Below are positions 1-64,000 of a stretch of 64,000 nucleotides of DNA, piece after piece. The first letter of the stretch is position 1, and every line of letters starts with the position of its first letter. This DNA comes from an uncultured Gemmiger sp. (lineage in GTDB: Bacteria > Bacillota > Clostridia > Oscillospirales > Ruminococcaceae): contig CALXHQ010000006.1 of the NCBI GenBank assembly GCA_944388145.1, forward strand, positions 62,001-126,000, read 5' to 3'. The position numbers and the translations under genes were made by a program. Under the pieces are notes generated by a model. It was not told the origin of the DNA and ran no database searches. It saw nothing but the letters and a program-made list of their open reading frames with translations.

Positions 1-1995
1 ATGGCTTTTTCCGGCGACGATCGCCCTGTAAAGCTCACCCGCTTCACACGCAGAGCTGAGAAGCAATCCTTCCCGGTATTTGTTCAGCAGGCTGCGGGGA
101 ACCCGGGGCTTTTTGAAGAAGTACTTGGTGTGGGCGGCGCTGACGATGCGATAAAGGTTTTTCAGGCCGATCTGGTTTTTGACCAGAATGATCAGGTGAT
201 AATACTTCTTTTTCAGCACCTCTTTGTTGCCGCCCAGGCCGGTGTTGATGCCGGCGACCGTGTGGATGTCCTTCTCGTCCAGGTCCTCCAGCATCTTTTC
301 AAAAATGCGGGCCAAGGCCATGGCGTCATCCACCGCGCGATGATGGTTGAAGGGCGGGATCTCCAGGTGCTTGTTGATGGTGTCTAGTTTATAGTTGTGC
401 AGGCCCGGGAACAGTGCCTGCGCCATGGGGACTGTGTCAATATAGGTGTTGTCAAAGGTGATGCCCGCCCGCTCCGCCGCGTGGCGAAGGATGAGCATAT
501 CAAAGCCGTTGGCGTTGTGGGCCACCAGCACATTGTCGCCGCAAAATTCCTTGAAGGCTCGGATGGCCTCATCGGGGGTGGGGGCATCGGCCACCATGCC
601 ATCGTTAATGCCGGTGAGCTCCACCACCTTGGCGGGGATGGGCATACCCGGGTTGACAAAGGTGGAAAACCGCTTGTCGGTGATCTTGCCGTTTTCCACA
701 TAGACAGCACCGATTTCGGTCATCTGATCGGTGGTAGTGTTCAGACCGGTGGTTTCGGTGTCAAACACCACAAAGCTGCCCGTGAGAGGCTGATCCTTGG
801 CACCGTAAACAGCGGGGATCATATCGTCCACAAAGTAGGCCTCGCAGCCATAGATCAGCTTGAAGTTGGGGTCCTTTTTGTGGATGTCATCGGTGGCAAG
901 CATGGCCTCCGGGTAGCCCTGGCAGACGCCGTGGTCGGTGATGGCGATGGCCCGGTGCCCCATACTGTGCGCCAGGCGGACAATTTTGCCGGGATCGCAG
1001 AAGCCGTCCATGGCGCTGGACTTGGTGTGCAGGTGCAGCTCCACCCGGCGGTCGCCCTCGGGGGCGGTATCCTCCCGGGCTTTGCGTTCCACCTGCAGGA
1101 TGTCGTAAGGGTAGAGGACAAAATCGTGTTCGTACTTGTCGTAGCTGTAATCACCGCGGACGATGAAAGTGGTGCCGGGTTTGATGGACTCCCACTTGCT
1201 CATGTCCACACCGTCATCCGCCAGCATCTTGACACTGACTGAACCGGTGTAGTCGGTAATGGACGTAAAATAGATCTTGCGGCGGTTACCCTTGATTTCA
1301 GTGGCGAATACGTCGCCCCAAACCGTAACCTTGCCTCCATCGCCCAGATCATTGAGGGATTTCAGCTCGGAGGGCTTGAAGTATTTGCCATGGAACACCT
1401 TAACCGGCTTGTCTGCCAGGTCGAGCCCCTGTACCTGGATGGGCGGCAGATCCTTCTTGGCCTCAAATTTGACCGCAGGGACCTTGTTCTGAACGTGGCG
1501 CTCGAATTCCTCGGGGGCGACTGTTTTTCCGGTGGCGGCCATGTGCACGATAGGCAATGTCCCGGTACGCTCCTGGATACGCTCAGCCAGACGGCGGGGA
1601 AATTCAATGCTTTCCAGGATATTTATGCCGGCAGCCACATGGATGGTGATCTCGCCGTTTTCAATGCTGATGGGCGACTTGTCCAGAAAGCCGTTGACAG
1701 GCAGCCCCTCGGCTTTCAGTTCCTCAATAAGCAGGCGGGCCGCCTCAGGTGTGATATTGCCGTAATTGAAATAGTTCTTTAAGGTCAGCTCATAGCCCTC
1801 AAACACCGGTTCCAGCGACGCGGCAAGACGCCCGCACAGGCCGCCGTCCAGCGGTTCGGCACTGCGCAGGCAGATAATCACCTTGCGGGTAGTGCGGTAA
1901 AGCTCAACGCGCTCCACCAGCACCTGCCCGAAACAAGCATTGAATTGGGCATCGGCCGTAAACTGCGGCCAGACCTGGGTGACAAAAGGTTTCAA
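1..1995 (-). CDS. polC: DNA polymerase III PolC-type alpha subunit (N-terminal 665 codons, runs off the window)
   Basis: This is the replicative Gram-positive polymerase with built-in proofreading. The minus-strand frame is open from a TTG start at 1995, preceded by AAGGAG, to the window edge. The translation begins MKPFVTQVWPQF. After an N-terminal/OB-fold region comes the PHP domain (VELHLHTKSSAMDG near residue 318). This is followed by the inserted DEDD 3'-5' exonuclease (FDTETTG near residue 409, then HNANGFDML and HHRAVDDA). That PHP-interrupted-by-exonuclease order defines PolC rather than DnaE. About 665 of the roughly 1440 residues of the family are present; the polymerase palm lies outside. 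It is last in the pyrH-to-polC cassette. Confidence 0.95.
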   Translation of the reverse strand, partial: MKPFVTQVWPQFTADAQFNACFGQVLVERVELYRTTRKVIICLRSAEPLDGGLCGRLAASLEPVFEGYELTLKNYFNYGNITPEAARLLIEELKAEGLPVNGFLDKSPISIENGEITIHVAAGINILESIEFPRRLAERIQERTGTLPIVHMAATGKTVAPEEFERHVQNKVPAVKFEAKKDLPPIQVQGLDLADKPVKVFHGKYFKPSELKSLNDLGDGGKVTVWGDVFATEIKGNRRKIYFTSITDYTGSVSVKMLADDGVDMSKWESIKPGTTFIVRGDYSYDKYEHDFVLYPYDILQVERKAREDTAPEGDRRVELHLHTKSSAMDGFCDPGKIVRLAHSMGHRAIAITDHGVCQGYPEAMLATDDIHKKDPNFKLIYGCEAYFVDDMIPAVYGAKDQPLTGSFVVFDTETTGLNTTTDQMTEIGAVYVENGKITDKRFSTFVNPGMPIPAKVVELTGINDGMVADAPTPDEAIRAFKEFCGDNVLVAHNANGFDMLILRHAAERAGITFDNTYIDTVPMAQALFPGLHNYKLDTINKHLEIPPFNHHRAVDDAMALARIFEKMLEDLDEKDIHTVAGINTGLGGNKEVLKKKYYHLIILVKNQIGLKNLYRIVSAAHTKYFFKKPRVPRSLLNKYREGLLLSSACEAGELYRAIVAGKSH

Positions 1996-2079
1996 AGGTG
2001 CTCCTTTTTGTTTGACATTCAAAATGTGAAGGAATGGAACTGCGGGCAGAGCAGGCAGACTCTCCTCTGCCCGGCCGGG

Positions 2080-2340
2080 TCATTTCCGTTTACCGCGGCA
2101 GCCGGGACGGCCGTGGCAATCCCGCGGCTTGAACCAGCCCCTGACAAAGCCGCAGATCAGCATTGCCAGAAATCCGGCCCCCAGCACCGCAGACACAATA
2201 CCACCGGCCAGGTTCGCTGTGCTGAAAAACGCCCAGGCAGCCAGCCCGAACAGCAGGACGCACAGCGCCAGCAGTACCGCGCGCACCGCAGGAAACAACT
2301 CCGCGAGCAAGTCCAGCAGCAGATCCAGTAGATCAAGCAT
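2080..2340 (-). CDS. small membrane protein of unknown function
   Basis: An 86-residue protein between ispG and polC. The ATG at 2340 has a strong Shine-Dalgarno (GGAGGTG) seven bases upstream, which favours a real gene. The sequence opens with a leucine/aspartate-rich amphipathic stretch (MLDLLDLLLDLLAELF). Two hydrophobic segments follow (about residues 18-40 and 44-66), then a basic, cysteine-containing tail (KPRDCHGRPGCRGKRK). I do not recognise the family. Same-strand spacing to ispG (37 bp) and polC (84 bp) suggests co-transcription in the housekeeping cassette. Confidence 0.65.
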   Translation of the reverse strand: MLDLLDLLLDLLAELFPAVRAVLLALCVLLFGLAAWAFFSTANLAGGIVSAVLGAGFLAMLICGFVRGWFKPRDCHGRPGCRGKRK

Positions 2341-2377
2341 TGAGGTTCACCTCCCCATCGGAGGGCGGAGGGCTGTT

Positions 2378-3433
2378 TTACAGCTTGTGGATCTCCTCCA
2401 GCAGCTGGCCGACAATGTCTCCCTTGAGCATCCGGATCTTCTCGCCGCGAATGAACAGCAGCGCCTCGTCCTTGCCGCCGGCGATGCCGATGTCAGCGTC
2501 GGAGGCCTCACCAGGACCGTTGACAACGCAGCCCATAATGGCAATCTTCAGCGGCTTTTGGAAATGCTCGGCCTGCAGGCGGCGCTCCACCTCGTTGGCG
2601 ATCTCGGTCATGGGGTACTGGGTGCGGCCGCAGGTGGGGCAGCTGATGATCTCGGGGCCGGCCACCACGTACCCCGCTGCCCGCAGAATGTCGTAGCCTG
2701 CGCGGACTTCCGCCTCCGGCTCATCGGTCAGCGAAACGCGCAGTGTGTCGCCGATGCCCTCTAACAGCAGGCCGCCGATGCCCATGCCCGACTTGATCAG
2801 GCCCATGCGGGCGGTGCCGGCCTCGGTGACGCCCACGTGCAGGGGGTAGTCGCACTGCTCGCTCAGAAGGCGGTAGGCCGCCATCATGCGGGGCACGTTA
2901 GAAGACTTGATAGAGACAACAATATTCGTGAAATCGTGCTTTTCCAGCAGCCGAATATGGTAGAGGGCGCTTTCCACCATGGCCTCCGGCACGGGGGCTC
3001 CATATTGGGCCAGGATATGCTTTTCCAAGCTGCCACCGTTGACGCCGATGCGGATGGGTACGTTTTTGGCGTTGCAGGCATCAGCCACCGCCTTGACATT
3101 CTCGTCGGCGCCGATGTTGCCGGGGTTGATGCGGATCTTGTCCGCACCCGCATCCAGTGCAGCCAGGGCTGCTTTATAGTTGAAGTGGATGTCCGCCACC
3201 ACGGGGATATCCACCGCCTCCTTGATGGCGGCCACAACAGCAGCATCCTCCGGGGTTGGCACCGTGACACGGACAATCTGGCAGCCGGCTTCAGCCACAC
3301 GTTTGGCCTGGGCCACATTGCCGGCAATATCCTTGACCGGCACGTTAAGCATGGTCTGCACCGCAATGGGGTTACTGCCGCCGATGGCGATGTTGCCGAT
3401 TTTGACTACCTTTTTCAGCTTGCGCTTGGGCAT
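2378..3433 (-). CDS. ispG: 4-hydroxy-3-methylbut-2-en-1-yl diphosphate synthase (IspG/GcpE)
   Basis: Catalyses the penultimate step of the MEP isoprenoid pathway, reducing the cyclodiphosphate MEcPP to HMBPP with a [4Fe-4S] cluster. The 351-residue protein has the N-terminal TIM-barrel signature (IAIGGSNPIAVQTM). Its C-terminal cluster ligands are CPTCGRTQ and GCVVNGPGE. The length matches the short bacterial form. The ATG at 3433 follows AAAGGAG with normal spacing. It lies downstream of dxr and rseP, so two MEP-pathway genes (dxr, ispG) share this operon. Confidence 0.96.
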   Translation of the reverse strand: MPKRKLKKVVKIGNIAIGGSNPIAVQTMLNVPVKDIAGNVAQAKRVAEAGCQIVRVTVPTPEDAAVVAAIKEAVDIPVVADIHFNYKAALAALDAGADKIRINPGNIGADENVKAVADACNAKNVPIRIGVNGGSLEKHILAQYGAPVPEAMVESALYHIRLLEKHDFTNIVVSIKSSNVPRMMAAYRLLSEQCDYPLHVGVTEAGTARMGLIKSGMGIGGLLLEGIGDTLRVSLTDEPEAEVRAGYDILRAAGYVVAGPEIISCPTCGRTQYPMTEIANEVERRLQAEHFQKPLKIAIMGCVVNGPGEASDADIGIAGGKDEALLFIRGEKIRMLKGDIVGQLLEEIHKL

Positions 3434-3477
3434 GGGGATTCTCCTTTCAAGTCCTGTGAAAATACATGTCGGGCGCG

Positions 3478-4569
3478 TCAGACAAAGCGGGTCACGTCCT
3501 GGAAGGTAACAAAGACCATCAAAAGCAAAAGCAATATCATCCCCACGGCATTGATGGCGCCCTGCACCTTTTCCGGCACAGCATGGCCGGAAATGCCCTC
3601 GATGGCCAGAAAGAGCAGCTTGCAGCCATCCAGCCCAGGAATCGGTAGCAGGTTGAATACCCCCACATTGACGGCGATCAGCGCGGCAATGCTGAGCACG
3701 TCCGCCAGGCCGTAGCTGACGGCCTCACCAATGACGGTGACAATTCCCACCGGGCCGGACAGCTCATTCAAGCCGACACGGCCAGTGGCCAGATCCAGAA
3801 AACTGCGCAGGATAACCCGCGCATAGTACATAAAATTGTTGAATGCGGCGCGCACCACAGCTTTGGGCGATTTTGCAATGCCGTAGACGGTGAAGTCCAA
3901 CACCATGGTGGTATTGCCATTCTCGTCGGTATTGGTGGAGAACTGCACGTTCGGTACGCTGGTAATCTTGCCATCGCGCACCACCGTAAAGTCGGCGGTA
4001 TAATTGGGCGTGCGCTGCAACTCATAAACAATGTCGTTAGCCGTAAAGCAGTAGTGCCCGTTCACGGCGACGATCTCGTCCTCTGGCTGGAGCCCTGTCT
4101 GCTGGCTGAGTGCCCCGTCGGAGAAACCGTAGATAATTTTGCTGGTGATGGCATCCTGAGTACACACCAGGACGATCAGCAGCAGAAACCCCAGCACAAA
4201 ATTCATCAGCGCACCGCTGGCGATGATAAAAAAACGCTGGCCAACAGTGGCTTCCGGGTAGGTTTTGCCCCGGATCAGATCCGGCAGAACGGGCGCACCC
4301 TTGGGCTTTTTCACCGGCGTTTGGCTTTCCGCATCTGCGTCATCCCCAAGTCCGGACATGGCATTGTACCCGCCCAGCGGCAGCAGGCGGACGCTGTACA
4401 GTGTGCCATCCTTCCCTTCATGCTGCCAGATGGCCGGACCAAATCCTATGGAAAACTCCACCACATGGACCCCGCAGCGGCGCGCCGCCTGAAAATGGCC
4501 CCATTCGTGAATCAGTACCACCGCACCAAACACCAGCACGGCAACAACGATCGTGAGAACTGTTGTCAT
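3478..4569 (-). CDS. rseP: RIP metalloprotease RseP/RasP, site-2 protease (M50)
   Basis: Intramembrane zinc protease that clips membrane-bound anti-sigma factors and signal-peptide remnants. The zinc-binding HEWGH motif lies in the first membrane segment (residues 21-25 from the chosen start). A PDZ domain follows in the middle (GLQPEDEIVAVNGH), and the third zinc ligand sits in NLLPIPGLDGCKLL near the C-terminus. About 363 residues, normal for the family. I chose the ATG at 4569, directly after GAGGTG. An in-frame GTG two codons upstream overlaps the ribosome site and is less likely. It sits between dxr and ispG, as in many Clostridia. Confidence 0.94.
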   Translation of the reverse strand: MTTVLTIVVAVLVFGAVVLIHEWGHFQAARRCGVHVVEFSIGFGPAIWQHEGKDGTLYSVRLLPLGGYNAMSGLGDDADAESQTPVKKPKGAPVLPDLIRGKTYPEATVGQRFFIIASGALMNFVLGFLLLIVLVCTQDAITSKIIYGFSDGALSQQTGLQPEDEIVAVNGHYCFTANDIVYELQRTPNYTADFTVVRDGKITSVPNVQFSTNTDENGNTTMVLDFTVYGIAKSPKAVVRAAFNNFMYYARVILRSFLDLATGRVGLNELSGPVGIVTVIGEAVSYGLADVLSIAALIAVNVGVFNLLPIPGLDGCKLLFLAIEGISGHAVPEKVQGAINAVGMILLLLLMVFVTFQDVTRFV

Positions 4570-4623
4570 ATACACCTCAAAAGCAGCTGCGCGGCCTGCG
4601 TGTGCAGGCCGCGCAGGCTTTGT

Positions 4624-5787
4624 TTACAGATGGCTCTGCACGTAGGCACGGGCCATTTTATCGCATTCGTAAACATCAGAAAGCGTGTAACCGCCGCCGA
4701 AGGAATCGCTGTCCACAACCCCCTCCACCAGGCGGCCAATATCCAAAAAGCCGATCTTATCCTGCAGGAACAGGCGCACGGCCTCCTCGTTGGCGCCATT
4801 GGCTGCACAAGGCCCCAAACCTCCCTTTCGGATGGCCTTTTTGCAAGCCGCCAGGCAGCGGAAGGTCTCCTCATCGGATGTGCCGAAGGTAAGTTTTGTC
4901 AGGTGGGCAAAGTCCAGCTCCGGCGCCGGGCTGGGCAGCCGGTCCGGCCAGGTAAGCGCGTATTGAATGGGAATGCGCATATCCGGCACGCCCAGCTGAG
5001 CAATCACCGAATGGTCAGCGAACTGTACCGCCGAGTGGATAACGCTCTCCCGCTGAACAACGATCTGGATTTTTTCCGGCGGCAGGCCAAACAGCCAGAC
5101 AGCCTCGATCAGTTCCAGGCCCTTGTTCATCAAAGTGGCCGAATCAATGGTAATCTTGGCCCCCATATTCCAATTGGGATGTTTGAGGGCATCCACCCTG
5201 GTTTTGCCACGGAGCTGATCCGTCGTCATACCGTAAAACGGCCCGCCCGAGGCAGTGAGCAGAATCTTTTCCAACCGCTTGGCGGAAGCCGCATCCTGCA
5301 AACACTGGAAAATGGCGGAATGTTCACTGTCCACCGGCAGCAGGTGTACACCTTTGCGGCGGACCGCATCGGTGACCAGGTGCCCGCCGGTAACCAGACT
5401 TTCCTTGTTGGCCAGGGCCAGGTCATGACCGCTCTCGATGGCTGCCAGTGAGGCGGGCAGGCCGGCAATTCCAACCACCGCGTTGAGCACCACGTCGGGC
5501 CCCTCCATGGCCGCCAAAGTGCGAAGCCCTTCGGCTCCCTTGAGCAGTTTGGGGGCATCCGGCTGCCCGGCCAGCATGGTGTCCAGTCTGTCAAAGGCAT
5601 CCGGGTCCACCACCGCCACATATGCGGGGTGAAACTCGACAATTTGCGCGGCCAGCACATCAACGCGGCGGTTGGCGGCCAGGCCGAAGATGCGGTAGCC
5701 GTGCATACGGGCCACATCCAGACTCTGGGTACCGATGGAACCAGTGGACCCCAGCAGCGTGATGGTTTTGGCGTGTTCCTGGGTCAT
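4624..5787 (-). CDS. dxr: 1-deoxy-D-xylulose-5-phosphate reductoisomerase
   Basis: First committed enzyme of the MEP pathway: rearranges and reduces DXP to MEP with NADPH and a divalent metal. The 387-residue protein shows the NADPH-binding TLLGSTGSIGTQ at the N-terminus. It also has the LALANKESLV motif, the active-site ASGGPF loop and the PNWNMGAKITIDSATLMNKGLE segment carrying metal/substrate residues. The ATG at 5787 follows GGAAGGAAAA. Spacing to cdsA is 22 bp and to rseP 54 bp, all on the same strand. Confidence 0.97.
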   Translation of the reverse strand: MTQEHAKTITLLGSTGSIGTQSLDVARMHGYRIFGLAANRRVDVLAAQIVEFHPAYVAVVDPDAFDRLDTMLAGQPDAPKLLKGAEGLRTLAAMEGPDVVLNAVVGIAGLPASLAAIESGHDLALANKESLVTGGHLVTDAVRRKGVHLLPVDSEHSAIFQCLQDAASAKRLEKILLTASGGPFYGMTTDQLRGKTRVDALKHPNWNMGAKITIDSATLMNKGLELIEAVWLFGLPPEKIQIVVQRESVIHSAVQFADHSVIAQLGVPDMRIPIQYALTWPDRLPSPAPELDFAHLTKLTFGTSDEETFRCLAACKKAIRKGGLGPCAANGANEEAVRLFLQDKIGFLDIGRLVEGVVDSDSFGGGYTLSDVYECDKMARAYVQSHL

Positions 5788-5809
5788 GGTTTTCCTTCCT
5801 TTCCAGGGT

Positions 5810-6673
5810 TCACTTCAAAAAATAGAAAAAGTAGCGCACGATAAAGGCGACAAATGGAGCGATAAACATTACGCTGTCAAATCGGTCCAAAATCCCGCCA
5901 TGGCCGGGAAAGATGGTTCCGTAGTCCTTGATGCCGGCCTGCCGCTTGATGGCCGAGGCAAACAGGTCCCCCAGAATCCCCAGCACCGAGGCAACCGCCC
6001 CCAGCAGTGCAATGAGCAGGTAATGCCTGACATTGACTTCCACGGTCAGTGAGGCAAAGCGGCCTGAAACGCCACTGTAAATGGCAGTGGCCAGAATGCC
6101 CAACAGCATACTGCCGAACACCCCGCCAACGGCACCTTCCACCGTTTTGTGGGGACTTACGATGGGGGCAAGTTTGTGCCTGCCAAAGAAGCGGCCGGCA
6201 AAATAGGCCGCGCTGTCCCCGCCCCAGGCGAAGCAAAGGACCAGCAGGATGAAATAGATCGCGTCGTACTGATAGATTTCCACCGGCAGGCAGCGCTTGA
6301 GGTAGATCAGCGAGTAAAAGCACAGCACAATCACAGCGCTGAAGTAAAGATACCCGCTGAGCTTGCCGAAGTCCAGTGTCCGGCTACGGGCGATCAGACA
6401 GCAGTTGAGAATCAGAAGGAGAACGAAGGTGGCCGGCAGCACCATGGCGCGAAACGGCGCACCGTTGGACAACATCACCAGCAGCACATAGGGGATGGCC
6501 AGCACGTACAGATACCACTGCTTTTTGGCAAACCCCATAGCCGCAAAGGCCTCGTGCACGCCAATCAGGCAAACAGCAGCGATCACCAGGTCAAACACCG
6601 GGGTATTGAAAAACAACAGTACAATGGCCAAGACAACCAGCCCGACCGCAGCCGTCAGAATACGGGTTTTCAT
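5810..6673 (-). CDS. cdsA: phosphatidate cytidylyltransferase
   Basis: Makes CDP-diacylglycerol from phosphatidic acid and CTP, the branch point to bacterial phospholipids; an integral membrane enzyme. The 287-residue protein has about eight hydrophobic segments. The diagnostic signatures are SPHKTVEGAVGGVFGS and, near the C-terminus, KDYGTIFPGHGGILDRFDS. The ATG at 6673 has AAAGGAA upstream. Its usual partner uppS is not between it and frr. Instead a 169-bp gap with a promoter-like sequence precedes it. Confidence 0.95.
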   Translation of the reverse strand: MKTRILTAAVGLVVLAIVLLFFNTPVFDLVIAAVCLIGVHEAFAAMGFAKKQWYLYVLAIPYVLLVMLSNGAPFRAMVLPATFVLLLILNCCLIARSRTLDFGKLSGYLYFSAVIVLCFYSLIYLKRCLPVEIYQYDAIYFILLVLCFAWGGDSAAYFAGRFFGRHKLAPIVSPHKTVEGAVGGVFGSMLLGILATAIYSGVSGRFASLTVEVNVRHYLLIALLGAVASVLGILGDLFASAIKRQAGIKDYGTIFPGHGGILDRFDSVMFIAPFVAFIVRYFFYFLK

Positions 6674-6802
6674 AAGTCAGGAATTCCTTTCGCGGGCGGA
6701 AATACTTTGCCTGCCCGCAAACGGGCACCGCTCGCCCTCACAGATACCTATGCGCCCGGGCACGCAGACTTGCCGCCCCGGGGCAGAAACGGCCGCCCTG
6801 GG

Positions 6803-6831
6803 GATATATCCGCCCCCGAACAGCCTGTCAA
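6803..6831 (-). promoter_or_regulatory. candidate sigma-A promoter for cdsA-dxr-rseP-ispG-polC
   Basis: On the minus strand a perfect -35 TTGACA (6831-6826) is followed after 17 bp by TATATC (6808-6803), about 130 bp upstream of cdsA. The spacing is ideal and the -10 matches four of six positions. It lies in the gap where uppS is normally found, so it could restart transcription downstream of frr. Not tested. Confidence 0.4.
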
Positions 6832-6842
6832 ATACCGAGAGA

Positions 6843-7397
6843 TCAGACTTCCATGATCTCCTTGTTCTTGTCCTCACAAATTGAATCGATCTGTTTGACA
6901 AATTTATCAGTGAGCTTTTGGGTCTCCTCTTCCAGGTTCTTCTGGTCGTCCTCAGTGATGTCGCCGGACTTTTTCATGGCCTTAAACTTGTCCATGGCCT
7001 CGCGGCGGACATTGCGGACCGCCACCTTGCTCTCCTCGCCCAGCTTCTGGACATCCTTTGCCAGCTGCTTGCGGCGCTCCTCGGTGGGAGCCGGGAACAC
7101 CAGCCGGATGGTATGGCCATCGTCAATGGGGTTGATGCCGATGTCGCTCTGCTGGATGGCCTTGCTGATGGCCTTAACCAGCTTGCCGTCCCAGGGGGTG
7201 ATGGTCAGGATACGGGCCTCCGCCACAGCGATGGCCGCCACCTGGTTGACCGGTGTGGGGGCACCGTAGTAGTCCACCACCAGCTTATCCAGCACAGCGG
7301 GGTTGGCGCGGCCTGCGCGAATGGTGCCCAGCTCACGGTTCAGGTGATGGATGCAGTTGTTCATTTTTTCTTCATAGATCTTGGTGGTACTGCTCAT
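6843..7397 (-). CDS. frr: ribosome recycling factor
   Basis: Together with EF-G, splits post-termination ribosomes. The 184-residue protein is the standard size and carries family motifs (LGTIRAGRANPAVLD, TITPWDGKLVKAISKAI, IRLVFPAPTEERRKQL). I start it at the ATG at 7397 (MSSTTKIYEEK), which has AAAGGAG upstream. A longer in-frame extension to 7469 has no family similarity and overlaps the pyrH end region. It follows pyrH, the usual neighbour. Confidence 0.97.
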   Translation of the reverse strand: MSSTTKIYEEKMNNCIHHLNRELGTIRAGRANPAVLDKLVVDYYGAPTPVNQVAAIAVAEARILTITPWDGKLVKAISKAIQQSDIGINPIDDGHTIRLVFPAPTEERRKQLAKDVQKLGEESKVAVRNVRREAMDKFKAMKKSGDITEDDQKNLEEETQKLTDKFVKQIDSICEDKNKEIMEV

Positions 7398-7472
7398 AGA
7401 AATTGCTCCTTTATCGTTGTTTGTCGAACGGGGTTCTTGATCTGTGCCCCGTTTTGTCTCGTCTTTCAAAAA

Positions 7473-8180
7473 TCACTCCTGAACCAGAGTTCCCACCTGC
7501 TCGCCGGCAACGGCACGGGCAATGTTTTGCGGATCTGCCAGATCAAAGACCAGAATGGGCAGACCGTTATCCCGGCAGAGGGTGGCTGCCGTGGAATCCA
7601 TCACAGCCAGCCGCTCATCCAGCACACGGGTGAAGGTCAGGGTGTCATAGCGCACCGCATCGGGATAGCGGTGGGGGTCCTTGTCATAAACGCCGTCCAC
7701 CATGGTTGCCTTGAGCATAATGTCAGCGCTGATCTCCAGCGCACGCAGGGCGCTGGCGGTGTCGGTGGAGAAGATCGGATTGCCGGTACCGCCGCCAAAC
7801 ACAACCACCTGCCCTGCCTCCAGTGCGGCAATCGCCTTGTCACTGGTGAAGGTTTCTGCCACTTGGGGCATGACAGAGCTGGTCATAACCATCGCCGGTA
7901 CGCCTGCCTGCCGCAGGGCATCCTTCATGGCCAGAGCATTCATGACGGTGGCCAGCATGCCGATTTTATCGGCAGCCATGCGGTCCATCTTGCCGCTGGA
8001 GCGGCCACGCCAGAAGTTGCCGCCGCCCACCACGATACCAATCTGCGTACCGGCGCGGTAAGCCTGGGCAATGCCGCTGCAGATGGAAGCAATGACGGTT
8101 TCGTCAAAGCCAGAGCCTTTTTCGCCGGCCAGTGCCTCGCCGCTGACCTTGAGCAAGACACGTTTATACTTGACTGCCAT
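7473..8180 (-). CDS. pyrH: uridylate kinase (UMP kinase)
   Basis: Phosphorylates UMP to UDP in pyrimidine nucleotide synthesis. The 235-residue amino-acid-kinase-fold protein shows VLLKVSGEALAG at the N-terminus, the VVGGGNFWRGR glycine loop and a C-terminal DLADPQNIARAV. The ATG at 8180 follows GGAGGAATCAGAAC. It is the first gene of the cassette and has a good upstream promoter. Confidence 0.97.
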   Translation of the reverse strand: MAVKYKRVLLKVSGEALAGEKGSGFDETVIASICSGIAQAYRAGTQIGIVVGGGNFWRGRSSGKMDRMAADKIGMLATVMNALAMKDALRQAGVPAMVMTSSVMPQVAETFTSDKAIAALEAGQVVVFGGGTGNPIFSTDTASALRALEISADIMLKATMVDGVYDKDPHRYPDAVRYDTLTFTRVLDERLAVMDSTAATLCRDNGLPILVFDLADPQNIARAVAGEQVGTLVQE

Positions 8181-8230
8181 GTTCTGATTCCTCCGACCAT
8201 ATGATAATCTGATACAACTATATCAGAGAT

Positions 8231-8259
8231 ATTTTACAATAGTTTGGCCATAAAGTAAA
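8231..8259 (-). promoter_or_regulatory. sigma-A promoter of the pyrH operon
   Basis: Minus strand: TTTACT (8259-8254), 17-bp spacer, TAAAAT (8236-8231), about 50 bp upstream of the pyrH start codon and just downstream of the terminator that closes the preceding unit. Confidence 0.6.
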
Positions 8260-8333
8260 GAAATGGATACAAAAAAGGGGTTACAAAACCGTCTCGTTTT
8301 CTGCTTTTGGGCATGTTTGCAGCCGTTAGGGCC

Positions 8334-8383
8334 AAAAAAGTCCCCGCAGCGGCACCGGTTCCAAACCCGGTGCCGCTGCGGGG
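8334..8383 (-). terminator. rho-independent terminator of the Spo0A-like/kinase unit
   Basis: Perfect 17-bp inverted repeat (arms 8342-8358 and 8367-8383, 8-nt loop). On the minus strand it is followed by a run of six T (8339-8334). It closes the 10569-8546 operon before pyrH. Confidence 0.9.
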
Positions 8384-8545
8384 GCACTTGCCGAAGATTT
8401 CCTTGTCGGCGTCTATTCGTATATTGAATCCGCGAATGTCCCGGATCATTTGCCGAACCAGCGCAAAGCCGCAGACATGCACGGAAGTTCACCGCCCCGC
8501 AAGGCGTCCATGCCAGAGGTTGGGCAGATACGCCTCGGAGCGCGG

Positions 8546-9397
8546 TCAGACAACAGGGTCCTTGCCCGGCGCGCCGAAAACACCGTTCAGCTCCCGGTCC
8601 AGGTGAGCGTGCAAAAAGGCGTTGTGCCGGCCTGCACTGTCCTGCAAGGTCAGCGTGGCCGGCGGGGCAAATGCCGGCAGTTGAAAGCGGATTTGCAGGC
8701 TTGCCGCCTGTTCCACCGTGACCGACCAGTTCAGCGCCATGCAGTAGTCCCGCACCAGAAGCAGCCCCAAAGACCCGCGGTCAAGGATCTCCCGCGGGGG
8801 GCAGCCCTGTTCCAAAAGCGCACGGGCCAGCGTCCGATCCATGCCCGGGCCATTGTCGGTATACAGCAGCTGCCGGTCCGGCAGCATAGTCAGACGCATC
8901 ACGCCATCTGGCCGGAGCATCAGTAGATTCGACAACAGGTTGGTCAGAATGCCATCAAGCAGGTCACTGCTGGCCTCACACCACACCTGGGCGTTGGGCT
9001 GCTGCGCAGTGAATTCGATCCGAGCTGCAAAACCGCGCATGGCCAGCGTCTCGTTGGTGCAGTCAGCCATCTCAGCCAGATAACCTGTCAATTCCAACGG
9101 CGCCAGTTCCTCGGTACCGCGGGCCAATGCCCCGGTCGCCAGGCGGGCCGCATTGTAGGACAGACGTTCCAGGCAGGCAATCCGGTCATTCATCTCATCC
9201 AGCAACGACTGGATTATGGCTTGATCCCGCTGAGAACTGTTGCCTGCCAAATACCGCCGCAGTGCATCGACGGAACTTTGCAAAGTGCAGAACGCCCCCG
9301 CCATCCGGCCATGCAGGCCTCCGCGCAGCGCGAGCTCGTCAGCGGGGGTGCCGACGGCTGCTGCGGTATTTGCCGCGCGGGTCTCTTTGCTTTCCAT
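8546..9397 (-). CDS. soluble sensor histidine kinase-like protein next to the Spo0A-like regulator
   Basis: A 283-residue cytoplasmic protein with no membrane segment or recognisable sensor domain. The C-terminal half is a HATPase_c fold: N-box-like DGILTNLLSNLLML, G1 box YTDNGPGMD, and G2 box GSLGLLLVRDYCMAL. The N-terminal helical part (residues about 25-100) looks like a DHp dimerisation region. The only phospho-acceptor candidate I see is the His in GLHGRMAGAFCTLQ, which is not a classic HExxTP box. The ATG at 9397 is preceded by GGGGAGGAG; a longer reading from 9448 is disfavoured. It is separated by 57 bp from the Spo0A-like gene, so it may phosphorylate that regulator, a role inferred from position. 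Confidence 0.75.
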   Translation of the reverse strand: MESKETRAANTAAAVGTPADELALRGGLHGRMAGAFCTLQSSVDALRRYLAGNSSQRDQAIIQSLLDEMNDRIACLERLSYNAARLATGALARGTEELAPLELTGYLAEMADCTNETLAMRGFAARIEFTAQQPNAQVWCEASSDLLDGILTNLLSNLLMLRPDGVMRLTMLPDRQLLYTDNGPGMDRTLARALLEQGCPPREILDRGSLGLLLVRDYCMALNWSVTVEQAASLQIRFQLPAFAPPATLTLQDSAGRHNAFLHAHLDRELNGVFGAPGKDPVV

Positions 9398-9454
9398 TTT
9401 GCTGCTCCTCCCCAGGCGGATGTGCAGCAGTTGCGGCCGATGTTCCAAGCCAGC

Positions 9455-10210
9455 TTACAGCCACAACTCCCAACGGATACGAAGGGCTAGACTTTTGAGC
9501 AGCCGCATGTTGGCCAACGGCTTCTCAGTACCTTCGCCGCAGTATGCACATAGTTGCTGGTATTCCTGCGTGTTCTGTTTCCAAATTGCTTGGACAGCAC
9601 GGCCAATTGCCTTGCTGATGGTATTGGGCGTTGTATGCGATTCCATCAGGGCAACCGTGCGGTAGAGTTCGTCTGCCGTGGCGGTGGGAGCGCGCAGTAC
9701 AAGCTCACTGAGAATCCAGCGCATGTAAGTGGTGCCCTCCATGCTGGCAGGCGCTTTCAGTGCAAGCAGATGCCAGTTGATGTGGGCATAGGCGCGCCGT
9801 TCCTGCAAAGTCTGAGTGGAGCAGGCAGTATAGACCGCCGTCTCGAACAGGGAATCCAGATGATACGGTTTTAGAATAAAGAAATCTGCCCCCGCTGTCA
9901 AGAGCTTACTGCACAGCGTCTCGCTGGTGGCGTACATGCTCACCACCACCGCAGGCGGGTCTTTCAGGCACAGGCGCGCCAGACCAGACAGCAGTTCAAA
10001 AATCGACATGTCCGGCAAACAAGCATCCGCGATCAGAACATCCGGCGGCTGCCCTTCCTTCAGCAGATCGAGCACCTGGGCTCCTGTGGCAACCGCTGCC
10101 CTGAGCCGGATCTCCTGCCGTACGGAAGCGTATAGCTTTACCGCCTCACGCAGGCCCCTGTCGCCATCCGCGAGTACCACGGTCAGAAATGGTCCAGACG
10201 GTTTGACCAT
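9455..10210 (-). CDS. divergent Spo0A-like response regulator
   Basis: A 251-residue protein with an N-terminal receiver domain. The phospho-acceptor Asp lies in DVLIADACLPDMS, the conserved Lys in FFILKPYHLDSL, and the acidic pair in VVLADGDRG. The C-terminal domain resembles the Spo0A effector domain: INWHLLALKAPASMEGTTYM, then the helix-turn-helix TTPNTISKAIGRAVQAIW, in register with the Spo0A TTPSRVERAIRHAIEVAW. The recognition helix differs at several positions, so this is either a highly diverged Spo0A or a paralogue. I prefer the ATG at 10210. A TTG at 10246 with AGGAA upstream would add 12 residues. Confidence 0.75.
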   Translation of the reverse strand: MVKPSGPFLTVVLADGDRGLREAVKLYASVRQEIRLRAAVATGAQVLDLLKEGQPPDVLIADACLPDMSIFELLSGLARLCLKDPPAVVVSMYATSETLCSKLLTAGADFFILKPYHLDSLFETAVYTACSTQTLQERRAYAHINWHLLALKAPASMEGTTYMRWILSELVLRAPTATADELYRTVALMESHTTPNTISKAIGRAVQAIWKQNTQEYQQLCAYCGEGTEKPLANMRLLKSLALRIRWELWL

Positions 10211-10251
10211 AATGTTACCATCTCCCGTGTTATTATTCCTGTTCAATCGTT

Positions 10252-10569
10252 TTATTCCTGTGCGCAGGCTGCCGCTCCCTGCTGCGCCATGAGCTGTTCC
10301 GTCAGGCAGTCCGATACCACTGCGTTGAGACTGGAAGGTTCCACCGCATTCTCATAGAGAAAGCGCAACAAATTTTCGGCCGTGTGGCGTGTTACCCCGG
10401 TCAGCGTACAGGTGGCTGCCACCGGGGATGCGGATGCCTGTTCTTTTTCGGCGCGCAGGCAAAGGCCGCCGCCGGCCTGAACCAGCGAATAACAGATCCT
10501 TCCGGCCCGTTGCAAGCCTGGAAGTTCAGAGTATTCCCGAACAAACACACACCACACGTTCTCCTTCAC
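10252..10569 (-). CDS. small conserved clostridial protein (resembles DUF6514)
   Basis: A 105-residue protein, GTG start at 10569 just after a purine-rich stretch, 41 bp upstream of the Spo0A-like gene and clearly in the same unit. The first half looks like a beta-rich fold (VWCVFVREYSELPGLQRAGRICYSLV). The second half contains a helix-rich segment (HTAENLLRFLYENAVEPSSLNAVVSDCL) typical, from memory, of the DUF6514 family of Clostridia. No catalytic motif is visible. Function unknown; it may modulate the downstream regulator/kinase pair, but that is only inferred from linkage. Confidence 0.65.
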   Translation of the reverse strand: MKENVWCVFVREYSELPGLQRAGRICYSLVQAGGGLCLRAEKEQASASPVAATCTLTGVTRHTAENLLRFLYENAVEPSSLNAVVSDCLTEQLMAQQGAAACAQE

Positions 10570-10651
10570 GATTGATCACTCCGTATCCTAGAATAGTACC
10601 TCCAGCTGCGGCAGTGCAGCTGGCCTCGCCGCAACGCGATCACACTATAAT

Positions 10652-10680
10652 GATATAACCCGGTACAGCGATAAAAGCAA
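10652..10680 (-). promoter_or_regulatory. candidate promoter and leader of the Spo0A-like unit
   Basis: Minus strand TTGCTT (10680-10675), 17 bp, TATATC (10657-10652), about 85 bp upstream of the first gene. The leader downstream contains an inverted repeat CCAGCTGC/GCAGCTGG (10602-10623) close to the ribosome-binding region. Upstream, at 10731-10737 (TGTCGAT) and 10773-10780 (CGTCGAAA on the minus strand), lie two one-mismatch relatives of the Spo0A box TGTCGAA. The remainder of the gene-free stretch 10570-10920 holds the terminator of the next unit. Confidence 0.35.
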
Positions 10681-10831
10681 GAGCTAACCTTTGGACGATT
10701 TTTGCCATTTTTGGGGTCCTTCTCGCTATTTGTCGATATTTCATCACTTTCAAATTTCCAGGCACCGAGTCGTTTCGACGCATTTCCCCTTTGTGCGGGC
10801 ACTTTTAACGTGCCATGCCGCTTTCCCCTAT

Positions 10832-10881
10832 AAAAATACCGGCAGAGCTATCCTGCGGTTTTGCAGGCATTACTGCCGGTA
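10832..10881 (-). terminator. terminator of the HAD phosphatase-exonuclease unit
   Basis: Outer inverted repeat TACCGGCAG/CTGCCGGTA (10837-10845, 10873-10881) with an inner CCTGC/GCAGG stem. On the minus strand it is followed by five T (10836-10832), 40 bp after the exonuclease stop codon. Confidence 0.7.
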
Positions 10882-10920
10882 AAAGGTATTATTGAACCGC
10901 AGAAAGGGCCGGCGCATGGC

Positions 10921-11898
10921 TTATTCGGTTGCGTGGTCCGCTGCCTGCATGGCCTCGGCACGCTTTTTCAGACGGGCTTCCTGTCGAGCTTTCTGGCGGT
11001 TATACTTCTCCAGTGTTTCGGGACGGGTGGCCTCAATACAGCGGGCAAAGCTCCAATGCAAGCCGTCCCTGCGGGACAGCTTGAAGCGCAAAAACCAGCT
11101 GCCATGCCGGGGGCAATCTGCTTGTGTATAGTAACCGGTGTTGCCCCGCTTGAGCCAGATCTCTCCCACCCGCAGTGCTGCACCGCAAAGCGGACAGTTG
11201 ACACTGCAAAGTTCCGGGCCAGTTTTGTAATCGTCATGGTTGAGCCTGCCCGGAAAGGTGGTCACGTCGTAGTAGGTGGCGGCAGGATCGGTAAGCAGCG
11301 CCTCCCTCAGCTGGGCATCCTCCGACGGATAGGCCCGCAGCGCGTCCGCCAGCGGCAACAGGCGGGCAATCTTGACCGTGTAAAGGGCGTCATCCAAAGC
11401 ATTGTGGAAAGGGATGTCCTTCTCGATCCCCATGCGATCCACCACGCTTTCCAGTGTCATGCCCTCTCCCTCCTTGCGGGGATAGCTCTGCAAGAAAATC
11501 CGCTGCAGATCATACCAACGGGCAGGCCAGTTCTCATCCAAACCGTTCAGAAACAGGTTTTGCTTGAGCACGGGCACGTCATCCAGCCCCCACTCGGCGA
11601 ACTGGGCATCCGGGCCGGCCCAACGCACAAACTCAGCCAGACCGTCAGCAATAGGCACCCCCATATCCAGCTCCACCTGGGTCAAGCCGGTAACCTTGGC
11701 GATATGGTGCTGCAATTTGCGGAAGATACGGGGTTTCAGGGTCATATCGAAGGTGTCCAGCACATCGCCTCCGGCGTCGATACGCACAGCGCCGATCTGA
11801 ATGATCTCTCCGCGCAGCGTAATCTCAGCCCCATGGTAGCGAAAGGTTTTGGGCTGGTAACCGATATTCCATTCCAGGTCAAATACGATCAGGTTCAA
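10921..11898 (-). CDS. DEDDh-family 3'-5' exonuclease with C-terminal zinc-ribbon-like region
   Basis: A 325-residue protein. The N-terminal two thirds is a DnaQ/ERI-1-type exonuclease. Motif I is VFDLEWN and motif II lies around FAEWGLDDVPVLKQ. Motif III HNALDDAL carries the catalytic His and Asp of the DEDDh subgroup. The C-terminal part contains CPLCG and CPRHG pairs about 35 residues apart, likely binding zinc, then a basic coiled tail rich in Lys/Arg/Glu. The TTG start at 11898 (GGAGGAGACAAACC upstream) overlaps the upstream stop codon, so translation is coupled to the HAD phosphatase. Substrate (DNA or RNA) cannot be told from sequence. Confidence 0.85.
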   Translation of the reverse strand: MNLIVFDLEWNIGYQPKTFRYHGAEITLRGEIIQIGAVRIDAGGDVLDTFDMTLKPRIFRKLQHHIAKVTGLTQVELDMGVPIADGLAEFVRWAGPDAQFAEWGLDDVPVLKQNLFLNGLDENWPARWYDLQRIFLQSYPRKEGEGMTLESVVDRMGIEKDIPFHNALDDALYTVKIARLLPLADALRAYPSEDAQLREALLTDPAATYYDVTTFPGRLNHDDYKTGPELCSVNCPLCGAALRVGEIWLKRGNTGYYTQADCPRHGSWFLRFKLSRRDGLHWSFARCIEATRPETLEKYNRQKARQEARLKKRAEAMQAADHATE

Positions 11899-12716
11899 AG
11901 GTTTGTCTCCTCCAGGATAAATTTTTCGACGGCCAGGCCCACGCCGTCATGGTCATTGTCCGCCGTCACATAGTCCGCAGCTGCCTTGACCTGAGGAACC
12001 GCGTTGCCCATGGCCACCCCCAATCCCGCAAACTGGATCATGGGCAGATCGTTCCAGCCGTCGCCGCAAGCCATCAGGTTTTTGGCAAACAGTCCCTGGG
12101 TGCGCAGCAGCAATTCCAGCGAGGCTGCTTTCTCAATGCCCAAAGGCATCACTTCCAAAAAGAACGGCTGCGACCGATACATGGAGAGGCGGCCCGCAAA
12201 ACGCTGCTGCATCAGCTCCTCCACATGGGGCATCTTTTCCGGGTCACCTACCAGCAGGATCTTGTTGATGGGGAAATCTATCGCGGCGGCCAGGTCCGCC
12301 ACTTTGCGGGCAGGAATCTTGTTGATGCCAGCCTCAATCTGCACATAGGGATCCCCCGGCTGTTCCGTGAGGATTCCGCCGCCGTCATAAGTCAGCGCCA
12401 CCACACCGGTCTCGTGAGCGAAGGCGCAGACCGGGTTTATCAGATCAGGTGGGAAGGCGTGCTGCACCAACGTCAGACCGGTGGCACAGTCGATAACCTT
12501 GCCACCGTTATAGCTGAGGATGCAGCCGCCTTTTTTGTCCAGGCCCAGCTCCCGGGCCAAAGGCTGCACCCCCACGGTAGGACGGCCACTGGCCAGAACG
12601 ATCCGCACACCCAGGTCCGCTGCCCTGGCCAGATCTTCAGCAGTGCGGGGGGTAACTTTCTTTTCACTGTTGGTCAGGGTGCCATCCAGGTCCAAAGCCA
12701 GCATTTTATACTGCAT
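11895..12716 (-). CDS. Cof-type HAD-superfamily phosphatase
   Basis: A 273-residue haloacid-dehalogenase hydrolase of the Cof/YidA class (C2B cap), dephosphorylating sugar phosphates or nucleotide/flavin phosphates. Motif I is LALDLDGTLTNSEKKV, motif II VLASGRPTV, and motif IV GDGWNDLPMIQFAGLGVAMGNA. Substrate cannot be predicted. I start at the ATG at 12716, ten bases after AGGA. The in-frame GTG at 12725 is too close to that site. The stop overlaps the exonuclease start by four bases. Confidence 0.9.
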   Translation of the reverse strand: MQYKMLALDLDGTLTNSEKKVTPRTAEDLARAADLGVRIVLASGRPTVGVQPLARELGLDKKGGCILSYNGGKVIDCATGLTLVQHAFPPDLINPVCAFAHETGVVALTYDGGGILTEQPGDPYVQIEAGINKIPARKVADLAAAIDFPINKILLVGDPEKMPHVEELMQQRFAGRLSMYRSQPFFLEVMPLGIEKAASLELLLRTQGLFAKNLMACGDGWNDLPMIQFAGLGVAMGNAVPQVKAAADYVTADNDHDGVGLAVEKFILEETNL

Positions 12717-12766
12717 TTCCGTCACATCCTGTTTTTCTTTTCAAACAACGCCAATAGTTATGTTAT

Positions 12767-12795
12767 ATAATACCCTAAAAATAGCTATTGCGCAA
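12767..12795 (-). promoter_or_regulatory. sigma-A promoter of the HAD phosphatase-exonuclease unit
   Basis: Minus strand TTGCGC (12795-12790), 17 bp, TATTAT (12772-12767), about 50 bp before the start codon. It diverges from the mntP promoter. Confidence 0.6.
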
Positions 12796-12843
12796 TCCTG
12801 CATTTTTGCCTGAATTTTTGCGTGAAATTGGCAGCGGTTGCTG

Positions 12844-12873
12844 TTGACATGGCAGATTTTGCCGTGCTATAAT
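12844..12873 (+). promoter_or_regulatory. consensus sigma-A promoter for the manganese riboswitch/mntP
   Basis: Perfect TTGACA (12844-12849), 18-bp spacer and perfect TATAAT (12868-12873). Transcription would begin near 12880, right at the 5' edge of the riboswitch aptamer. Confidence 0.85.
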
Positions 12874-12879
12874 TAGAGC

Positions 12880-12970
12880 CAACGTAAGGGAGTAGCTGGC
12901 GCGGGGATCGCGTAGCATTGCCAACATCATGGGTTATGCCCTGGCTTTGTTTGAAACAGCGAGACTTATC
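12880..12970 (+). ncRNA. yybP-ykoY-type manganese riboswitch aptamer
   Basis: The leader of mntP contains the conserved pieces of this aptamer in order: GTAAGGGAGTAGC (12884-12896), GCCAACATCATGG (12920-12932), CTGGCTTTG (12941-12949), and the closing GCGAGACTTATC (12959-12970). The 5' GTAAG can pair with 3' CTTAT to form P1. The same 3' strand is also the left arm of the terminator at 12960-13009. Aptamer and terminator are therefore mutually exclusive, which implies an ON switch: manganese stabilises P1 and lets mntP be transcribed. A covariance-model search would settle the assignment. Confidence 0.85.
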
Positions 12971-13009
12971 TGTTCGTTTTTTGCGTACGGCAGATAAGTC
13001 TCGTTTTTT
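12960..13009 (+). terminator. riboswitch-controlled intrinsic terminator upstream of mntP
   Basis: Perfect 13-bp stem (12960-12972 with 12991-13003) followed by six T (13004-13009). The left arm overlaps the 3' strand of aptamer helix P1. Confidence 0.92.
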
Positions 13010-13109
13010 GTATGCCTTCTCTCTGCGTGTTCAGGGACGGGCGGGCTCTGCTGGCCGCCTTGCTGTATCTTGCTGTGTGGGGCAGACAAGGCCCCAAGGG
13101 AGAGTTCGT

Positions 13110-13670
13110 ATGGGTATAGGAGAGCTGTTTTTGGTGGGGCTGAGCCTTTCCATGGATGCCTTTGCGGTATCGATCTGCAAGGGTCTGTCGGTGCAAAAAC
13201 TGAAGTTGTCTCACGCTGTGTTGTGCGGCATTTATTTTGGCGGATTTCAGGCTCTGATGCCGGTGTTGGGGTATTATCTTGGCGGCACATTTTCAAACTT
13301 GCTGCAAAGTGTTGGCTATTGGCTGGCATTTCTCCTGCTGGCGCTGATTGGCGCCAACATGGTGCGGGAAAGTTTTGGCGAGACCGAGTGCCTGAACGAT
13401 GATTTCAGTCCCAAGGCAATGTTGCCGCTGGCGGTGGCTACCTCTATTGATGCGCTGGCCGTGGGTGTTGCCTTTGCAGCGGTGGATGTGAAAATTGCCC
13501 CTGCTGCCGGGTTGATCGGCGTGACGACCTTTGTGTGTTCCGCTATCGGCGTTAAAATCGGTGCGGTATTCGGAGCAAAGTTCCGCGCGCTGGCCGAGCG
13601 TGCCGGCGGCATCGTGCTGATTCTGATCGGCCTGAAGACGCTGTTGGAGGGCTTGGGTATTCTGCCGTGA
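13110..13670 (+). CDS. mntP: manganese efflux pump MntP
   Basis: Six-helix membrane exporter that removes excess Mn2+. The 186-residue protein shows the two repeat motifs with conserved aspartates, SLSMDAFAVSICKG in the first helix and ATSIDALAVGVAFA in the fourth, plus IGLKTLLEGLG at the end. The ATG at 13110 follows AAGGGAGAG. A longer upstream open frame crosses the riboswitch and is not coding. Control by the manganese riboswitch agrees with the function. Confidence 0.95.
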   Translation: MGIGELFLVGLSLSMDAFAVSICKGLSVQKLKLSHAVLCGIYFGGFQALMPVLGYYLGGTFSNLLQSVGYWLAFLLLALIGANMVRESFGETECLNDDFSPKAMLPLAVATSIDALAVGVAFAAVDVKIAPAAGLIGVTTFVCSAIGVKIGAVFGAKFRALAERAGGIVLILIGLKTLLEGLGILP

Positions 13671-13739
13671 GCCCCTGTATGCTGCCGCAAGTTTTTTTGC
13701 CCGAACGGCAGGCACCGACTGGGTTGCCGGGTCGGTTTC

Positions 13740-13748
13740 TGGTATACT
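13740..13748 (+). promoter_or_regulatory. extended -10 promoter before the P-type ATPase
   Basis: TGG-TATACT (13740-13748) is an extended -10 element about 110 bp upstream of the ATPase ATG. No good -35 is present. Two short inverted repeats (CTGCCG/CGGCAG and ACCGAC/GTCGGT) lie just upstream. I see no second riboswitch here. Confidence 0.4.
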
Positions 13749-13859
13749 AAAGAATAAAGATGCCCGCTTTACAGGTTGAACCGGCGGCCCGCCGCCGTTC
13801 ATAATATAGAAAACAGAACCCGCAACAAACCAAATTGTTTCATCAGGAGGAAAGTTTGC

Positions 13860-16508
13860 ATGAATGAGTATACGCTGTCTGCTCAGGAAGCCCTGAAACA
13901 GACGCAGAGTTCCCCCGAGGGCCTTTCCAGCGCCGAAGCGCAAAAGCGGCTGGAACAGTACGGTCCCAACCGCTTGAAGGAGGCTCCCAAACCCACGCTG
14001 CTGCAGCGGTTTATTGCCCAGCTGAAGGACCCGATGCTGATCATCCTGATGGTGGCCGCCGCAGTTTCGGCGGTAACCAACTACTTCTCCGGCGAGGGCT
14101 TTGCCGAGGTGTTCATTATCCTGATTGTGGTTCTGCTGAACGCCATCCTGGGCGTCTACCAGGAGAGCAAGGCCGAAGCTGCCATCGAGGCGCTGCAGAC
14201 CATGACCGCCGCCACCAGCAAGGTGCTGCGCGACGGCAAACAAGTGATGCTGCACTCTGCCGAACTGGTACCCGGCGACGTGGTGATCCTGGAGGCCGGC
14301 GATGCTGTGCCCGCCGACGGCCGCCTGCTGGAAAGCGCCAGCCTGCAGATTGAGGAAGCCGCCCTGACCGGTGAGAGTGTCCCGGTGCACAAGGTGATTG
14401 ATGCGCTGAAGTTGGATGGCAAAAAGGATGTACCACTGGGCGACCGGAAGAACATGTGCTACATGGGTTCCACCGTCGTCTACGGCCGCGGCCGCGCACT
14501 GATCACCCACACTGGCATGGACACCGAAATGGGTAAGATTGCCGGTGCGCTGGCCTCCACCGTGGAGGAGCAGACCCCGCTGCAGAAAAAGCTGGACCAG
14601 TTGGGCAAGACCCTGTCCAAGCTGGTGCTTGGCATCTGCGTGTTCATTTTTGTGTTCAACCTGATTTCAGCCGGCCGATTTGACCTGGACACCATCCTGT
14701 CCACCTTCATGGTCGCCGTCTCGCTGGCCGTCGCCGCCATCCCTGAGGGTCTGGCCACCGTGGTCACTGTGGTGTTGTCCATCGGCGTCACCAATATGTC
14801 CAAGCGCAATGCCGTCATCCGTAAGCTGACCGCTGTCGAGACGCTGGGCTGCGCGCAGGTCATCTGCTCGGACAAAACCGGCACCCTGACCCAGAACAAG
14901 ATGACGGTTGTGGACCACACCGGCAGCGACGAGAAACTGCTGGCTACCGCCATGGCACTGTGCAGCGATGCCCGCCTGAACGACAGGGGCGAGGCCGAAG
15001 GCGAGCCCACCGAGGCCGCCCTGGTTGCCTACGCCGCCAAGCTGGACCTGCCCAAGAATCAGCTGGAGGCAGATTCGCCCCGCGTGGACGAGGCGCCGTT
15101 TGACTCCGGCCGGAAGATGATGTCCACCGTCCACAAAACCACAGACGGCTGGGTGCAGTACACCAAGGGCGCCCCCGATGAGATTCTGCGCCGCTGCACC
15201 ACCTGCTGGGAAAACGGCCAGGCTGTGCCCATGACCGAGGAAAAGCGCAACGCCATCCTGGCCGATAACAAGCGCCTGGCTGACCGTGCCCTGCGTGTAT
15301 TGGCCGCTTCCTTCCGCCGCTGGGATCATAAGCCGGAGAATGACGAGCCCGCCTTCCTGGAGAAGGAGCTGTGTTTCATCGGTCTGACCGGCATGATCGA
15401 CCCTGTACGTCCCGAGGTCAAAGACGCCATTATGGAGTGCCGCAGTGCCGGCATCCGTCCCGTGATGATTACCGGTGACCACAAGGACACTGCCGTGGCC
15501 ATCGCCACCGAACTGGGCATCATCAAGAGCGCCGATGAGGCCATCACCGGTGCGGAATTGAACGAGATGTCCGACGAAGAGCTGGAGAAAAACATCACCA
15601 AATACGGCGTGTACGCCCGCGTGCAGCCGGAGCACAAAGTCCGTATCGTCAACGCCTGGAAAAAACATGGCTGCGTCACCGCCATGACCGGCGACGGCGT
15701 TAACGATGCCCCCTCCATCAAGAGCGCCGACATTGGCGTGGGCATGGGCATCACCGGCACCGATGTGACCAAGAACGTGGCCGACATGGTGTTGGCCGAT
15801 GACAACTTTGCCACCATCGTGGGCGCCGTGGGCGAAGGCCGCCGGATCTACGACAATATCCGCAAGGCCATCCAGTTCCTGCTGGCCTCCAACATGAGCG
15901 AGGTGCTGGGTGTTTTCTTTGCAACACTGATGGGCTTTACCCTGCTGCAGCCTGTACACTTGCTGTTCATCAACCTGATCACCGACTGCTTCCCCGCACT
16001 GGCATTGGGCATGGAAAAGGCGGAACCCGACGTTATGAACCGCCCGCCCCGCAAGTCGACTGACGGTATCTTTGCCGGCGGTTTGGGTGTGGACGTGGCT
16101 TATCAGGGCATTGTCATCACCATCATCACATTGGCCAGCTATATCCTGGGCCACTGCATGGAAGTGGGCTATTTTGAGATGCCCAAGGGCATTTCTCCCG
16201 ACGGTATGACCATGGCGTTTTTGACCATGAGCATGTGTGAGATCGTCCACAGCTTTAACATGCGCAGCCAGCGCAAGAGCTTGTTCACGCTGCACAGCCA
16301 CAACATGGTGCTGTGGGGTGCCATGCTGGGCAGCCTGTTGCTGACCACCGTCGTGCTGGAAGTGCCCTTTATCGCCAATGCCTTCGGCTTTACTCCTGTC
16401 AGCCTGCCGGAATACCTGCTGGCACTGCTGCTGGCGGTGCTGGTACTGCCCATCGTCGAAATTGTCAAGGCCTGCCAGCGCGCGCTGGCCAAGGGCAAGA
16501 AGGCATAA
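13860..16508 (+). CDS. P-type cation-transporting ATPase (type II, calcium/manganese class)
   Basis: An 882-residue SERCA/PMR1-like pump exporting Ca2+ and possibly Mn2+. Features in order: N-terminal cation ATPase domain (LSAQEALKQTQSSPEGLSS), actuator TGES (EAALTGESVPV), and the PEGL helix (VAAIPEGLATVVTVVLSIG). Then come the phosphorylation site ICSDKTGTLTQNKMT, the KGAPDE nucleotide-binding motif, the hinge MTGDGVNDAPSIKSADIGVGMG and six C-terminal helices. The ATG at 13860 has AGGAGG upstream. It stands 189 bp after mntP, and the pair suggests a shared divalent-metal detoxification role. PMR1-type pumps carry both ions, so manganese is plausible but inferred. Confidence 0.92.
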   Translation: MNEYTLSAQEALKQTQSSPEGLSSAEAQKRLEQYGPNRLKEAPKPTLLQRFIAQLKDPMLIILMVAAAVSAVTNYFSGEGFAEVFIILIVVLLNAILGVYQESKAEAAIEALQTMTAATSKVLRDGKQVMLHSAELVPGDVVILEAGDAVPADGRLLESASLQIEEAALTGESVPVHKVIDALKLDGKKDVPLGDRKNMCYMGSTVVYGRGRALITHTGMDTEMGKIAGALASTVEEQTPLQKKLDQLGKTLSKLVLGICVFIFVFNLISAGRFDLDTILSTFMVAVSLAVAAIPEGLATVVTVVLSIGVTNMSKRNAVIRKLTAVETLGCAQVICSDKTGTLTQNKMTVVDHTGSDEKLLATAMALCSDARLNDRGEAEGEPTEAALVAYAAKLDLPKNQLEADSPRVDEAPFDSGRKMMSTVHKTTDGWVQYTKGAPDEILRRCTTCWENGQAVPMTEEKRNAILADNKRLADRALRVLAASFRRWDHKPENDEPAFLEKELCFIGLTGMIDPVRPEVKDAIMECRSAGIRPVMITGDHKDTAVAIATELGIIKSADEAITGAELNEMSDEELEKNITKYGVYARVQPEHKVRIVNAWKKHGCVTAMTGDGVNDAPSIKSADIGVGMGITGTDVTKNVADMVLADDNFATIVGAVGEGRRIYDNIRKAIQFLLASNMSEVLGVFFATLMGFTLLQPVHLLFINLITDCFPALALGMEKAEPDVMNRPPRKSTDGIFAGGLGVDVAYQGIVITIITLASYILGHCMEVGYFEMPKGISPDGMTMAFLTMSMCEIVHSFNMRSQRKSLFTLHSHNMVLWGAMLGSLLLTTVVLEVPFIANAFGFTPVSLPEYLLALLLAVLVLPIVEIVKACQRALAKGKKA

Positions 16509-16549
16509 CATCCCGTTCCGATTCCAAAATTATCGGATTTTCTAATCTT

Positions 16550-16604
16550 AAAAAAGCAGCGCCGCTGCCGTGGAAATTTTCACAGGCAGCGGCGCTGCTT
16601 TTTT
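16550..16604. terminator. bidirectional terminator between the ATPase and the glycosyltransferase
   Basis: Six A, a 14-bp stem (16556-16569 with 16585-16598), an inner GTGGAAA/TTTTCAC extension and six T. It works on both strands and separates the convergent genes. Confidence 0.95.
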
Positions 16605-16645
16605 CTTTGGTATGCTTTTCAAGAAAGCGCGCAACCAAATCCTTT

Positions 16646-17692
16646 TCAGGCATCGGTGCGGCGCAGGAGTTCCAGCAGAAGCCCGGCACTTTTGGTCCAG
16701 GAATAGCGCGCCAGCACGCCGGCGGCATCGTGGCCGGGGATCACGTCATCCACGCTGCCGTGGTTGACATCCAGCTCAATGTAGTCGGCGTGGGAGCCGT
16801 AAACCTCCCGCATACAGGGGGTGTCGCTGACAAGAACCCGCGGCGCACCGCAGGCGATGGCCTCCAGCGGCGGGATGCCGAACCCTTCGTAGAAGGTCGG
16901 GAACAAAAACGCCTTGCAGTTTGCCATCAGGGCCTTGGCTTCGCCGTCGGTGACATAGCCCAAGCAGAGCACATTTTTGGGAATGTGCAACCCCTTCTCC
17001 CCTGCCGCAGCGGCCAGGTCGCCCCCGCCGGCGATGGCAAACACCGCACCCGGTTTGTTTTTGGCCGCCTGCAATACCCAGGGGAAGTTTTTGTTTTTGA
17101 GCAGGTTGGACATGGAAAAATAGTATTTGCCTTTTTCCAGCCTTGGCCATTTGGCAAACACCTTTTCGTCCGCCTGAATGCGCTCCATATGCTGCCAGGC
17201 ATTGGGCACCACGGTAACCCGCTGCGGCGCTACACCATAGTATTTTTGCAGCTCACGGCGGGAAAACTGGGAAACCGTGACGATATTTTGGCAGTTTTTT
17301 GCAATGGCGCGGTATTGCAGCCTGTGCCATGCAGCGCTGAGCCGGGCGCGGGGCACGGTGTAGAAGTCCGGCCGGGCACGGTAACAAACATCATGTACCA
17401 CCGCGATGCCGCGGAACCCAAACAGTGGGATCACATTACAGGTGCAAAGCCCCAGCCGCCCGTGCTTTTGCAGATAACGGGGATAGTCCAGTTGTTCCCA
17501 GGCCATGCCGGTATGGCTGCCGGTTTCCACCACGCGGATATTGCGGTACCCTGGCGCCTGCGCACCGGGCGGTGTGGCCAGCTCCACCTCGCCGGGGGTG
17601 ATGATCTTGTCCAGTTCCGCCAGCAATTCCAGCGAATAGCGCTGGATGCCAGACACACGCTGCGCCAGGAAGGCACCGTCCACTGCGTACAT
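16646..17692 (-). CDS. glycosyltransferase family 4 (GT-B fold)
   Basis: A 348-residue retaining glycosyltransferase transferring a nucleotide-activated sugar. The N-terminal acceptor domain includes GIQRYSLELLAEL and FRGIAVVHDVCYR. The C-terminal donor domain has YYFSMSNLLKNKNFPWVLQA, the LPTFYEGFGIPPLEAIACGAP E-x7-E motif and VSDTPCMREVYG. No signal peptide or membrane helix. The ATG at 17692 has AAGAGGAA upstream. It is last in the walJ-rlmH-GH3 string and may make a cell-surface glycan, but donor and acceptor cannot be read from sequence. Confidence 0.88.
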   Translation of the reverse strand: MYAVDGAFLAQRVSGIQRYSLELLAELDKIITPGEVELATPPGAQAPGYRNIRVVETGSHTGMAWEQLDYPRYLQKHGRLGLCTCNVIPLFGFRGIAVVHDVCYRARPDFYTVPRARLSAAWHRLQYRAIAKNCQNIVTVSQFSRRELQKYYGVAPQRVTVVPNAWQHMERIQADEKVFAKWPRLEKGKYYFSMSNLLKNKNFPWVLQAAKNKPGAVFAIAGGGDLAAAAGEKGLHIPKNVLCLGYVTDGEAKALMANCKAFLFPTFYEGFGIPPLEAIACGAPRVLVSDTPCMREVYGSHADYIELDVNHGSVDDVIPGHDAAGVLARYSWTKSAGLLLELLRRTDA

Positions 17693-17743
17693 ACAATTCC
17701 TCTTCTCCTGTTGTGTGATTCCCTTTTGTATGGTTTTCTCCGG

Positions 17744-19021
17744 TCAGATCAGGCCGCGCTTTTCTTTCAGCGACAGCACACGGGCGGCGCTGGCATCAAT
17801 ACGGCTTTCCGCAATTGTGCCGTTCTCCACCGCCGCCACAACCGCGTCAAAGGCTTCGGACAGGCCGTTCGGCATCAAGAGGATATCCACCCCGGCCTGG
17901 ATCGCCAGCACAGCCGCCTCTCCAGCGGAATACTGGTCAGTGATGCCTTCCATCGCCAGCGAATCCGTGACGATAGCGCCGGCATAGTCCAGCTCACCGC
18001 GCAGGCTGCCCACCAATTGCGGGGACAGGGATGCCGGCACATCGTTGCCAGTGACTTCGGGCGCCGCAATGTGTCCCACCATTACAAGATCTGTCCCCGC
18101 CTGAATTCCTGCCTGGAACGGCAGCAGCTCACAGGCCTCCAGCTCTGCCCAGGTCTTGTGGGTGACAGCCAGCGCCTTGTGACTGTCCTCAGCAGTATCG
18201 CCGTGGCCGGGATAGTGCTTGATACAGCAGAGCACATGACGTTCTTCGAAGCCTGCCACTGCGGCGGTAACCATGCGGGAGGCTGTCTGCGGGTTATCGG
18301 AGAAAGCGCGGGTTCCAATGATTGGGTTATCCGGGTTGGTATTCACATCCGCATCGGGGGCAAAGTCCAGGTCGATGCCATAGCTATCCAGGTAGCCGCC
18401 GATCGTCTGGTACATCTGCCGCACAGCATTCTCTCCCTCTGCGGCCACGGCGGTGGCGCTCTCATACCTGGGCAGGTCAAACGCGTTGTGATTTGCCAGG
18501 CGGGCAACGGAACCGCCCTCCTCATCAATGCCGATCAGCAGCGGTGTGTCCATAGAGGCATGCAGTGCGCCGGTGAAATCGTCCAGTTGCTGCGGATCAG
18601 TGATGTTTTTGCCAAACAGCACCACGCCGCCCACCGGGTATTTCGCCAACATAGCGTTCATCTCGTCCGTCAATTCGGTCACACCGGCGGCATTTGCGTC
18701 ATTGATCTGTTCCTGGGTCTGGGCCGGATCCAGTGCATCGGGCCGAACAAAAAACAGCTGTCCGACCTTTTCTTGCAGTGTCATAGCGGCCAAGCGGTCC
18801 AAAACCGCGGACGAAACATTGTCCGACAGTTCCTGGGTCGGCTCGGCCGGCTGGCTGTCCGGTGCCGCCGGTTGAACGGGTTGTACCGCTGGCTCGACCA
18901 CCATTGTGGGCTGCGGGGCCGGGCTGGCCTGGGCATCCGTGCCCGCAGCTGGGGCACAAGCGGTTGAAACCAGTATGCATGCGGCCACGGCGGCCGACAG
19001 AACAGGAAAGGATTTTTGCAT
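17744..19021 (-). CDS. secreted glycoside hydrolase family 3, beta-N-acetylglucosaminidase (NagZ-like) lipoprotein
   Basis: Likely releases terminal N-acetylglucosamine from peptidoglycan fragments or other glycans outside the membrane. The 425-residue protein starts with a hydrophobic signal (MQKSFPVLSAAVAAC) ending at a lipobox-like STAC, then a Pro/Gln/Ala-rich linker to about residue 75. The GH3 domain has LLIGIDEEGGSVARL, FAPDADVNTNPDNPIIGTRAF and the bacterial NagZ motif KHYPGHGDTAEDSH, with the proposed acid/base His. The nucleophile Asp lies in VTDSLAMEGI. The ATG at 19021 follows AAGGAGG; the longer frame from 19069 would destroy the signal peptide. Confidence 0.9.
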   Translation of the reverse strand: MQKSFPVLSAAVAACILVSTACAPAAGTDAQASPAPQPTMVVEPAVQPVQPAAPDSQPAEPTQELSDNVSSAVLDRLAAMTLQEKVGQLFFVRPDALDPAQTQEQINDANAAGVTELTDEMNAMLAKYPVGGVVLFGKNITDPQQLDDFTGALHASMDTPLLIGIDEEGGSVARLANHNAFDLPRYESATAVAAEGENAVRQMYQTIGGYLDSYGIDLDFAPDADVNTNPDNPIIGTRAFSDNPQTASRMVTAAVAGFEERHVLCCIKHYPGHGDTAEDSHKALAVTHKTWAELEACELLPFQAGIQAGTDLVMVGHIAAPEVTGNDVPASLSPQLVGSLRGELDYAGAIVTDSLAMEGITDQYSAGEAAVLAIQAGVDILLMPNGLSEAFDAVVAAVENGTIAESRIDASAARVLSLKEKRGLI

Positions 19022-19065
19022 AGTGGCCTCCTTTTTGTGTGGCAGGAAAGCGGTATGCTGCCGGT

Positions 19066-19551
19066 TCATTTGTGGTATTTCATACCCGCGTTGATGGTAC
19101 AGGCGCGGTAGAGCTGTTCGGTCAGGACCAGACGTGCCATCTGATGGGGCATCGTGATGCGCCCCAGCGAGATTTTACTCTGAGCAGCCTGTTTCACACT
19201 GTGCGCCAGCCCGTGGGAGGAACCGATGACAAAGGCGATGTCCCCTGCCCCGCTCATGGCGCGGCCGGCGATCAGATCGGCCAGCTCCTCGCTGGAGATC
19301 TGCTTGCCCTCCACACAGAGGGCGGCCAGATATTCGCCCTTGCGCAGCGCGCCCAGGACGGCTTTGGACTCCTTTTCCAGGGCCTTCTCCACCTGGGCGG
19401 CGGAGGCATGGCGCTCGTCGATGGCAGCTTCCGGCAGTTCGATGATGCGGAAATTACAGAAAGCCGCCAGCCGCTTCTGGTATTCGGCCACGCCGGCCGC
19501 ATAGAAAGGCATGTTCAGTTTTCCGATGCAGATCAGGTCGATGTTTTGCAT
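19066..19551 (-). CDS. rlmH: 23S rRNA (pseudouridine1915-N3)-methyltransferase RlmH
   Basis: SPOUT-fold enzyme methylating pseudouridine 1915 in helix 69 of 23S rRNA. The 161-residue length is standard. The SAM-binding knot reads FVIGSSHGLAHSV. The C-terminus ISLGRITMPHQMARLVLTEQLYRACTINAGMKYHK is typical. The ATG at 19551 has AAAGGAA upstream. It lies near walJ, as in Bacillus, but an ABC-ATPase relic separates them here. Confidence 0.95.
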   Translation of the reverse strand: MQNIDLICIGKLNMPFYAAGVAEYQKRLAAFCNFRIIELPEAAIDERHASAAQVEKALEKESKAVLGALRKGEYLAALCVEGKQISSEELADLIAGRAMSGAGDIAFVIGSSHGLAHSVKQAAQSKISLGRITMPHQMARLVLTEQLYRACTINAGMKYHK

Positions 19552-19582
19552 GACTGGTTCCTTTGACTGTATGGGGCAGCCG

Positions 19583-19830
19583 CTACTGCAAAAGCTGCCG
19601 GTAGGCGCCGGTGCGCAGCGCGTCGCCCGGCGCGCCGTTTTGCAGGATCAGCAGCTCGTCGTACTGAAGCAGGTGTTCCGGCGTCAAGCCGTGGGTGGTG
19701 ACCAGGATTGTCCTGCCCGGCATCCCCGGCAGTTTGCGCTCCAGCAGGCGGCGGTTGGTCTCGTCCACCGCCGAGAACGGCTCACCCAGAAGCAGCACCG
19801 GGCGGCAGAACCGCCCCCTTCCGGCACGGC
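19583..19830 (-). pseudogene. 3' relic of an ABC-transporter ATP-binding domain
   Basis: Between the walJ stop (19831) and rlmH, the minus frame still reads like the end of an ABC ATPase. It has LSRAGRGRFCRPVLLLGEPFS (signature-to-Walker-B region), then AVDETNRRLLERKL. RTILVTTHGLTPEHLLQYDELLILQNG follows, corresponding to the switch-His region. The Walker B aspartate is Gly (LLLGEP instead of LLLDEP). There is no Walker A, no ribosome site and no start of its own. It looks like the tail of a deleted exporter ATPase. A database search against CydCD-like ATPases would confirm. Confidence 0.6.
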
Positions 19831-20619
19831 TTAAAATTCGATATACGGCGAAATGTCGTTGCGGGCCTGGGCCTGGATCAGCACGTCCCGGCCCGGCTGG
19901 ATACCGGCGGCCAGCAGCACGTTGTAAACGGTGGTCAGGGCCAATTCCGGCGTGTTGTTGGTCTGGCTCAAGTGGCAAAGCGCAAATTTTTTGCAGCCAT
20001 CCTGGATCAGTTCCAGCAGCTCGGCGGCGCAGGCGCGGTTGTCCAGATGGCCGCGGTCACTGGCGATGCGGACTTTCAGGTAATAGGGGTAGGGCCCGCC
20101 CTGCAGACTGAACCGGTCGTAGTTGGCCTCCAGCGCCACCAGGTCGCAGCCGGCCAGGTTCAACTGCACCGCCGGCGTCAGAGTACCCAGGTCGGTGGCG
20201 ATAGCCATGGTTTTTCCGTTCGGGGTCCGGATGCGGTAGCCGCAGCAGGGCACATCGTGGCTGGTGGGAAACGAAGATACCACAAAGCCACCGATTTCCT
20301 CGGTACGACCGTCAATGGCAATGGCCTCAATCGCCGGTGGGATGGTTCCGCGGGAGTCCAGCATCTCCAGCGTGGCGGCGCAGCCGTACACCGGCACGCT
20401 GTAATGCCGCAGGAAGGTATCCAGTCCGCTGACATGGTCGGAATGCTCGTGGGTGATCAGGATCCCCTGGCAGTCGGACACAGCCAGATTCAGCTTGCGC
20501 AGCGCACTGAGCGTTGTGCGGCAGCTTTTGCCCATGTCAATCAGTAGATATTTGTTTTCATGCAGAACCAGCCCGCAGTTGCCGGAAGATCCGGAATAGA
20601 GTGTAGTGAACAGTGCCAT
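19831..20619 (-). CDS. walJ: MBL-fold metallohydrolase WalJ/YycJ
   Basis: A 262-residue metallo-beta-lactamase-fold hydrolase; in Bacillus the homologue belongs to the WalRK locus and links cell division to DNA replication. The metal motif ITHEHSDHVSGL, the conserved start TTLYSGSSGNCGLVL and later SFPTSHDV and IATDLG ligands are present. The ATG at 20619 has only a distant AAGGGG. No walRK genes are in this window, but the walJ-rlmH proximity is a conserved trace of that locus. Confidence 0.9.
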   Translation of the reverse strand: MALFTTLYSGSSGNCGLVLHENKYLLIDMGKSCRTTLSALRKLNLAVSDCQGILITHEHSDHVSGLDTFLRHYSVPVYGCAATLEMLDSRGTIPPAIEAIAIDGRTEEIGGFVVSSFPTSHDVPCCGYRIRTPNGKTMAIATDLGTLTPAVQLNLAGCDLVALEANYDRFSLQGGPYPYYLKVRIASDRGHLDNRACAAELLELIQDGCKKFALCHLSQTNNTPELALTTVYNVLLAAGIQPGRDVLIQAQARNDISPYIEF

Positions 20620-20691
20620 GCGGTGTATGTCATTCCCCTTCTATGTAAAAATCCTGAATGGCCACCGGCCTGGACGCTGGCCGCGGCGCAT

Positions 20692-20715
20692 AAAAAAGGG
20701 CCGCAAATGCGGCCC
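20692..20715 (-). terminator. terminator of murA
   Basis: Short stem GGGCCGCA/TGCGGCCC (20698-20715), followed on the minus strand by six T (20697-20692), 72 bp beyond the murA stop. Confidence 0.85.
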
Positions 20716-20787
20716 ATCGGGTTCTTTCTGCCCGGGCAAAAGTACAGCTGACCTGAAGCAGTTTCCAGTACATCGGAAAACACGCGT

Positions 20788-22071
20788 TCAGATGGCGCGG
20801 GTGATACGGCCCATGGGGATCTCAACGCGACGGATATCAGCGCCAAGGCCCTGCAGCTTTTCCACGATATTCTCATAGCCACGCTCAATGTGGCTGGTTT
20901 CGTCGATCTCGCTGACGCCGTCAGCCGAAAGTGCGGCGACCACCATGGCAGCGCCCGCCCGCAGATCCAGCGCCCGCAGCGGGGCCGGGTGCAGCTGAGG
21001 TACCCCCTCCACCACAGCCACCTGCCCATCCACCTGGATGCAGGCCCCCATACGGATCAGTTCATCCACATAGCGGAAACGATTTTCCCAGATTCCCTCT
21101 GTGATGATAGAAGTACCGTCCGCCACGCTGAGCAGTACCGTCATCAGCGGCTGCATATCCGTGGGGAAACCCGGATGGGGCATCGTTTTGATCTTGAGGG
21201 GTTTCAGGCGGCAATTGCAGCGAATACGCAGCGAATCATCGTACTCATCAATGATGCAGCCAGCGGCGCGCATCTTGGCCGTGATTGGCTCCAGATGCTT
21301 GGGGATGATATTGTGCAGCAGCACATCGCCCCGGGTGATGGCAGCAGCAGCCATATAGCTGCCGGCCTCGATCTGATCGGGTATGATGGAATAGCTGCAC
21401 CCGTGCAGTGCCTTGACACCGCGGATCTTGATAACATCGGTGCCGGCGCCGTGGACATCGGCGCCCATCAGATTCAGGCAGTTGGCCAGGTCCACCACAT
21501 GGGGTTCCCGGGCAACATTTTCCAGAATCGTCTGGCCGTCCGCCAGAACAGCAGCCAGCATGGCGTTCATGGTGGCTCCTACCGAGACAGTATCAAAGAA
21601 AACATGTGCCCCCCGCAGGTGATCCGACTTGACGCGGATCATGCCATATTCCACCGAATCCTCAGCCCCCAGCGCAGTGAAGGCCTTCAGGTGCTGGTCA
21701 ATCGGCCGGGGGCCAAGATTGCAGCCGCCGGGCATGGCCACTTGTGCGGAACCAAACCGGCCCAGCAGCGCGCCCAGGAAATAATAGCTGGCACGCATCT
21801 GGCGGGAAAGTTCATTGGAAACCTCAGTACAAAGAATATGGGTAGTGTCGATCTCATAGGTGCTTTTGCTGATCATGCGGATGTCGGCACCCAGCTCACT
21901 GAGAATTTGAAGCGAAGCCATGACATCGCTGATACAGGGAAGATTTTCAATAACACACTTGCCCGCTGCAAGAATGGTGGCGGGCAAAATAGCAACAGCT
22001 GCGTTTTTGGCACCGCCAATGGTGACCTCGCCAGACAGCGGGTTGCCGCCGCGAATGACAAACTTTTCCAA
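20788..22071 (-). CDS. murA: UDP-N-acetylglucosamine 1-carboxyvinyltransferase
   Basis: First committed step of peptidoglycan synthesis, adding enolpyruvate from PEP to UDP-GlcNAc; the fosfomycin target. The 427-residue protein has GGAKNAAVAILPA near the start and the catalytic-cysteine loop MPGGCNLGPRPIDQH (fosfomycin-sensitive type). It ends with GAAMVVAALSADGVSEI. I use the TTG at 22071 (MEKFVIRGG) after AGGAGAG. The 30-residue upstream extension has no family match. It has its own promoter and terminator, so it is monocistronic. Confidence 0.96.
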   Translation of the reverse strand: MEKFVIRGGNPLSGEVTIGGAKNAAVAILPATILAAGKCVIENLPCISDVMASLQILSELGADIRMISKSTYEIDTTHILCTEVSNELSRQMRASYYFLGALLGRFGSAQVAMPGGCNLGPRPIDQHLKAFTALGAEDSVEYGMIRVKSDHLRGAHVFFDTVSVGATMNAMLAAVLADGQTILENVAREPHVVDLANCLNLMGADVHGAGTDVIKIRGVKALHGCSYSIIPDQIEAGSYMAAAAITRGDVLLHNIIPKHLEPITAKMRAAGCIIDEYDDSLRIRCNCRLKPLKIKTMPHPGFPTDMQPLMTVLLSVADGTSIITEGIWENRFRYVDELIRMGACIQVDGQVAVVEGVPQLHPAPLRALDLRAGAAMVVAALSADGVSEIDETSHIERGYENIVEKLQGLGADIRRVEIPMGRITRAI

Positions 22072-22193
22072 AGTAATGCTTCTCTCCTTTTGCGACAGCC
22101 GGACACGGCCGCGAAAGCGCAGCAGCACTTTCACAAAGATCCCGCGGGGCAGCAATTCCACCCCTTTCAGGACCAGACCGTCTGGTTTGCTGT

Positions 22194-22222
22194 ATTATAC
22201 ACCAAAACGGAAGTTTTGAAAA
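22194..22222 (-). promoter_or_regulatory. sigma-A promoter of murA
   Basis: Minus strand TTTTCA (22222-22217), 17 bp, perfect TATAAT (22199-22194), about 125 bp upstream of the TTG start. Confidence 0.6.
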
Positions 22223-22322
22223 GTACCGCCCTTAGTATTTGCTAAAAATGCATGAAAAATCCCAAGCCGGCCGACCAATATAGAGCTTTTTATCCAGAAC
22301 CGCCCGCCGCTCGGCCCGCCTG

Positions 22323-24197
22323 CTACCTGGTTCGCATATTCGGGAAGAACTGCCGGGCGCTGACCAGGCTGTTATTATAGTACATCTCAAAATGGCAGTG
22401 GCTGCCGAAGGAATAGCCGGTATTGCCCACATAGCCGATGACCTGGCCGGCCTCCACCGCCTGGCCGGTGCTGACGGCAAAGGCGCTCATGTGGCCATAG
22501 AGCGTTTTCCAGCCGTTGCCATGGTCGATAATCACATAATTGCCGTACCCATAGGGGTGGTTATGCCAGCCGGCCACTTCCACCACGCCGCTGTCCGCCG
22601 CAATGATGGGCGTGCCCGTGGGCGCCACAATGTCCGCCCCCTTATGGTCAGCGTTCATCCACCGGCTGACATAGCGGTAATTGGGCACCGGCCAGTACCA
22701 GGTGCCGCTGCCCGTGTGGGCCACCATGCCGCTGGCAAGATGGGTGCCGATGAGCACCTGCTCATTCACGGTGGGCTCAATGACATTGATCTGAACAATG
22801 CTTACATCCATGATGTTGCCGTCGATGTAGGTCACATCGCTGATGACCTCCTGCTGGCCGTTCTGGCCCTCCTGCACCACCACGCGATCGCCGAAATCAT
22901 ATTCGTCGGATTCCATCTCAACTGTCTGATAGGGCACCTGTTCCACCACCGACTGGCGTTGGACCACCTTGACCAGCAGCAGCTCGGCCGAGGGCTTCGA
23001 TACAGTCAGAACGGTACCTGCATCCAGCTTGGTGTCGGCGTCCCCCATATCCGGGTTCAGCGACTGAAGCGCCGCCAGCTCCACGCCCAGCGTCTCGGAA
23101 ATTTCCAGGGCAGTCTGGCCGCCCTCCGGCACCGTGTAGCTGGAGCCTGGCGTCACCTCATTGAGGGTGTTCAGGATGGTATCATAGGGGACTATGGAGG
23201 ACAGGAAATATACGCCGTCCACCAGCTGAATATCATGAACAAATTCGGCCCGGCGGCTGTCGTCGAAGGCATCCTCATAAGGTGCCTTGATGGCCTCCAG
23301 ATAGGCGCGCAGATGGTCCCCCTGATCGGTGACAAAGCGCAGCTCGCCGTCAATATACACAGCAGTCCCATCACCGATCTCATTGCTGGAAGCCCGCATG
23401 ATAGCGTCCGCCACCTCGGTTTCGGTCATCACATTGTCCGAAACTGCCAGCGTGTAGGTGGGGGAAATATCCCACTGGGTACTGCCGGTATCGGCGCCGG
23501 CGGCCTGCATGGCGGCGCGGGCACTGGCGATACGGGACTGAACGTCATCCCGGGCAGAGTCAAACACCTGCTCGCTGGCCACATAGCCCACTGTCTCACC
23601 ATTGACACGCACTTCCAGATGATAGGTCACATCCAGTTGGCTGCGGACCACCCAGATCAGGCAGGCCAGTGCCGCCACCGGCAAAACATAGGCGAACGCA
23701 TTCCACACCAGCGGCAGGTAGAGTTTTGTGCCGCGCTTGAAATACTGCACCTTTTCGGCGCGAATCTGGCGGGCGCTTTCCTCCGGGTACTGATCAGACA
23801 ACTGCCGGATATGCCGTACGCCGGAAGCCAGACGCACAAACGGCTGGAACAGGTCTTCGAGGAAGGTGACCAGGCCGATGCCCAGCGGACGCAGGATCAA
23901 AAACAGAAGGCTCCCCACATGGGAGCAGATCGCCACTGCTGCCCGCAAAAACGCACGGGCCGCACAGATCACGGCATACTCGGCCCAAAAACCCACCATG
24001 TACAGGGCATCCCCCACAACGCCCGCATGGGGCAGACGGTGAAGCAGCTCCTGATAATGGTCACGCCGGGCCTGACGCTTTTGTCGATGGTGCCAGCGCC
24101 GCACAGTCGATTTGACGCGGTGCTCATCCAGCCAACGGGAAAAAACGCTGCGCCGGGGTTGGGCTGTATTCTGTTGTTCATCAGTATGTGGCTTCAA
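22323..24197 (-). CDS. membrane-anchored M23 peptidoglycan endopeptidase with LysM and G5 domains (catalytically intact copy)
   Basis: A 624-residue cell-wall hydrolase, first of two tandem paralogues. Order: basic cytoplasmic N-terminus (1-75), hydrophobic segments around 95-115, a main membrane helix near 170-190 (LPVAALACLIWVV), and a conserved extracellular region. These lead to a LysM-like stretch (EISETLGVELAALQSLNP), a G5 domain (about 430-510) and a C-terminal M23 domain. All zinc/catalytic residues are present: HKGADIVAP, LYGHMS and SHCHFEM. The TTG start at 24197 has AAGGAG eight bases upstream. It probably cleaves peptide stems in peptidoglycan during growth. Confidence 0.9.
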   Translation of the reverse strand: MKPHTDEQQNTAQPRRSVFSRWLDEHRVKSTVRRWHHRQKRQARRDHYQELLHRLPHAGVVGDALYMVGFWAEYAVICAARAFLRAAVAICSHVGSLLFLILRPLGIGLVTFLEDLFQPFVRLASGVRHIRQLSDQYPEESARQIRAEKVQYFKRGTKLYLPLVWNAFAYVLPVAALACLIWVVRSQLDVTYHLEVRVNGETVGYVASEQVFDSARDDVQSRIASARAAMQAAGADTGSTQWDISPTYTLAVSDNVMTETEVADAIMRASSNEIGDGTAVYIDGELRFVTDQGDHLRAYLEAIKAPYEDAFDDSRRAEFVHDIQLVDGVYFLSSIVPYDTILNTLNEVTPGSSYTVPEGGQTALEISETLGVELAALQSLNPDMGDADTKLDAGTVLTVSKPSAELLLVKVVQRQSVVEQVPYQTVEMESDEYDFGDRVVVQEGQNGQQEVISDVTYIDGNIMDVSIVQINVIEPTVNEQVLIGTHLASGMVAHTGSGTWYWPVPNYRYVSRWMNADHKGADIVAPTGTPIIAADSGVVEVAGWHNHPYGYGNYVIIDHGNGWKTLYGHMSAFAVSTGQAVEAGQVIGYVGNTGYSFGSHCHFEMYYNNSLVSARQFFPNMRTR

Positions 24198-24385
24198 TCC
24201 ATGTTCTCCTTAGGGTGTGTCTGGGTCCATCGAAGGTGTTGAGCAGTTTGCCAAAAAGCAGCGGATGCATTTCAAGGTCATGCCGGGCAGAGGCGCCGCA
24301 TTTTCGTTGAATGGTCTCCACCGCCGGGAAATTTCAGGGCAGTTCCCAATATATGCGCGGTAGGGAAAGAGCGACCGCCGGACGG

Positions 24386-26257
24386 TCAGTCATCAATTTC
24401 CGGGAAATAGTCCCGCGGGCTGACCGCCGTACCCTCATAGAACATCTCAAAATGGCAATGGTTGCCAGTGGACAAGCCTGTGCTGCCCACATAACCAATG
24501 GTGTCGCCCGCCGAAACATGCTGCCCCACAGAAACGGCAAACCCGGACATCTGCGCATACAGCGTCTGCCAGCCATTGCCGTGATCGATGACCACATAGT
24601 AGCCATAGGTGGGGTTGTTCTCGGCGGTGATGACAATGCCGGTGTCAGCTGCCACAATCTCAGCACCAAAGCGCGCCTTGATGTCGGCGGCGGGACGGCC
24701 ATTCTCGACCCAGCGGTCTACGCCGGTGTACTCCGGCACGGGCCAGAGGAAGGTACCGGTACCGGCCTGTGCGATCATATTGCTTTCCACATGAGTGCCC
24801 ACCAGGACCTGCTCCGAGACCGGGGGCAGCACCGTGACGATGTTTACAATGGTGATATCCACCGGCTCGCCGTTGATGTAGGTGACATCCTGCACCACTT
24901 CCTGCTGGCCCAGCTGCCCCTCCTGTACCACGACTTTCTCACCGAGAGCGTACTCATCGGAGGGTGTCTCCACCGTATCGTACTGGACATCCTCCAGCAC
25001 CGTCTGGCGGCGTACCACCTCCACCTGGAGCAGTTCTGTCACCGCAGGGGATGTGACCAGTTCCATGCCGGCCGGCAGCAGCTGTTCGGTATCGGTCAGG
25101 CTGGGGTTCAGGTTCTGCAGATCGGCAAAGCTCATTCTCAGTTCGCCGGCCACAGTACCCGCCGTTTGCTCCTCAGACAGAACATAGGTTGTACCGGGGG
25201 TGGTGGCTCCCAGCGTCTGGACAATGCTGTCATAGGGAACAATGGAAGACAGAAAATATACGCCGTCCACCAGCTGAATGTCATGGACGAACTCCACCCG
25301 GATGTCTGAGTCAAAGGCATCCTCGTAGGGAGCTTTGATGGCGTCCAGATAGGCGCGCAGATGGTCCCCCTCGGTGGTAACAAAGCGCAGCTCACCGTCG
25401 ATATAGACCGCGGTGCCATCCCCGATCTCGTTGCTGGAAGCCCGCAGGATCGCGTCGGCCGCCTCCCCTTCCGTCATCACACTGTCTGAAACAGCCAGCG
25501 TATACGTGGGCGAAATATCCCACTGGGCATCATCGGTGGTCACGCCGGAAGCCTCCATCACAGCGCGGGCGCTGGCAATACGGGACTGGACGTCATCACG
25601 GGCAGAGTCAAACACCTGTTCACTGGCCACATAGCCCACCGTTTCGCCGTTGACACGCACTTCCAGATGGTAGGTTCGGCTCATCTGGCCGCGAACCACC
25701 CAGACCAGGCAGACCAGCGCCGCCACTGGCAGTATGTAGGAAAGTGTGTTCCAGACCAGCGGCAGATAGCGCTTGGCGCCGCGCCTGAAATATTGCAGCT
25801 TTTCGGCACGCAGCTGGCGGGTAGTCTCCTCGGGATACTGCTCGGAGATGGCGCGGATGTGCCGCATGCCGGAGGCCAAACGCGCAAACGGCTGGAAAAG
25901 ATCCTCCAGAAAAGTAACCAGACCAATGCCAAGCGGGCGCAGGATCATCAGAATCAGTGAGCCCACAAAGGACAGCACAGCTGCCCCGGCGCGGAGCGCG
26001 GTCCGCCCGGCGGTAATGGCGGCGTACTCGGTCCAGAAGCCCACCATGTACAGGGCCTGACCGATTCCTCCGGCGTGGGGGATCTGCTGCAGCATCTGGC
26101 TGAAACGGTGGCGGCGGGCATCCTTGCGCTGGCGCTTGTGCCAGTGGCGGATAGTTGCCTTGATCTGCCGCTCGTCGCGCCAGACGGAAAAGCCGCCGCG
26201 GCGCCGGGTACGGCGCCCATTGTATTCAGTTGTCGAAGTCCCTCCGTTGGATTTCAC
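24386..26257 (-). CDS. M23-family paralogue with degenerate active site (probable pseudoenzyme)
   Basis: A 623-residue protein with the same architecture as its downstream neighbour. Long identical stretches occur in the extracellular linker (YHLEVRVNGETVGYVASEQ), so the pair arose by duplication. In the M23 domain the first zinc ligand is lost: the intact copy has NADHKGADI, this one ENGRPAADI. The catalytic His is also changed, LYGHMS to LYAQMS. Only the C-terminal HCHFEM is kept. It is therefore unlikely to cut peptidoglycan, and may bind it or regulate its sister as EnvC-type factors do. The GTG at 26257 (AAGGAGAAACTACC upstream) overlaps the end of the pseudouridine synthase gene by 32 bp. 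Confidence 0.85.
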   Translation of the reverse strand: MKSNGGTSTTEYNGRRTRRRGGFSVWRDERQIKATIRHWHKRQRKDARRHRFSQMLQQIPHAGGIGQALYMVGFWTEYAAITAGRTALRAGAAVLSFVGSLILMILRPLGIGLVTFLEDLFQPFARLASGMRHIRAISEQYPEETTRQLRAEKLQYFRRGAKRYLPLVWNTLSYILPVAALVCLVWVVRGQMSRTYHLEVRVNGETVGYVASEQVFDSARDDVQSRIASARAVMEASGVTTDDAQWDISPTYTLAVSDSVMTEGEAADAILRASSNEIGDGTAVYIDGELRFVTTEGDHLRAYLDAIKAPYEDAFDSDIRVEFVHDIQLVDGVYFLSSIVPYDSIVQTLGATTPGTTYVLSEEQTAGTVAGELRMSFADLQNLNPSLTDTEQLLPAGMELVTSPAVTELLQVEVVRRQTVLEDVQYDTVETPSDEYALGEKVVVQEGQLGQQEVVQDVTYINGEPVDITIVNIVTVLPPVSEQVLVGTHVESNMIAQAGTGTFLWPVPEYTGVDRWVENGRPAADIKARFGAEIVAADTGIVITAENNPTYGYYVVIDHGNGWQTLYAQMSGFAVSVGQHVSAGDTIGYVGSTGLSTGNHCHFEMFYEGTAVSPRDYFPEIDD

Positions 26258-27260
26258 GGTAGTTTCTCCTTATATTGGTTGCGATGGGTGCCTGGTGCAG
26301 CGCAGTGAAGGGCACAAAGTCCCTGCCGCGGTCGGGCACCGGGGACAGCGCGTCCAGCCAGGCAAACAGATCCGGCAAAGCCGGGTCTATGCCGCATTGC
26401 CGGCAGAGCGCAGCCATATCCGCAGGCAGCGGGCTGAGCATCCGGCGGCAGGCGCCGTCCAGAGGGTGGCAAAAGCGAAGCGCCGCACAGTGCAGCGCGT
26501 GGCGGCTGATTCCGCCGGCGTGACCACCATAGAGGGTGTCCCCTGCCAACGGGCAGCCGAGATAAGAAAAGTGCACCCGGATTTGGTGGGTGCGGCCGGT
26601 AATCGGGTAGCAGGCAACCAGCGTATAACCGCCGCCCCGGGTCAAAACCTGGTAGCGCGTTTGGCTGGGTTTGCCGTCCCGTGCCACCGTGCGGCCGATA
26701 ATGGAATCCCCGCGGCGGGCTATGGGGGTGTCGATGACCCCCTCGGCCTCCGGCAGGTTCCCTTCCGCGATGGCAATATAGCATTTGCAGGCAGACTTTG
26801 CCAGCAGCGGTGCCGCAAAGGCATTGCCCGCGCAGAGAACAAGACCGCTGGTATTTTTGTCAATACGGTTGACAGGGCGAAATACGCCGCTTTTTCCCTC
26901 TGCGGTAAGATGCCACAGCCAGCCATTGGCCAAAGTGGCGTCGGGATAATTCAAAGTAGGATGTACGGCAAGGCCTGCAGGCTTGTTCAGCACGGCGACA
27001 AAATCATCCTCGTACCGGATTTGAAACGGGACAGGCTGGGGCCTGACCGTGGTAGCCGGTTCCGGCGGCAGGGCAAACCAGAGCTGCTGCCCCGGCTGCA
27101 CCGGCATATCGGTATGGATTGACATATTGTCTGCAAAAAAGCCACCGGTCTCATGCTTGACGGCGCGAATCAACCCCGCCGACAGGCCTTGCCGGCGCAG
27201 AAAGGCGTCCAGGCGCTGCCCCCCGGCCGAACCCGGAACCCGGCAGGTCAGATAGAGCAT
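26226..27260 (-). CDS. RluA-family RNA pseudouridine synthase
   Basis: Isomerises uridine to pseudouridine in rRNA or tRNA. The 344-residue protein has an S4-like N-terminal part (GGQRLDAFLRRQGLSAGLIRAVK) and the catalytic motif VNRIDKNTSGLVL with the essential Asp. The family segment ITGRTHQIRVHFSYLGCPLAGDTLYGG also fits. The ATG at 27260 has GGGAGGTG upstream; upstream in-frame codons to 27356 run into the promoter. RluC/RluD/YlyB specificity cannot be assigned. First gene of a unit with the two M23 paralogues. Confidence 0.9.
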   Translation of the reverse strand: MLYLTCRVPGSAGGQRLDAFLRRQGLSAGLIRAVKHETGGFFADNMSIHTDMPVQPGQQLWFALPPEPATTVRPQPVPFQIRYEDDFVAVLNKPAGLAVHPTLNYPDATLANGWLWHLTAEGKSGVFRPVNRIDKNTSGLVLCAGNAFAAPLLAKSACKCYIAIAEGNLPEAEGVIDTPIARRGDSIIGRTVARDGKPSQTRYQVLTRGGGYTLVACYPITGRTHQIRVHFSYLGCPLAGDTLYGGHAGGISRHALHCAALRFCHPLDGACRRMLSPLPADMAALCRQCGIDPALPDLFAWLDALSPVPDRGRDFVPFTALHQAPIATNIRRNYREIQRRDFDN

Positions 27261-27344
27261 GGCGCACCTCCCGCTGCGGAAGTTCTGTACCGTGCCGCAG
27301 AGCCCCGGGCATGGCAAAGCCACCGCTATGCAGTGGTTAGTGAG

Positions 27345-27373
27345 ATTATACCACAAAGGCAGTACAGTTGCAA
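27345..27373 (-). promoter_or_regulatory. sigma-A promoter of the RluA-M23 unit
   Basis: Minus strand TTGCAA (27373-27368), 17 bp, TATAAT (27350-27345) with an extended TGG immediately before the -10; about 85 bp from the start codon. Confidence 0.75.
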
Positions 27374-27430
27374 ACCATTGCGGGATGTTTCACAGGTGGT
27401 AATTTCTGGCGGGACCAGATGCGTGGCGGC

Positions 27431-27459
27431 TTGCCAAGGTGCACAGGATATGCTATACT
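27431..27459 (+). promoter_or_regulatory. sigma-A promoter of rnpB
   Basis: TTGCCA (27431-27436), 17 bp, TATACT (27454-27459), seven bases before the predicted 5' end of the RNase P RNA. Confidence 0.8.
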
Positions 27460-27465
27460 GTTTAG

Positions 27466-27828
27466 CAAACGAGTGGAACATACGGCGGCGGGGCGGCTTT
27501 GTCCGCCCTGAGGAAAGTCCGGGCTTTTCAGAGGCATGGCAACTGCTAACGGCAGCCGGGGGTGACCCCAGGGATAGTGCAACAGAAATAGACCGCCCGG
27601 CCGGCAACGGTCGGGTAAGGATGGAAAGGCGAGGTAAGAGCTCACCAGCGCACTGGCGACTTTGCGGCTATGTAAACCCTGTCAGAAGCAACATCCGTAT
27701 GGGACATGATGCGGAGCCTCGCGCGTCCCGGAGATGGCATGCGGGATTTCCCGCGGAGCCTTGCGGCAACGCAAGGTCAAGATAGATCGTCGTTTAATAC
27801 AGAACCCGGCTTACGGTCCAGTCGTTTT
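27466..27828 (+). ncRNA. rnpB: RNase P RNA (bacterial)
   Basis: Catalytic RNA that matures tRNA 5' ends. The universal P4 strands are present: GAGGAAAGTCC (27510-27520) and ACAGAACCCGGCTTACGG (about 27799-27816). So are the conserved AGAAATAGACCGCC and GGTAAGAGCTCACCAG segments. The ends pair as helix P1, AACGA-TGGA (27468-27477) with TCCA-TCGTT (27817-27826). Length is about 363 nt. It faces the sporulation operon convergently and shares a bidirectional terminator with it. Confidence 0.95.
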
Positions 27829-27831
27829 ATC

Positions 27832-27891
27832 AAAACATAACGCGGCTGCCGCAGTGGAAGCTCCACAGCGGCAGCCGCGTTTTATGTTTTG
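27832..27891. terminator. bidirectional terminator between rnpB and bofA
   Basis: GC-rich 12-bp stem (27841-27852 with 27868-27879) extended by AAAACATAA/TTATGTTTT flanks. It serves rnpB on the plus strand and the sipL-spoIVA-yaaL-bofA operon on the minus strand. Confidence 0.88.
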
Positions 27892-27907
27892 TATCTTGCC
27901 CGGGCGG

Positions 27908-28159
27908 TTACAGCAGCAGCTGCAAAAGCAGCACCCCCACCACGCCAGGAACCCCCAGCACGGTGGCCGCAAAACCGGTAAACGGGTTCAACGGCAGCGT
28001 AACGCCGGTATAGGGAGCCAACAGTGCCACCGCGGCAAGCCCGGCCACACCGCAGACCGCGCTGGCCAGCAGCCCCAGCAGAGCGTGTTTTTGCCGGGCC
28101 GCACAACGCGCAACCACTACCACGCAGATGGCACCGGCTGCCATCAGCCAGATGGGCAT
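27908..28159 (-). CDS. bofA: pro-sigma-K processing inhibitor BofA family protein
   Basis: In Bacillus, BofA holds the SpoIVFB protease inactive in the outer forespore membrane until the engulfed spore signals. This 83-residue protein has hydrophobic segments and the family's C-terminal signature GVTLPLNPFTGFAATVLGVPGV. The ATG at 28159 follows GGGAGGTGACACTCC and overlaps the yaaL end by 16 bp. In Bacillus, bofA follows recR-yaaL; here yaaL-bofA are attached to spoIVA. Whether sigma-K processing exists in this organism cannot be judged, as spoIVFB is not in the window. Confidence 0.85.
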   Translation of the reverse strand: MPIWLMAAGAICVVVVARCAARQKHALLGLLASAVCGVAGLAAVALLAPYTGVTLPLNPFTGFAATVLGVPGVVGVLLLQLLL

Positions 28160-28359
28160 GGAGTGTCACCTCCCCGCACATCCCGCAGCAGTGCCCGGTA
28201 ATGGCACATCAGCGCCGCCCGCTCGTAAACCAATTGTTCGACAATCAACGGGTCCTGTACCTGGGCAAATCGACGGTCGTTTTCGGCCAGTGCATCCGCC
28301 ACGGCGGCCAGCTCCGCCTGCCGTGCGCGGCGCTGTCTGTCCTTTGCCAAAAAGCGCAT
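28144..28359 (-). CDS. yaaL: YaaL-like small protein (DUF2508)
   Basis: A 71-residue, highly charged helical protein with the DUF2508 pattern: basic N-terminus, alternating Ala/Leu/Glu helix, then DPLIVEQLVYERAALMCHYRALLRD. No catalytic residues and no membrane segment. The ATG at 28359 has GGGGGAGG nine bases upstream and lies 16 bp after spoIVA. It is translationally coupled to bofA. The yaaL-bofA pairing matches Bacillus. Molecular role is unknown. Confidence 0.75.
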   Translation of the reverse strand: MRFLAKDRQRRARQAELAAVADALAENDRRFAQVQDPLIVEQLVYERAALMCHYRALLRDVRGGDTPCPSG

Positions 28360-28375
28360 GGCATCGCCTCCCCCG

Positions 28376-29851
28376 TCACAGCAAAATGCAGATCAGTCCA
28401 TCGCAGCCATCGTTGATGATGCGCTCCAGCGTCACTTGCAGACGGCTGCGGGCCTCCTGGGGCATATGCAGCAACTTGGCCTGTACCCCCTCATTTACCA
28501 GCTCGTTGAGGCTTTTGCCAAAAATGTTCGTGTTCCACAGCTTTCCGGGGTCGCTCTCGAAATCCTGCAAAATGCTGCGGATCAGCTCCTCCCCCTGCTG
28601 CTCACTGCCCACACTGGGGGAGATTTCGGTATGGATGGTGGCTTTCATGATATGCAGCGAGGGTGCACTGGCCGACAATCGCACCCCGTACTGGCCCCCC
28701 TGGCGGACAATCTCAGGCTCTTCCAACGTCAGCTCATCGATGTCCGGCATAACAATGCCGTAACCTGTGGCATCCACCTGGTCCAAAGCCCCTTTGATCT
28801 TGTCATAGGCCCGCTTGGCCCTGGCCAAGCTGACCACACAGGGCAGTAGCGTGGCTTCGTCCACGATATCCAGCCCGGTCTGCTCCCCCAGAATCCGGTA
28901 GAAAATGTCGGATGAAAGTTTCAGTGTGATGTGCACGCTGCCGGTGGCCAAATCCATACCACAGAGGCTGGCTCCCGTGAGGTATTCACAGTCAATGGCT
29001 GGGGTTTGCCCGGCCACATCCCGCATGCGCTGAATGCCTGCCGCGTATTGCTGCAAGGCACCGTACACAGCGTTTTGCAGCCAGTGACCGGGCTCCAGCA
29101 TGGTAACCCAGTGGGGCATATTGACAGCGATCTCCTGGACCGGAAACTCGTACAACAGCTGTTTGAGGATGGTGTCCAGCTTTTCGGCAGTGATCTGGGT
29201 GCAGTTGACCGGAATGACGGGATGCCCGTAGTCCCGCTCCAGGCCGGCGGCAAGGCTGCGGCTGGCCTCGCTGTCCGGATCCACACAGTTGAGAAGGATC
29301 AGGTAGGGTTTGCCAATGTCATTCAGCTCGGCAATGATGCGCTGTTCGGCGTCCAGGTAGTTTTCCCGGGGAATCTCGGCAATACTGCCGTCTGTAGTGA
29401 CCACCAGCCCGACAGTGGCATGTTCCCGGATGACCCGACGGGTGCCGGTCTCGGCGGCCAGGTCGAAGGGAACCGCCTTATCAAACCAGGGGCTTTTGAC
29501 CAGGCGCGGGGCATTGTTCTCTTCATGGCCCAGGGCCCCCTGAACCATGTACCCCACACAGTCCACCAGCCGGGCGCGGAAACTTCCGCCGCCGGACAGC
29601 TCCACCTCCACCGCCTTTTCCGGGATGAACTTGGGCTCGGTGGTCATAATGGTGCGCCCCGCTGCCGACTGGGGCAGTTCATCGGTGGCGCGGGCTCGCT
29701 GGGCCTCGTTTTGGATATGGGGCAGAAGCATCAGCTCGGCAAAACGCTTGATCAGGGTACTTTTGCCGCTGCGCACCGGCCCCACAACGCCGATATAGAT
29801 GTCGCCGCCGGTGCGCTGGGCAATGTTCTGGTAAATTTGTTCCTGCGTCAC
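28376..29851 (-). CDS. spoIVA: stage IV sporulation protein A, coat basement-layer ATPase
   Basis: Cytoskeletal ATPase that polymerises on the forespore surface and forms the base of the spore coat. The 491-residue protein is the family length. N-terminal TRAFAC-type NTPase: Walker A GVVGPVRSGKST, switch/Walker B region RARLVDCVGYMV, and LVVTTDGSIAEIPRENY. The C-terminus ends in GCDGLICILL, the region SpoVM and SipL contact in other species. The GTG at 29851 has AAAGGAGG seven bases upstream and gives the canonical VTQEQIYQNIAQRT start. It is 14 bp downstream of sipL and 16 bp upstream of yaaL. Confidence 0.97.
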   Translation of the reverse strand: MTQEQIYQNIAQRTGGDIYIGVVGPVRSGKSTLIKRFAELMLLPHIQNEAQRARATDELPQSAAGRTIMTTEPKFIPEKAVEVELSGGGSFRARLVDCVGYMVQGALGHEENNAPRLVKSPWFDKAVPFDLAAETGTRRVIREHATVGLVVTTDGSIAEIPRENYLDAEQRIIAELNDIGKPYLILLNCVDPDSEASRSLAAGLERDYGHPVIPVNCTQITAEKLDTILKQLLYEFPVQEIAVNMPHWVTMLEPGHWLQNAVYGALQQYAAGIQRMRDVAGQTPAIDCEYLTGASLCGMDLATGSVHITLKLSSDIFYRILGEQTGLDIVDEATLLPCVVSLARAKRAYDKIKGALDQVDATGYGIVMPDIDELTLEEPEIVRQGGQYGVRLSASAPSLHIMKATIHTEISPSVGSEQQGEELIRSILQDFESDPGKLWNTNIFGKSLNELVNEGVQAKLLHMPQEARSRLQVTLERIINDGCDGLICILL

Positions 29852-29865
29852 GTCGGGTCCTCCTT

Positions 29866-31407
29866 TCACAGCGCTGCCGGAATAAGCAGGCAGGCTTTCT
29901 CGGTGGTCATTTCCTGCAGCGGCGTGCCGGTGTCGTCCAGATGGTTGGCCGCGGCCAGATCTTTGGCGCGGGCATGGTAGCGTTTGGCAATGTCAAAGAT
30001 GCATTCCCCCGCCGAAGCATAGTAGAGGTACAGCGCCGGACCGTCAGACTTATCCGGGAATTCCTCCCCCAGGGCGACATCCTGCACAGCCGGAAGCGCC
30101 TGTACCGCCAGCAGCCAGCCATCCAGACAGATTTCCACCTCCACCCGCAGGCTGCCGCCTGCCCGGGTGGAAATCACCTTGCCTACCGTTGCCGAGGCCC
30201 GCAGGCAGTAATCCGCAGGGGTGCCGGGCAGAGGCTGCGGCAGCCGCCAGGTAAAAGCCCTGTCATAGCAGGTCAGTTCGCCGCGCGGGTCGGCACAGAT
30301 CAGATGGGCGGTGGCTTTGCCGGCAAACAGTACCGAACCGGAATCATCGCCGGGCTGTGCAGCGAGCGCCCCCAGTGTGACAAAGCAGCCCAGTACATCG
30401 GCTTCCGGATCGGGGAGGTCATCGCTGAATTCAGCCTGGACAGTACGGGGCAGATCAGCGGTGGGTGCCAACAGGCGGCAGGCCACCTGTTCCACCTGGG
30501 TTTGGCAGAGGGTGGAGTAGGCGTCAGACACGGCGATGTACTGGACCGCGCGCCACAGCTCGGCATGGAGTTTCCATGTAACAGTCAAAACCGGGTCGGC
30601 AGCGCCCTCCCCTGCTTCCAATGTGCAGGCCAATATCTCACCCCAGAAAAGGCACTCGTCACCCTCGGCGGCACCGGCCACATCCAGCGTCTGGCGGACC
30701 GAGATCTCGGTCTGGCGGCAGACCAGCTCCTCAGTACCGGCCGCACGGTAGATTGCCTGCATTCGCAGCGTTCCCTGACAGTTGAGCTGTCCCGCAACCA
30801 CTGTGGCGCTGTCCGGCAGAAAAACGCCGGAGATATCCAGCACCACTGTGCCGCCACCCGGCATGGCAATCCTGCTCTCTGCGGTGAATGTTTTTTCCTC
30901 CACGACCGCGCAGGACAGGCCATTCATCACGCGGGTGCGCTGCTCGATGCCGCAGTCTGCCAGAGAGGTGACCAGTTCCAGCTGGTCCACCACCTGAACT
31001 GCGACGTTAAGGGCATAGGCCCCCCGCAGATCGATACGGTGCTCACTGATGGCGCGGCAGTTGACGTATTCAGTCTCCCCTGACACCAGGGCCGGCCCCT
31101 GCTGATAGCGGCCTTCCGGCAGGTCCACAGACTTTTCAAAGGGAAATTTCTGTTCGATGCGGTAGAGCTGCGCCCCCGCCTCGTCCGACTGATAATAGAC
31201 GGTACAGCGCAGATAGCCCTCTCCCTGCCACTTTGCGGCAGCGGTATGGTTCTGCATCAGCACCGGTTCAACCAGACATTTCACGATCTTGAACACTGCG
31301 GGCAGATAGTCCGGGATCAGGACCTCCGTCTCCACCGGCAATTCCAGCCTTGTCTCCCACCGGCCGCCATAGGCGGTGACGGTATCTTTGAACACCTTCA
31401 GCTCCAT
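29866..31407 (-). CDS. sipL: SpoIVA-interacting coat morphogenetic protein SipL (DUF3794-LysM)
   Basis: In Clostridioides, SipL binds SpoIVA through its LysM domain and is needed to attach the coat; it replaces Bacillus SpoVID. This 513-residue protein has DUF3794/SPOCS-type repeats (for example RWETRLELPVETEVLIPDYLPAVFKIVK, the segment near IEQRTRVMNGLSC, and a third near DYCLRASATVGKVIST). It ends with a LysM-like domain (LYYASAGECIFDIAKRYHARAKDLAAANHL). The ATG at 31407 follows AAAGGGG. The longer frame to 31509 crosses the promoter. Direct adjacency to spoIVA and spoVM strongly supports the assignment. Confidence 0.9.
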   Translation of the reverse strand: MELKVFKDTVTAYGGRWETRLELPVETEVLIPDYLPAVFKIVKCLVEPVLMQNHTAAAKWQGEGYLRCTVYYQSDEAGAQLYRIEQKFPFEKSVDLPEGRYQQGPALVSGETEYVNCRAISEHRIDLRGAYALNVAVQVVDQLELVTSLADCGIEQRTRVMNGLSCAVVEEKTFTAESRIAMPGGGTVVLDISGVFLPDSATVVAGQLNCQGTLRMQAIYRAAGTEELVCRQTEISVRQTLDVAGAAEGDECLFWGEILACTLEAGEGAADPVLTVTWKLHAELWRAVQYIAVSDAYSTLCQTQVEQVACRLLAPTADLPRTVQAEFSDDLPDPEADVLGCFVTLGALAAQPGDDSGSVLFAGKATAHLICADPRGELTCYDRAFTWRLPQPLPGTPADYCLRASATVGKVISTRAGGSLRVEVEICLDGWLLAVQALPAVQDVALGEEFPDKSDGPALYLYYASAGECIFDIAKRYHARAKDLAAANHLDDTGTPLQEMTTEKACLLIPAAL

Positions 31408-31510
31408 AATGCGCTTGCCCCTTTCTGCGGGTGTATATCTAAAACCGTAAAGCGCAGCGCCAAGGCCAGGGCTGCACCGCCATGCCTGTCGGTGCGCTTT
31501 CTTGTGCATC

Positions 31511-31534
31511 TATATGCGGGCATGGTGAAAAATA
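31511..31534 (-). promoter_or_regulatory. candidate sigma-E promoter of sipL-spoIVA-yaaL-bofA
   Basis: Minus strand TATTTTT (31534-31528) and CATATAGAT (31516-31508), with about 15 bp between the TAT of the -35 and the -10. This resembles sigma-E elements (ATATTTT / CATACAAT), with three mismatches in the -10. It lies about 100 bp upstream of sipL and downstream of the spoVM terminator. Confidence 0.35.
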
Positions 31535-31551
31535 GGCATACGAAAATGGGC

Positions 31552-31594
31552 AAAAGAAAGCCCCGGTCCGTCCTTGTTCAGGACAGTACCGGGG
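31552..31594 (-). terminator. terminator downstream of spoVM
   Basis: Imperfect stem CCCCGGTCCGTCC/GGACAGTACCGGGG (31561-31573 with 31581-31594), followed on the minus strand by CTTTCTTTT (31560-31552). Confidence 0.75.
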
Positions 31595-31605
31595 TTGGGC
31601 AGAAT

Positions 31606-31677
31606 TTACTTCACCTTAAAGACAGCGCGCAGCAGCCAGCTGAGGGCCTTTGGACATTTGACAACGACAATTTGCAT
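31606..31677 (-). CDS. spoVM: SpoVM, spore-coat membrane-curvature peptide
   Basis: A 23-residue micro-ORF, starting MQIVVVKCPKALSWLLRAVF and ending Lys-Val-Lys. It aligns without gaps to Bacillus SpoVM (MKFYTIKLPKFLGGIVRAML...): Lys7, Pro9, Lys10, Leu12, Arg17 and Ala18 match. Pro9 is the residue that lets the amphipathic helix lie shallowly in convex membrane. The ATG at 31677 has a near-perfect GGGAGGTG ribosome site. It has its own terminator and a sigma-E-like -10, and it sits just upstream of sipL-spoIVA, its functional partners. SpoVM anchors SpoIVA to the forespore surface. Confidence 0.9.
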   Translation of the reverse strand: MQIVVVKCPKALSWLLRAVFKVK

Positions 31678-31718
31678 GGCACACACCTCCCAATCTGCCT
31701 TTTCAGGCCGTGTATGCC

Positions 31719-31743
31719 ATTGTATGCCGCCGTACAAAGATGT
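31719..31743 (-). promoter_or_regulatory. sigma-E promoter candidate of spoVM
   Basis: Minus strand CATACAAT (31726-31719) is an exact sigma-E -10 consensus, about 40 bp before the spoVM start codon. The -35 region (around ACATCTT, 31743-31737) is a poor match and spaced short. The element overlaps the end of thiN. Confidence 0.5.
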
Positions 31744-31744
31744 G

Positions 31745-32392
31745 TCACATTGGCTGGTCCGCCCGGGTCAGCACCACCAGGCCGCTGCCGCCGGTACAGG
31801 CGAGGCGGGCCTGGGGGGCAGTAAACTCATTGCTGACACCCAGGGGAAAATTCGGTGCCAACACGGCGTTTTGCAGTGGATAGAACACGCCGGAGATATC
31901 CACGCCAGTGAGCGGGCCATCCAGCGGAAAGACTGAAAGATACATCCAGTCCGCGCGTTCCAGCGTCAAAGGATGGCCGGGCAACAGGTAGTGCAGCTCA
32001 CTGCGCTCATCGGCAAGGCGGGTCCTCACTCCGCTTTTGGCCAAAAACAGACCGGTGGCAAGGTTGGCCAGCGTGTGTTCCAAACGCTTGCCCCCCAAGG
32101 CGCCCAGCATCGTAACTCTCTTTGCTCCCCGCTCCACAAGCCAACGCGCAGCAAAGTGGGTGTCGGTGTCATCCTTGACGTGGGGCAATACGATGGTGTG
32201 ATCGTTTTCTGTGGGCTTGGGGGCGGAGTCAAAGTCACCGACAATCAGGTCGGGCGTGATACCAAGATGCTCCGCATTGCGGTAGCCTGCGTCGCAGGCG
32301 ATAATGCAGTCGCAATCGGTCAGATAATGCCGCAATTGCGAAGTCACCGGACAGGCGGACAGGATTACGGCGTGTTGGATAGGGGGATACAT
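31745..32392 (-). CDS. thiN: thiamine pyrophosphokinase
   Basis: Transfers pyrophosphate from ATP to thiamine, giving the cofactor TPP. The 215-residue protein has IIACDAGYRNAEHLGITPDLIVGDFDS and HVKDDTDTHFAARW, the substrate and metal motifs of the ThiN/TPK fold. ALGGKRLEHTLANL follows. The ATG at 32392 has GGAGGTG upstream; the 26-residue extension overlaps rsgA and lacks similarity. Last gene of the long prkC operon; rpe, usually just upstream, is absent. Confidence 0.93.
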   Translation of the reverse strand: MYPPIQHAVILSACPVTSQLRHYLTDCDCIIACDAGYRNAEHLGITPDLIVGDFDSAPKPTENDHTIVLPHVKDDTDTHFAARWLVERGAKRVTMLGALGGKRLEHTLANLATGLFLAKSGVRTRLADERSELHYLLPGHPLTLERADWMYLSVFPLDGPLTGVDISGVFYPLQNAVLAPNFPLGVSNEFTAPQARLACTGGSGLVVLTRADQPM

Positions 32393-32454
32393 GGCGGTCA
32401 CCTCCGTGCAGAGCACAAGATCGGGCGGGTGCTGTGGCACCCGCCCGGCGGCAC

Positions 32455-33321
32455 TTATTTGGTTTCCCAATCCTTGATTTGGGCAGCTTCCTCATACATG
32501 GCCAGGTAACTGGCATAGCGGCTGGGGGAAATTTTGCCTTCCGCCAGCGCCTGCCGCACAGCACAGCCTTTCTCGGACCGGTGGGAACATCCCACAAAGC
32601 GGCACTGTTCCCGGTAGGGCTCCATCTCGGGAAAAACCTGTTCCAGCTTTTCTTTGGGGATTCGGCAGAGACGTTGGGTTTCCAGGCTGGCAAAGCCAGC
32701 CGTATCAGCGATACGGCCGCCGCAGACCTCAAAGATCTCGGTCTCCCGGGTGGTATGCCGGCCGCGGCCCAGCTTGCGGCTGATCTCGCCGGTTTCCCGG
32801 TGGAGCTCCGGCGCAATGGTGTTGAGGAGGGTGGACTTGCCCACACCGGAATTGCCGCAGAAGGCGCACAGCCGCCCGTGGATCCAACCGCGGATCTGGT
32901 CCAGCCCCTCACCGGTATTGTAGTGGACAAACACCAGCGGGATACCGCTGTCCCGGTAATCTTTGGCCAGAGTGTCCGGAGCAGTAAGGTCAGTTTTTGT
33001 GAACACCAACACCGGCTGCACATTCTGGTAAATTGCGGCAGCGGTGAGCTTGTCCAGCACCAGCGTGCTGGGCACCGGCTGAGTGGTGCTGGCAACAATA
33101 AACAATACGTCCAGGTTGGCAATGGGCGGCCGGATAAAGACATTCTTGCGGGGGGCGATCTCATCAATCGTATTTTCCTCATCGTTGAGGGTGACATAAT
33201 CCCCCGCCACCGGCGAGATACCCCGCTTGCGAAAAATGCCCCGGGCGCGGCATTCCCGGATGCCCGTTTCAGTACGGACATAGTAAAAGCCGCCCACGCC
33301 CTTTGTAATATAGCCCGTCAT
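32455..33321 (-). CDS. rsgA: ribosome small-subunit-dependent GTPase A
   Basis: Late 30S assembly GTPase. The 288-residue protein has an N-terminal OB fold and a circularly permuted G domain: G4 VLVFTKTDLT comes first, then G1 CGNSGVGKSTLLN and G3 IADTAGF. The C-terminal zinc finger is CRFVGCSHRSEKGCAV. The ATG at 33321 overlaps the prkC stop by four bases. Confidence 0.96.
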   Translation of the reverse strand: MTGYITKGVGGFYYVRTETGIRECRARGIFRKRGISPVAGDYVTLNDEENTIDEIAPRKNVFIRPPIANLDVLFIVASTTQPVPSTLVLDKLTAAAIYQNVQPVLVFTKTDLTAPDTLAKDYRDSGIPLVFVHYNTGEGLDQIRGWIHGRLCAFCGNSGVGKSTLLNTIAPELHRETGEISRKLGRGRHTTRETEIFEVCGGRIADTAGFASLETQRLCRIPKEKLEQVFPEMEPYREQCRFVGCSHRSEKGCAVRQALAEGKISPSRYASYLAMYEEAAQIKDWETK

Positions 33322-35210
33322 CCCTGATACAGGAAGGTGCCGTCATCACGGTAGACCTTACCGTCGCCGGTCTGATAACGATGCTCCCAGTTGCCATTGC
33401 CCAAGTCCTCATCCCATTCCTTCACCTTGGTGTTGGGATCGCCGTTCAGAACCGGCTCAGGCGTTGCAACAACCTCCGGCACACCGGACGAGACATACAG
33501 CAGCACACGGGAACCAATGCGCACCTCGGTACCGGCTGCAGGGTACATGCTCAGGACGGTACCCACCGGCTGATCGCTGCTCTGTTCAATGACCTGCGGG
33601 GTCACATTCAGGCGCCCCAGAGCGGACTGGGCGTCTTCCACCGTCAGGCCGACGGTGGATGTCAGCTGGACAGTGTCTTGAATGCTGGCCTGAGCGATAT
33701 ACAGGGTGACAGTGGCGTCCCCCTCCACCTGCTGCCCGATCTCCGGATCCGTGCGGACCACCGTACCGGACGCCACACTGTCATCAATGACAAAGCTGCT
33801 GACAACATTGTTGACGCCCAAGCTCTTGATCTCGTCCTCCGCGGCAGCCTTTTCCATGCCGATAAGATCATCGGGGATGGTGACCCACAGCGTACCCTGG
33901 CTGACATGCAGTGTGATGGTCTGCCCTTCCTTGACCGTGCGGCCGGCTTTGGGGTTTTGCTGGTAGATCTCTCCTGCAGGGTATGAAGAGTTATGCTCAT
34001 ACACCCAGTTGGGAGTCAGTTTGGAATAATACTCAGAGGTGCGAAATTCATCCTCCGTCATGCCTACAAAGTCAATCAGCTGCACGTCGGCACGGTTGGA
34101 GAACAGAGGGTTGGTGGAGTTGGCAAAGATCAGGTAGACCAGGATGAAAGCTCCGATCACAAAGGCCACCGCCATGCCAAAGAAGATGGGCACCACCGAG
34201 AAAGGCTTGTCCTTCTTGTTTTTGCGGCGCTTCCCCTTTTTGCCGTGGTTGGTGGGCTGACCGGCACGGCGGGCATCGCCGGTGCGGATGTGGGAGCGGC
34301 TCTTGCTGTCCGTAACGATCTTATTGATAGTTTTTGCAGGCGCGTCAGTAGTCATATACTCATACTCAAATTTGATGGAAGGGTTGTGCTTGAACGCCTC
34401 GATGGCTTCCAGCATTTCACGGGCAGACTGATAGCGGTCATTGGGGTCTTTGTTCATCGCCTTTTCGGTGATCTGGCGCAGACCTTCCGGAACATTGGGG
34501 GCAATCTCCGCCAGAGGACGGGGCTTCTCCGAGATTTGCATGATCGCAATGGAAACCGCGCCGTTGCCGTCGAAGGGCAGCTGGCCGCTGAGCATCTCGT
34601 ACAGCATAACACCCACCGAATAGATGTCGGTACGAGCGTCAGTCCTGTCGCCTTTGGCCTGTTCGGGGCTGATATAATGCACCGAGCCAATGGCCTTATC
34701 GCTGACCGTCTGGCTTTGCGCCCGGCTGAAACGGGCAATGCCGAAGTCCATCATCTTGATGGAGCCGTCGGCCAGCAGCATAATGTTTTGGGGTTTGACA
34801 TCCCGGTGGATGATACCCTTGTTGTGGGCGTGATCCAGTGCCGCCAGGATCTGGGTGGCAAAGTGCACAGTCTCTTTCCAAGTCAGGGCGCCGCCGCGCT
34901 GTTTGAGGTATTCCTTCAGCGTGATGCCATCCACATATTCCATAACGATGTACTGCATCTTATCGGTGACGGAGACATCGTACACCTTAACAATATTGGG
35001 ATGGTTGAGGATGGAGATGGCCTTGGATTCATTCTTGAACCGGCGAACCAACTCCTCATTGTCCATCAGTTCCGGTTTAAGGATTTTGACCGCAACCTCA
35101 TTGCCGCTCTGAGTGTCACGTCCGCGGTAGACATTGGCCATGCCGCCCACGCCGATCAGGCCCTCGATCAGATAGCGGCCGTCCAGCTTTTTCCCGATCA
35201 GATTATCCAT
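33318..35210 (-). CDS. prkC: PASTA-domain serine/threonine protein kinase
   Basis: Membrane kinase sensing peptidoglycan fragments; in spore formers it triggers germination. The 630-residue protein has an N-terminal Hanks kinase: GVGGMANVYRG, catalytic HRDVKPQNIML, DFG in MMDFGIARF, and SVHYISPEQA. A basic juxtamembrane stretch (KKGKRRKNKKDK) leads to one membrane helix near residues 340-365. Three or so extracellular PASTA repeats follow (for example DDLIGMEKAAAEDEIKSLGV). The C-terminus is acidic/aromatic. It overlaps prpC by eight bases. Confidence 0.96.
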   Translation of the reverse strand: MDNLIGKKLDGRYLIEGLIGVGGMANVYRGRDTQSGNEVAVKILKPELMDNEELVRRFKNESKAISILNHPNIVKVYDVSVTDKMQYIVMEYVDGITLKEYLKQRGGALTWKETVHFATQILAALDHAHNKGIIHRDVKPQNIMLLADGSIKMMDFGIARFSRAQSQTVSDKAIGSVHYISPEQAKGDRTDARTDIYSVGVMLYEMLSGQLPFDGNGAVSIAIMQISEKPRPLAEIAPNVPEGLRQITEKAMNKDPNDRYQSAREMLEAIEAFKHNPSIKFEYEYMTTDAPAKTINKIVTDSKSRSHIRTGDARRAGQPTNHGKKGKRRKNKKDKPFSVVPIFFGMAVAFVIGAFILVYLIFANSTNPLFSNRADVQLIDFVGMTEDEFRTSEYYSKLTPNWVYEHNSSYPAGEIYQQNPKAGRTVKEGQTITLHVSQGTLWVTIPDDLIGMEKAAAEDEIKSLGVNNVVSSFVIDDSVASGTVVRTDPEIGQQVEGDATVTLYIAQASIQDTVQLTSTVGLTVEDAQSALGRLNVTPQVIEQSSDQPVGTVLSMYPAAGTEVRIGSRVLLYVSSGVPEVVATPEPVLNGDPNTKVKEWDEDLGNGNWEHRYQTGDGKVYRDDGTFLYQG

Positions 35211-35952
35211 TGCTTTCCTCCGTTGTTTCCACGCCCATCAAAAGCACCGTAATATTGTCCTGGCCCCCAGCCTTGTTGGCACAGTCCACCAGGATGCGCG
35301 GTGCATCAAAGAATGTGGTCTCCTGCAGGATCAGGGCAATTTCCTCGTCCGACACCATATTGGTCAAACCGTCGGTGCAGAGCAGAAGTACATCGCCCGG
35401 CTGCACATCGCAGCGGTTATATTCGGGCACAATGTTGGCTGAAACCCCCAGCGCCCGGGTGATGAGGTTTTTTTGCGGATGGGAGGCAGCCTGCTCCCGA
35501 GTGATTTGGCCGCTGTCCACCAGCTGCTGAACCATAGAATGATCCCGGGTAATCTGGCGGATCTCGCCGGCCCGGTACAGATAGGCTCTGCTGTCGCCCG
35601 CATGGACAATATGTGCCATCGATCCGTACAGATAGGCACAGACACCGGTGGTGCCCATTCCCAGCATATCCGGGTCCGACGTGGCTTTGTCATAGACAGC
35701 GCGGTTGGTGATGTCGAACCCGTGCATGATAAACTGCTTTTCCTCGCCATGGCGCAAATTGTGCAGCTGGCGGTAAAAGTATTGCAGCATGGTATCAGTG
35801 GCAATGCGGGACGCGACACGCCCGCCATTGGCGCCGCCCATGCCGTCGCAGACAATCCCCCAGCCAGAACCGTCTGTCAGTTGCTGGCCGCAGTAGTTGT
35901 CCTGGTTTTCCTGCCGGCAGCTGCCGATGTCCGTTAAGCCCGCAAGTTTCAT
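35203..35952 (-). CDS. prpC: PP2C-family serine/threonine phosphatase
   Basis: Metal-dependent phosphatase that reverses PrkC phosphorylation. The 249-residue protein has the PP2C motifs TDIGSCRQENQDNY, VCDGMGGANGG, VHAGDSRAYLY, LLLCTDGLTNMV and AGGQDNITVLL. The ATG at 35952 overlaps the rlmN stop; a 23-residue upstream extension has no similarity. Cotranscribed with prkC. Confidence 0.95.
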   Translation of the reverse strand: MKLAGLTDIGSCRQENQDNYCGQQLTDGSGWGIVCDGMGGANGGRVASRIATDTMLQYFYRQLHNLRHGEEKQFIMHGFDITNRAVYDKATSDPDMLGMGTTGVCAYLYGSMAHIVHAGDSRAYLYRAGEIRQITRDHSMVQQLVDSGQITREQAASHPQKNLITRALGVSANIVPEYNRCDVQPGDVLLLCTDGLTNMVSDEEIALILQETTFFDAPRILVDCANKAGGQDNITVLLMGVETTEESNG

Positions 35953-37037
35953 GTGGTATGATTCCTTTCCATCGCTGATTTGGCAGCCTGCCGGGCATCC
36001 TCGCGCCGGAGCTGGCCGCATGCCGCGCTGATATCTGCGCCCAGCCGGCGGCGAACGGTGGCGTTGACACCCAGCTGTTCCAGCAGGTCGCGGAAGCGGC
36101 GGATATTCTTATCATCGGTGGCGGAATAGGGACTGCCGTCCACCGGATTGATGGGGATCAGATTGACGTGGGCGCCCATGCCGCGAATCAAATGGGCGAG
36201 CTCCCGGGCGGTCTCGGGCGAATCGTTGACGCCGCGGACCATGGAATACTCAAAGCTGATGCGCCGCCCGGTGGCCTGCTGATAACGGCGGCAGGCAGGG
36301 ATCAGCTGTTCCAACGGGTAGGCATCGTTCACCGGCATCATGCTGCTGCGCATCTTGTTGTTGGGCGCATGCAGCGAGATGGACAGCGTGAGCTGCAATT
36401 TGCGTTTGGCAAGCTCATCGATTTTGGGGACCAGGCCGCAGGTGGACAGGCTGATGTTTCGCATGCCGATATTTAAGCCGCCCGGGCTGGAGATGATCTG
36501 GAGAAAGTCCATCACATTGTCAAAGTTGTGCAGCGGTTCGCCAATGCCCATGAGCACAATGTGGGAGACGCGCTCGCCGGTGTCGCGCTGGACAGTGTAA
36601 ACCTCACTGGCGATTTCCCCCGCGGTCAGGTCGCGGACGCGGCCTGCCTGCGTGGAAGCGCAGAAACGGCAGCCCATAGCACACCCGACCTGGGTGGACA
36701 CACAAACCGAATTGCCGTAATGGTAGCGCATGAGCACGGTCTCGATGCAGTTGCCGTCAGCCAACTGGAGAAGATATTTGATGGTACCATCCTTGGAGCA
36801 CTGTTTGCGCCGGATTGCCGGTGCGGCGATGGTGCAGGTCTGTTTGAGCTGCTCGATCAGCGCCTTGGGCTGATCGGTCATGGAGGAAAAATCAGTGACT
36901 AGCTTTTGGTGGAGCCATTTGTAGATCTGCTTGGCGCGGAATGCAGGCTGCCCCATCGACTGGATATACCCTGCCAACTGTTCCTGCGTCATGTCTGAAA
37001 GACAGACTGACTGCGTTTGCTGTGCGGTGGGCATCAT
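35949..37037 (-). CDS. rlmN: 23S rRNA (adenine2503-C2)/tRNA methyltransferase RlmN
   Basis: Radical-SAM methylase that modifies A2503 of 23S rRNA and A37 of some tRNAs. The 362-residue protein has the CAMGCRFCAS cluster motif, VLMGIGEPLHNFDNV, and SLSTCGLVPKI. A C-terminal VNLIPINPVDGSPY precedes the catalytic region. The ATG at 37037 has AGGAG ten bases upstream. A TATAAT promoter candidate lies in the gap before it. Confidence 0.96.
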   Translation of the reverse strand: MMPTAQQTQSVCLSDMTQEQLAGYIQSMGQPAFRAKQIYKWLHQKLVTDFSSMTDQPKALIEQLKQTCTIAAPAIRRKQCSKDGTIKYLLQLADGNCIETVLMRYHYGNSVCVSTQVGCAMGCRFCASTQAGRVRDLTAGEIASEVYTVQRDTGERVSHIVLMGIGEPLHNFDNVMDFLQIISSPGGLNIGMRNISLSTCGLVPKIDELAKRKLQLTLSISLHAPNNKMRSSMMPVNDAYPLEQLIPACRRYQQATGRRISFEYSMVRGVNDSPETARELAHLIRGMGAHVNLIPINPVDGSPYSATDDKNIRRFRDLLEQLGVNATVRRRLGADISAACGQLRREDARQAAKSAMERNHTT

Positions 37038-37078
37038 GCAGGGCGCGCTCCTTTCCTTGTCAGAAACTTCATCAACTT

Positions 37079-37109
37079 ATTATAGTACATTTTTGGAAGG
37101 AATTGTTAA
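37079..37109 (-). promoter_or_regulatory. candidate internal promoter for rlmN-prpC-prkC-rsgA-thiN
   Basis: Minus strand TTAACA (37109-37104), 19-bp spacer, perfect TATAAT (37084-37079), 42 bp before rlmN. The long spacer makes it suboptimal. It lies in the only sizeable gap (109 bp) of this part of the operon. Confidence 0.45.
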
Positions 37110-37146
37110 CTTCCTTCAAATTTTCAGAATTTTGCAATGATTTTTC

Positions 37147-38460
37147 TCAGCGCCGGATCAAAATTGCGGCAAAAAAGCCATCCGTACCGGTGCGGTTTGG
37201 CAAAAGCAGCGTGCCATACCCGGTATCCAGGACGCCGTTTGGAAAAACCGCCGGCGACAGGACAGAGAATTCGGGGTGTCGTGTGCAGAAAGCCCGCACC
37301 TGATCCTGGTTCTCCGCAGGGTTGACCGTACAGGTAGAATACACCAAACGGCCGTTTTCGGCAAGATGGGAGGCTGCCGCCTCCAGAATTTTGCCCTGTA
37401 AAGTTACAAGGCTTTCCAGCCCTTGCAGAGACTTATAGCGCACGTCCGGCTTTTTGCGGATCACCCCCAGACCGCTGCAGGGCACGTCGCAGAGGATGCG
37501 GTCAAACTGGCCCAGCACCGGGTTTTGGCGGGAAGCGTCATTTTCCAGCACCCTGCCGCAGGTAACACCGCAGCGGGCAAAGGCCGACTCGATCAGTGGC
37601 AGTCGACTTTTGACTGCATCGCAGCTGATCAGTGTACCGGTATTGCCCATGGCATAGGCAAGGGTCAGGCTCTTGCCGCCGGGGGCGGCGCACAAGTCCA
37701 GCACCCGCTGGCCGGGCCGGGCAGCCACACAGTCGGCCGCGAACTGGGAAGCCAACCCCTGCACATGGTAAAGACCCTGGCGGAAGGCATCGGTAGCGGC
37801 GGGCGAACCCGCAAACTTCACCAGCAGGCAGTGGGGCCAGGGACCGGGGCGGACGGCACAGCCTGCCCCGGTGAGCGCCGAGGCCAGGGCTTCATCGGTG
37901 GTCTTGAGCGTGTTGACCCGGATGGCGGTATCCCCGCCCGGCTGAGTATAAAATGCCTCAGCCATGGAAAAGGACTCCTCTCCATAGCACTGCCAAAGAA
38001 GTTTTGCTACCGGGTCTGACAGGCTGTACAGCACGGCCAAACGCTGCACCGGGCTGGAAAACGCCGCAGCGTCAGGTGTGAAGCCCGTAGCCCGGCGCAG
38101 CACGGCATTGACCATACCGGCGGCGCTGGACTTGCCAAACGCCCTGGTCAACTTGACCGACTCGTTGACGGCGGCGGACACTGGCACATCAAGGAATTTG
38201 GCCTGGGCCAGCCCGGCACGCAGAATCGCGCGGACAGGGGCATCCAATTTGGCCAGTGGTTTGCGAATGAACTGCATCAGACAGTAGTCCAACAGCCGCT
38301 GACGCTCCACCGTGGTATAGAAAATTCGGGTGGCAAAGGCAGTATCCCGGGCATCCAGCGGCGGCATACAGCGCTTGAGCTCGGCATCCAGCACCAGGTT
38401 TGAGTAGCCGTCCTGTTCCTGGTGCATGAGGGCGCGGACGGCCAGGGCGCGGGGCGTCAC
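37147..38460 (-). CDS. rsmB: 16S rRNA (cytosine967-C5)-methyltransferase RsmB
   Basis: The 437-residue protein has an N-terminal NusB-like RNA-binding domain (residues 1-140) and a C-terminal Rossmann methyltransferase: VLDLCAAPGGKSLTLA, CDVPCSGLGVIRKKPDV with the catalytic cysteine pair, and VYSTCTVNPAENQDQV. The GTG at 38460 overlaps the fmt stop (GTGA), a coupled start. Confidence 0.95.
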   Translation of the reverse strand: MTPRALAVRALMHQEQDGYSNLVLDAELKRCMPPLDARDTAFATRIFYTTVERQRLLDYCLMQFIRKPLAKLDAPVRAILRAGLAQAKFLDVPVSAAVNESVKLTRAFGKSSAAGMVNAVLRRATGFTPDAAAFSSPVQRLAVLYSLSDPVAKLLWQCYGEESFSMAEAFYTQPGGDTAIRVNTLKTTDEALASALTGAGCAVRPGPWPHCLLVKFAGSPAATDAFRQGLYHVQGLASQFAADCVAARPGQRVLDLCAAPGGKSLTLAYAMGNTGTLISCDAVKSRLPLIESAFARCGVTCGRVLENDASRQNPVLGQFDRILCDVPCSGLGVIRKKPDVRYKSLQGLESLVTLQGKILEAAASHLAENGRLVYSTCTVNPAENQDQVRAFCTRHPEFSVLSPAVFPNGVLDTGYGTLLLPNRTGTDGFFAAILIRR

Positions 38461-39377
38461 AGGCTGTCACCCGCCTTCAGACGGCGGCCAGCAGCCCAGG
38501 CGGTGCCGTCCATCGGCTTACCGCCCTCCGGCGTAACCCGCAAAAGTTGCAGTGCGCCGGACGCACAGGCGATAGTCAACGGTTTGGTGGCAAGCACGGT
38601 GCCCGCGGGGGCATTCCCGGGATTTTCCGCTGTGCGGCTGACAAGCACTTTTACTTTCTTGCCGCCATACTCGAAAAACGCAACCGGCCAGGGGTTCATA
38701 CCGCGGACCAGGTTGTGCAGCGCGGCGGCAGGCTGGTCAAAGGCAAAGCGGGCCATCTCCTTTTTGAGCATGGGGGCCTGGGTTGCCTGGCTGCCATCCT
38801 GCTTTTTGGGGGCAAGCTTGCCCTCGCCCAGCAGGGCCACCGCCCGCACCAGCGTTTTGGCGCCGATGGCCGCCACCCGGTCGAACAGTTCCCCGGAGGT
38901 TTCCTCCGGGCCGATGGGTACTTTTTCCACCATCAGGATATCGCCGGTGTCGCAGCCCTCGTCCAGCTGCATGATGGTAACGCCGGTTTCGGCATCGCCA
39001 TGGATGACCGCCCACTGGATGGGTGCAGAGCCGCGGTATTTGGGCAGCAGCGACACATGCAGGTTGATGCAGCCCAGCCGGGCAATGTGCAAAAGCTCCG
39101 GCGGCAGAATGCGGCCGTAGGCCACCACGACCACCAGGTCGGGCGCCAGGGTGCGGAACACTTCTTCCGCCCGGCCGTCCCGCAGGGTGGCGGGCTGGTA
39201 GACCGGGATGCTATGCTGCACCGCCAGCTGCTTGACCGGCGGCGCGGTGAGCACCTGCTTGCGGCCCACCGGCTTGTCGGCACGGGTATAGACGGCGCAG
39301 ATGTCGTGCCCTGCTTCGATGAGGGCGGCAAGGCTTTGCGCCGCAATATCCGGCGTGCCCATGAACAGGATCTTCAA
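38457..39377 (-). CDS. fmt: methionyl-tRNA formyltransferase
   Basis: Formylates initiator Met-tRNA. The 306-residue protein has ILFMGTPDIAAQSL, AYGRILPPELL, and NLHVSLLPKYRGSAPIQWAV, with the catalytic Asn/His region followed by DEGCDTGDI. The TTG at 39377 lies after GGAGGAGAG. Next to def, its functional partner. Confidence 0.96.
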   Translation of the reverse strand: MKILFMGTPDIAAQSLAALIEAGHDICAVYTRADKPVGRKQVLTAPPVKQLAVQHSIPVYQPATLRDGRAEEVFRTLAPDLVVVVAYGRILPPELLHIARLGCINLHVSLLPKYRGSAPIQWAVIHGDAETGVTIMQLDEGCDTGDILMVEKVPIGPEETSGELFDRVAAIGAKTLVRAVALLGEGKLAPKKQDGSQATQAPMLKKEMARFAFDQPAAALHNLVRGMNPWPVAFFEYGGKKVKVLVSRTAENPGNAPAGTVLATKPLTIACASGALQLLRVTPEGGKPMDGTAWAAGRRLKAGDSL

Positions 39378-39430
39378 AGTTGGACTCTCCTCCGGTTTAT
39401 TGTTGATGGCTGCGTAAGGAACGGCGGGCG

Positions 39431-39940
39431 TTACTGCTCGTCGGGATAGTCATCCTCATAGAAATGGGTGGCCAGGTCCATGATGGTGATGCCGTCCAGG
39501 TGGTTGTTCTCGTGCTGGATGCAGCGGGCCAGCATATCGTCGGCTTCCATGGTGAACCAGTTACCATGGCGGTCCTGGGCCTTGACCTTAACGTGCTTGG
39601 AGCGGGCGATGGCGCCGTTGTGGCCGGGGAAGGACAAGCAGCCCTCGTACAGTTCCACCTTTTCATCGCTCAGTTCCAGGATCTCGGGGTTGATGAATTC
39701 GATGAACTTGTACTGGTAATCAGCGGGGATTTCCTCCGGCAGGTCCCGGTCATCCAGGCAGATGAACAGGCGGCGCAGATAGCCCACCTGCGGACCGGCC
39801 AGGCCCAGGCCGTCGGCGGCCTTCAGCGTCTCTTTCATATCGTCCAGCAGGGTGGCCAGGCGGTCGTCAAATTTGGTGACGGGGCGGCAGACTTTTTTCA
39901 GGATCGGGTCGCCGTCCTGGACAATGGTGCGAAGTGCCAT
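39431..39940 (-). CDS. def: peptide deformylase
   Basis: Removes the formyl group from nascent proteins. The 169-residue metalloprotease carries the three signatures GLGLAGPQVG, EGCLSFPG and QHENNHLDG with the metal ligands. The ATG at 39940 follows GGAGGTAATTTACC. Confidence 0.96.
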   Translation of the reverse strand: MALRTIVQDGDPILKKVCRPVTKFDDRLATLLDDMKETLKAADGLGLAGPQVGYLRRLFICLDDRDLPEEIPADYQYKFIEFINPEILELSDEKVELYEGCLSFPGHNGAIARSKHVKVKAQDRHGNWFTMEADDMLARCIQHENNHLDGITIMDLATHFYEDDYPDEQ

Positions 39941-40066
39941 GGTAAATTACCTCCATTGGAATTGTGCAAATGGTTGCTGTGGGAAGTTTGCGGAGCTTTC
40001 AAATTGGGCCCGAACCGGCTTTGGCGGTTGTTGGCGCAGAGTGCCCGGCTGCCGCAGGGCGCGGGG

Positions 40067-40360
40067 TCAATCCCGACTCAGCCAGGCAAAGGCAGCCAAC
40101 ACGGCGTTGACCGCAAAGATGCCGAAACTGACCCAGGCGGCGGTGGCAAACGCCTCGAGGAAACCGGCGCGGGTTCCGGCCTCGGGGAAAGGCCCGTCCA
40201 GCGTGCCGAACAGGCTGTGCAGAATGCTGTTGAAGCCGATACCGTCCGTTTGCAGCTCGGGCACAAGGGAACTGGCCAGGTTAATGCCATAGTCCACCGT
40301 GACAAACAAGGACACGGCCAGCACGGCCAGGGCAATCATGCGGGCAATTTTCAGTGCCAT
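40067..40360 (-). CDS. small membrane protein of unknown function
   Basis: A 97-residue protein with hydrophobic segments at about 5-22 and 68-93 separated by a polar loop (LVPELQTDGIGFNSILHSLF). The ATG at 40360 has AAGGAG eleven bases upstream. It lies between priA and def, a position where this cassette usually has no gene. I do not recognise the family. Same strand as its neighbours, so likely co-transcribed. Confidence 0.6.
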   Translation of the reverse strand: MALKIARMIALAVLAVSLFVTVDYGINLASSLVPELQTDGIGFNSILHSLFGTLDGPFPEAGTRAGFLEAFATAAWVSFGIFAVNAVLAAFAWLSRD

Positions 40361-40492
40361 CCTGTTTCAACTCCTTTTCTTTTGGATCTTCTGGTGGGTG
40401 GTCGGTTGGGTGTTCAGGGAAGTATTGGTTCAGCCCGCAGCGGCGCGGGCGCTCTGCCAAAATTAGGATATGTCGCCAGGGTGCGGCGCGGG

Positions 40493-42733
40493 TTACAGGT
40501 CGCCGTCCGAGTTGAAATCCAGCACCACCGATGCCTTGGCCGGCCATTTTTCTTTGGCGTAAGCGTCCAGCGCGGCGCGCATCAGGCTGCGGAAGGCAGA
40601 GTCGTTGCGGCATTTGATGGTGAGTTTGTAGCGGTACTTGCCGTTGAGCATGCTGATATTCATGGGCGCGGGGCCAAGCAGGCGCAGCGGAATGTCCGGG
40701 TGCTTGGCCGCCAGCCCCGCCAGCAGCCGGCTGAAGGCGAAGGCCGCCTGGGCGACCGCGCCCTCCTGCTTGCCGGTAAAGCCCGCGATGCAAAAGCTGC
40801 AGAACGGCGGGTAGAGGCCGAATTTGCGGAAGGCGATCTCTTGGGCGTAGAAGGCCGGATAATCCTGTTTGGCGGCCAGCTGCAATACCGGGTGGCCGGG
40901 GACGGTGGTCTGGACCAGCGCGCGGCCGGGCAGGTCGGCGCGGCCGCAGCGTCCCACCACCTGGGTGACCAGGCTGAACACGTTCTCGTAGGCGCGGAAA
41001 CCCTGGCCGAACAGCATTGAGTCGATGCCCAGCACCCCCACAAGCGTGACCTTGGCGAAATCCAGCCCCTTGGCCACCATCTGGGTGCCCAGCAGGATGT
41101 CGTACTCCCCCGCCGCAAACTGGGCCAGCATCCGCTCGTGGGAATTTTTCTGCATGGTAGAGTCCTGGTCCATGCGCAGGATGCGGACCTTTGGCAGAAG
41201 TTCGGCCAGTTCCTCCTCCACCCGCTGGGTGCCGAAACCGCTGTAGGCCATCTTGCCGCCGCATTCGGGGCAGGTTTGAGGCACCGGATGCACGGTGTGC
41301 CCGCAGTGGTGACACATCAGCGCCTGCTGGGGCTTGTGGTAAACCATGGGCACGCTGCAGTTGGGGCATTTGAGCACATGGCCGCAGGTGGTGCACATAC
41401 CCACCGTGCGGTATCCCCGGCGGTTGAGCAGCAGGATGCTCTGCTGGCCGTTTTGCAGGTTGGCCTGCAGTTCCTGCACCAGGCGGGCGCTAACCTCCCG
41501 CGGGTTGCCGGCGGCCAGCTCCGCCCGCATGTCGATAAAGTCCACCGTGGGCAGGGGGCGGCCGCCGTACCGCTGGCTGAGGGTGACCAGCCGCAGGCGG
41601 CCGGCCTTGGCGGCATAGTAGGTCTCGGTGCGGGGGGTGGCGGAGGCAAACACCAGCAGGGCGTGTTCAGCGGCGGCGCGCTTGCGGGCCACATCGTGGG
41701 CGGAATAGCGGGGCGCGGACTCGCTCTGATAGGTGTGCTCCTGCTCCTCATCGATCAGGATCAGGCCAATATTTTGCAGCGGGGCGAACACCGCGCTGCG
41801 GGTCCCCACCACAATGTCCGCCTGGCCGGACTGGATCAGCCGCCACTGCAAAAGGCGCTCGGTGTTGTTGAGGGCTGAGTGCTGCACGGCCAGCCGGCTG
41901 CCGAAGGTTTCTTTCAGGCGGCGGATCATCTGGGGGGTCAGGCTGATCTCCGGTACCAGCACCAGCGCCTTGCGGCCCAGTTCCAGCGTTTTTTCGATCA
42001 ATTTCAGGAACACGGCTGTCTTGCCGCTGCCGGTGACGCCGTAGAGCAATGCTGCCCTCGGCTGGCCGGAGACAAGGTCGCTCTCCAGGGCATTGCAGGC
42101 CGCCTGCTGTTCCGGCGAGAGCTCCAGCGGGCGGGGGTCAAAGGGGATGGCGGCAAACAGGTCGATGGGTTTATCCTTGCGCCCCGCCGCCAGCACCCCC
42201 TTGTCGCACAAGGTTTTGAGCGTCGCGTCCGAAATGCCCTGCTCGTTCAGTGCCCGCCTACTCAGGGGGCCGCTTTGCAGGGCGGCCACCGCCGCCAGCT
42301 GTTTGGGGCCGGGCTTTGGCTTTTGGGGCAGCTGCCCCGCCAGGGTATAAACGGTTTCCTCGGTGCGGGAAAGTTTGCTGCGCACCACCCAGCGCCCGTT
42401 TTCTTTTACCGGCTGGTACTGCGCACCGTAAGGGATCATTGCCTTGACTGCCTCGAACCAGGTGCAGAAGGTGCGGTCCTTCAAAAAGTGTACCAACGCG
42501 ATCAGGTCGGGGGTCAGGCGGGCTTCCGCAGGGGCAGCGTCCAGCAGGGTTTTCAGCCGGGCATCGGGGGCGGTATCCCCGGCGCATTCCAGCACCACCG
42601 CCATGCGGGGATGATTGCCCGCCCCAAAGGGCGCCAGCACCATGCTGCCCGGCCACACCCTGCCCTCCAGTTCCGGCGGGATGAGATAGGAATAGAGTTT
42701 GTCAAAATGGATGGTAGCGTCGCTGACCGCCAC
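40493..42733 (-). CDS. priA: primosomal replication-restart helicase PriA
   Basis: Restarts collapsed replication forks. The 746-residue protein has the N-terminal DNA-binding domain (ATIHFDKLYSYLIP), Walker A YGVTGSGKTAVF, a DEEQ box (LILIDEEQEHTY, where most PriA have DEEH), and the zinc-binding insert with paired cysteines (CTTCGHVLKCPNC, CHHCG, CPECGG). The helicase C-terminal motif VVGRCGRADLPGRALVQT is intact. The GTG at 42733 is the first standard start, but it has no close ribosome site. The frame is open for another 19 codons, with GGAAAGGGGG farther up, so the true start may be a rare codon upstream. Confidence 0.94.
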   Translation of the reverse strand: MAVSDATIHFDKLYSYLIPPELEGRVWPGSMVLAPFGAGNHPRMAVVLECAGDTAPDARLKTLLDAAPAEARLTPDLIALVHFLKDRTFCTWFEAVKAMIPYGAQYQPVKENGRWVVRSKLSRTEETVYTLAGQLPQKPKPGPKQLAAVAALQSGPLSRRALNEQGISDATLKTLCDKGVLAAGRKDKPIDLFAAIPFDPRPLELSPEQQAACNALESDLVSGQPRAALLYGVTGSGKTAVFLKLIEKTLELGRKALVLVPEISLTPQMIRRLKETFGSRLAVQHSALNNTERLLQWRLIQSGQADIVVGTRSAVFAPLQNIGLILIDEEQEHTYQSESAPRYSAHDVARKRAAAEHALLVFASATPRTETYYAAKAGRLRLVTLSQRYGGRPLPTVDFIDMRAELAAGNPREVSARLVQELQANLQNGQQSILLLNRRGYRTVGMCTTCGHVLKCPNCSVPMVYHKPQQALMCHHCGHTVHPVPQTCPECGGKMAYSGFGTQRVEEELAELLPKVRILRMDQDSTMQKNSHERMLAQFAAGEYDILLGTQMVAKGLDFAKVTLVGVLGIDSMLFGQGFRAYENVFSLVTQVVGRCGRADLPGRALVQTTVPGHPVLQLAAKQDYPAFYAQEIAFRKFGLYPPFCSFCIAGFTGKQEGAVAQAAFAFSRLLAGLAAKHPDIPLRLLGPAPMNISMLNGKYRYKLTIKCRNDSAFRSLMRAALDAYAKEKWPAKASVVLDFNSDGDL

Positions 42734-42787
42734 CTTTGCAATCTGTGGCAGACGCGCCGCCCCCTTTCCGCAGAAATGGTGTAAGGA

Positions 42788-43363
42788 TTACTCCTTGCCA
42801 TATTGGATATGATACTGGATGATGGTGTACAGGCTCTCGGCGCAGGGGCCAACTTCCACATTGACCAGATGCTCGTCATAGCTGACGGCATTGGCGATCT
42901 CGGTCTGGGCGCGGGTCAGGCGGCGCTGGATGGTTTCCTCGTCCTCGGTTCCGCGGGCGCGCAGGCGGCGCTCCAGCTCCTCGATGTTCGGCGGCAGCAC
43001 AAAAACGGTGGTTGCACCGGGGTACAGGCGCTTGATATTGCCGGCGCCCTCCACCTCGATAACCAGGATAACGGGGGTCTTTTCCCGCATATGGCGCTCA
43101 ATTTCACTGCGAAGCGTACCATAGTAGTTGCCGCAGTAACAGGTGTGCTCCACGATCTCATCGTTTTGCAGCTTGTGCTCAAAGTCTTCTTTGCTGACAA
43201 AGTAATAGTTGACACCATCCTGTTCCCCCTCCCGCGGGGCGCGGGTGGTGGCGGAGATGGTGCGGTGGATTTCCGGGTGGTCTGCCAGCAGCCGAGCCAC
43301 AATGGTGTCCTTGCCGGTGCCGGAGGGGCCGGAGACAACAAACAGATACTTTTCTCCCTGCAT
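42788..43363 (-). CDS. gmk: guanylate kinase
   Basis: GMP to GDP. The 191-residue protein has the P-loop VVSGPSGTGKDTIV, the GMP-binding SATTRAPREGEQDGVNYYFVS and the LVIEVEGAGNIKRLYP region. The P-loop carries Asp after Lys where Gly/Ser is usual, a conservative oddity. ATG at 43363. rpoZ, usually next in this operon, is missing before priA. Confidence 0.96.
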   Translation of the reverse strand: MQGEKYLFVVSGPSGTGKDTIVARLLADHPEIHRTISATTRAPREGEQDGVNYYFVSKEDFEHKLQNDEIVEHTCYCGNYYGTLRSEIERHMREKTPVILVIEVEGAGNIKRLYPGATTVFVLPPNIEELERRLRARGTEDEETIQRRLTRAQTEIANAVSYDEHLVNVEVGPCAESLYTIIQYHIQYGKE

Positions 43364-43451
43364 ATACGTTCCTGTTCCTTTCGTCGTATGGGTTTCCGGA
43401 TACGGGATTCCTGTCTTTTATAATATAATAATGTAGAAACCTGCACTTTGG

Positions 43452-43703
43452 TCAATCGGCCGCCTCTGCCTCCGCGTCCAAACGGCCGGCAATGGTTTCC
43501 GGCTGGACCGCCGACAGAATCACATGGTCGGAGTCCATGACAATGACCGCGCGGGTGCGCCGCCCGCAGGAGGCATCGATCAGCGCCCCCTTTTCCCGGG
43601 CATCCTGTACGATGCGTTTGATGGGCGCGGCATCCGGAGCCACCACCGCGATGATGCGGTCGGCATTGACAATGTTGCCGAAGCCGATGTTGATCAGTTT
43701 CAT
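43452..43703 (-). CDS. remA: RemA-family extracellular matrix regulator (DUF370)
   Basis: DNA-binding regulator of biofilm matrix genes in Bacillus. The 83-residue protein follows the family closely: [37 protein letters not shown], and [25 protein letters not shown]. The C-terminus has a short acidic tail (DAEAEAAD). The ATG at 43703 lies between yicC and gmk, its conserved position. In this organism its targets are unknown. Confidence 0.95.
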
Positions 43704-43735
43704 TGGTTCGCCTTTCTATGCCCGTGGCGCGGGCA

Positions 43736-44614
43736 TCATTCCAGGTTCTGGATCTGCTCACGGAGCTTTTCAATCTCGGATTTCAGCTCCACCACCAGGC
43801 GGGTAATCTCCACGTCCTGGCACTTGGAGCCAATGGTGTTGGATTCCCGGTTGAGCTCCTGGGTCAGGAAGTCCAGCTTGCGGCCCACGGGACCACCGCC
43901 GGCAAGAATCTCGCGGTACTGGGAGATATGGCTGTGCAGACGGACGGTTTCCTCGTCGATGGCCGTTTTGTCAGCAAAGATGGCAGCCTCCGTGACCAGG
44001 CGGGACTCCTCAATGTTGCGGTCGCCCAAAAGCTCCTGCAGACGCGCATAGAGTTTTTCCGAGTAGGCCTGCACCCGGCCGGCGGTCTTTTTCTCGATCT
44101 CACCCACCAGGTTTTCCACCACATCCAGATGGTTCAGCAGATCGGCTTTCAGCTTTTCGCCCTCAGCGGCGCGCATGGCCAAAAAGGCATCCACCGCCTG
44201 TTCGGCCACCACCTGTACATCGTTCCACAGAGCCTTTTCGTCCAGCGGAGCGGCGGTCTGGGTGAGAACATCCGGCATCTGTGCGATCAGGGCAGCACTC
44301 ATGTCATTTTTCAGTTCAAGCTGCTCCGACAGTGCCACCATGGCATCCCGGTACCCCCTGGCCAGCGCCCAGTTCACTGTAACAACCGCGTCCGGGGCCT
44401 GGGTATTCTGCACCGTCAGTGACAGCTCCACCTTGCCGCGGTGCACCCGGGCAGCCACCAGCTTTTTCAGCGGGTCTTCCAGAAAGCTCAGTGCGCGGGG
44501 CATCCGGGAAGAATATTCCAGAAAACGCGCGTTGACGCTGCGCAGCTCTACGGTGATATCCCGGCCATTTTGCGCCCGTTGGGCCCGGCCGTAGCCTGTC
44601 ATGCTAAGGATCAT
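43736..44614 (-). CDS. yicC: YicC/YloC-family endoribonuclease
   Basis: A 292-residue protein of the YicC family, an endoribonuclease in E. coli. The N-terminus MILSMTGYGRAQRAQNGRDITVELRSVNARFLEYSSRMPR is diagnostic. The C-terminus has RKLDFLTQELNRESNTIGSK followed by a helix. First gene of the long minus-strand housekeeping operon, starting at 44614. Confidence 0.95.
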   Translation of the reverse strand: MILSMTGYGRAQRAQNGRDITVELRSVNARFLEYSSRMPRALSFLEDPLKKLVAARVHRGKVELSLTVQNTQAPDAVVTVNWALARGYRDAMVALSEQLELKNDMSAALIAQMPDVLTQTAAPLDEKALWNDVQVVAEQAVDAFLAMRAAEGEKLKADLLNHLDVVENLVGEIEKKTAGRVQAYSEKLYARLQELLGDRNIEESRLVTEAAIFADKTAIDEETVRLHSHISQYREILAGGGPVGRKLDFLTQELNRESNTIGSKCQDVEITRLVVELKSEIEKLREQIQNLE

Positions 44615-44668
44615 AGTTTTGCCCCCGTTGGTCTGTAAACACAGAAATTCTATTATATAATCTATATT

Positions 44669-44697
44669 ATCTTACTCTCTTTGCCGCACTTTTGCAA
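44669..44697 (-). promoter_or_regulatory. sigma-A promoter of the yicC operon
   Basis: Minus strand TTGCAA (44697-44692), 17 bp, TAAGAT (44674-44669), about 55 bp upstream of yicC. An alternative TATAAT lies slightly closer to the gene without a good -35. Confidence 0.5.
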
Positions 44698-44714
44698 GTG
44701 CGGCGGGCAGCTGC

Positions 44715-44744
44715 TTGCCTGATCGTCAGTGGCAGGCGTATAAT
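44715..44744 (+). promoter_or_regulatory. sigma-A promoter of the LytTR two-component genes
   Basis: TTGCCT (44715-44720), 18 bp, perfect TATAAT (44739-44744), about 45 bp before the regulator ATG. It diverges from the yicC promoter. Confidence 0.7.
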
Positions 44745-44790
44745 AAGAAGATGGAGGCTTTTCCGTCGCTCTCAGAAAGGAAGCTGTTTC

Positions 44791-45489
44791 ATGCTATTGC
44801 ACATAGACATCTGTGATGATTCCGCCACTGACCGGGACTTTCTGGCCGGGCTGGTCCGCCGCTGGGCCGGGGACTGCGGTCACACGGTGCAGCTGGCGCT
44901 GTACCCATCGGCCGAGAGCTTTCTGTTCCACTACGCCGAGGACAAGTCGGTTCAGATTTTGCTTTTGGATGTGGAGATGGGGCAGATGGACGGCGTGACC
45001 ATGGCCCGCACCCTGCGCCGGGACAACGACGCGGTGCAGATTGTGTTCATCACCGGCTATTCCGACTACATTGCCGACGGCTATGAGGTGGAGGCCCTGC
45101 ACTACCTGATGAAGCCGGTGGACGAGGCAAAACTGTGCGAGGTGCTGGACCGCGCGGCGGAAAAGCTGCGCAAAAATGAGCGCACACTGACGCTGGAACT
45201 TTCCGGCGAGATTGTTCGGCTGCCCATCTACCAGATCCGCTCGGCCGAGGTGCAGGGCAACTATGTGACCATCCACGCCAAGACCGACTACACGGCAAAA
45301 ATGACGCTGAGTGAGCTGGAATCCCAGCTGGACGGCAGCTTTTTCCGGCTGGGGCGGTCGGCACTGGTCAACCTGGGGTTTGTGGCGCGGGTCACCCGGA
45401 CCGCTGTGGTGCTGACCGACGGCAGCACGCTGCCGCTGCCCCGCGGCGCATACGACCGCATCCACCGGGCCATCATCCAAAGGGGGTAA
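44791..45489 (+). CDS. LytTR-family response regulator (AgrA-like)
   Basis: The 232-residue regulator has an N-terminal receiver (phospho-acceptor Asp in ILLLDVEMGQMDG, Lys in YLMKPVDEAKL). The C-terminal LytTR DNA-binding domain contains QIRSAEVQGNYVTIHAKTDY, SFFRLGRSALVNLGFV and VVLTDGSTLPLPRGAYDRI. The ATG at 44791 follows AGAAAGGAAG; upstream codons are promoter. It is followed four bases later by its kinase. The 21-bp repeats before the ABC genes are the likely target. Confidence 0.93.
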   Translation: MLLHIDICDDSATDRDFLAGLVRRWAGDCGHTVQLALYPSAESFLFHYAEDKSVQILLLDVEMGQMDGVTMARTLRRDNDAVQIVFITGYSDYIADGYEVEALHYLMKPVDEAKLCEVLDRAAEKLRKNERTLTLELSGEIVRLPIYQIRSAEVQGNYVTIHAKTDYTAKMTLSELESQLDGSFFRLGRSALVNLGFVARVTRTAVVLTDGSTLPLPRGAYDRIHRAIIQRG

Positions 45490-45493
45490 GCTT

Positions 45494-46156
45494 GTGGGAT
45501 TTTTTTCCAAAAGGATCGACCGGCAGATCGCGGCCTATCAGCGGGAGCTGATCGACACCCACTACCAGGAGGTCGAGAACATGTACCGCCAGATCCGCGG
45601 CTGGCGGCACGACTACCGCAACCACATCCAGGTGATGAAGGCGCTGGCTGCCAAGGGGGACCTGGCAGGCATCCAGGCATACCTGGATGAGCTGGACACC
45701 GACCTGAACACGGTGGACACCGTCATTAAGACCGGCAACGCCATGGCCGACGCGATTTTGAACAGCAAGATCTCGCTGGCAAAGTCCCGTCATATCCCGG
45801 TGCAGGCGGACGCACACATACCGGTCAAACTGCGCATGTCCGAGCTGGACCTGTGCGTGATTTTGGGCAACCTGTTTGACAACGCCATCGAGGCCAGCCT
45901 TGCCCTGCCGGAGGACCAGCGGCTGATCCGAGTGTACATGGACATGAAGGGCACCCAGCTGTATATCAGTTTTACCAACTACACCGCCGGCAAAAAGCAG
46001 CGCAAGCTGGGGCGGCGGTTCGCCACCACCAAAGGCGAGGACCACGGGTTCGGGCTGGTGCGCATTGACAATATCATCGACAAGCTGGACGGCTACCTGA
46101 CCCGCAACAGCGAGGACGGCGCCTTTACCACCGAGATTCTGATCCCGCAGGTGTGA
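45494..46156 (+). CDS. AgrC-like GHKL histidine kinase lacking a membrane sensor
   Basis: The 220-residue protein begins directly with a short helix and the phosphorylation box WRHDYRNHIQVMKAL, then the GHKL ATPase with N-box CVILGNLFDNAIEASL and G2-like GFGLVRIDNIIDKL. AgrC-type kinases normally have six membrane helices in front; here there are none. The input must come from another protein, possibly the ABC transporter itself. The GTG at 45494 has AAGGGGG upstream. The unit is regulator, kinase, then the exporter pair. Confidence 0.9.
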   Translation: MGFFSKRIDRQIAAYQRELIDTHYQEVENMYRQIRGWRHDYRNHIQVMKALAAKGDLAGIQAYLDELDTDLNTVDTVIKTGNAMADAILNSKISLAKSRHIPVQADAHIPVKLRMSELDLCVILGNLFDNAIEASLALPEDQRLIRVYMDMKGTQLYISFTNYTAGKKQRKLGRRFATTKGEDHGFGLVRIDNIIDKLDGYLTRNSEDGAFTTEILIPQV

Positions 46157-46222
46157 CAACTTATCTGCCGTGCTCCCTGCGGATGTCGCCCCTTTCGCAG
46201 GGGCAAGACCCCGGTTTTGCAG

Positions 46223-46256
46223 TTCGTCCCCGGAAAATGACGATTCGTCCCCGGAA
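46223..46256 (+). promoter_or_regulatory. 21-bp-period direct repeat, likely LytTR operator
   Basis: TTCGTCCCCGGAA occurs twice (46223-46235 and 46244-46256), start-to-start 21 bp, two helical turns. LytTR regulators bind pairs of about 9-bp direct repeats separated by 12-13 bp, the same period. The second copy ends just before the -35 region of the exporter promoter. Confidence 0.6.
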
Positions 46257-46278
46257 TACGCCGGGGACCTTTTGTTGT

Positions 46279-46286
46279 GGTATGGT
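46279..46286 (+). promoter_or_regulatory. extended -10 element of the ABC exporter promoter
   Basis: Extended -10-like TGG-TATGGT, with TATGGT at 46281-46286 and no recognisable -35 upstream. This is as expected for an activator-dependent promoter with the LytTR repeats next to it. Confidence 0.45.
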
Positions 46287-46310
46287 AAAGGCAAAGAGGT
46301 GAATATTTGC

Positions 46311-48149
46311 ATGAATCCAACCAAAAAGCCAACTTACAACATGTGGCGCAACACTGCGTTTATGCTGGGCACCGCCTGGCACAGCTACAAAAGAGTACCG
46401 CTTTTGTGCGTGGGCATCGCGGCGTCCGCGGCGGGCGGGATCATCGCCCAGCTGCTGCTTGCCCCGGCGGTGCTGGAACAGGTGGAGACCCACGCCCCGC
46501 TGCAGGTGCTGGTGGGGGTGATCCTGGCCTTCGGTGCGGCGCTGTTTGTGCTGTATGGCCTCAAAGCCTACCTGGAAGAGAACGCCACATACGGCCGCAT
46601 CTCTGTGCGCTGCTGGCTGCTGATGCAGGTCGACAGCAAAATTGCGGACACATCGTTTTCCAACCTGCTGGACACCGACTTTCTGAAAACCAGCGAAAAA
46701 GCAATCATTGTGTGTTCCAGCAACACTTCGCCTGCCGAGGCCATCTGGACCACTTTGACCGACCTGCTGACCAACCTGATCGGTTTTGGCGTCTATCTGG
46801 CACTGCTGTCCGGGCTGCATCCGCTGCTGCTGGCGGTGGTGCTGGCCACCACAGTGGCGGGCTACCTGTTCAGCAACCACATCAACGCCTGGGTCTACCG
46901 CCACCGGGACGAGGAGGAGGAATACTGGAACCGCTTTGGCTACCTGCAGCGGACCGCCACCGACCGGGCCGGCGCCAAGGACATCCGCATTTTCGGCCTG
47001 AAGCCCTGGCTGGACGAGGTCTGGGCGCGGGTGCAGCGGCTGTACCAGGACTACCTGAAGCAGCGGCAGCTGCACTACCTGTGGATCGATGTGGCCGACC
47101 TGGCGCTGACCTTTGCCCGCGACGGCATCGCCTACGCCTACCTGATCTGGCTGGCGCTGACCGAGGGGCTGCCGGCCTCCCAGTTTCTTTTGTACTTTAC
47201 GGCGGTCAGCGGCTTTACCCAGTGGGTGACCGGCATTTTGTCCAAGGGCACCGAGCTGCACCGCCAGACGCTGGACATTGCGATCCTGCGCGAAACGCTG
47301 GACTGGCCGGAGCCGTTCCATTTTGAGGACGGCAAGCCGCTGCCCGGCGCCCCCGATATGCCCTGCGAGATCCGCTTTGACCATGTGAGCTACCGCTACC
47401 CGGAAGCCGAGGTGGACACCCTGCACGACATTGACCTGACCATCCATGCCGGCGAAAAGCTGGCCATCGTAGGCCTGAACGGCGCCGGCAAGACCACGCT
47501 GGTGCGGCTGGCCTGCGGGTTCCTGGACCCCACCCAAGGGCGGGTACTCTTGAACGGGCAGGACATCCGGCAGTATAACCGGTGGGATTACTACGCGCTG
47601 TTCTCGGCGGTATTTCAGGACTTTTCGGTGTTGGAGGCCAGCGTGGCCGTGAACGTGGCCCAGCGGATGGACAATATCAACACGGACCGGGTGTGGCAGT
47701 GCCTGGACCAGGCAGGCCTGGCCGAGACAGTTCGTGCTCTGCCCCACGGGATAGACACCAATCTGGGCCGCCTGGTGTACGAGGACGGCGTGGAGCTTTC
47801 CGGCGGACAGACCCAGCGGCTGATGCTGGCGCGGGCGCTGTACAAAAACGGGCCGATCCTGGCGCTGGACGAACCCACCGCCGCACTGGACCCCATCGCC
47901 GAGGACGACATCTACCAGAAATACAGCCAGATGACCGCCGGGAGGACTGCGCTGTTCATCAGCCACCGGCTGGCGTCCACACGCTTCTGTGACCGCATCC
48001 TGTTCATGGAGCAGGGCCGCATCACCGAACAGGGCACCCATGAAAGTCTGCTGGCCGCAGGCGGCGGCTACGCCAAACTGTTTGCGGTGCAGAGCAAGTA
48101 TTACCAGGAAGGGGGCAGTGAAGATGGCGCAGACATCGAGCAAGAATAA
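46311..48149 (+). CDS. ABC exporter half-transporter 1 (membrane-ATPase fusion)
   Basis: The 612-residue protein has about six membrane helices in residues 20-320 and a C-terminal ATPase: Walker A VGLNGAGKTTLVRL, signature VELSGGQTQRLMLARAL, Walker B ILALDEPTAALDP and switch LFISHRLAS. All catalytic motifs are intact. The ATG at 46311 has GAGGTG upstream; the longer open frame reads through the operator. It overlaps the next gene by 26 bp, suggesting an obligate heterodimer. Substrate is unknown; peptide, lipid or drug export is possible. Confidence 0.92.
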   Translation: MNPTKKPTYNMWRNTAFMLGTAWHSYKRVPLLCVGIAASAAGGIIAQLLLAPAVLEQVETHAPLQVLVGVILAFGAALFVLYGLKAYLEENATYGRISVRCWLLMQVDSKIADTSFSNLLDTDFLKTSEKAIIVCSSNTSPAEAIWTTLTDLLTNLIGFGVYLALLSGLHPLLLAVVLATTVAGYLFSNHINAWVYRHRDEEEEYWNRFGYLQRTATDRAGAKDIRIFGLKPWLDEVWARVQRLYQDYLKQRQLHYLWIDVADLALTFARDGIAYAYLIWLALTEGLPASQFLLYFTAVSGFTQWVTGILSKGTELHRQTLDIAILRETLDWPEPFHFEDGKPLPGAPDMPCEIRFDHVSYRYPEAEVDTLHDIDLTIHAGEKLAIVGLNGAGKTTLVRLACGFLDPTQGRVLLNGQDIRQYNRWDYYALFSAVFQDFSVLEASVAVNVAQRMDNINTDRVWQCLDQAGLAETVRALPHGIDTNLGRLVYEDGVELSGGQTQRLMLARALYKNGPILALDEPTAALDPIAEDDIYQKYSQMTAGRTALFISHRLASTRFCDRILFMEQGRITEQGTHESLLAAGGGYAKLFAVQSKYYQEGGSEDGADIEQE

Positions 48150-50034
48150 GGATGAACAGGGAAAGCAGTCGTTTGCCCATTACTGGAAGCAGAACCTGCG
48201 CGCCTGGAAGATGTGGTACCGGCAAAGCCCCGGCTATTTTGCCTCGACGATGCTCAGCTCGGCCTGCGGGGCGCTGGCGCCCTATGGCACCATCTGGCTG
48301 TCGGCGCGAATCATCAGCGAGCTGTCCGGCGGGCGGGACCCGCAGCGGCTGGCCTTTTGGGCGGTGCTGACGGTGGGCGCCACCGCGCTGCTGGCGCTGG
48401 CAAACGGCGCGCTCAAGCGGTGGCTTGGGTACGAGAAGTCCCGCCTGATGGCTGTGCGGTTCAAGCCGCTGGCGGACAAGATGCTGACGCTGGACTATGC
48501 CGAGATCGACCGGCAGGAGGTCCAGGACCTGTACTCCCAGATTCGCCAGAACGACAACTGGGGCGGCTACGGCCTGTACCAGACGCTGGAGCTCTTCCCG
48601 AATTTCTGCAAGGCGGCGGTGCAGGTGGCAGGCGGCATCGGCTTTACGCTGACGCTGTTTTTGACCGACCTGCCCGCCGGCAGCCCGCTGGCCTTTTTGA
48701 ACAGCCCGCTGGCGCTGTTTGCGGTGCTGGCCTTCATGGTATTGGTCGTGGCGCTCTCCGCCCTGTGCGACAACAAGGCGACCCTGATGCTGACGAAAAG
48801 GGTGTCTGAGTTTACCTTTGGCAATCGATTATTTAATTTTTACGGTTTTCGCCTGACACGCGACCGAAAGGCAGCCGGAGACCTGCGAATGTACCGGCAG
48901 ATCAAAAATGTTGGCGAACCGCTGATGGACAACGGTATCCAGATATATCATCCCGGCTCCTCAATGGCAAAACTGTCAAAAGGCCGGGTCGGGGTGCTGT
49001 TCGGGCTGTGCCAGTCCCTCACGGCGGTCATGACCTGCGCGGTCTACCTGTTTGTCTGCCTCAAGTCCTGGGGCGGCGCCTTTGACGTGGGCCTGGTCAC
49101 CCAGTATGTAGGGTCGGCTACCCAGCTGTTCGGCGGCATCTCGCAGCTGCTTTTAACCCTGAGCCAGGTGCGGGTCAACGGCAGTTTCCTGGACACCACC
49201 TTCCGGTTCCTGGACCTGCCCAACCACATGTACCAGGGCACACTGACCACCGAGAAACGCGCCGACCGCAACTACCAGGTGGAGTTTAAGGACGTGTCCT
49301 TCCGCTACCCCGGCAGCGACCGCTGGGCGCTGCGCCATGTGAACCTGAAGTTCCACATCGGCAGCCGGCTGGCGGTGGTGGGCCCCAACGGCAGCGGCAA
49401 GACCACCTTTATCAAGCTGCTGTGCCGTCTGTACGACCCCACCGAGGGCGAGATTTTGCTCAACGGCATCGACATCCGCAAGTACCGTTACCAGGACTAT
49501 ATTGGCATCTTCTCGGTGGTGTTCCAGGACTTCCACCTGCTGGCCATGCCGCTGGGCGAGAATGTGGCCGGCGCTGCCGAATACGACCGCGACCGCGCTG
49601 CCCGCTGCCTGGTGGACGCCGGTTTCGAAGCCCGGCTGGACGCCATGCCCAAAGGGCTGGACACCAGCCTGTACAAGGACCTGGACAAGGACGGCGTCGA
49701 GATCTCCGGCGGCGAGGCGCAGAAGATCGCCATTGCCCGGGCGCTGTATAAGGACGCGCCCTTCATCGTGCTGGACGAACCTACCGCCGCGCTGGACCCC
49801 ATCGCCGAGGCGGAGATCTACGCCAGGTTCGACGCCATCGCTGGCGACAAGACCACGGTGTATATCAGCCACCGGCTGTCCAGCTGCAAGTTCTGCGACG
49901 AGATCGCGGTGTTCGATCAGGGCGCCATCGTCCAGACCGGCAGCCATGATGCACTGCTGGCGGATGAGACCGGCCTGTACCACAAGCTGTGGCACGCCCA
50001 GGCGCAGTATTATGTGACAAAAGACCGCCGCTGA
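48124..50034 (+). CDS. ABC exporter half-transporter 2 (membrane-ATPase fusion)
   Basis: The 636-residue partner has a membrane domain over residues 30-350 and a C-terminal ATPase: Walker A VVGPNGSGKTTFIKL, signature VEISGGEAQKIAIARAL, Walker B FIVLDEPTAALDP and YISHRLSS. Both nucleotide sites of the pair look competent. I start at the ATG at 48124 (MAQTSSKNKDEQ), which overlaps the previous gene. There is no peptidase domain, so it is not a double-glycine leader processing exporter. A terminator follows at once. Confidence 0.92.
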   Translation: MAQTSSKNKDEQGKQSFAHYWKQNLRAWKMWYRQSPGYFASTMLSSACGALAPYGTIWLSARIISELSGGRDPQRLAFWAVLTVGATALLALANGALKRWLGYEKSRLMAVRFKPLADKMLTLDYAEIDRQEVQDLYSQIRQNDNWGGYGLYQTLELFPNFCKAAVQVAGGIGFTLTLFLTDLPAGSPLAFLNSPLALFAVLAFMVLVVALSALCDNKATLMLTKRVSEFTFGNRLFNFYGFRLTRDRKAAGDLRMYRQIKNVGEPLMDNGIQIYHPGSSMAKLSKGRVGVLFGLCQSLTAVMTCAVYLFVCLKSWGGAFDVGLVTQYVGSATQLFGGISQLLLTLSQVRVNGSFLDTTFRFLDLPNHMYQGTLTTEKRADRNYQVEFKDVSFRYPGSDRWALRHVNLKFHIGSRLAVVGPNGSGKTTFIKLLCRLYDPTEGEILLNGIDIRKYRYQDYIGIFSVVFQDFHLLAMPLGENVAGAAEYDRDRAARCLVDAGFEARLDAMPKGLDTSLYKDLDKDGVEISGGEAQKIAIARALYKDAPFIVLDEPTAALDPIAEAEIYARFDAIAGDKTTVYISHRLSSCKFCDEIAVFDQGAIVQTGSHDALLADETGLYHKLWHAQAQYYVTKDRR

Positions 50035-50050
50035 CGATTTTCCTTATTCC

Positions 50051-50093
50051 AAAAAGCGCTGCACCCTCAAATTTCGGGTTGCAGCGCTTTTTT
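50051..50093 (+). terminator. terminator after the ABC exporter
   Basis: Stem GCGCTGCACCC/GGGTTGCAGCGC (50056-50066 with 50076-50087) followed by six T (50088-50093), preceded by five A. Confidence 0.93.
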
Positions 50094-50371
50094 GTTTTGA
50101 CTTTCACGTAGGTTTCCTGCTCTGCCGGGTACTACGAAAAGTTTTATCTTCAAGTGTCAGGCAATGCAAAAAATGATCAGGACCTCCTTGCGGCAATGCG
50201 GCAAGAGGAACCGCCTGTTCATGGGCTGTTGTGCAGGTAAAACAGGAGCCAAAGAATGATCACCTGCATAAGACCTTTTCCATTGTCTGCCCTTTGGAAG
50301 CACTGCAATCCATTGTATAATCTGACCGCGCAGAGGTGCCATTGACATATCGTGTGAATCAATAGATACGC
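50094..50371 (+). other. gene-poor interval with two tiny overlapping open frames
   Basis: No recognisable gene. Two short plus-strand frames are visible. 50164-50259 encodes 31 residues (starts MQKMIRTSLRQCGKRNR) with a weak ribosome site. 50256-50345 encodes 29 residues (starts MITCIRPFPLSALWKHC) with AGGAG eight bases upstream, overlapping the first by ATGA. Both contain cysteines. There is no promoter I trust, so they may be chance. Confidence 0.2.
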
Positions 50372-50404
50372 AAAGCCCCCGGAGGTTGACCCTCCGGGGG
50401 CTTT
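50372..50404 (-). terminator. terminator of the GH85 gene
   Basis: 14-bp perfect stem (50372-50385 with 50391-50404), 5-nt loop, and only three T in the tail on either strand. It lies 37 bp after the stop codon of the surface glycosidase. Confidence 0.7.
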
Positions 50405-50440
50405 GGCTCAGCTGCTCAACACAGCAGTTTGATTACGGAA

Positions 50441-53400
50441 TCAGCGATTTTTCTGACGCTTCTTCATGTAGAAGACAACACCGCAACCCACGATGGCCAG
50501 GCAAGCCAGACCAATCAGTACCCCAAACGGGAAGCTGTCGCTGGTCTGCGGGACCTTGACGGTGGTATTGCCATTCTGCGAAGGTGCTGCGTTGCCGCCG
50601 TTCGGCTGGGCAGTGGGTGCGCCGCCCCATGTGCCGTTGGCAATTCCTGCTGCAATGTCGGGATGCTCATCGACCACTTGATTCTGACCTTGCGCGCCAG
50701 AGGAAGTCTCGGGCGTGATCGGTTTCGTAGTGGCGGAATCCACAGCCTTCTGCAATGCGTCAAGCAAGGCATTCAGGGTATCAGCATCGGCGCGGTTTGC
50801 GATCGCAGCCTCGGCAGCTGCAACGGCCTGGCGGATGGCCGAAGCGCTATCCATCGTGTATTTGCTCAAATCCAGCTGCTTTGTCTGCTCCACCAAGGTA
50901 TTCAGTTTGGTGGTGTCACCGGCTGCTTCCAGTGCAGCAGCTGCGGTTTGCAGATCCAGAGTAGCGGCGTCAACGGCTGCCTGTGTTGCATCAGGATTTG
51001 CTGCAATCGCCTTGGCCGCCGCCAGTTTGGCTGCAAACTGCTCCCAAGACTCCACGGTGTAGTCATTTTCCGCTTTGCCTTCCATCGCTGCAATCGCCTC
51101 ATTGAGGGCAACCATGTCCGCACGCTTTTCAAGGCTCATAATAGCCTTTTCCAGTGCTGCGTAGGCTTCCTCAATCTCCTCAGCAGTTGCATCGGGATTG
51201 CCTGCGACGGTCTCAGCATTGGCAAGGGCGGTTGCAAGGGCAGCCCAGGAATCCGGCAGATACTCTTCCTCTTTCAGCTCTTTTGCGCTGTTGATTGCGC
51301 CGACAAGATTCGTGTTATCGGCACGCTCCACCAGACCTTCCTTGGCCTGCCGCAGTGCTGTGGCAGCCTCATTCACTGCCTGCTGGGTTGCGTCCTCCGC
51401 CTCAGCGACTGCTTTCGCATTGGCCAGGGCGGTGGCAAACGCCTGCCAGCTGGTGGAGGTATAGTCATTCTCATCCAGGCTGGCAGCATCAGCAATCAGC
51501 TGGTTCAGAACGGTCTTATCCACCGGGGTCGGTGCGGGGTCGGTGCCCTCAGCGGCTGCGAACAGTTCAAGCTCATAGATGCGGACCCAGGCAGCCCAGC
51601 CAGTGCTATCGGGACGGCTGACATTCAGCTTAAAGATGCGGCCGGTCTTGTCGATGTTGTCATTAGTGCAAACATCATTTGCATTGTCGGTAACGGAGAA
51701 AACCTCAATCCAATTCGAGTTACCCTCAAGCACTTTTTCGCGCTCATCAGGTTCCATGGCCAGCAGCTCATCCACGTTGACCTTTTCTTCATCAAGCATG
51801 TAGAACTCATAGCCTGCGGTATTCATGCTGCCATTGCCGGCTGTGGCAGTTTCCACCACGCCAACATTGGTAACAACGACCTGCTTCACATTGCGCTCTT
51901 CACCAATGTCAAAGGCAACCCAGAGGTTGGAGCCCTCCTCACACCACTTATCGTTGTCAGGATCTTCTTTCTTGCCGTCAAACAGCTTTTCGGGGCCCGC
52001 CTTCGGGTCACCCACAAGCTTACTGTTGCTGGCGATGATGTCGGCGTTTTGAGAAACCAGTTCCAGATCCCCAATGGGCTCAGTTACGGTCACTGTTGCT
52101 TTGCCCGCCTTGCCGGTATCCTGCACAGAGGTGGCTACAACAGTAACCGATGTTGCGGTCTCATCCTCACCGACAGTCAGCAGACCGCTTTCATCGATCA
52201 CGGTGCTGTCGGAAGTTGCATTCTCCACGCTCCAGGTCACATCCTGGGAGGGATCGTTTTCACCGCTCACCACAGCAGTAAACTGCTGAGTGGCTCCCTT
52301 CTCCACAGAGACAGTGGCCGGGGCAACGGTAACAGTGGTAACAACGGGTTCTACCGACGTGCTCTGCAGAACGACCTTAACCTCGTAGGTTTTGCCCTCT
52401 GTCACAGCAATAATTTTGGCCTCGGTTCCGCTGATGCGATAGCCTTCAGGGGCAGCCACACACTTCAGGGTGTAGGAACCCAGCGTCACGTCGGCAAGTT
52501 CATCGGTACTCACAGTGCCGACCTTTTCGCCGTCAACGTTGTAGATATCGTAGACAGCGCCGGACAGGGTCTCACCCTTCACATTCACAGCGGTCAGCTT
52601 CAGCTTTGCCTTGGGCTCTTCAAAGGTCGGCGTTGTTACCGTGTACTGATCCGACAGCAGCTGGCCGGCGCGCTTCACCTGCAGGGTCAGCTTACTACCA
52701 GCGCGCGGCACGCGAATGCCGTGGATGGTAACGGATGTTTCCCCTGCCGCAACGGGCAGAGAAGCCTTGGTGTAGTTGTTGGAAACAGCGCGAGTCAGCG
52801 GCTCAGCCTCGTAGACATAGACAATGTCGCCTTCGTTCAAGCCGTTCACCGTCATGGAGACGAAGATATCACTGCCGTTGGAGGAGCTGACAGAGCCGGG
52901 CTGAGAATAGGCTTCGAATGTAACATCCGTTGCAGAGGCGGACTTTTCAGCATTCTCGCTCTCAAAGCGGGCTGCCTGCTTGATGCTCTCCTCAGAGCCC
53001 ACCGCCGTGGTAGTGTAATAAACACGGCCAGCTTCAGTGGTGCCGAAATCCAGATCGCTGATGGTGACAGTGCTCTCCTCTGCCACAGCAGAGCCAATCT
53101 CCGTATACTCCGTACCGGACTTGGTGTAGACCTTGACAGTCTGGCCGGTGGGCACATTTGTCAGCGTGAAGATATCGGCTGCGCCGGGCTGGTTCTCAGC
53201 GCTGGCAAACTGGATAGAGACAGGTTCGGTCTGGGGGAACTCGGCCGTCTCAAACATCTGCCACTCGTAGATACGGATGCCGCCCCACGGAGAGTTGCCG
53301 TCATCATACACCCGCAGGCGCCACTCCTGCGCAGTGACCGGCTCGTCCAGCAGGACATCCGTCACGGCGGCGTGGTTGTTCTGGATGCGCTTTGCCTCCA

Positions 53401-55759
53401 CCCAATCGCCGGATGCATTCTTATACTCCAGTGCAAAGTCGATGGTGTTCATGTCTGCACTCTCACCGCCGTACTCTGCGTGTTCCACACGCCAGCGGTG
53501 AACGGTCACTTCACGGCCAATGTCAATATCCATGTAACCTGTCGACTTATTTGTTGCACACCACTTGGAGCCATTCAGTGCAGTACCGTCGATCGCCTTA
53601 GATGCAGGCTCACTTTCATTCTGGAAAGAGACATCGGTCACAGTCGCACCCAGGCAGACATTCTCAAAAGTCTTTTCCTCGTAGACTTCGGAGTCTTCAT
53701 TGTCATACTGCCAATCGATCACGAGCTCGGTGCCCTCGCCGCGGATGCCGTTTGCGTTAATAGGCACAACCTTCAGGGTCACGTCTTGCTCGTCAAAGTT
53801 GCGCGACACCGTGGGCAGATAGAAGGCCGTATTGGGGGTTTCCATAATCAGGTTGGAGGAACCGTCCGAATTGACCTTGTAAATCTCATAGCTGGTTGCG
53901 CCGTCCACAGCATCCCAGTAGATGCGGGCTTCCGCCTCATAGGCGTTCTTGTAGAGGATCTCGTCCAGAGTGACCGAAGCAGGGCCGGACAGGGGTGCGC
54001 GATCCTGATCCAGAATTGCCAGCTGACCCAGATTCATCTGGTAATCAGAGACAGCGGAATCGCTCTCCACCTTCAGGCCGATGGCATACAGGGTCTTGCC
54101 AGCCTGATCGGAAATATCCACCACGGTGGTGGTCCAGGTATCAGCTTCGCTGGCCGCCAGGTCATAGGCGACGGTCTCGCAATCCTCATAGTTGGAAGTG
54201 CTGTCATCACCATAGTAGGCGACCAGCTTGGCCTTGCCGTCATCGTTCTTGGCAGTCAGGCTCAGCGTCATGCCATCGGTCACAGCCACATCCGTGCTGT
54301 ACAGCATGATATCGTTGGCCTTGTTGGCATCCAGGCTGCCGAAGAATTTGATGGAGGTGCCGCCATTGTAGGCGTCGGTAAAGTCATAACCGCCTTCCAG
54401 TTTTGCACCTTCGGAGTCAATGATGTAGGTCCAGGTGGGCATGACATCCTGCACCGACTGATAGCTCCACTCACCGTTGCGGGACAGCTCACCATCCACA
54501 TAGAATCCAGTTCCGTGGCCGGAATTAAAATTGGTGACAAACGGAGCACTCAGAATGGGCGTCTGGTCCGCGAAGAAGCGGGACATGCCCAACCAGGTGG
54601 AGGAGGAAACGTCATCCACTTCCACGCGGGGGTCCGATGCAGAGTTGACGTAGAAGTCCTGCTCAACCTGATGGAACTGCGCACCATCGGTGGAATTGCC
54701 CAGAGTGGAGTTGGGGCAGTACAGGGCGATGGACACTTTCAGTTTGCCGTCCTGATCCACCAGCGATTCATCACGGAACGGTGTGTTCATACCATTCTGC
54801 TGCACGTCCAGGCCGGCAAAGGCATCGAACGGGCTGCGGTTGATGGAATTCATTGTGTTGATTGTGGTGGAGATCTGGCCATCATACCAGTTATAGTTCA
54901 TAAAGAACTCATTGACCCCCACCGAACCATCAGCGCTGCGCTCCATCCAGCGCTGGTTTACGCTGTTGACTGCATTCTGGTAAGAAACGCCGCCAGAGGG
55001 AACCATCGAATCATACCAGCTGATCAAAATGTCGGGGCACTTGGCACGCATATAGCGGATCATCTCGTCCAAGCGGGAAGCAACCTCAGCACTGCAGCCA
55101 TAGGATTCCTGGTTGAAGAAGTAGCCGTCAAAGCCATAATAGTCCATCAGCTCCAACAGCTTATCCGCCACCGGGAAACTGCCGTCCTCCGCTTTCTGGC
55201 AGAAGTCGGAAACTTCCTCGGCGTATCCAGAGCCGGTGCCCCAGGGGAAGCCCAGCGTAGCGACAACGGGCACACCGTTGGTATGTGCTGCGTCAGTAAA
55301 TTCACCAGTGGGCAGGCAGATCAAGCCTTCCTCAGAGCCGGACCAGTAGACAAAAGACCCGGTATACTGCCAGTAGTTGAAGGACCAGCTCATGAAGTTT
55401 TCGGTACCCTGTGCACTGGTTGTGTCATGGGAAGAGTTTGCCAGTGAGCAGAGCATCAATTTTGCTTCCGGATTTGCTTTCGGATTGACAACAAAGCCGC
55501 CCTTACGGTCAGCCAGCGGGATACTTGCCCGGCTGTAACGGGCATCGGGGTCGGATTCCGGGGTCCATTCCAGGACAGTTGCCACACTGAAAGAGGGGCC
55601 AATCGGCATCAGGGACTCATGTGCGGCATACGCCTCGTTCATTTCAGCAGACCCGTCCTTACCCGGTGTCGCTGCGCCTGCTGGTATTGCGGTGGCGGAC
55701 AAAACCACCGACAAAGCCAGCAGCCCAGAGGCAAAACGCTTCCACCTGCTTGTTCTCAT
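50441..55759 (-). CDS. cell-wall-anchored endo-beta-N-acetylglucosaminidase (GH85) with discoidin, Big, SpaA-like and FIVAR domains
   Basis: A 1772-residue surface enzyme that probably cuts the chitobiose core of N-glycans. It has a signal peptide (1-30) and a GH85 catalytic domain (about 100-450). The domain shows FMSWSFNYWQYTGSFVYWSG, GVPVVATLGFPWG and the substrate-assisted catalytic pair in DGYFFNQES (Asn216, Glu218). Further on are two F5/8-type C (discoidin) sugar-binding domains (about 700-840 and 1235-1415) and a SpaA/Cna-B-like domain (TLSGAVYDIYNVDGEKVGTV). A Big_2-like domain (VEKGATQQFTAVVSGEN) and four FIVAR repeats (about 1420-1690) follow. The C-terminus has an LPxTG-like sorting signal, VPQTSDSFPFG, then a membrane helix and KKRQKNR. 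The ATG at 55759 has AAAGGA upstream. Confidence 0.93.
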   Translation of the reverse strand: MRTSRWKRFASGLLALSVVLSATAIPAGAATPGKDGSAEMNEAYAAHESLMPIGPSFSVATVLEWTPESDPDARYSRASIPLADRKGGFVVNPKANPEAKLMLCSLANSSHDTTSAQGTENFMSWSFNYWQYTGSFVYWSGSEEGLICLPTGEFTDAAHTNGVPVVATLGFPWGTGSGYAEEVSDFCQKAEDGSFPVADKLLELMDYYGFDGYFFNQESYGCSAEVASRLDEMIRYMRAKCPDILISWYDSMVPSGGVSYQNAVNSVNQRWMERSADGSVGVNEFFMNYNWYDGQISTTINTMNSINRSPFDAFAGLDVQQNGMNTPFRDESLVDQDGKLKVSIALYCPNSTLGNSTDGAQFHQVEQDFYVNSASDPRVEVDDVSSSTWLGMSRFFADQTPILSAPFVTNFNSGHGTGFYVDGELSRNGEWSYQSVQDVMPTWTYIIDSEGAKLEGGYDFTDAYNGGTSIKFFGSLDANKANDIMLYSTDVAVTDGMTLSLTAKNDDGKAKLVAYYGDDSTSNYEDCETVAYDLAASEADTWTTTVVDISDQAGKTLYAIGLKVESDSAVSDYQMNLGQLAILDQDRAPLSGPASVTLDEILYKNAYEAEARIYWDAVDGATSYEIYKVNSDGSSNLIMETPNTAFYLPTVSRNFDEQDVTLKVVPINANGIRGEGTELVIDWQYDNEDSEVYEEKTFENVCLGATVTDVSFQNESEPASKAIDGTALNGSKWCATNKSTGYMDIDIGREVTVHRWRVEHAEYGGESADMNTIDFALEYKNASGDWVEAKRIQNNHAAVTDVLLDEPVTAQEWRLRVYDDGNSPWGGIRIYEWQMFETAEFPQTEPVSIQFASAENQPGAADIFTLTNVPTGQTVKVYTKSGTEYTEIGSAVAEESTVTISDLDFGTTEAGRVYYTTTAVGSEESIKQAARFESENAEKSASATDVTFEAYSQPGSVSSSNGSDIFVSMTVNGLNEGDIVYVYEAEPLTRAVSNNYTKASLPVAAGETSVTIHGIRVPRAGSKLTLQVKRAGQLLSDQYTVTTPTFEEPKAKLKLTAVNVKGETLSGAVYDIYNVDGEKVGTVSTDELADVTLGSYTLKCVAAPEGYRISGTEAKIIAVTEGKTYEVKVVLQSTSVEPVVTTVTVAPATVSVEKGATQQFTAVVSGENDPSQDVTWSVENATSDSTVIDESGLLTVGEDETATSVTVVATSVQDTGKAGKATVTVTEPIGDLELVSQNADIIASNSKLVGDPKAGPEKLFDGKKEDPDNDKWCEEGSNLWVAFDIGEERNVKQVVVTNVGVVETATAGNGSMNTAGYEFYMLDEEKVNVDELLAMEPDEREKVLEGNSNWIEVFSVTDNANDVCTNDNIDKTGRIFKLNVSRPDSTGWAAWVRIYELELFAAAEGTDPAPTPVDKTVLNQLIADAASLDENDYTSTSWQAFATALANAKAVAEAEDATQQAVNEAATALRQAKEGLVERADNTNLVGAINSAKELKEEEYLPDSWAALATALANAETVAGNPDATAEEIEEAYAALEKAIMSLEKRADMVALNEAIAAMEGKAENDYTVESWEQFAAKLAAAKAIAANPDATQAAVDAATLDLQTAAAALEAAGDTTKLNTLVEQTKQLDLSKYTMDSASAIRQAVAAAEAAIANRADADTLNALLDALQKAVDSATTKPITPETSSGAQGQNQVVDEHPDIAAGIANGTWGGAPTAQPNGGNAAPSQNGNTTVKVPQTSDSFPFGVLIGLACLAIVGCGVVFYMKKRQKNR

Positions 55760-56384
55760 TTGTTAAGTATCCTTTCTTTGTACTGCTATAAGCAGTTAAG
55801 AATGTTAACATTGTTAACGCGTTGCAACGGTTCTTTTTTCATTTTAACTGTTCAAAAAAAGTCAATATTAAACAGTATTTCTTTCTGCCGGAAAAACATT
55901 TTGTACGATTCAATAACTATTTTCCTGTTTTATAGGTAATTTTCACGAATTATTCAAAATTTGATGTCACCAATGTATGGTTTGCAAGACAGCATTTTTG
56001 TTGCAGTTTATATTTACATTATATTAACATTGTTAACCTTTTGTGTTTTGCTCCTGCGTAGACATTGTTGCCCATATTTGTTCCGCTCTTTTGTATACAT
56101 TCATCGTTACTGCGTATATTTGCATTGGACTTTGTCATTGTCTGTCTCGCAATCTTCTTTGCTGTTTCTCATGTCATACTTATTTCAGTTTGTTTCATCG
56201 ATATGGATTATTCGAAGATTTCTGGAGGCTCCACATAATTAGTATTGAATACCACATGATAATACATACCGTTTTCTTTTCCGCTTTTTTCGTCACTTTG
56301 AAAAAAAATTCTTTTCGTTCCGGGACGTCTAGAAGATGGTTTATGCTTTTGTCTCGTCTGCGAAGATCATTTCACCACCCCGCG
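55760..56384. other. AT-rich, gene-free control region upstream of the GH85 gene
   Basis: About 0.6 kb, far richer in A and T than its surroundings. I find no convincing gene. It contains two copies of TTAACATTGTTAAC (55805-55818, 56024-56037), built from GTTAAC half-sites at 9-bp period. A minus-strand TATAAT (56023-56018) abuts the second copy. A palindrome CGTTGCAACG lies near 55820. Probably a regulated promoter and long leader for the GH85 gene, possibly acquired horizontally with it. Confidence 0.55.
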
Positions 56385-56424
56385 AAACAAGAAAGCGACC
56401 GAATGAACGGTCGCTTTCTTGTTT
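56385..56424. terminator. bidirectional terminator downstream of the OmpR-type kinase gene
   Basis: Perfect 17-bp stem (56385-56401 with 56408-56424), 6-nt loop AATGAA, with A/T-rich flanks, 69 bp beyond the kinase stop on the minus strand. Confidence 0.8.
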
Positions 56425-56492
56425 TGGAGCACTTTTCTATCTTGTCCGCCTTATCTCCTGCTCTACTTCTCGGAATATAACGTTAAGCGCTG

Positions 56493-57806
56493 TCAGCAGA
56501 TGGCTTTTGCCGGCCATTCCACCACAAAGGTTGCACCGCCTCCAGGGGTGTCCTGCACACGCAGGATGGCGCCATGCAGGGTGGCGATTTCAGTTGCCAC
56601 CGCCAGGCCAAGGCCAAAATGCGCCTTGCCGGTGCGGCTGCGGTCCCCGCGGGTGAACCGCTCAAAGACGTGCTGCTTTTCACTGTCGGGCACACCCGGG
56701 CCGTGGTCTGTTACCGCAACACGAAGCCCGCCCGCCTTGGGCCGCTCCGCGCGCAGTTCCACCGGCGTATCGGCCGGGGCATATTCGAAGGCATTGTTCA
56801 GCAGCACAGCGAACAGCTGTTCCAGTCGCTGAACGTCGGCATGCAGAGAAGGAAGCGGGGCGTCGGGCAGATCGAGGGAGAGGGTGTGGCCCTGCGCCCT
56901 TGCCACCGGTGCGAACCTGCCGTACAGCTCGATCAGAAAGGTTTCGGTTTCCACCTCAGCCAGCGCGGTGCGCAGTACACCTGCATCACCGCCCGCCAGG
57001 ATCAGCAGGTCATCGGTCAGTCGAGACAGCCGGTCCACCTCGCACACAGCACTGTGCAGAAAGGCCGGTCCCTGGGCAGCGGTTGCCGGGTCGCAGGCCG
57101 CCTGCAGGCTGGCTTTCAGCACAGTCAGCGGGCTGCGCAATTCATGGCCGGCAGCGGCAACGAATTCCCGCTGCCGCTGCATCGCCTGCGCGGTGGGCCG
57201 CAGCGCTCGCCGGGCCATCCACCGGCAAAGCAGCGTCAAAACCACGGCACCGGCAAGCCAAAGGCCCATATACTGCCAAATCATAGTCCACAGACGGGTG
57301 TGCAGCGTATGTACATCCCGAATGATGTACACGGCTGCCGCGCCGGCTGTCTGCCGGTGGGGCAACACCAGCGCTGTGCAGGTATACTCCCCTGTCAGGC
57401 CGCCCGTCAAATCAAAACTGACCCGCTGATGGCGCGGCCTGCCGGGGTCCAGCCCGGCTGCGGTGGCCTGTGATTTTGCCAGCAGCTCCAGCAGCTGCCG
57501 GTCATCAGCCGGCATCCAACCGCCGGGAAAAGCCAGCGGACAGCCGTTGTCCTCAATATAGACCACCACACGCCCGGTGGTTTCCTGCTCAGCCAGCCAG
57601 CTGTCCCGGATCATGCTGTTCCCCGTCACGGCATCCTCCACCGCATAGACAAGGTTGCCGAACAGCAGGTCCGCCCCGGCCAGATATTCGTTTTGCGCCA
57701 TGCGGCAGGTCAGGGCAAGTGCCGCGGCCAGCACCGCGGCCGTCAACAGGCTGAACAGTATGGTCAGCCTGCGCCGCAGGCGAAGGAACAGGACATCATG
57801 TTTCAT
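56493..57806 (-). CDS. membrane sensor histidine kinase (HAMP-less, EnvZ/OmpR class)
   Basis: The 437-residue protein has a basic start and TM1 (about 15-35), an extracytoplasmic sensor of some 140 residues, TM2 (about 175-200), a DHp domain with FVAAAGHELRSPLTVLKAS and a HATPase domain. The latter has N-box LEQLFAVLLNNAFEYAP, G1 VTDHGPGVPDS and G2 HFGLGLAVATEIATLHG. The ATG at 57806 overlaps the regulator stop by 11 bp. The pair diverges from the uptake locus, which it may control. Confidence 0.93.
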   Translation of the reverse strand: MKHDVLFLRLRRRLTILFSLLTAAVLAAALALTCRMAQNEYLAGADLLFGNLVYAVEDAVTGNSMIRDSWLAEQETTGRVVVYIEDNGCPLAFPGGWMPADDRQLLELLAKSQATAAGLDPGRPRHQRVSFDLTGGLTGEYTCTALVLPHRQTAGAAAVYIIRDVHTLHTRLWTMIWQYMGLWLAGAVVLTLLCRWMARRALRPTAQAMQRQREFVAAAGHELRSPLTVLKASLQAACDPATAAQGPAFLHSAVCEVDRLSRLTDDLLILAGGDAGVLRTALAEVETETFLIELYGRFAPVARAQGHTLSLDLPDAPLPSLHADVQRLEQLFAVLLNNAFEYAPADTPVELRAERPKAGGLRVAVTDHGPGVPDSEKQHVFERFTRGDRSRTGKAHFGLGLAVATEIATLHGAILRVQDTPGGGATFVVEWPAKAIC

Positions 57807-58482
57807 TGTTCAGCTCCAGGCGATAGCCTGTCCCCCGCAGCGTGCGGATAACCGCACGGCTGCCCACCGCATGCAGCCTGCGCCGGGCGAAGCTGATGTA
57901 ACTGTCCAGGCTGGCCTCCTCGACCTCCGCATCCGCCCCCCAGACGCTGCCCAAAAGTACAGACCGCGCCCGCATCATCCCCGGGGCGCGGCAGAATACC
58001 GCCAACAGGTCACATTCCCGCCGGCTGAGCGTGACGGTACCCGCCGGGCCGGTCAGCGTGTGCTGGGCAGTGTCCAGGATGAGGTCGCCGCAGTTGATCC
58101 GGTGGGCAGCCTCATTCAGGTCGGTGGGGCGGCGAACCAGCGCCCGCAGCCGGGCCAGCAGTTCCCTGGTGTCAAATGGTTTGGCAAGGTAATCGTCCGC
58201 GCCGGCGTCCAGTCCGGCCACCCGGTCCCCCACCTGCCCCAGGGCGGTGAGCATCAAAACCGGGATGCGCACCCCGTCGGCCCGGGCGCTTTGCAGCAAA
58301 AGCAGACCGTCCAGCCCGGGCAGCATTCGGTCCAGAATGCAGGCATCGTAATAGCCGGTCTTGATCAGCGCCAACCCGTCGGCGCCGTTGTGGCAGCAGT
58401 CGGAGGCGAATCCCGCCGCCTGCAGTGTGGGCTGAAGCACCCGGCAAAGCGCCTTATCATCCTCAATCAATAAGATCCGCAC
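57796..58482 (-). CDS. OmpR/PhoB-family response regulator
   Basis: The 228-residue protein has a receiver (ILLIEDDKALCRVL, phospho-Asp in DACILDRMLPGLDG, Lys in YLAKPFDTRELLARL). The winged-helix DNA-binding domain includes LSRRECDLLAVFCRAPGM, SLDSYISFARRRLHAVGSRAVIRTLRGTGYRLE. The GTG at 58482 has GGGAGGAA upstream. First gene of the unit with the kinase. Confidence 0.95.
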   Translation of the reverse strand: MRILLIEDDKALCRVLQPTLQAAGFASDCCHNGADGLALIKTGYYDACILDRMLPGLDGLLLLQSARADGVRIPVLMLTALGQVGDRVAGLDAGADDYLAKPFDTRELLARLRALVRRPTDLNEAAHRINCGDLILDTAQHTLTGPAGTVTLSRRECDLLAVFCRAPGMMRARSVLLGSVWGADAEVEEASLDSYISFARRRLHAVGSRAVIRTLRGTGYRLELNNET

Positions 58483-58614
58483 GGCAGTTCCTCCCTATCG
58501 GTCATTTGCATACGGTATTAGTATACAACAAAAATCTGTAAGAATCCTGAAATTTCAATCGGTTGCCTTGGTTTGCACGATCTCTGCAACCGGGCCGCAT
58601 TTTTCAGGTTTGTT

Positions 58615-58634
58615 CCAGCTTGAGCTGGTACAAT
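58615..58634 (+). promoter_or_regulatory. extended -10 promoter overlapped by a palindrome
   Basis: CCAGCT-TG-AGCTGG (58615-58628) runs into TGG-TACAAT (58627-58634), an extended -10 about 160 bp upstream of the solute-binding lipoprotein. A wider inverted repeat GGTTGC/GCAACC lies upstream (58561-58591). The rest of the divergent 58483-58796 gap shows nothing else. Confidence 0.4.
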
Positions 58635-58796
58635 AGCCGTAAGCCAACGGCGCAGCTGAACCATCAAAGACACACCGGAGAATTCACCACAAAGCAGATG
58701 CAAAGCTCCGCAACGCAGCGGACACTGCATTTTAGCATTTGGAGATTGCCGGGACTGGGTCAGATACGCCTTGATTCTATCACGGAGGATAAACCA

Positions 58797-61073
58797 ATGA
58801 GAGAGAGCTTCAAACTTATATCCGCCCTGCTGGCCGGAGCAATGGCCTGCTCGCTGACCGCCTGTGCCCCGTCCGGCGGCGCCCCTGCATCTGGCGGCAG
58901 CACGGCACAAACCAGCGCCGTATCCCAGGGGCGCTGGGTGGAACAGCAGGCACAGGGCATCCCGCAGGGGGTATATCTTTCCGCGCCGCCCATCGCGCTG
59001 GCCGACGGCACGCTGGTCCTGTACGGCCGGGATGAAACTGCCCAGGCGGCGCCCACCCTGCGCATGACTTCCGCCGACAACGGCGCCACCTGGAAGTCCG
59101 AACAAACAGACTGGTCGGAACGTGCCGGTATCCTTGCCACCTGGGCGGCACGCCCCGATGGTACAGTAGCTTTTATCACCACCGAGTCCGCCCTGTGGCT
59201 TGCCAAACCGGACGGCAGCCTGACCCAGCTGGACCTGAGTACAGCGGTCGGAGGATCTTGCGTTCTCAACCAGATGTGCTTTTTGCCGGACGGAACGCTT
59301 GCCATTGTTCCCACCTCGGAAGGTGGTGACGCGCTGCCGGGCAATATCCTGTTTTATGATGTGGAAGCCCAGACTGCTAAAGCCTGGGTGCAGGTCCCGT
59401 CCGACGGCCAGAACTGGGGCGGTGCCGGGGTGAACCGCGACGGAGAAACGGTCTACTTCGGATCAAACGACATTGTCGGCATTCTGCCGGCCGAGGATGA
59501 GAACGGGGCATTCCTGTACTATTTCTCATATGACGGCGACCTTTGCCGCGCTGACCTGGACGGTACTACCCGGACAGTGCAGGCAGGCTTCTTTTCCGAC
59601 CCTTACACCATCAAGATAGCCATGGGGGCCGACAACGCCATCTGCTATGCCGACAGCACCGGCATCTACCGCCAGGCGCAGGGCGGCGGCCTGACCGAGC
59701 AGGTGCTGGACAGCACAGGCACTGCACTGTCCCTGCAAAGCAACTATATTGCCGACCTAGGCTGCGCGCCGGATGGCAGCTATCTGGTGGTGGTGAACAG
59801 CCAAAACACCAGCCGCCTGTACCGCTATGCTTTTGATACCAGTCTGTCCGCCCCGTCTGAGACGCTGAACGTCTGGAGTCTGGAGGACAATGCCACCGTG
59901 CGGGCAGCCATCCAGGCTTTCACACAGGAGAACCCCGACTGCGCGGTGGAGTATGAGATTGCCCGGCAGCAGGATTCCACCCTGACAAACGAGGACCTGC
60001 TGCGTACCCTGAACACCGAACTGCTGGCCGGGGACGGTCCCGATGTCCTGATTTTGGACGGAGCCGACCTGGATGCCTTTGCGGACAGCGGGCTGCTGAC
60101 CGACCTATCCGGCGCGGTGAACACCGACGCCCTGTACGATTTTGTTACGGAGGATTATGTCCGGGAGGACGGCAGCGTCCCGGTGCTGCCCGCCCGGTTC
60201 TCGGTGCCGCTGATGCATGGCATGTCCGGCACGCTGGACGGAGTCTCCACACTGGATGATGTGGCTGCGCTGGTCAAGCAGTACCCGCCCCGCCCCGGTG
60301 AGCTGAGCTGGGCGCCGCTGGAGGAAAGCCAGCGCTATGCCCTGGGTTTTGACAGTGTGGACAGCCTGGTACGGTTTGCCCTGCAAGCCTCCCAGCCCGC
60401 ACTGTTGGAGGCCGGCGGCCTGAACGCAGAGAACCTGCGCAGCCTGCTGGATTTTGTGCAGACGGTGGGCAGCTATTACGGCATGGCCAATTATCCTGAA
60501 GCGGATACGGCTGCCGGTGCAGCCGGAAACTTTGGCGGTGTAGATACCGTTTCCTGGGATGCGGGCATGGGAGAGTATGCCCAAACCAGCCGCGCCGTGT
60601 TTGGTTATGGTACCATGACCACCCCGGCCTGGCTGGGCGCCACCGGCCCCGGCCTGAATGCAGTCAACCATCAGACCATTCTGCAGCCGGGGCTTTCCCG
60701 CGGCGTCTATCTGCCGGGCTGCATGACAGCAGTGAGTGCGGATAGCGATCAGCCGGAGCTGGCGCTGGCATTTGTCTCAGCCTTGCTCAGCGATCCCGTG
60801 CAGGGCGGTTACCAGTATGACGGCATGCCGGTTACCAGGGCGGGCATGCAGGCCTTTATGGACCGCAATTTGGAAGTCATGCAGGAGAACGGCTACACCG
60901 GCGGCTTTGAGGAACTTCTGGACCAGCTGGATACACCTGTGGTGCTGGACGATGCTCTGCTGAACAGCCTGACCGATCATAGTACCGCCCTGATCGCCGG
61001 CAGCGAGACACTGGACCAGGCCGTGGCCAATGTTGAAAGCGATCTGGCCCTGCGTTTTGCGGAGCAGGGGTAA
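58797..61073 (+). CDS. ABC solute-binding lipoprotein with N-terminal beta-propeller-like extension
   Basis: The 758-residue lipoprotein has a signal peptide ending in lipobox LTAC (Cys23). Residues 45-350 look like a beta-propeller, with repeated blades and one clear Asp-box TSADNGATW (about 91-99). From about 355 the sequence becomes a family-1-type extracellular solute-binding protein: TLNVWSLEDNATVRAAIQAF, GPDVLILDGADLDAFADSGLL, and CMTAVSADSDQPELALAFVSALL. Such fusions are unusual. It is followed by CUT1 sugar permeases, so the ligand is probably a glycan or sugar. The ATG at 58797 follows GGAGG. Confidence 0.85.
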   Translation: MRESFKLISALLAGAMACSLTACAPSGGAPASGGSTAQTSAVSQGRWVEQQAQGIPQGVYLSAPPIALADGTLVLYGRDETAQAAPTLRMTSADNGATWKSEQTDWSERAGILATWAARPDGTVAFITTESALWLAKPDGSLTQLDLSTAVGGSCVLNQMCFLPDGTLAIVPTSEGGDALPGNILFYDVEAQTAKAWVQVPSDGQNWGGAGVNRDGETVYFGSNDIVGILPAEDENGAFLYYFSYDGDLCRADLDGTTRTVQAGFFSDPYTIKIAMGADNAICYADSTGIYRQAQGGGLTEQVLDSTGTALSLQSNYIADLGCAPDGSYLVVVNSQNTSRLYRYAFDTSLSAPSETLNVWSLEDNATVRAAIQAFTQENPDCAVEYEIARQQDSTLTNEDLLRTLNTELLAGDGPDVLILDGADLDAFADSGLLTDLSGAVNTDALYDFVTEDYVREDGSVPVLPARFSVPLMHGMSGTLDGVSTLDDVAALVKQYPPRPGELSWAPLEESQRYALGFDSVDSLVRFALQASQPALLEAGGLNAENLRSLLDFVQTVGSYYGMANYPEADTAAGAAGNFGGVDTVSWDAGMGEYAQTSRAVFGYGTMTTPAWLGATGPGLNAVNHQTILQPGLSRGVYLPGCMTAVSADSDQPELALAFVSALLSDPVQGGYQYDGMPVTRAGMQAFMDRNLEVMQENGYTGGFEELLDQLDTPVVLDDALLNSLTDHSTALIAGSETLDQAVANVESDLALRFAEQG

Positions 61074-61077
61074 CCCC

Positions 61078-62001
61078 ATGCGCCGGTATCATCCCGAGCG
61101 GCCTGCCCTGCCGCCCCACCGGCAGAAACGGCGCCGCCCTGACCCGGAGGCCCGGGCGGCATTTTTGTTTCTGCTGCCCAGCGTGGCAGGCACCGCCCTG
61201 TTTGTACTGCTGCCCTTTGCCGAGACAGTGCGCCGAAGCTTCTTTGACGCGCCGGGCCGCCGTTTTGTCGGGCTGGAAAACTACCGCAGCGTTCTGCAAA
61301 ACAGCGCCTTTCAGCTGGCGGCGAAAAACACGGCCCGCTTTTTGTGTACCTGTGTGCCGGCTCTGCTTCTGATCAGTTTGCTGCTGGCACTGGGGGTACG
61401 GGCGGTGGCAAGGCGCCGCGACGGCAGCAGCACCCGCCGGGGCAGGGTGCTGCGCACCAGCTACCTGTTGCCCATGGCAATTCCTGTGGCGAGCATTGTG
61501 ATCCTGTGGCAGGCCTTGTTTGCCAAAAACGGGTTGATCAACGGCGCGCTTACCGCCCTGGGGGTGCCGCCGGTGGATTTTATGGGCACGGGGGCAGCTT
61601 TCTGGGTGCTGGTAGCCACCTATGTCTGGAAAAATGCCGGGTACAACATGATCCTGTGGCTGGCCGGGCTGGACGGCATCCCCGCCGATCTGTACGAGGC
61701 CGCTGCCGTGGACGGCGCCAATGCCTGGCAAAAGTTTTGGCACATCACGCTGCCCAACCTGCTGCCCACATTGGCGCTGGTGGGGGTACTCAGCCTGCTG
61801 AACAGCTTCAAAGCCTTTCGGGAAGCTTTTTTGGTGGGTGGGAACTATCCCCACCAAAGCATGTACCTGTTGCAGCATCTGTTCAACAACTGGTTTCTCA
61901 CGCTGGACCTGCCGCGGTTGACGGCCGCAGCCGTGTTGATGGCACTGGCTGTGTCCGGGCTGATCCTGGCGTTGCAGCGGCTTTGGAACCGCGGCGAGTG
62001 A
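61078..62001 (+). CDS. CUT1-family sugar ABC transporter permease 1 (MalF/UgpA type)
   Basis: A 307-residue protein with six or so membrane helices and the EAA loop that contacts the ATPase, LYEAAAVDGANAWQKFWHIT. The basic N-terminus (RRYHPERPALPPHRQKRRRP) is cytoplasmic. ATG at 61078, four bases after the binding-protein stop codon. Confidence 0.93.
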   Translation: MRRYHPERPALPPHRQKRRRPDPEARAAFLFLLPSVAGTALFVLLPFAETVRRSFFDAPGRRFVGLENYRSVLQNSAFQLAAKNTARFLCTCVPALLLISLLLALGVRAVARRRDGSSTRRGRVLRTSYLLPMAIPVASIVILWQALFAKNGLINGALTALGVPPVDFMGTGAAFWVLVATYVWKNAGYNMILWLAGLDGIPADLYEAAAVDGANAWQKFWHITLPNLLPTLALVGVLSLLNSFKAFREAFLVGGNYPHQSMYLLQHLFNNWFLTLDLPRLTAAAVLMALAVSGLILALQRLWNRGE

Positions 62002-62064
62002 CCTCCTGTTTTACCCTTGCCTCTTCTGACAGGTTCAATCATTTTGACAAAGGAGTGCTTTTTT

Positions 62065-62613
62065 ATGCATCGCTTTTTACTATTTGCCGCCGGGCTTTGC
62101 TGCGCTGCTTGGCTGGTCGGGTGTGGCGGGTCATCTGCCCCTGGTACCGGTCAAATCACCGCGACCACCGCACCGAAGGCGACCCTTTCGCCCGCCGCGG
62201 AGGATCAAGTGAATACGGGAAGTTCCGCCACGTCCCAGCCAACGGCTGTCCCCTCCCCCGCCAAACCCTCACCTGAAATTTCTTCCGCGCCGGGTGACCC
62301 CCTGTTTGACCCGTCCACAGCCGACTACACCGGGGTTGTCACAGAGCTGACCGATACCGGCTTTCTGCTGAGCCCCACCGCAGTAACCGGCGGCGGTACA
62401 GGAGTGATGGCTTCCGCCGGCGGCAGCGCAGCACTGCCGGTTCTTTGTACGGAAAACACCGAATACATTGCGATCTACGCCGGCGCGGACGGCAGCGCCC
62501 GCCAGGAAGCTGGCAGCGCCGACCTGATAGAACCGGATGCCTATCTCTACCTCACCGGCAGCGAGACACCGGACGGTTTTACCGCCGATGCTATCGCCGT
62601 TCTCAATCCGTGA
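62065..62613 (+). CDS. small lipoprotein of unknown function
   Basis: The 182-residue protein has a signal peptide with lipobox LVGC (about residues 17-20), a Thr/Pro/Ala/Ser-rich linker to about residue 80, then a compact domain (VVTELTDTGFLLSPTAVTGGGTGVM, ending with YLTGSETPDGFTADAIAVLN). The domain resembles short OB-like folds that read out redox or metal ligands, but I cannot name it. The ATG at 62065 has AAAGGAG upstream. Its stop overlaps the start of permease 2, so it belongs to the transport unit. Confidence 0.8.
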   Translation: MHRFLLFAAGLCCAAWLVGCGGSSAPGTGQITATTAPKATLSPAAEDQVNTGSSATSQPTAVPSPAKPSPEISSAPGDPLFDPSTADYTGVVTELTDTGFLLSPTAVTGGGTGVMASAGGSAALPVLCTENTEYIAIYAGADGSARQEAGSADLIEPDAYLYLTGSETPDGFTADAIAVLNP

Positions 62614-63473
62614 GGCCTTTTTGGGCCCGCCCCCTGCTGACTGCCGTGCTGAGTCTCGCCGCGCTGACTGTATGGTGGCCGCTGTGGTTCCTTGTGTCCG
62701 GCGCGCTGATGCCGGCGGACGAGCTGGCGGTCACCATTGGCCCTGCACTGAATGACGCCGCCGCCCAGTCGGCGCGGTGGCAGCTGCTGCCCAGCTGGCC
62801 CACCCTGCAACCACTGGCAGAACTGCTGTTGGATACGCCCCAGTTTTTTGCCATGTTTTGGAACAGCTGCATCCAGGTGTTTCCCCAGCTGCTGGGGCAG
62901 CTGTGTTTCGGCACACCGGCAGCCTGGGCACTGTCCCGGCTGCGGTTTCGGGGGCGGCGGGCGCTAATGGCGTTGTACATCCTGTTGATGCTGCTCCCCT
63001 TTCAGGTCACCATGGTACCAAACTATCTTGTCCTGCACGCGTTGGGTCTGCTGGACAGCCACTGGGCGCTCATCCTGCCGGGGTGCTTTTCGACCTTTTC
63101 AGTATTTGTGATGGCCCGTGGATTTGACGCCATTCCCCGTCCGATGCTGGAAGCCGCCGCCATTGATGGTGCCGGACCGGTGCGGACCTTCTGGCACATT
63201 GGGTTGCCGCTGGGGGTTCCGGGAATTTTGTCGGCAATGGTACTGGCCTTTCTGGAGGGATGGAACGCCATCGAGCAGCCCATAACCTTTTTGAAAGACC
63301 CCGCCCGTTGGCCGCTGTCGCTCTATCTGGCCTCTGCGGCGGGAATGGATGGCAGAGCACTGGCCGCCGCCATGGCCGCCAGCCTTGTGATGCTGACCCC
63401 CGCTGCGCTGATCTTCCGTTTTGGACAGCCCTATCTGGAACTGGGCATCCAGGCCAGCGGGCTGAAAGAATAG
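62610..63473 (+). CDS. CUT1-family sugar ABC transporter permease 2 (MalG/UgpE type)
   Basis: A 287-residue membrane protein with the EAA motif MLEAAAIDGAGPVRTFWHIGLPL and the MalG-type IEQPITFLKDPARWPLSLYL. I start at the GTG at 62610, which overlaps the lipoprotein stop (GTGA). The in-frame region upstream overlaps that gene. No ATPase gene follows; CUT1 systems often borrow a shared MsmX/UgpC-type ATPase. Confidence 0.9.
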   Translation: MRPFWARPLLTAVLSLAALTVWWPLWFLVSGALMPADELAVTIGPALNDAAAQSARWQLLPSWPTLQPLAELLLDTPQFFAMFWNSCIQVFPQLLGQLCFGTPAAWALSRLRFRGRRALMALYILLMLLPFQVTMVPNYLVLHALGLLDSHWALILPGCFSTFSVFVMARGFDAIPRPMLEAAAIDGAGPVRTFWHIGLPLGVPGILSAMVLAFLEGWNAIEQPITFLKDPARWPLSLYLASAAGMDGRALAAAMAASLVMLTPAALIFRFGQPYLELGIQASGLKE

Positions 63474-63488
63474 TAAGGAATTTTGGAT

Positions 63489-64000
63489 ATGAAGTTGCCT
63501 TTTCCATTGCAGAAAGCCGGCGATGCACTGCACGCCTGGCGGCTGTCTGATCCCAGACAGGCCGGCCGGCTTGCCATTGTGGGCAAATTTTTTGCCTCCA
63601 TGCTGGTCCTGACGCTAACCGCCCGAAGCCTTGCCGCCGCAAGTATGCCGCAGGTAACACTTTGCCAGGCAAGTGCCGGGAGCATCACCCGGAGCAGCAC
63701 GGCCGCCGGCAATATCGCGGTGCGGGACGGCACCCCGATCACCGTGCCGGAGGGCCTGCTGGTTACAGAGGTGGACGCTGCCGCCGGAGAGAGCATCGCC
63801 GCCGGGGAGGTGATTGCCCGGTTTGACCCTGCCGGCCTGACCCAGGCACTGGCCGCAGCACAGGCTGAGGTCCGCCAGTTGGAGACCACCGCCGCTCAGC
63901 TCTCACAGGCGGAAACGGCCGACGATTTTGCCCTGCAGCAAGCCCAAAAGCAACTGGACCGTGCCTATGCAGACAGCCAGGAAATTTGGCAGGAGGGCGT
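63489..64000 (+). CDS. HlyD-family membrane-fusion/adaptor protein (N-terminal 170 codons, runs off the window)
   Basis: The open frame begins at the ATG at 63489 (AAGGAA upstream) and runs to the end. It has a membrane helix near residues 32-50, a biotinyl-lipoyl-like beta segment (NIAVRDGTPITVPEGLLVTEVDAAAGESIAAGEVIARFDP), and then a coiled coil (LAAAQAEVRQLETTAAQLSQAETADDF). This is the typical layout of an efflux adaptor. An ATPase and permease of a MacB type may follow outside the window. It lies 15 bp after the sugar permease. Confidence 0.85.
   Translation, partial: MKLPFPLQKAGDALHAWRLSDPRQAGRLAIVGKFFASMLVLTLTARSLAAASMPQVTLCQASAGSITRSSTAAGNIAVRDGTPITVPEGLLVTEVDAAAGESIAAGEVIARFDPAGLTQALAAAQAEVRQLETTAAQLSQAETADDFALQQAQKQLDRAYADSQEIWQEG

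Follow-up and report, generated by a model that had tools for sequence, protein, structure and literature searches.

A predicted sipL-spoIVA-yaaL-bofA operon joins coat-base genes with a sigma-K checkpoint gene in Gemmiger

We suggest that the gut genus Gemmiger probably has a genus-specific mother-cell operon, in which yaaL and bofA were joined behind an older sipL-spoIVA unit, are read from one sigma-E-like promoter and have kept their timing. The window, the whole 64,000-nucleotide stretch of DNA analysed, belongs to this genus. Its five-gene cluster is real and follows the minus-strand order spoVM, terminator, sipL, spoIVA, yaaL, bofA, terminator. The best reading of this layout is a single predicted four-gene operon, sipL-spoIVA-yaaL-bofA, with spoVM outside. 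As read from sequence, the arrangement is new and its component parts are known.

Step 1: On the Gemmiger stem the small yaaL-bofA pair would have landed directly behind the older sipL-spoIVA unit.

Step 2: A single sigma-E-like promoter past the spoVM terminator is predicted to give the sipL-spoIVA-yaaL-bofA mRNA in the early mother cell. SpoIVA and SipL from this transcript would form the coat base.

Step 3: By analogy with B. subtilis, the co-produced BofA would enter the membrane around the forespore and may restrain the SpoIVFB-like M50 protease from pro-sigma-K until the SpoIVB signal. The old timing would be retained, with the BofA dosage tied to the coat base.

Locus layout and gene assignment

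31745..32392, minus strand: thiN (thiamine pyrophosphokinase), neighbour upstream of spoVM; PF04263 E 1.6e-18, PF04265
31717..31726, minus strand: promoter-like -10 element CATACAATGG 5' of spoVM; CATANNATGG in 26/26 Gemmiger spoVM upstream regions
31606..31677, minus strand: spoVM, 23-aa peptide; place after thiN and residue conservation
31561..31594, minus strand: likely intrinsic terminator of spoVM; hairpin of -26.8 kcal/mol, z -4.2
31508..31516, minus strand: sigma-E-like -10 element CATATAGAT of the sipL operon; motif in 28/29 Gemmiger sipL upstream regions
29866..31407, minus strand: sipL; PF12673 E 1.6e-12
28376..29851, minus strand: spoIVA, GTG start; PF09547, PF20438 and PF20439 over the full length
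28144..28359, minus strand: yaaL-like gene, diverged DUF2508; hhalign 96.9% to DUF2508 of the order
27908..28159, minus strand: bofA; PF07441 E 5.4e-13, 49.3 bits
27831..27891, no strand assigned: strong hairpin in the gap between bofA and rnpB, which converge; probably terminates bofA and perhaps rnpB as well; -46.3 kcal/mol, z -10.9
27470..27828, plus strand: rnpB (class A RNase P RNA), converging on bofA; RF00010, 226 bits

The initial annotation had placed spoVM, sipL, spoIVA, yaaL and bofA in one compact cluster, and the five genes are indeed found at its positions on the minus strand, with SpoIVA, SipL and BofA above the Pfam cut-offs. SpoIVA has the three-domain architecture from end to end (PF09547 E 1.6e-107, PF20438, PF20439), and its P-loop ATPase motif GxxxxGK[ST] occurs in 29/29 Gemmiger loci. 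The SPOCS domain of SipL (PF12673, E 1.6e-12) scores 47.9 bits against a cut-off of 23.6, and its possible C-terminal LysM (PF01476) stays under the cut-off with 18.5 bits against 20.9. BofA reaches 49.3 bits against the curated cut-off of 26.1 (PF07441, E 5.4e-13).

The window SpoVM gives no relevant Pfam match, so its identity is taken from the position after thiN and from conservation. Pro9, a key SpoVM residue in B. subtilis, is present in 26/26 Gemmiger loci; position 17 is Arg in 24 and Lys in 2 (L242, L245 and L038 are left out of the spoVM counts). The spoVM promoter is not assigned to sigma-E, the strict sigma-E-like pattern being found in just 6/25 Gemmiger upstream regions, a count that also leaves out the short L235.

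Since PF10704 (DUF2508/YaaL) matches neither the window protein nor anything in its genome at E 0.001, the gene is called yaaL-like. Profile comparison identifies its product as a diverged DUF2508: the profile from 14 DUF2508 proteins of the order recovers it (E 2.2e-12, 29-sequence set), and hhalign gives a probability of 96.9% with E 1.9e-10 against 0.2% for the reversed control. DUF2508 lies at most 188 bp from bofA in 34/34 genomes of the order with both matches. Thus both bofA and yaaL keep the family assignments first given to them.

The claimed tight spacing is confirmed, with 14 bp between sipL and spoIVA, 16 bp between spoIVA and yaaL, and a yaaL/bofA overlap of 16 bp. The junctions are tight in 29/29 distinct Gemmiger loci (12-22 bp, 10-42 bp and an overlap of 1-16 bp, respectively); L252 was left out of the locus set as the same locus as L036, and L233 and L234 lie outside the analysed set. 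SpoVM was claimed for the cluster as well. It does adjoin sipL, but a likely terminator hairpin between them leaves it out of the predicted operon. Such a terminator-like hairpin is present in 24/26 Gemmiger spoVM-sipL gaps and in 0/29 sipL-spoIVA junctions; in the window its stem has a bulge and is unlisted by the simple terminator scan.

Hairpin scan and folding reveal no credible internal terminator within the operon in the window. At the spoIVA-yaaL junction, a script picks out a weak hairpin-plus-T in 4/29 loci; the window is one of them, though there this junction folds no better than shuffles. That the genes end at one terminator can be stated firmly for the window (-46.3 kcal/mol, z -10.9), but not for the genus, as the script finds a terminator-like hairpin within 130 nt downstream of bofA in 15/29 loci.

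Distribution of the linkage and expression timing

bofA lies behind spoIVA in 34/34 Gemmiger genomes with detected bofA, and all 34 keep the order spoIVA-yaaL-bofA; in the 35th genome bofA and spoIVA were both undetected. In spoVM, sipL, spoIVA, yaaL and bofA alike the third-position change exceeds the second-position change (26-29 loci), a purifying pattern. Together with the order kept in 34/34, this places the arrangement beyond chance.

A survey of spoIVA neighbourhoods, proposed as the check on the initial annotation, found the adjacency in 1/67 compared genomes of the order and in 1/124 of the class, each time the window's own. The class comparison covered 124 of 148 bofA genomes, with spoIVA from the 150 listed of 183 matching genomes; in 17/124 one gene lies less than 3 kb from the contig start, so adjacency is still possible there. 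Second matches were left out (bofA in G006, G353 and G390, spoIVA in G402, and the weak spoIVA of G146), and their contigs mismatch too. The bofA-spoIVA linkage is thus seen only in Gemmiger among the genomes compared. Two genomes of one genus, G205 and G233, were rejected as a further operon, as bofA lies 4.7 kb from spoIVA on the opposite strand; the ORFs in between, read in G233, look unrelated.

The coat-base part of the unit is more widespread. Among the non-Gemmiger loci of Oscillospirales and related groups, sipL stands directly 5' of spoIVA in at least 43/98, a lower bound because L002-L031 cover about 1.5 kb ahead of spoIVA (5/110 loci below 900 nt were dropped), and 8 of the sipL-spoIVA loci have thiN some 1.7-2.2 kb upstream of spoIVA. 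However, yaaL and bofA are undetected by HMM in the non-Gemmiger loci L002-L111, where the downstream DNA is short for many loci. The closest outgroup locus (L037) reads thiN-spoVM-sipL-spoIVA, with no yaaL or bofA within 3.4 kb downstream. In relatives yaaL-bofA is a free-standing pair in varied genomic places, and the recR-yaaL-bofA region of B. subtilis has the pair in the same order as Gemmiger.

As was claimed, the arrangement differs from that of Bacillus: B. subtilis bofA is at about 29-30 kb and spoIVA at 2387 kb, according to the available part of PMC517825. The suggestion that operon coupling newly synchronises the two functions is not supported, since the same text already puts bofA and spoIVA of B. 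subtilis in one expression class, with sigma-E on and SpoIIID off; it also states that BofA production is needed before engulfment ends. In C. difficile SipL and SpoIVA are likewise present, and both genes are sigma-E-dependent and SpoIIID-repressed in the excerpt of PMC3789822. Unlike in Gemmiger, they are far apart by locus number there (CD3567, CD2629), and a sigma-E promoter is mapped upstream of each (PMC3789822, same excerpt). C. difficile also differs by being without spoIVFB and bofA, as the available text of PMC3533761 has it.

A sigma-E-like element precedes free-standing yaaL in 6/14 loci of order relatives against 0.85 expected. This and the shared B. subtilis class suggest that the yaaL-bofA move probably kept the old expression timing. 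Non-Gemmiger sipL has the element upstream in just 10/27 loci against 2.2 expected; some of these loci thus probably have an older sigma-E promoter. SpoIIID sites are not enriched upstream of Gemmiger sipL (strict 2/29 against 1.5 expected; one mismatch 6/29 against 8.8). For free-standing yaaL the counts are 3/14 against 1.3 and 9/14 against 6.2.

The shared timing, the element at free yaaL and the varied location of the pair among relatives would all fit a neutral relocation, in which yaaL-bofA came to be co-transcribed behind spoIVA by happenstance and the checkpoint is unaffected by the linkage. We lean slightly towards this explanation. The order, short gaps and overlap that persist across the genus speak against it, though vertical descent alone can explain them. 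Neutral relocation is compatible with the operon itself and denies a benefit of the linkage only. The linkage may add a tied dosage and a common transcript.

BofA and the sigma-K checkpoint

Likely checkpoint partners exist in Gemmiger: a leader-bearing sigma-K-like factor, SpoIVB and an M23-M50 pair. The candidate sigma-K, assigned by reading sequences, has a hydrophobic leader before the sigma core, a predicted pro-sequence, in 4 unsplit loci and 2 split N-terminal halves. The TIGR02846 (sigma-K) cut-off of 298.65 bits is passed in 0/35 Gemmiger genomes (216 bits for the best candidate of the window genome), and it also failed in all 14 control genomes, B. subtilis included. SpoIVB (PF05580) is found in 33/35 Gemmiger genomes, the window's own among them, and SpoIIID in 35/35.

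As in the SpoIVFA-SpoIVFB pair of B. subtilis, the M23 frame overlaps the following M50 frame (20/20 loci, chosen by M50 match). The M50 protein has the HExxH and NxxPxxxxDG motifs, but it is much shorter than SpoIVFB, about 150-190 aa as delimited. Its profile matches the solved SpoIVFB with E 2.5e-6 and archaeal MJ0392 better, with E 1.9e-8. Gemmiger M23 keeps HxGxD and HxHF in 20/20, unlike the LytM domain of SpoIVFA, described as likely inactive in the available part of PMC3533761.

For B. subtilis BofA, the accessible text of PMC9042235 reports that N48A impairs inhibition and that N48, N61 and T64 are conserved. The Asn48 column, 13 residues before the N61 equivalent, holds Asn in none of the 29 Gemmiger proteins (A 21, G 7, R 1). 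This weakens the claim of B. subtilis-style inhibition and leaves the descent of BofA unaffected. The substitution in 29/29, and the A or T at this column in the 5 aligned order proteins of the same family, would fit a BofA that has lost its role in SpoIVFB inhibition or acts through an altered contact. We regard such a change as possible but rather unlikely, as the N61 equivalent is kept in 28/29 (T in one) and the T64 equivalent in 29/29, above the 15 and 9 of the 19 order proteins. In addition, the purifying pattern, the leader-bearing candidate sigma-K and M50 are retained. The Asn48 column has Asn in 12/19 order proteins and another residue in 7/19; thus the loss may be tolerated.

In a bolder form the sigma-K brake would be wired into coat-base output: the shared mRNA sets the BofA dose by SpoIVA and SipL, and BofA without Asn48, the catalytic-looking M23 and the minimal M50 make up a changed checkpoint, with sigma-K release tracking the coat-base amount. 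We consider this highly improbable. Against our main explanation, the sigma-E-driven operon with BofA as a brake, count the loss of Asn48, the absent SpoIIID enrichment, the weak spoIVA-yaaL hairpin (4/29), the TIGR02846 failure, the better MJ0392 match and the motif in 10/27 non-Gemmiger sipL loci.

The available text of PMC12632252 asks how SpoIVFB is controlled in the absence of SpoIVFA or BofA. Gemmiger is a defined genus with coat-base and sigma-K-brake genes as one predicted unit, in which genes for BofA, SpoIVFB-like, M23 and leader-bearing sigma-K-like proteins co-occur. The locus thus offers a compact part set for probing SpoIVFB regulation and a natural BofA variant at an important residue.

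Promoters and maintenance of the operon genes

The sigma-E-like -10 motif stands upstream of sipL in 28/29 Gemmiger loci against 0.6 expected, and upstream of spoIVA, yaaL and bofA in 0/29 each. The sigma-70-type scan of the window detects no minus-strand site within the operon. These counts argue against an own promoter of bofA or yaaL inside spoIVA or yaaL, which would untie the checkpoint transcriptionally from the coat genes; we hold it to be improbable, even if the genus-wide test covered one simple -10 pattern and other promoter types would escape it. The single four-gene operon thus keeps its place as our reading of the locus.

Gemmiger isolates are described as being without 'spore proteins' in the available part of PMC6069880, and sporulation in the genus is therefore unproven. 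That the genes are relicts of a Gemmiger no longer sporulating is nevertheless very improbable: the literature search noticed no Gemmiger spore paper, but all five genes are under the purifying pattern across 26-29 loci, the promoter elements are conserved, and SpoIVB and SpoIIID are kept in 33/35 and 35/35 Gemmiger genomes.

Coat-basement genes and their predicted transcription units

Five genes occupy a compact stretch of the window:

31606-31677, minus strand: spoVM
29866-31407, minus strand: sipL
28376-29851, minus strand: spoIVA
28144-28359, minus strand: yaaL
27908-28159, minus strand: bofA

The initial annotation described them as one cluster coupling BofA, a brake on sigma-K processing, to the coat basement. 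Both the placement of the genes and the cluster itself are confirmed. SpoIVA, SipL and BofA each exceed the family cut-off in the Pfam search. SpoVM is named from the gene position and from Pro9, which we take to be its key residue and which is conserved in 26/26 copies. YaaL has no Pfam match, either for the window protein or in the whole genome; nevertheless, a profile built from 14 DUF2508 proteins of Oscillospirales relatives matches all 29 distinct Gemmiger copies supplied (weakest E-value 8.1e-7 in the 29-sequence set), and the comparison of YaaL with the DUF2508 profile gives 96.9%, against 0.2% for the reversed control. Codon-position changes indicate constraint on all five genes, the least for yaaL (third/second position ratio of 1.6).

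The genes from sipL to bofA are separated by 14 bp and 16 bp, followed by a 16-bp overlap. Upstream of sipL, 28/29 loci carry a sigma-E-like -10 element (CATA[CT]A, 1-2 bases, T), with 0.6 expected from shuffling, and none of the 29 has this element upstream of spoIVA, yaaL or bofA; a plausible -35 element, judged by eye, falls within the T-run of the spoVM terminator in many loci. Upstream of spoVM there is a distinct element, CATANNATGG, conserved in 26/26 loci. Terminator-like hairpins occupy the spoVM-sipL gap in 24/26 loci, are absent at sipL-spoIVA (0/29) and occur at spoIVA-yaaL in 4/29, the window among them. In the window, the hairpins 3' of spoVM and of bofA fold far better than shuffled sequences, and its two inner junctions fold no better than shuffles. 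Hence, the promoter-like motifs and the distribution of hairpins suggest that spoVM is most likely transcribed on its own, with sipL-spoIVA-yaaL-bofA forming one operon. The rnpB gene (class A RNase P RNA; 27470-27828, plus strand) converges on bofA, with a single very strong hairpin between them.

Distribution and origin of the arrangement

The closest named matches of the window SpoIVA are from Gemmiger genomes, with identity of up to 95%. bofA is detected in 34/35 genomes of the genus, and spoIVA and yaaL lie immediately upstream of it in 30/30 loci, as well as in the remaining four; in one fragmented genome (G155, about 1110 contigs) neither bofA nor spoIVA is detected. Among 147 Oscillospirales genomes, spoIVA is present in 132, bofA in 72 and DUF2508 in 42. 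The 67 genomes with both spoIVA and bofA carry them on the same contig in 4 cases and adjacent only in the window's own; among 243 Clostridia genomes, 124 have both genes among the matches listed, again adjacent only in the window's own, with genes close to contig ends in some compared genomes, where adjacency could escape detection. Two genomes from another genus, G205 (L280, G205:C140) and G233 (L279, G233:C58), have bofA and spoIVA 4.7 kb apart, divergent on opposite strands. We rejected these as an operon, since the ORFs between the two genes, read in G233, look unrelated.

The yaaL-bofA pair itself recurs in relatives: in all 34 Oscillospirales genomes where both are found, DUF2508 and bofA are no more than 188 bp apart (bofA is not found in 8 of the 42 with DUF2508), and the neighbourhood of the pair varies between the 20 stretches read. 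The placement of sipL immediately upstream of spoIVA, by contrast, is common: it occurs in 50 of the 105 usable loci and, outside Gemmiger, in 43 of 98, with thiN further upstream in 8 of the latter. The nearest outgroup locus (L037, SpoIVA identity of 64%) has the order thiN-spoVM-sipL-spoIVA, and yaaL and bofA are absent from the 3.4 kb downstream of spoIVA. The common sipL-spoIVA pairing and the layout of this locus suggest that the cluster probably has an old front, to which Gemmiger added the bofA tail. The cluster is a lineage-specific arrangement of known genes. Our literature search found no description of a spoIVA-bofA operon, which tentatively appears unreported, as judged from listings and selected passages.

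Timing of expression and the BofA oddity

In B. subtilis, according to PMC517825, spoIVA and bofA are switched on by sigma-E and later off by SpoIIID, spoVM is free of SpoIIID repression, and BofA must be produced before engulfment completes. Gemmiger differs in that the two early-class genes, spoIVA and bofA, share one predicted transcript, while spoVM stands alone. The free-standing yaaL of relatives has a sigma-E-like element in 6/14 cases (0.85 expected); SpoIIID sites are not enriched upstream of sipL. Given the shared regulatory class and the element at yaaL, we think that the timing has been kept, and that any novelty would lie only in dosage and in transcript linkage. The interpretation of the initial annotation is partly supported: the single predicted operon stands, and the new synchrony suggested with it is not supported, since spoIVA and bofA likely already shared their timing.

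Gemmiger BofA keeps the equivalents of B. subtilis N61 (28/29) and T64 (29/29). The N48 column, which alignment and a count of 13 residues back from the N61 equivalent place identically, contains A in 21, G in 7 and R in 1 of the 29 copies instead of Asn, which is found in 12/19 Oscillospirales proteins. According to PMC9042235 and PMC12632252, all three residues are important for inhibition by BofA. BofA of five same-family genomes (L142-L146) also has A or T here, thus the loss of Asn may predate Gemmiger. We consider the cluster of modest interest, and the BofA oddity is testable. Sporulation is unproven in Gemmiger, because PMC6069880 reports 'spore proteins' to be absent from isolates having the remaining sporulation genes.

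Candidate sigma-K checkpoint parts and other M23 and M50 proteins

SpoIVB is present in 33/35 and SpoIIID in 35/35 genomes of the genus. The best TIGR02846 match of each genome is below the model cut-off, and the highest-scoring one for the window's genome is sigma-E, encoded next to sigma-G. The sigma-K candidate, named from reading of the sequences, has a hydrophobic leader ahead of the sigma core (four unsplit loci and two split N-terminal halves). Two Gemmiger genomes have it split into halves separated by about 12.5 kb and about 29 kb (L229, G180:C1:829000-848500; L239 and L240, G154:C13), much as with the skin element in other spore-forming bacteria. Ahead of the C-terminal half, the sequence resembles the terminal part of a serine recombinase.

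In 20/20 genus loci chosen for an M50 match, a short M50 frame follows an M23 frame and overlaps with it, as at L223:5714-7094 (G000:C1), where the M50 frame is very short. Such frames may be a minimal pair of the SpoIVFA-SpoIVFB kind; SpoIVFB of solved structure is matched by the M50 profile with an E-value of 2.5e-6, although archaeal MJ0392 scores higher. Elsewhere in the window, two adjoining similar long ORFs (22323-24197 and 24386-26257, minus strand), whose translations each end in an M23-like peptidase region, are apparently a tandem duplication. The full-length M50 protease at 3520-4542 (minus strand, 381-aa frame) is probably RseP.
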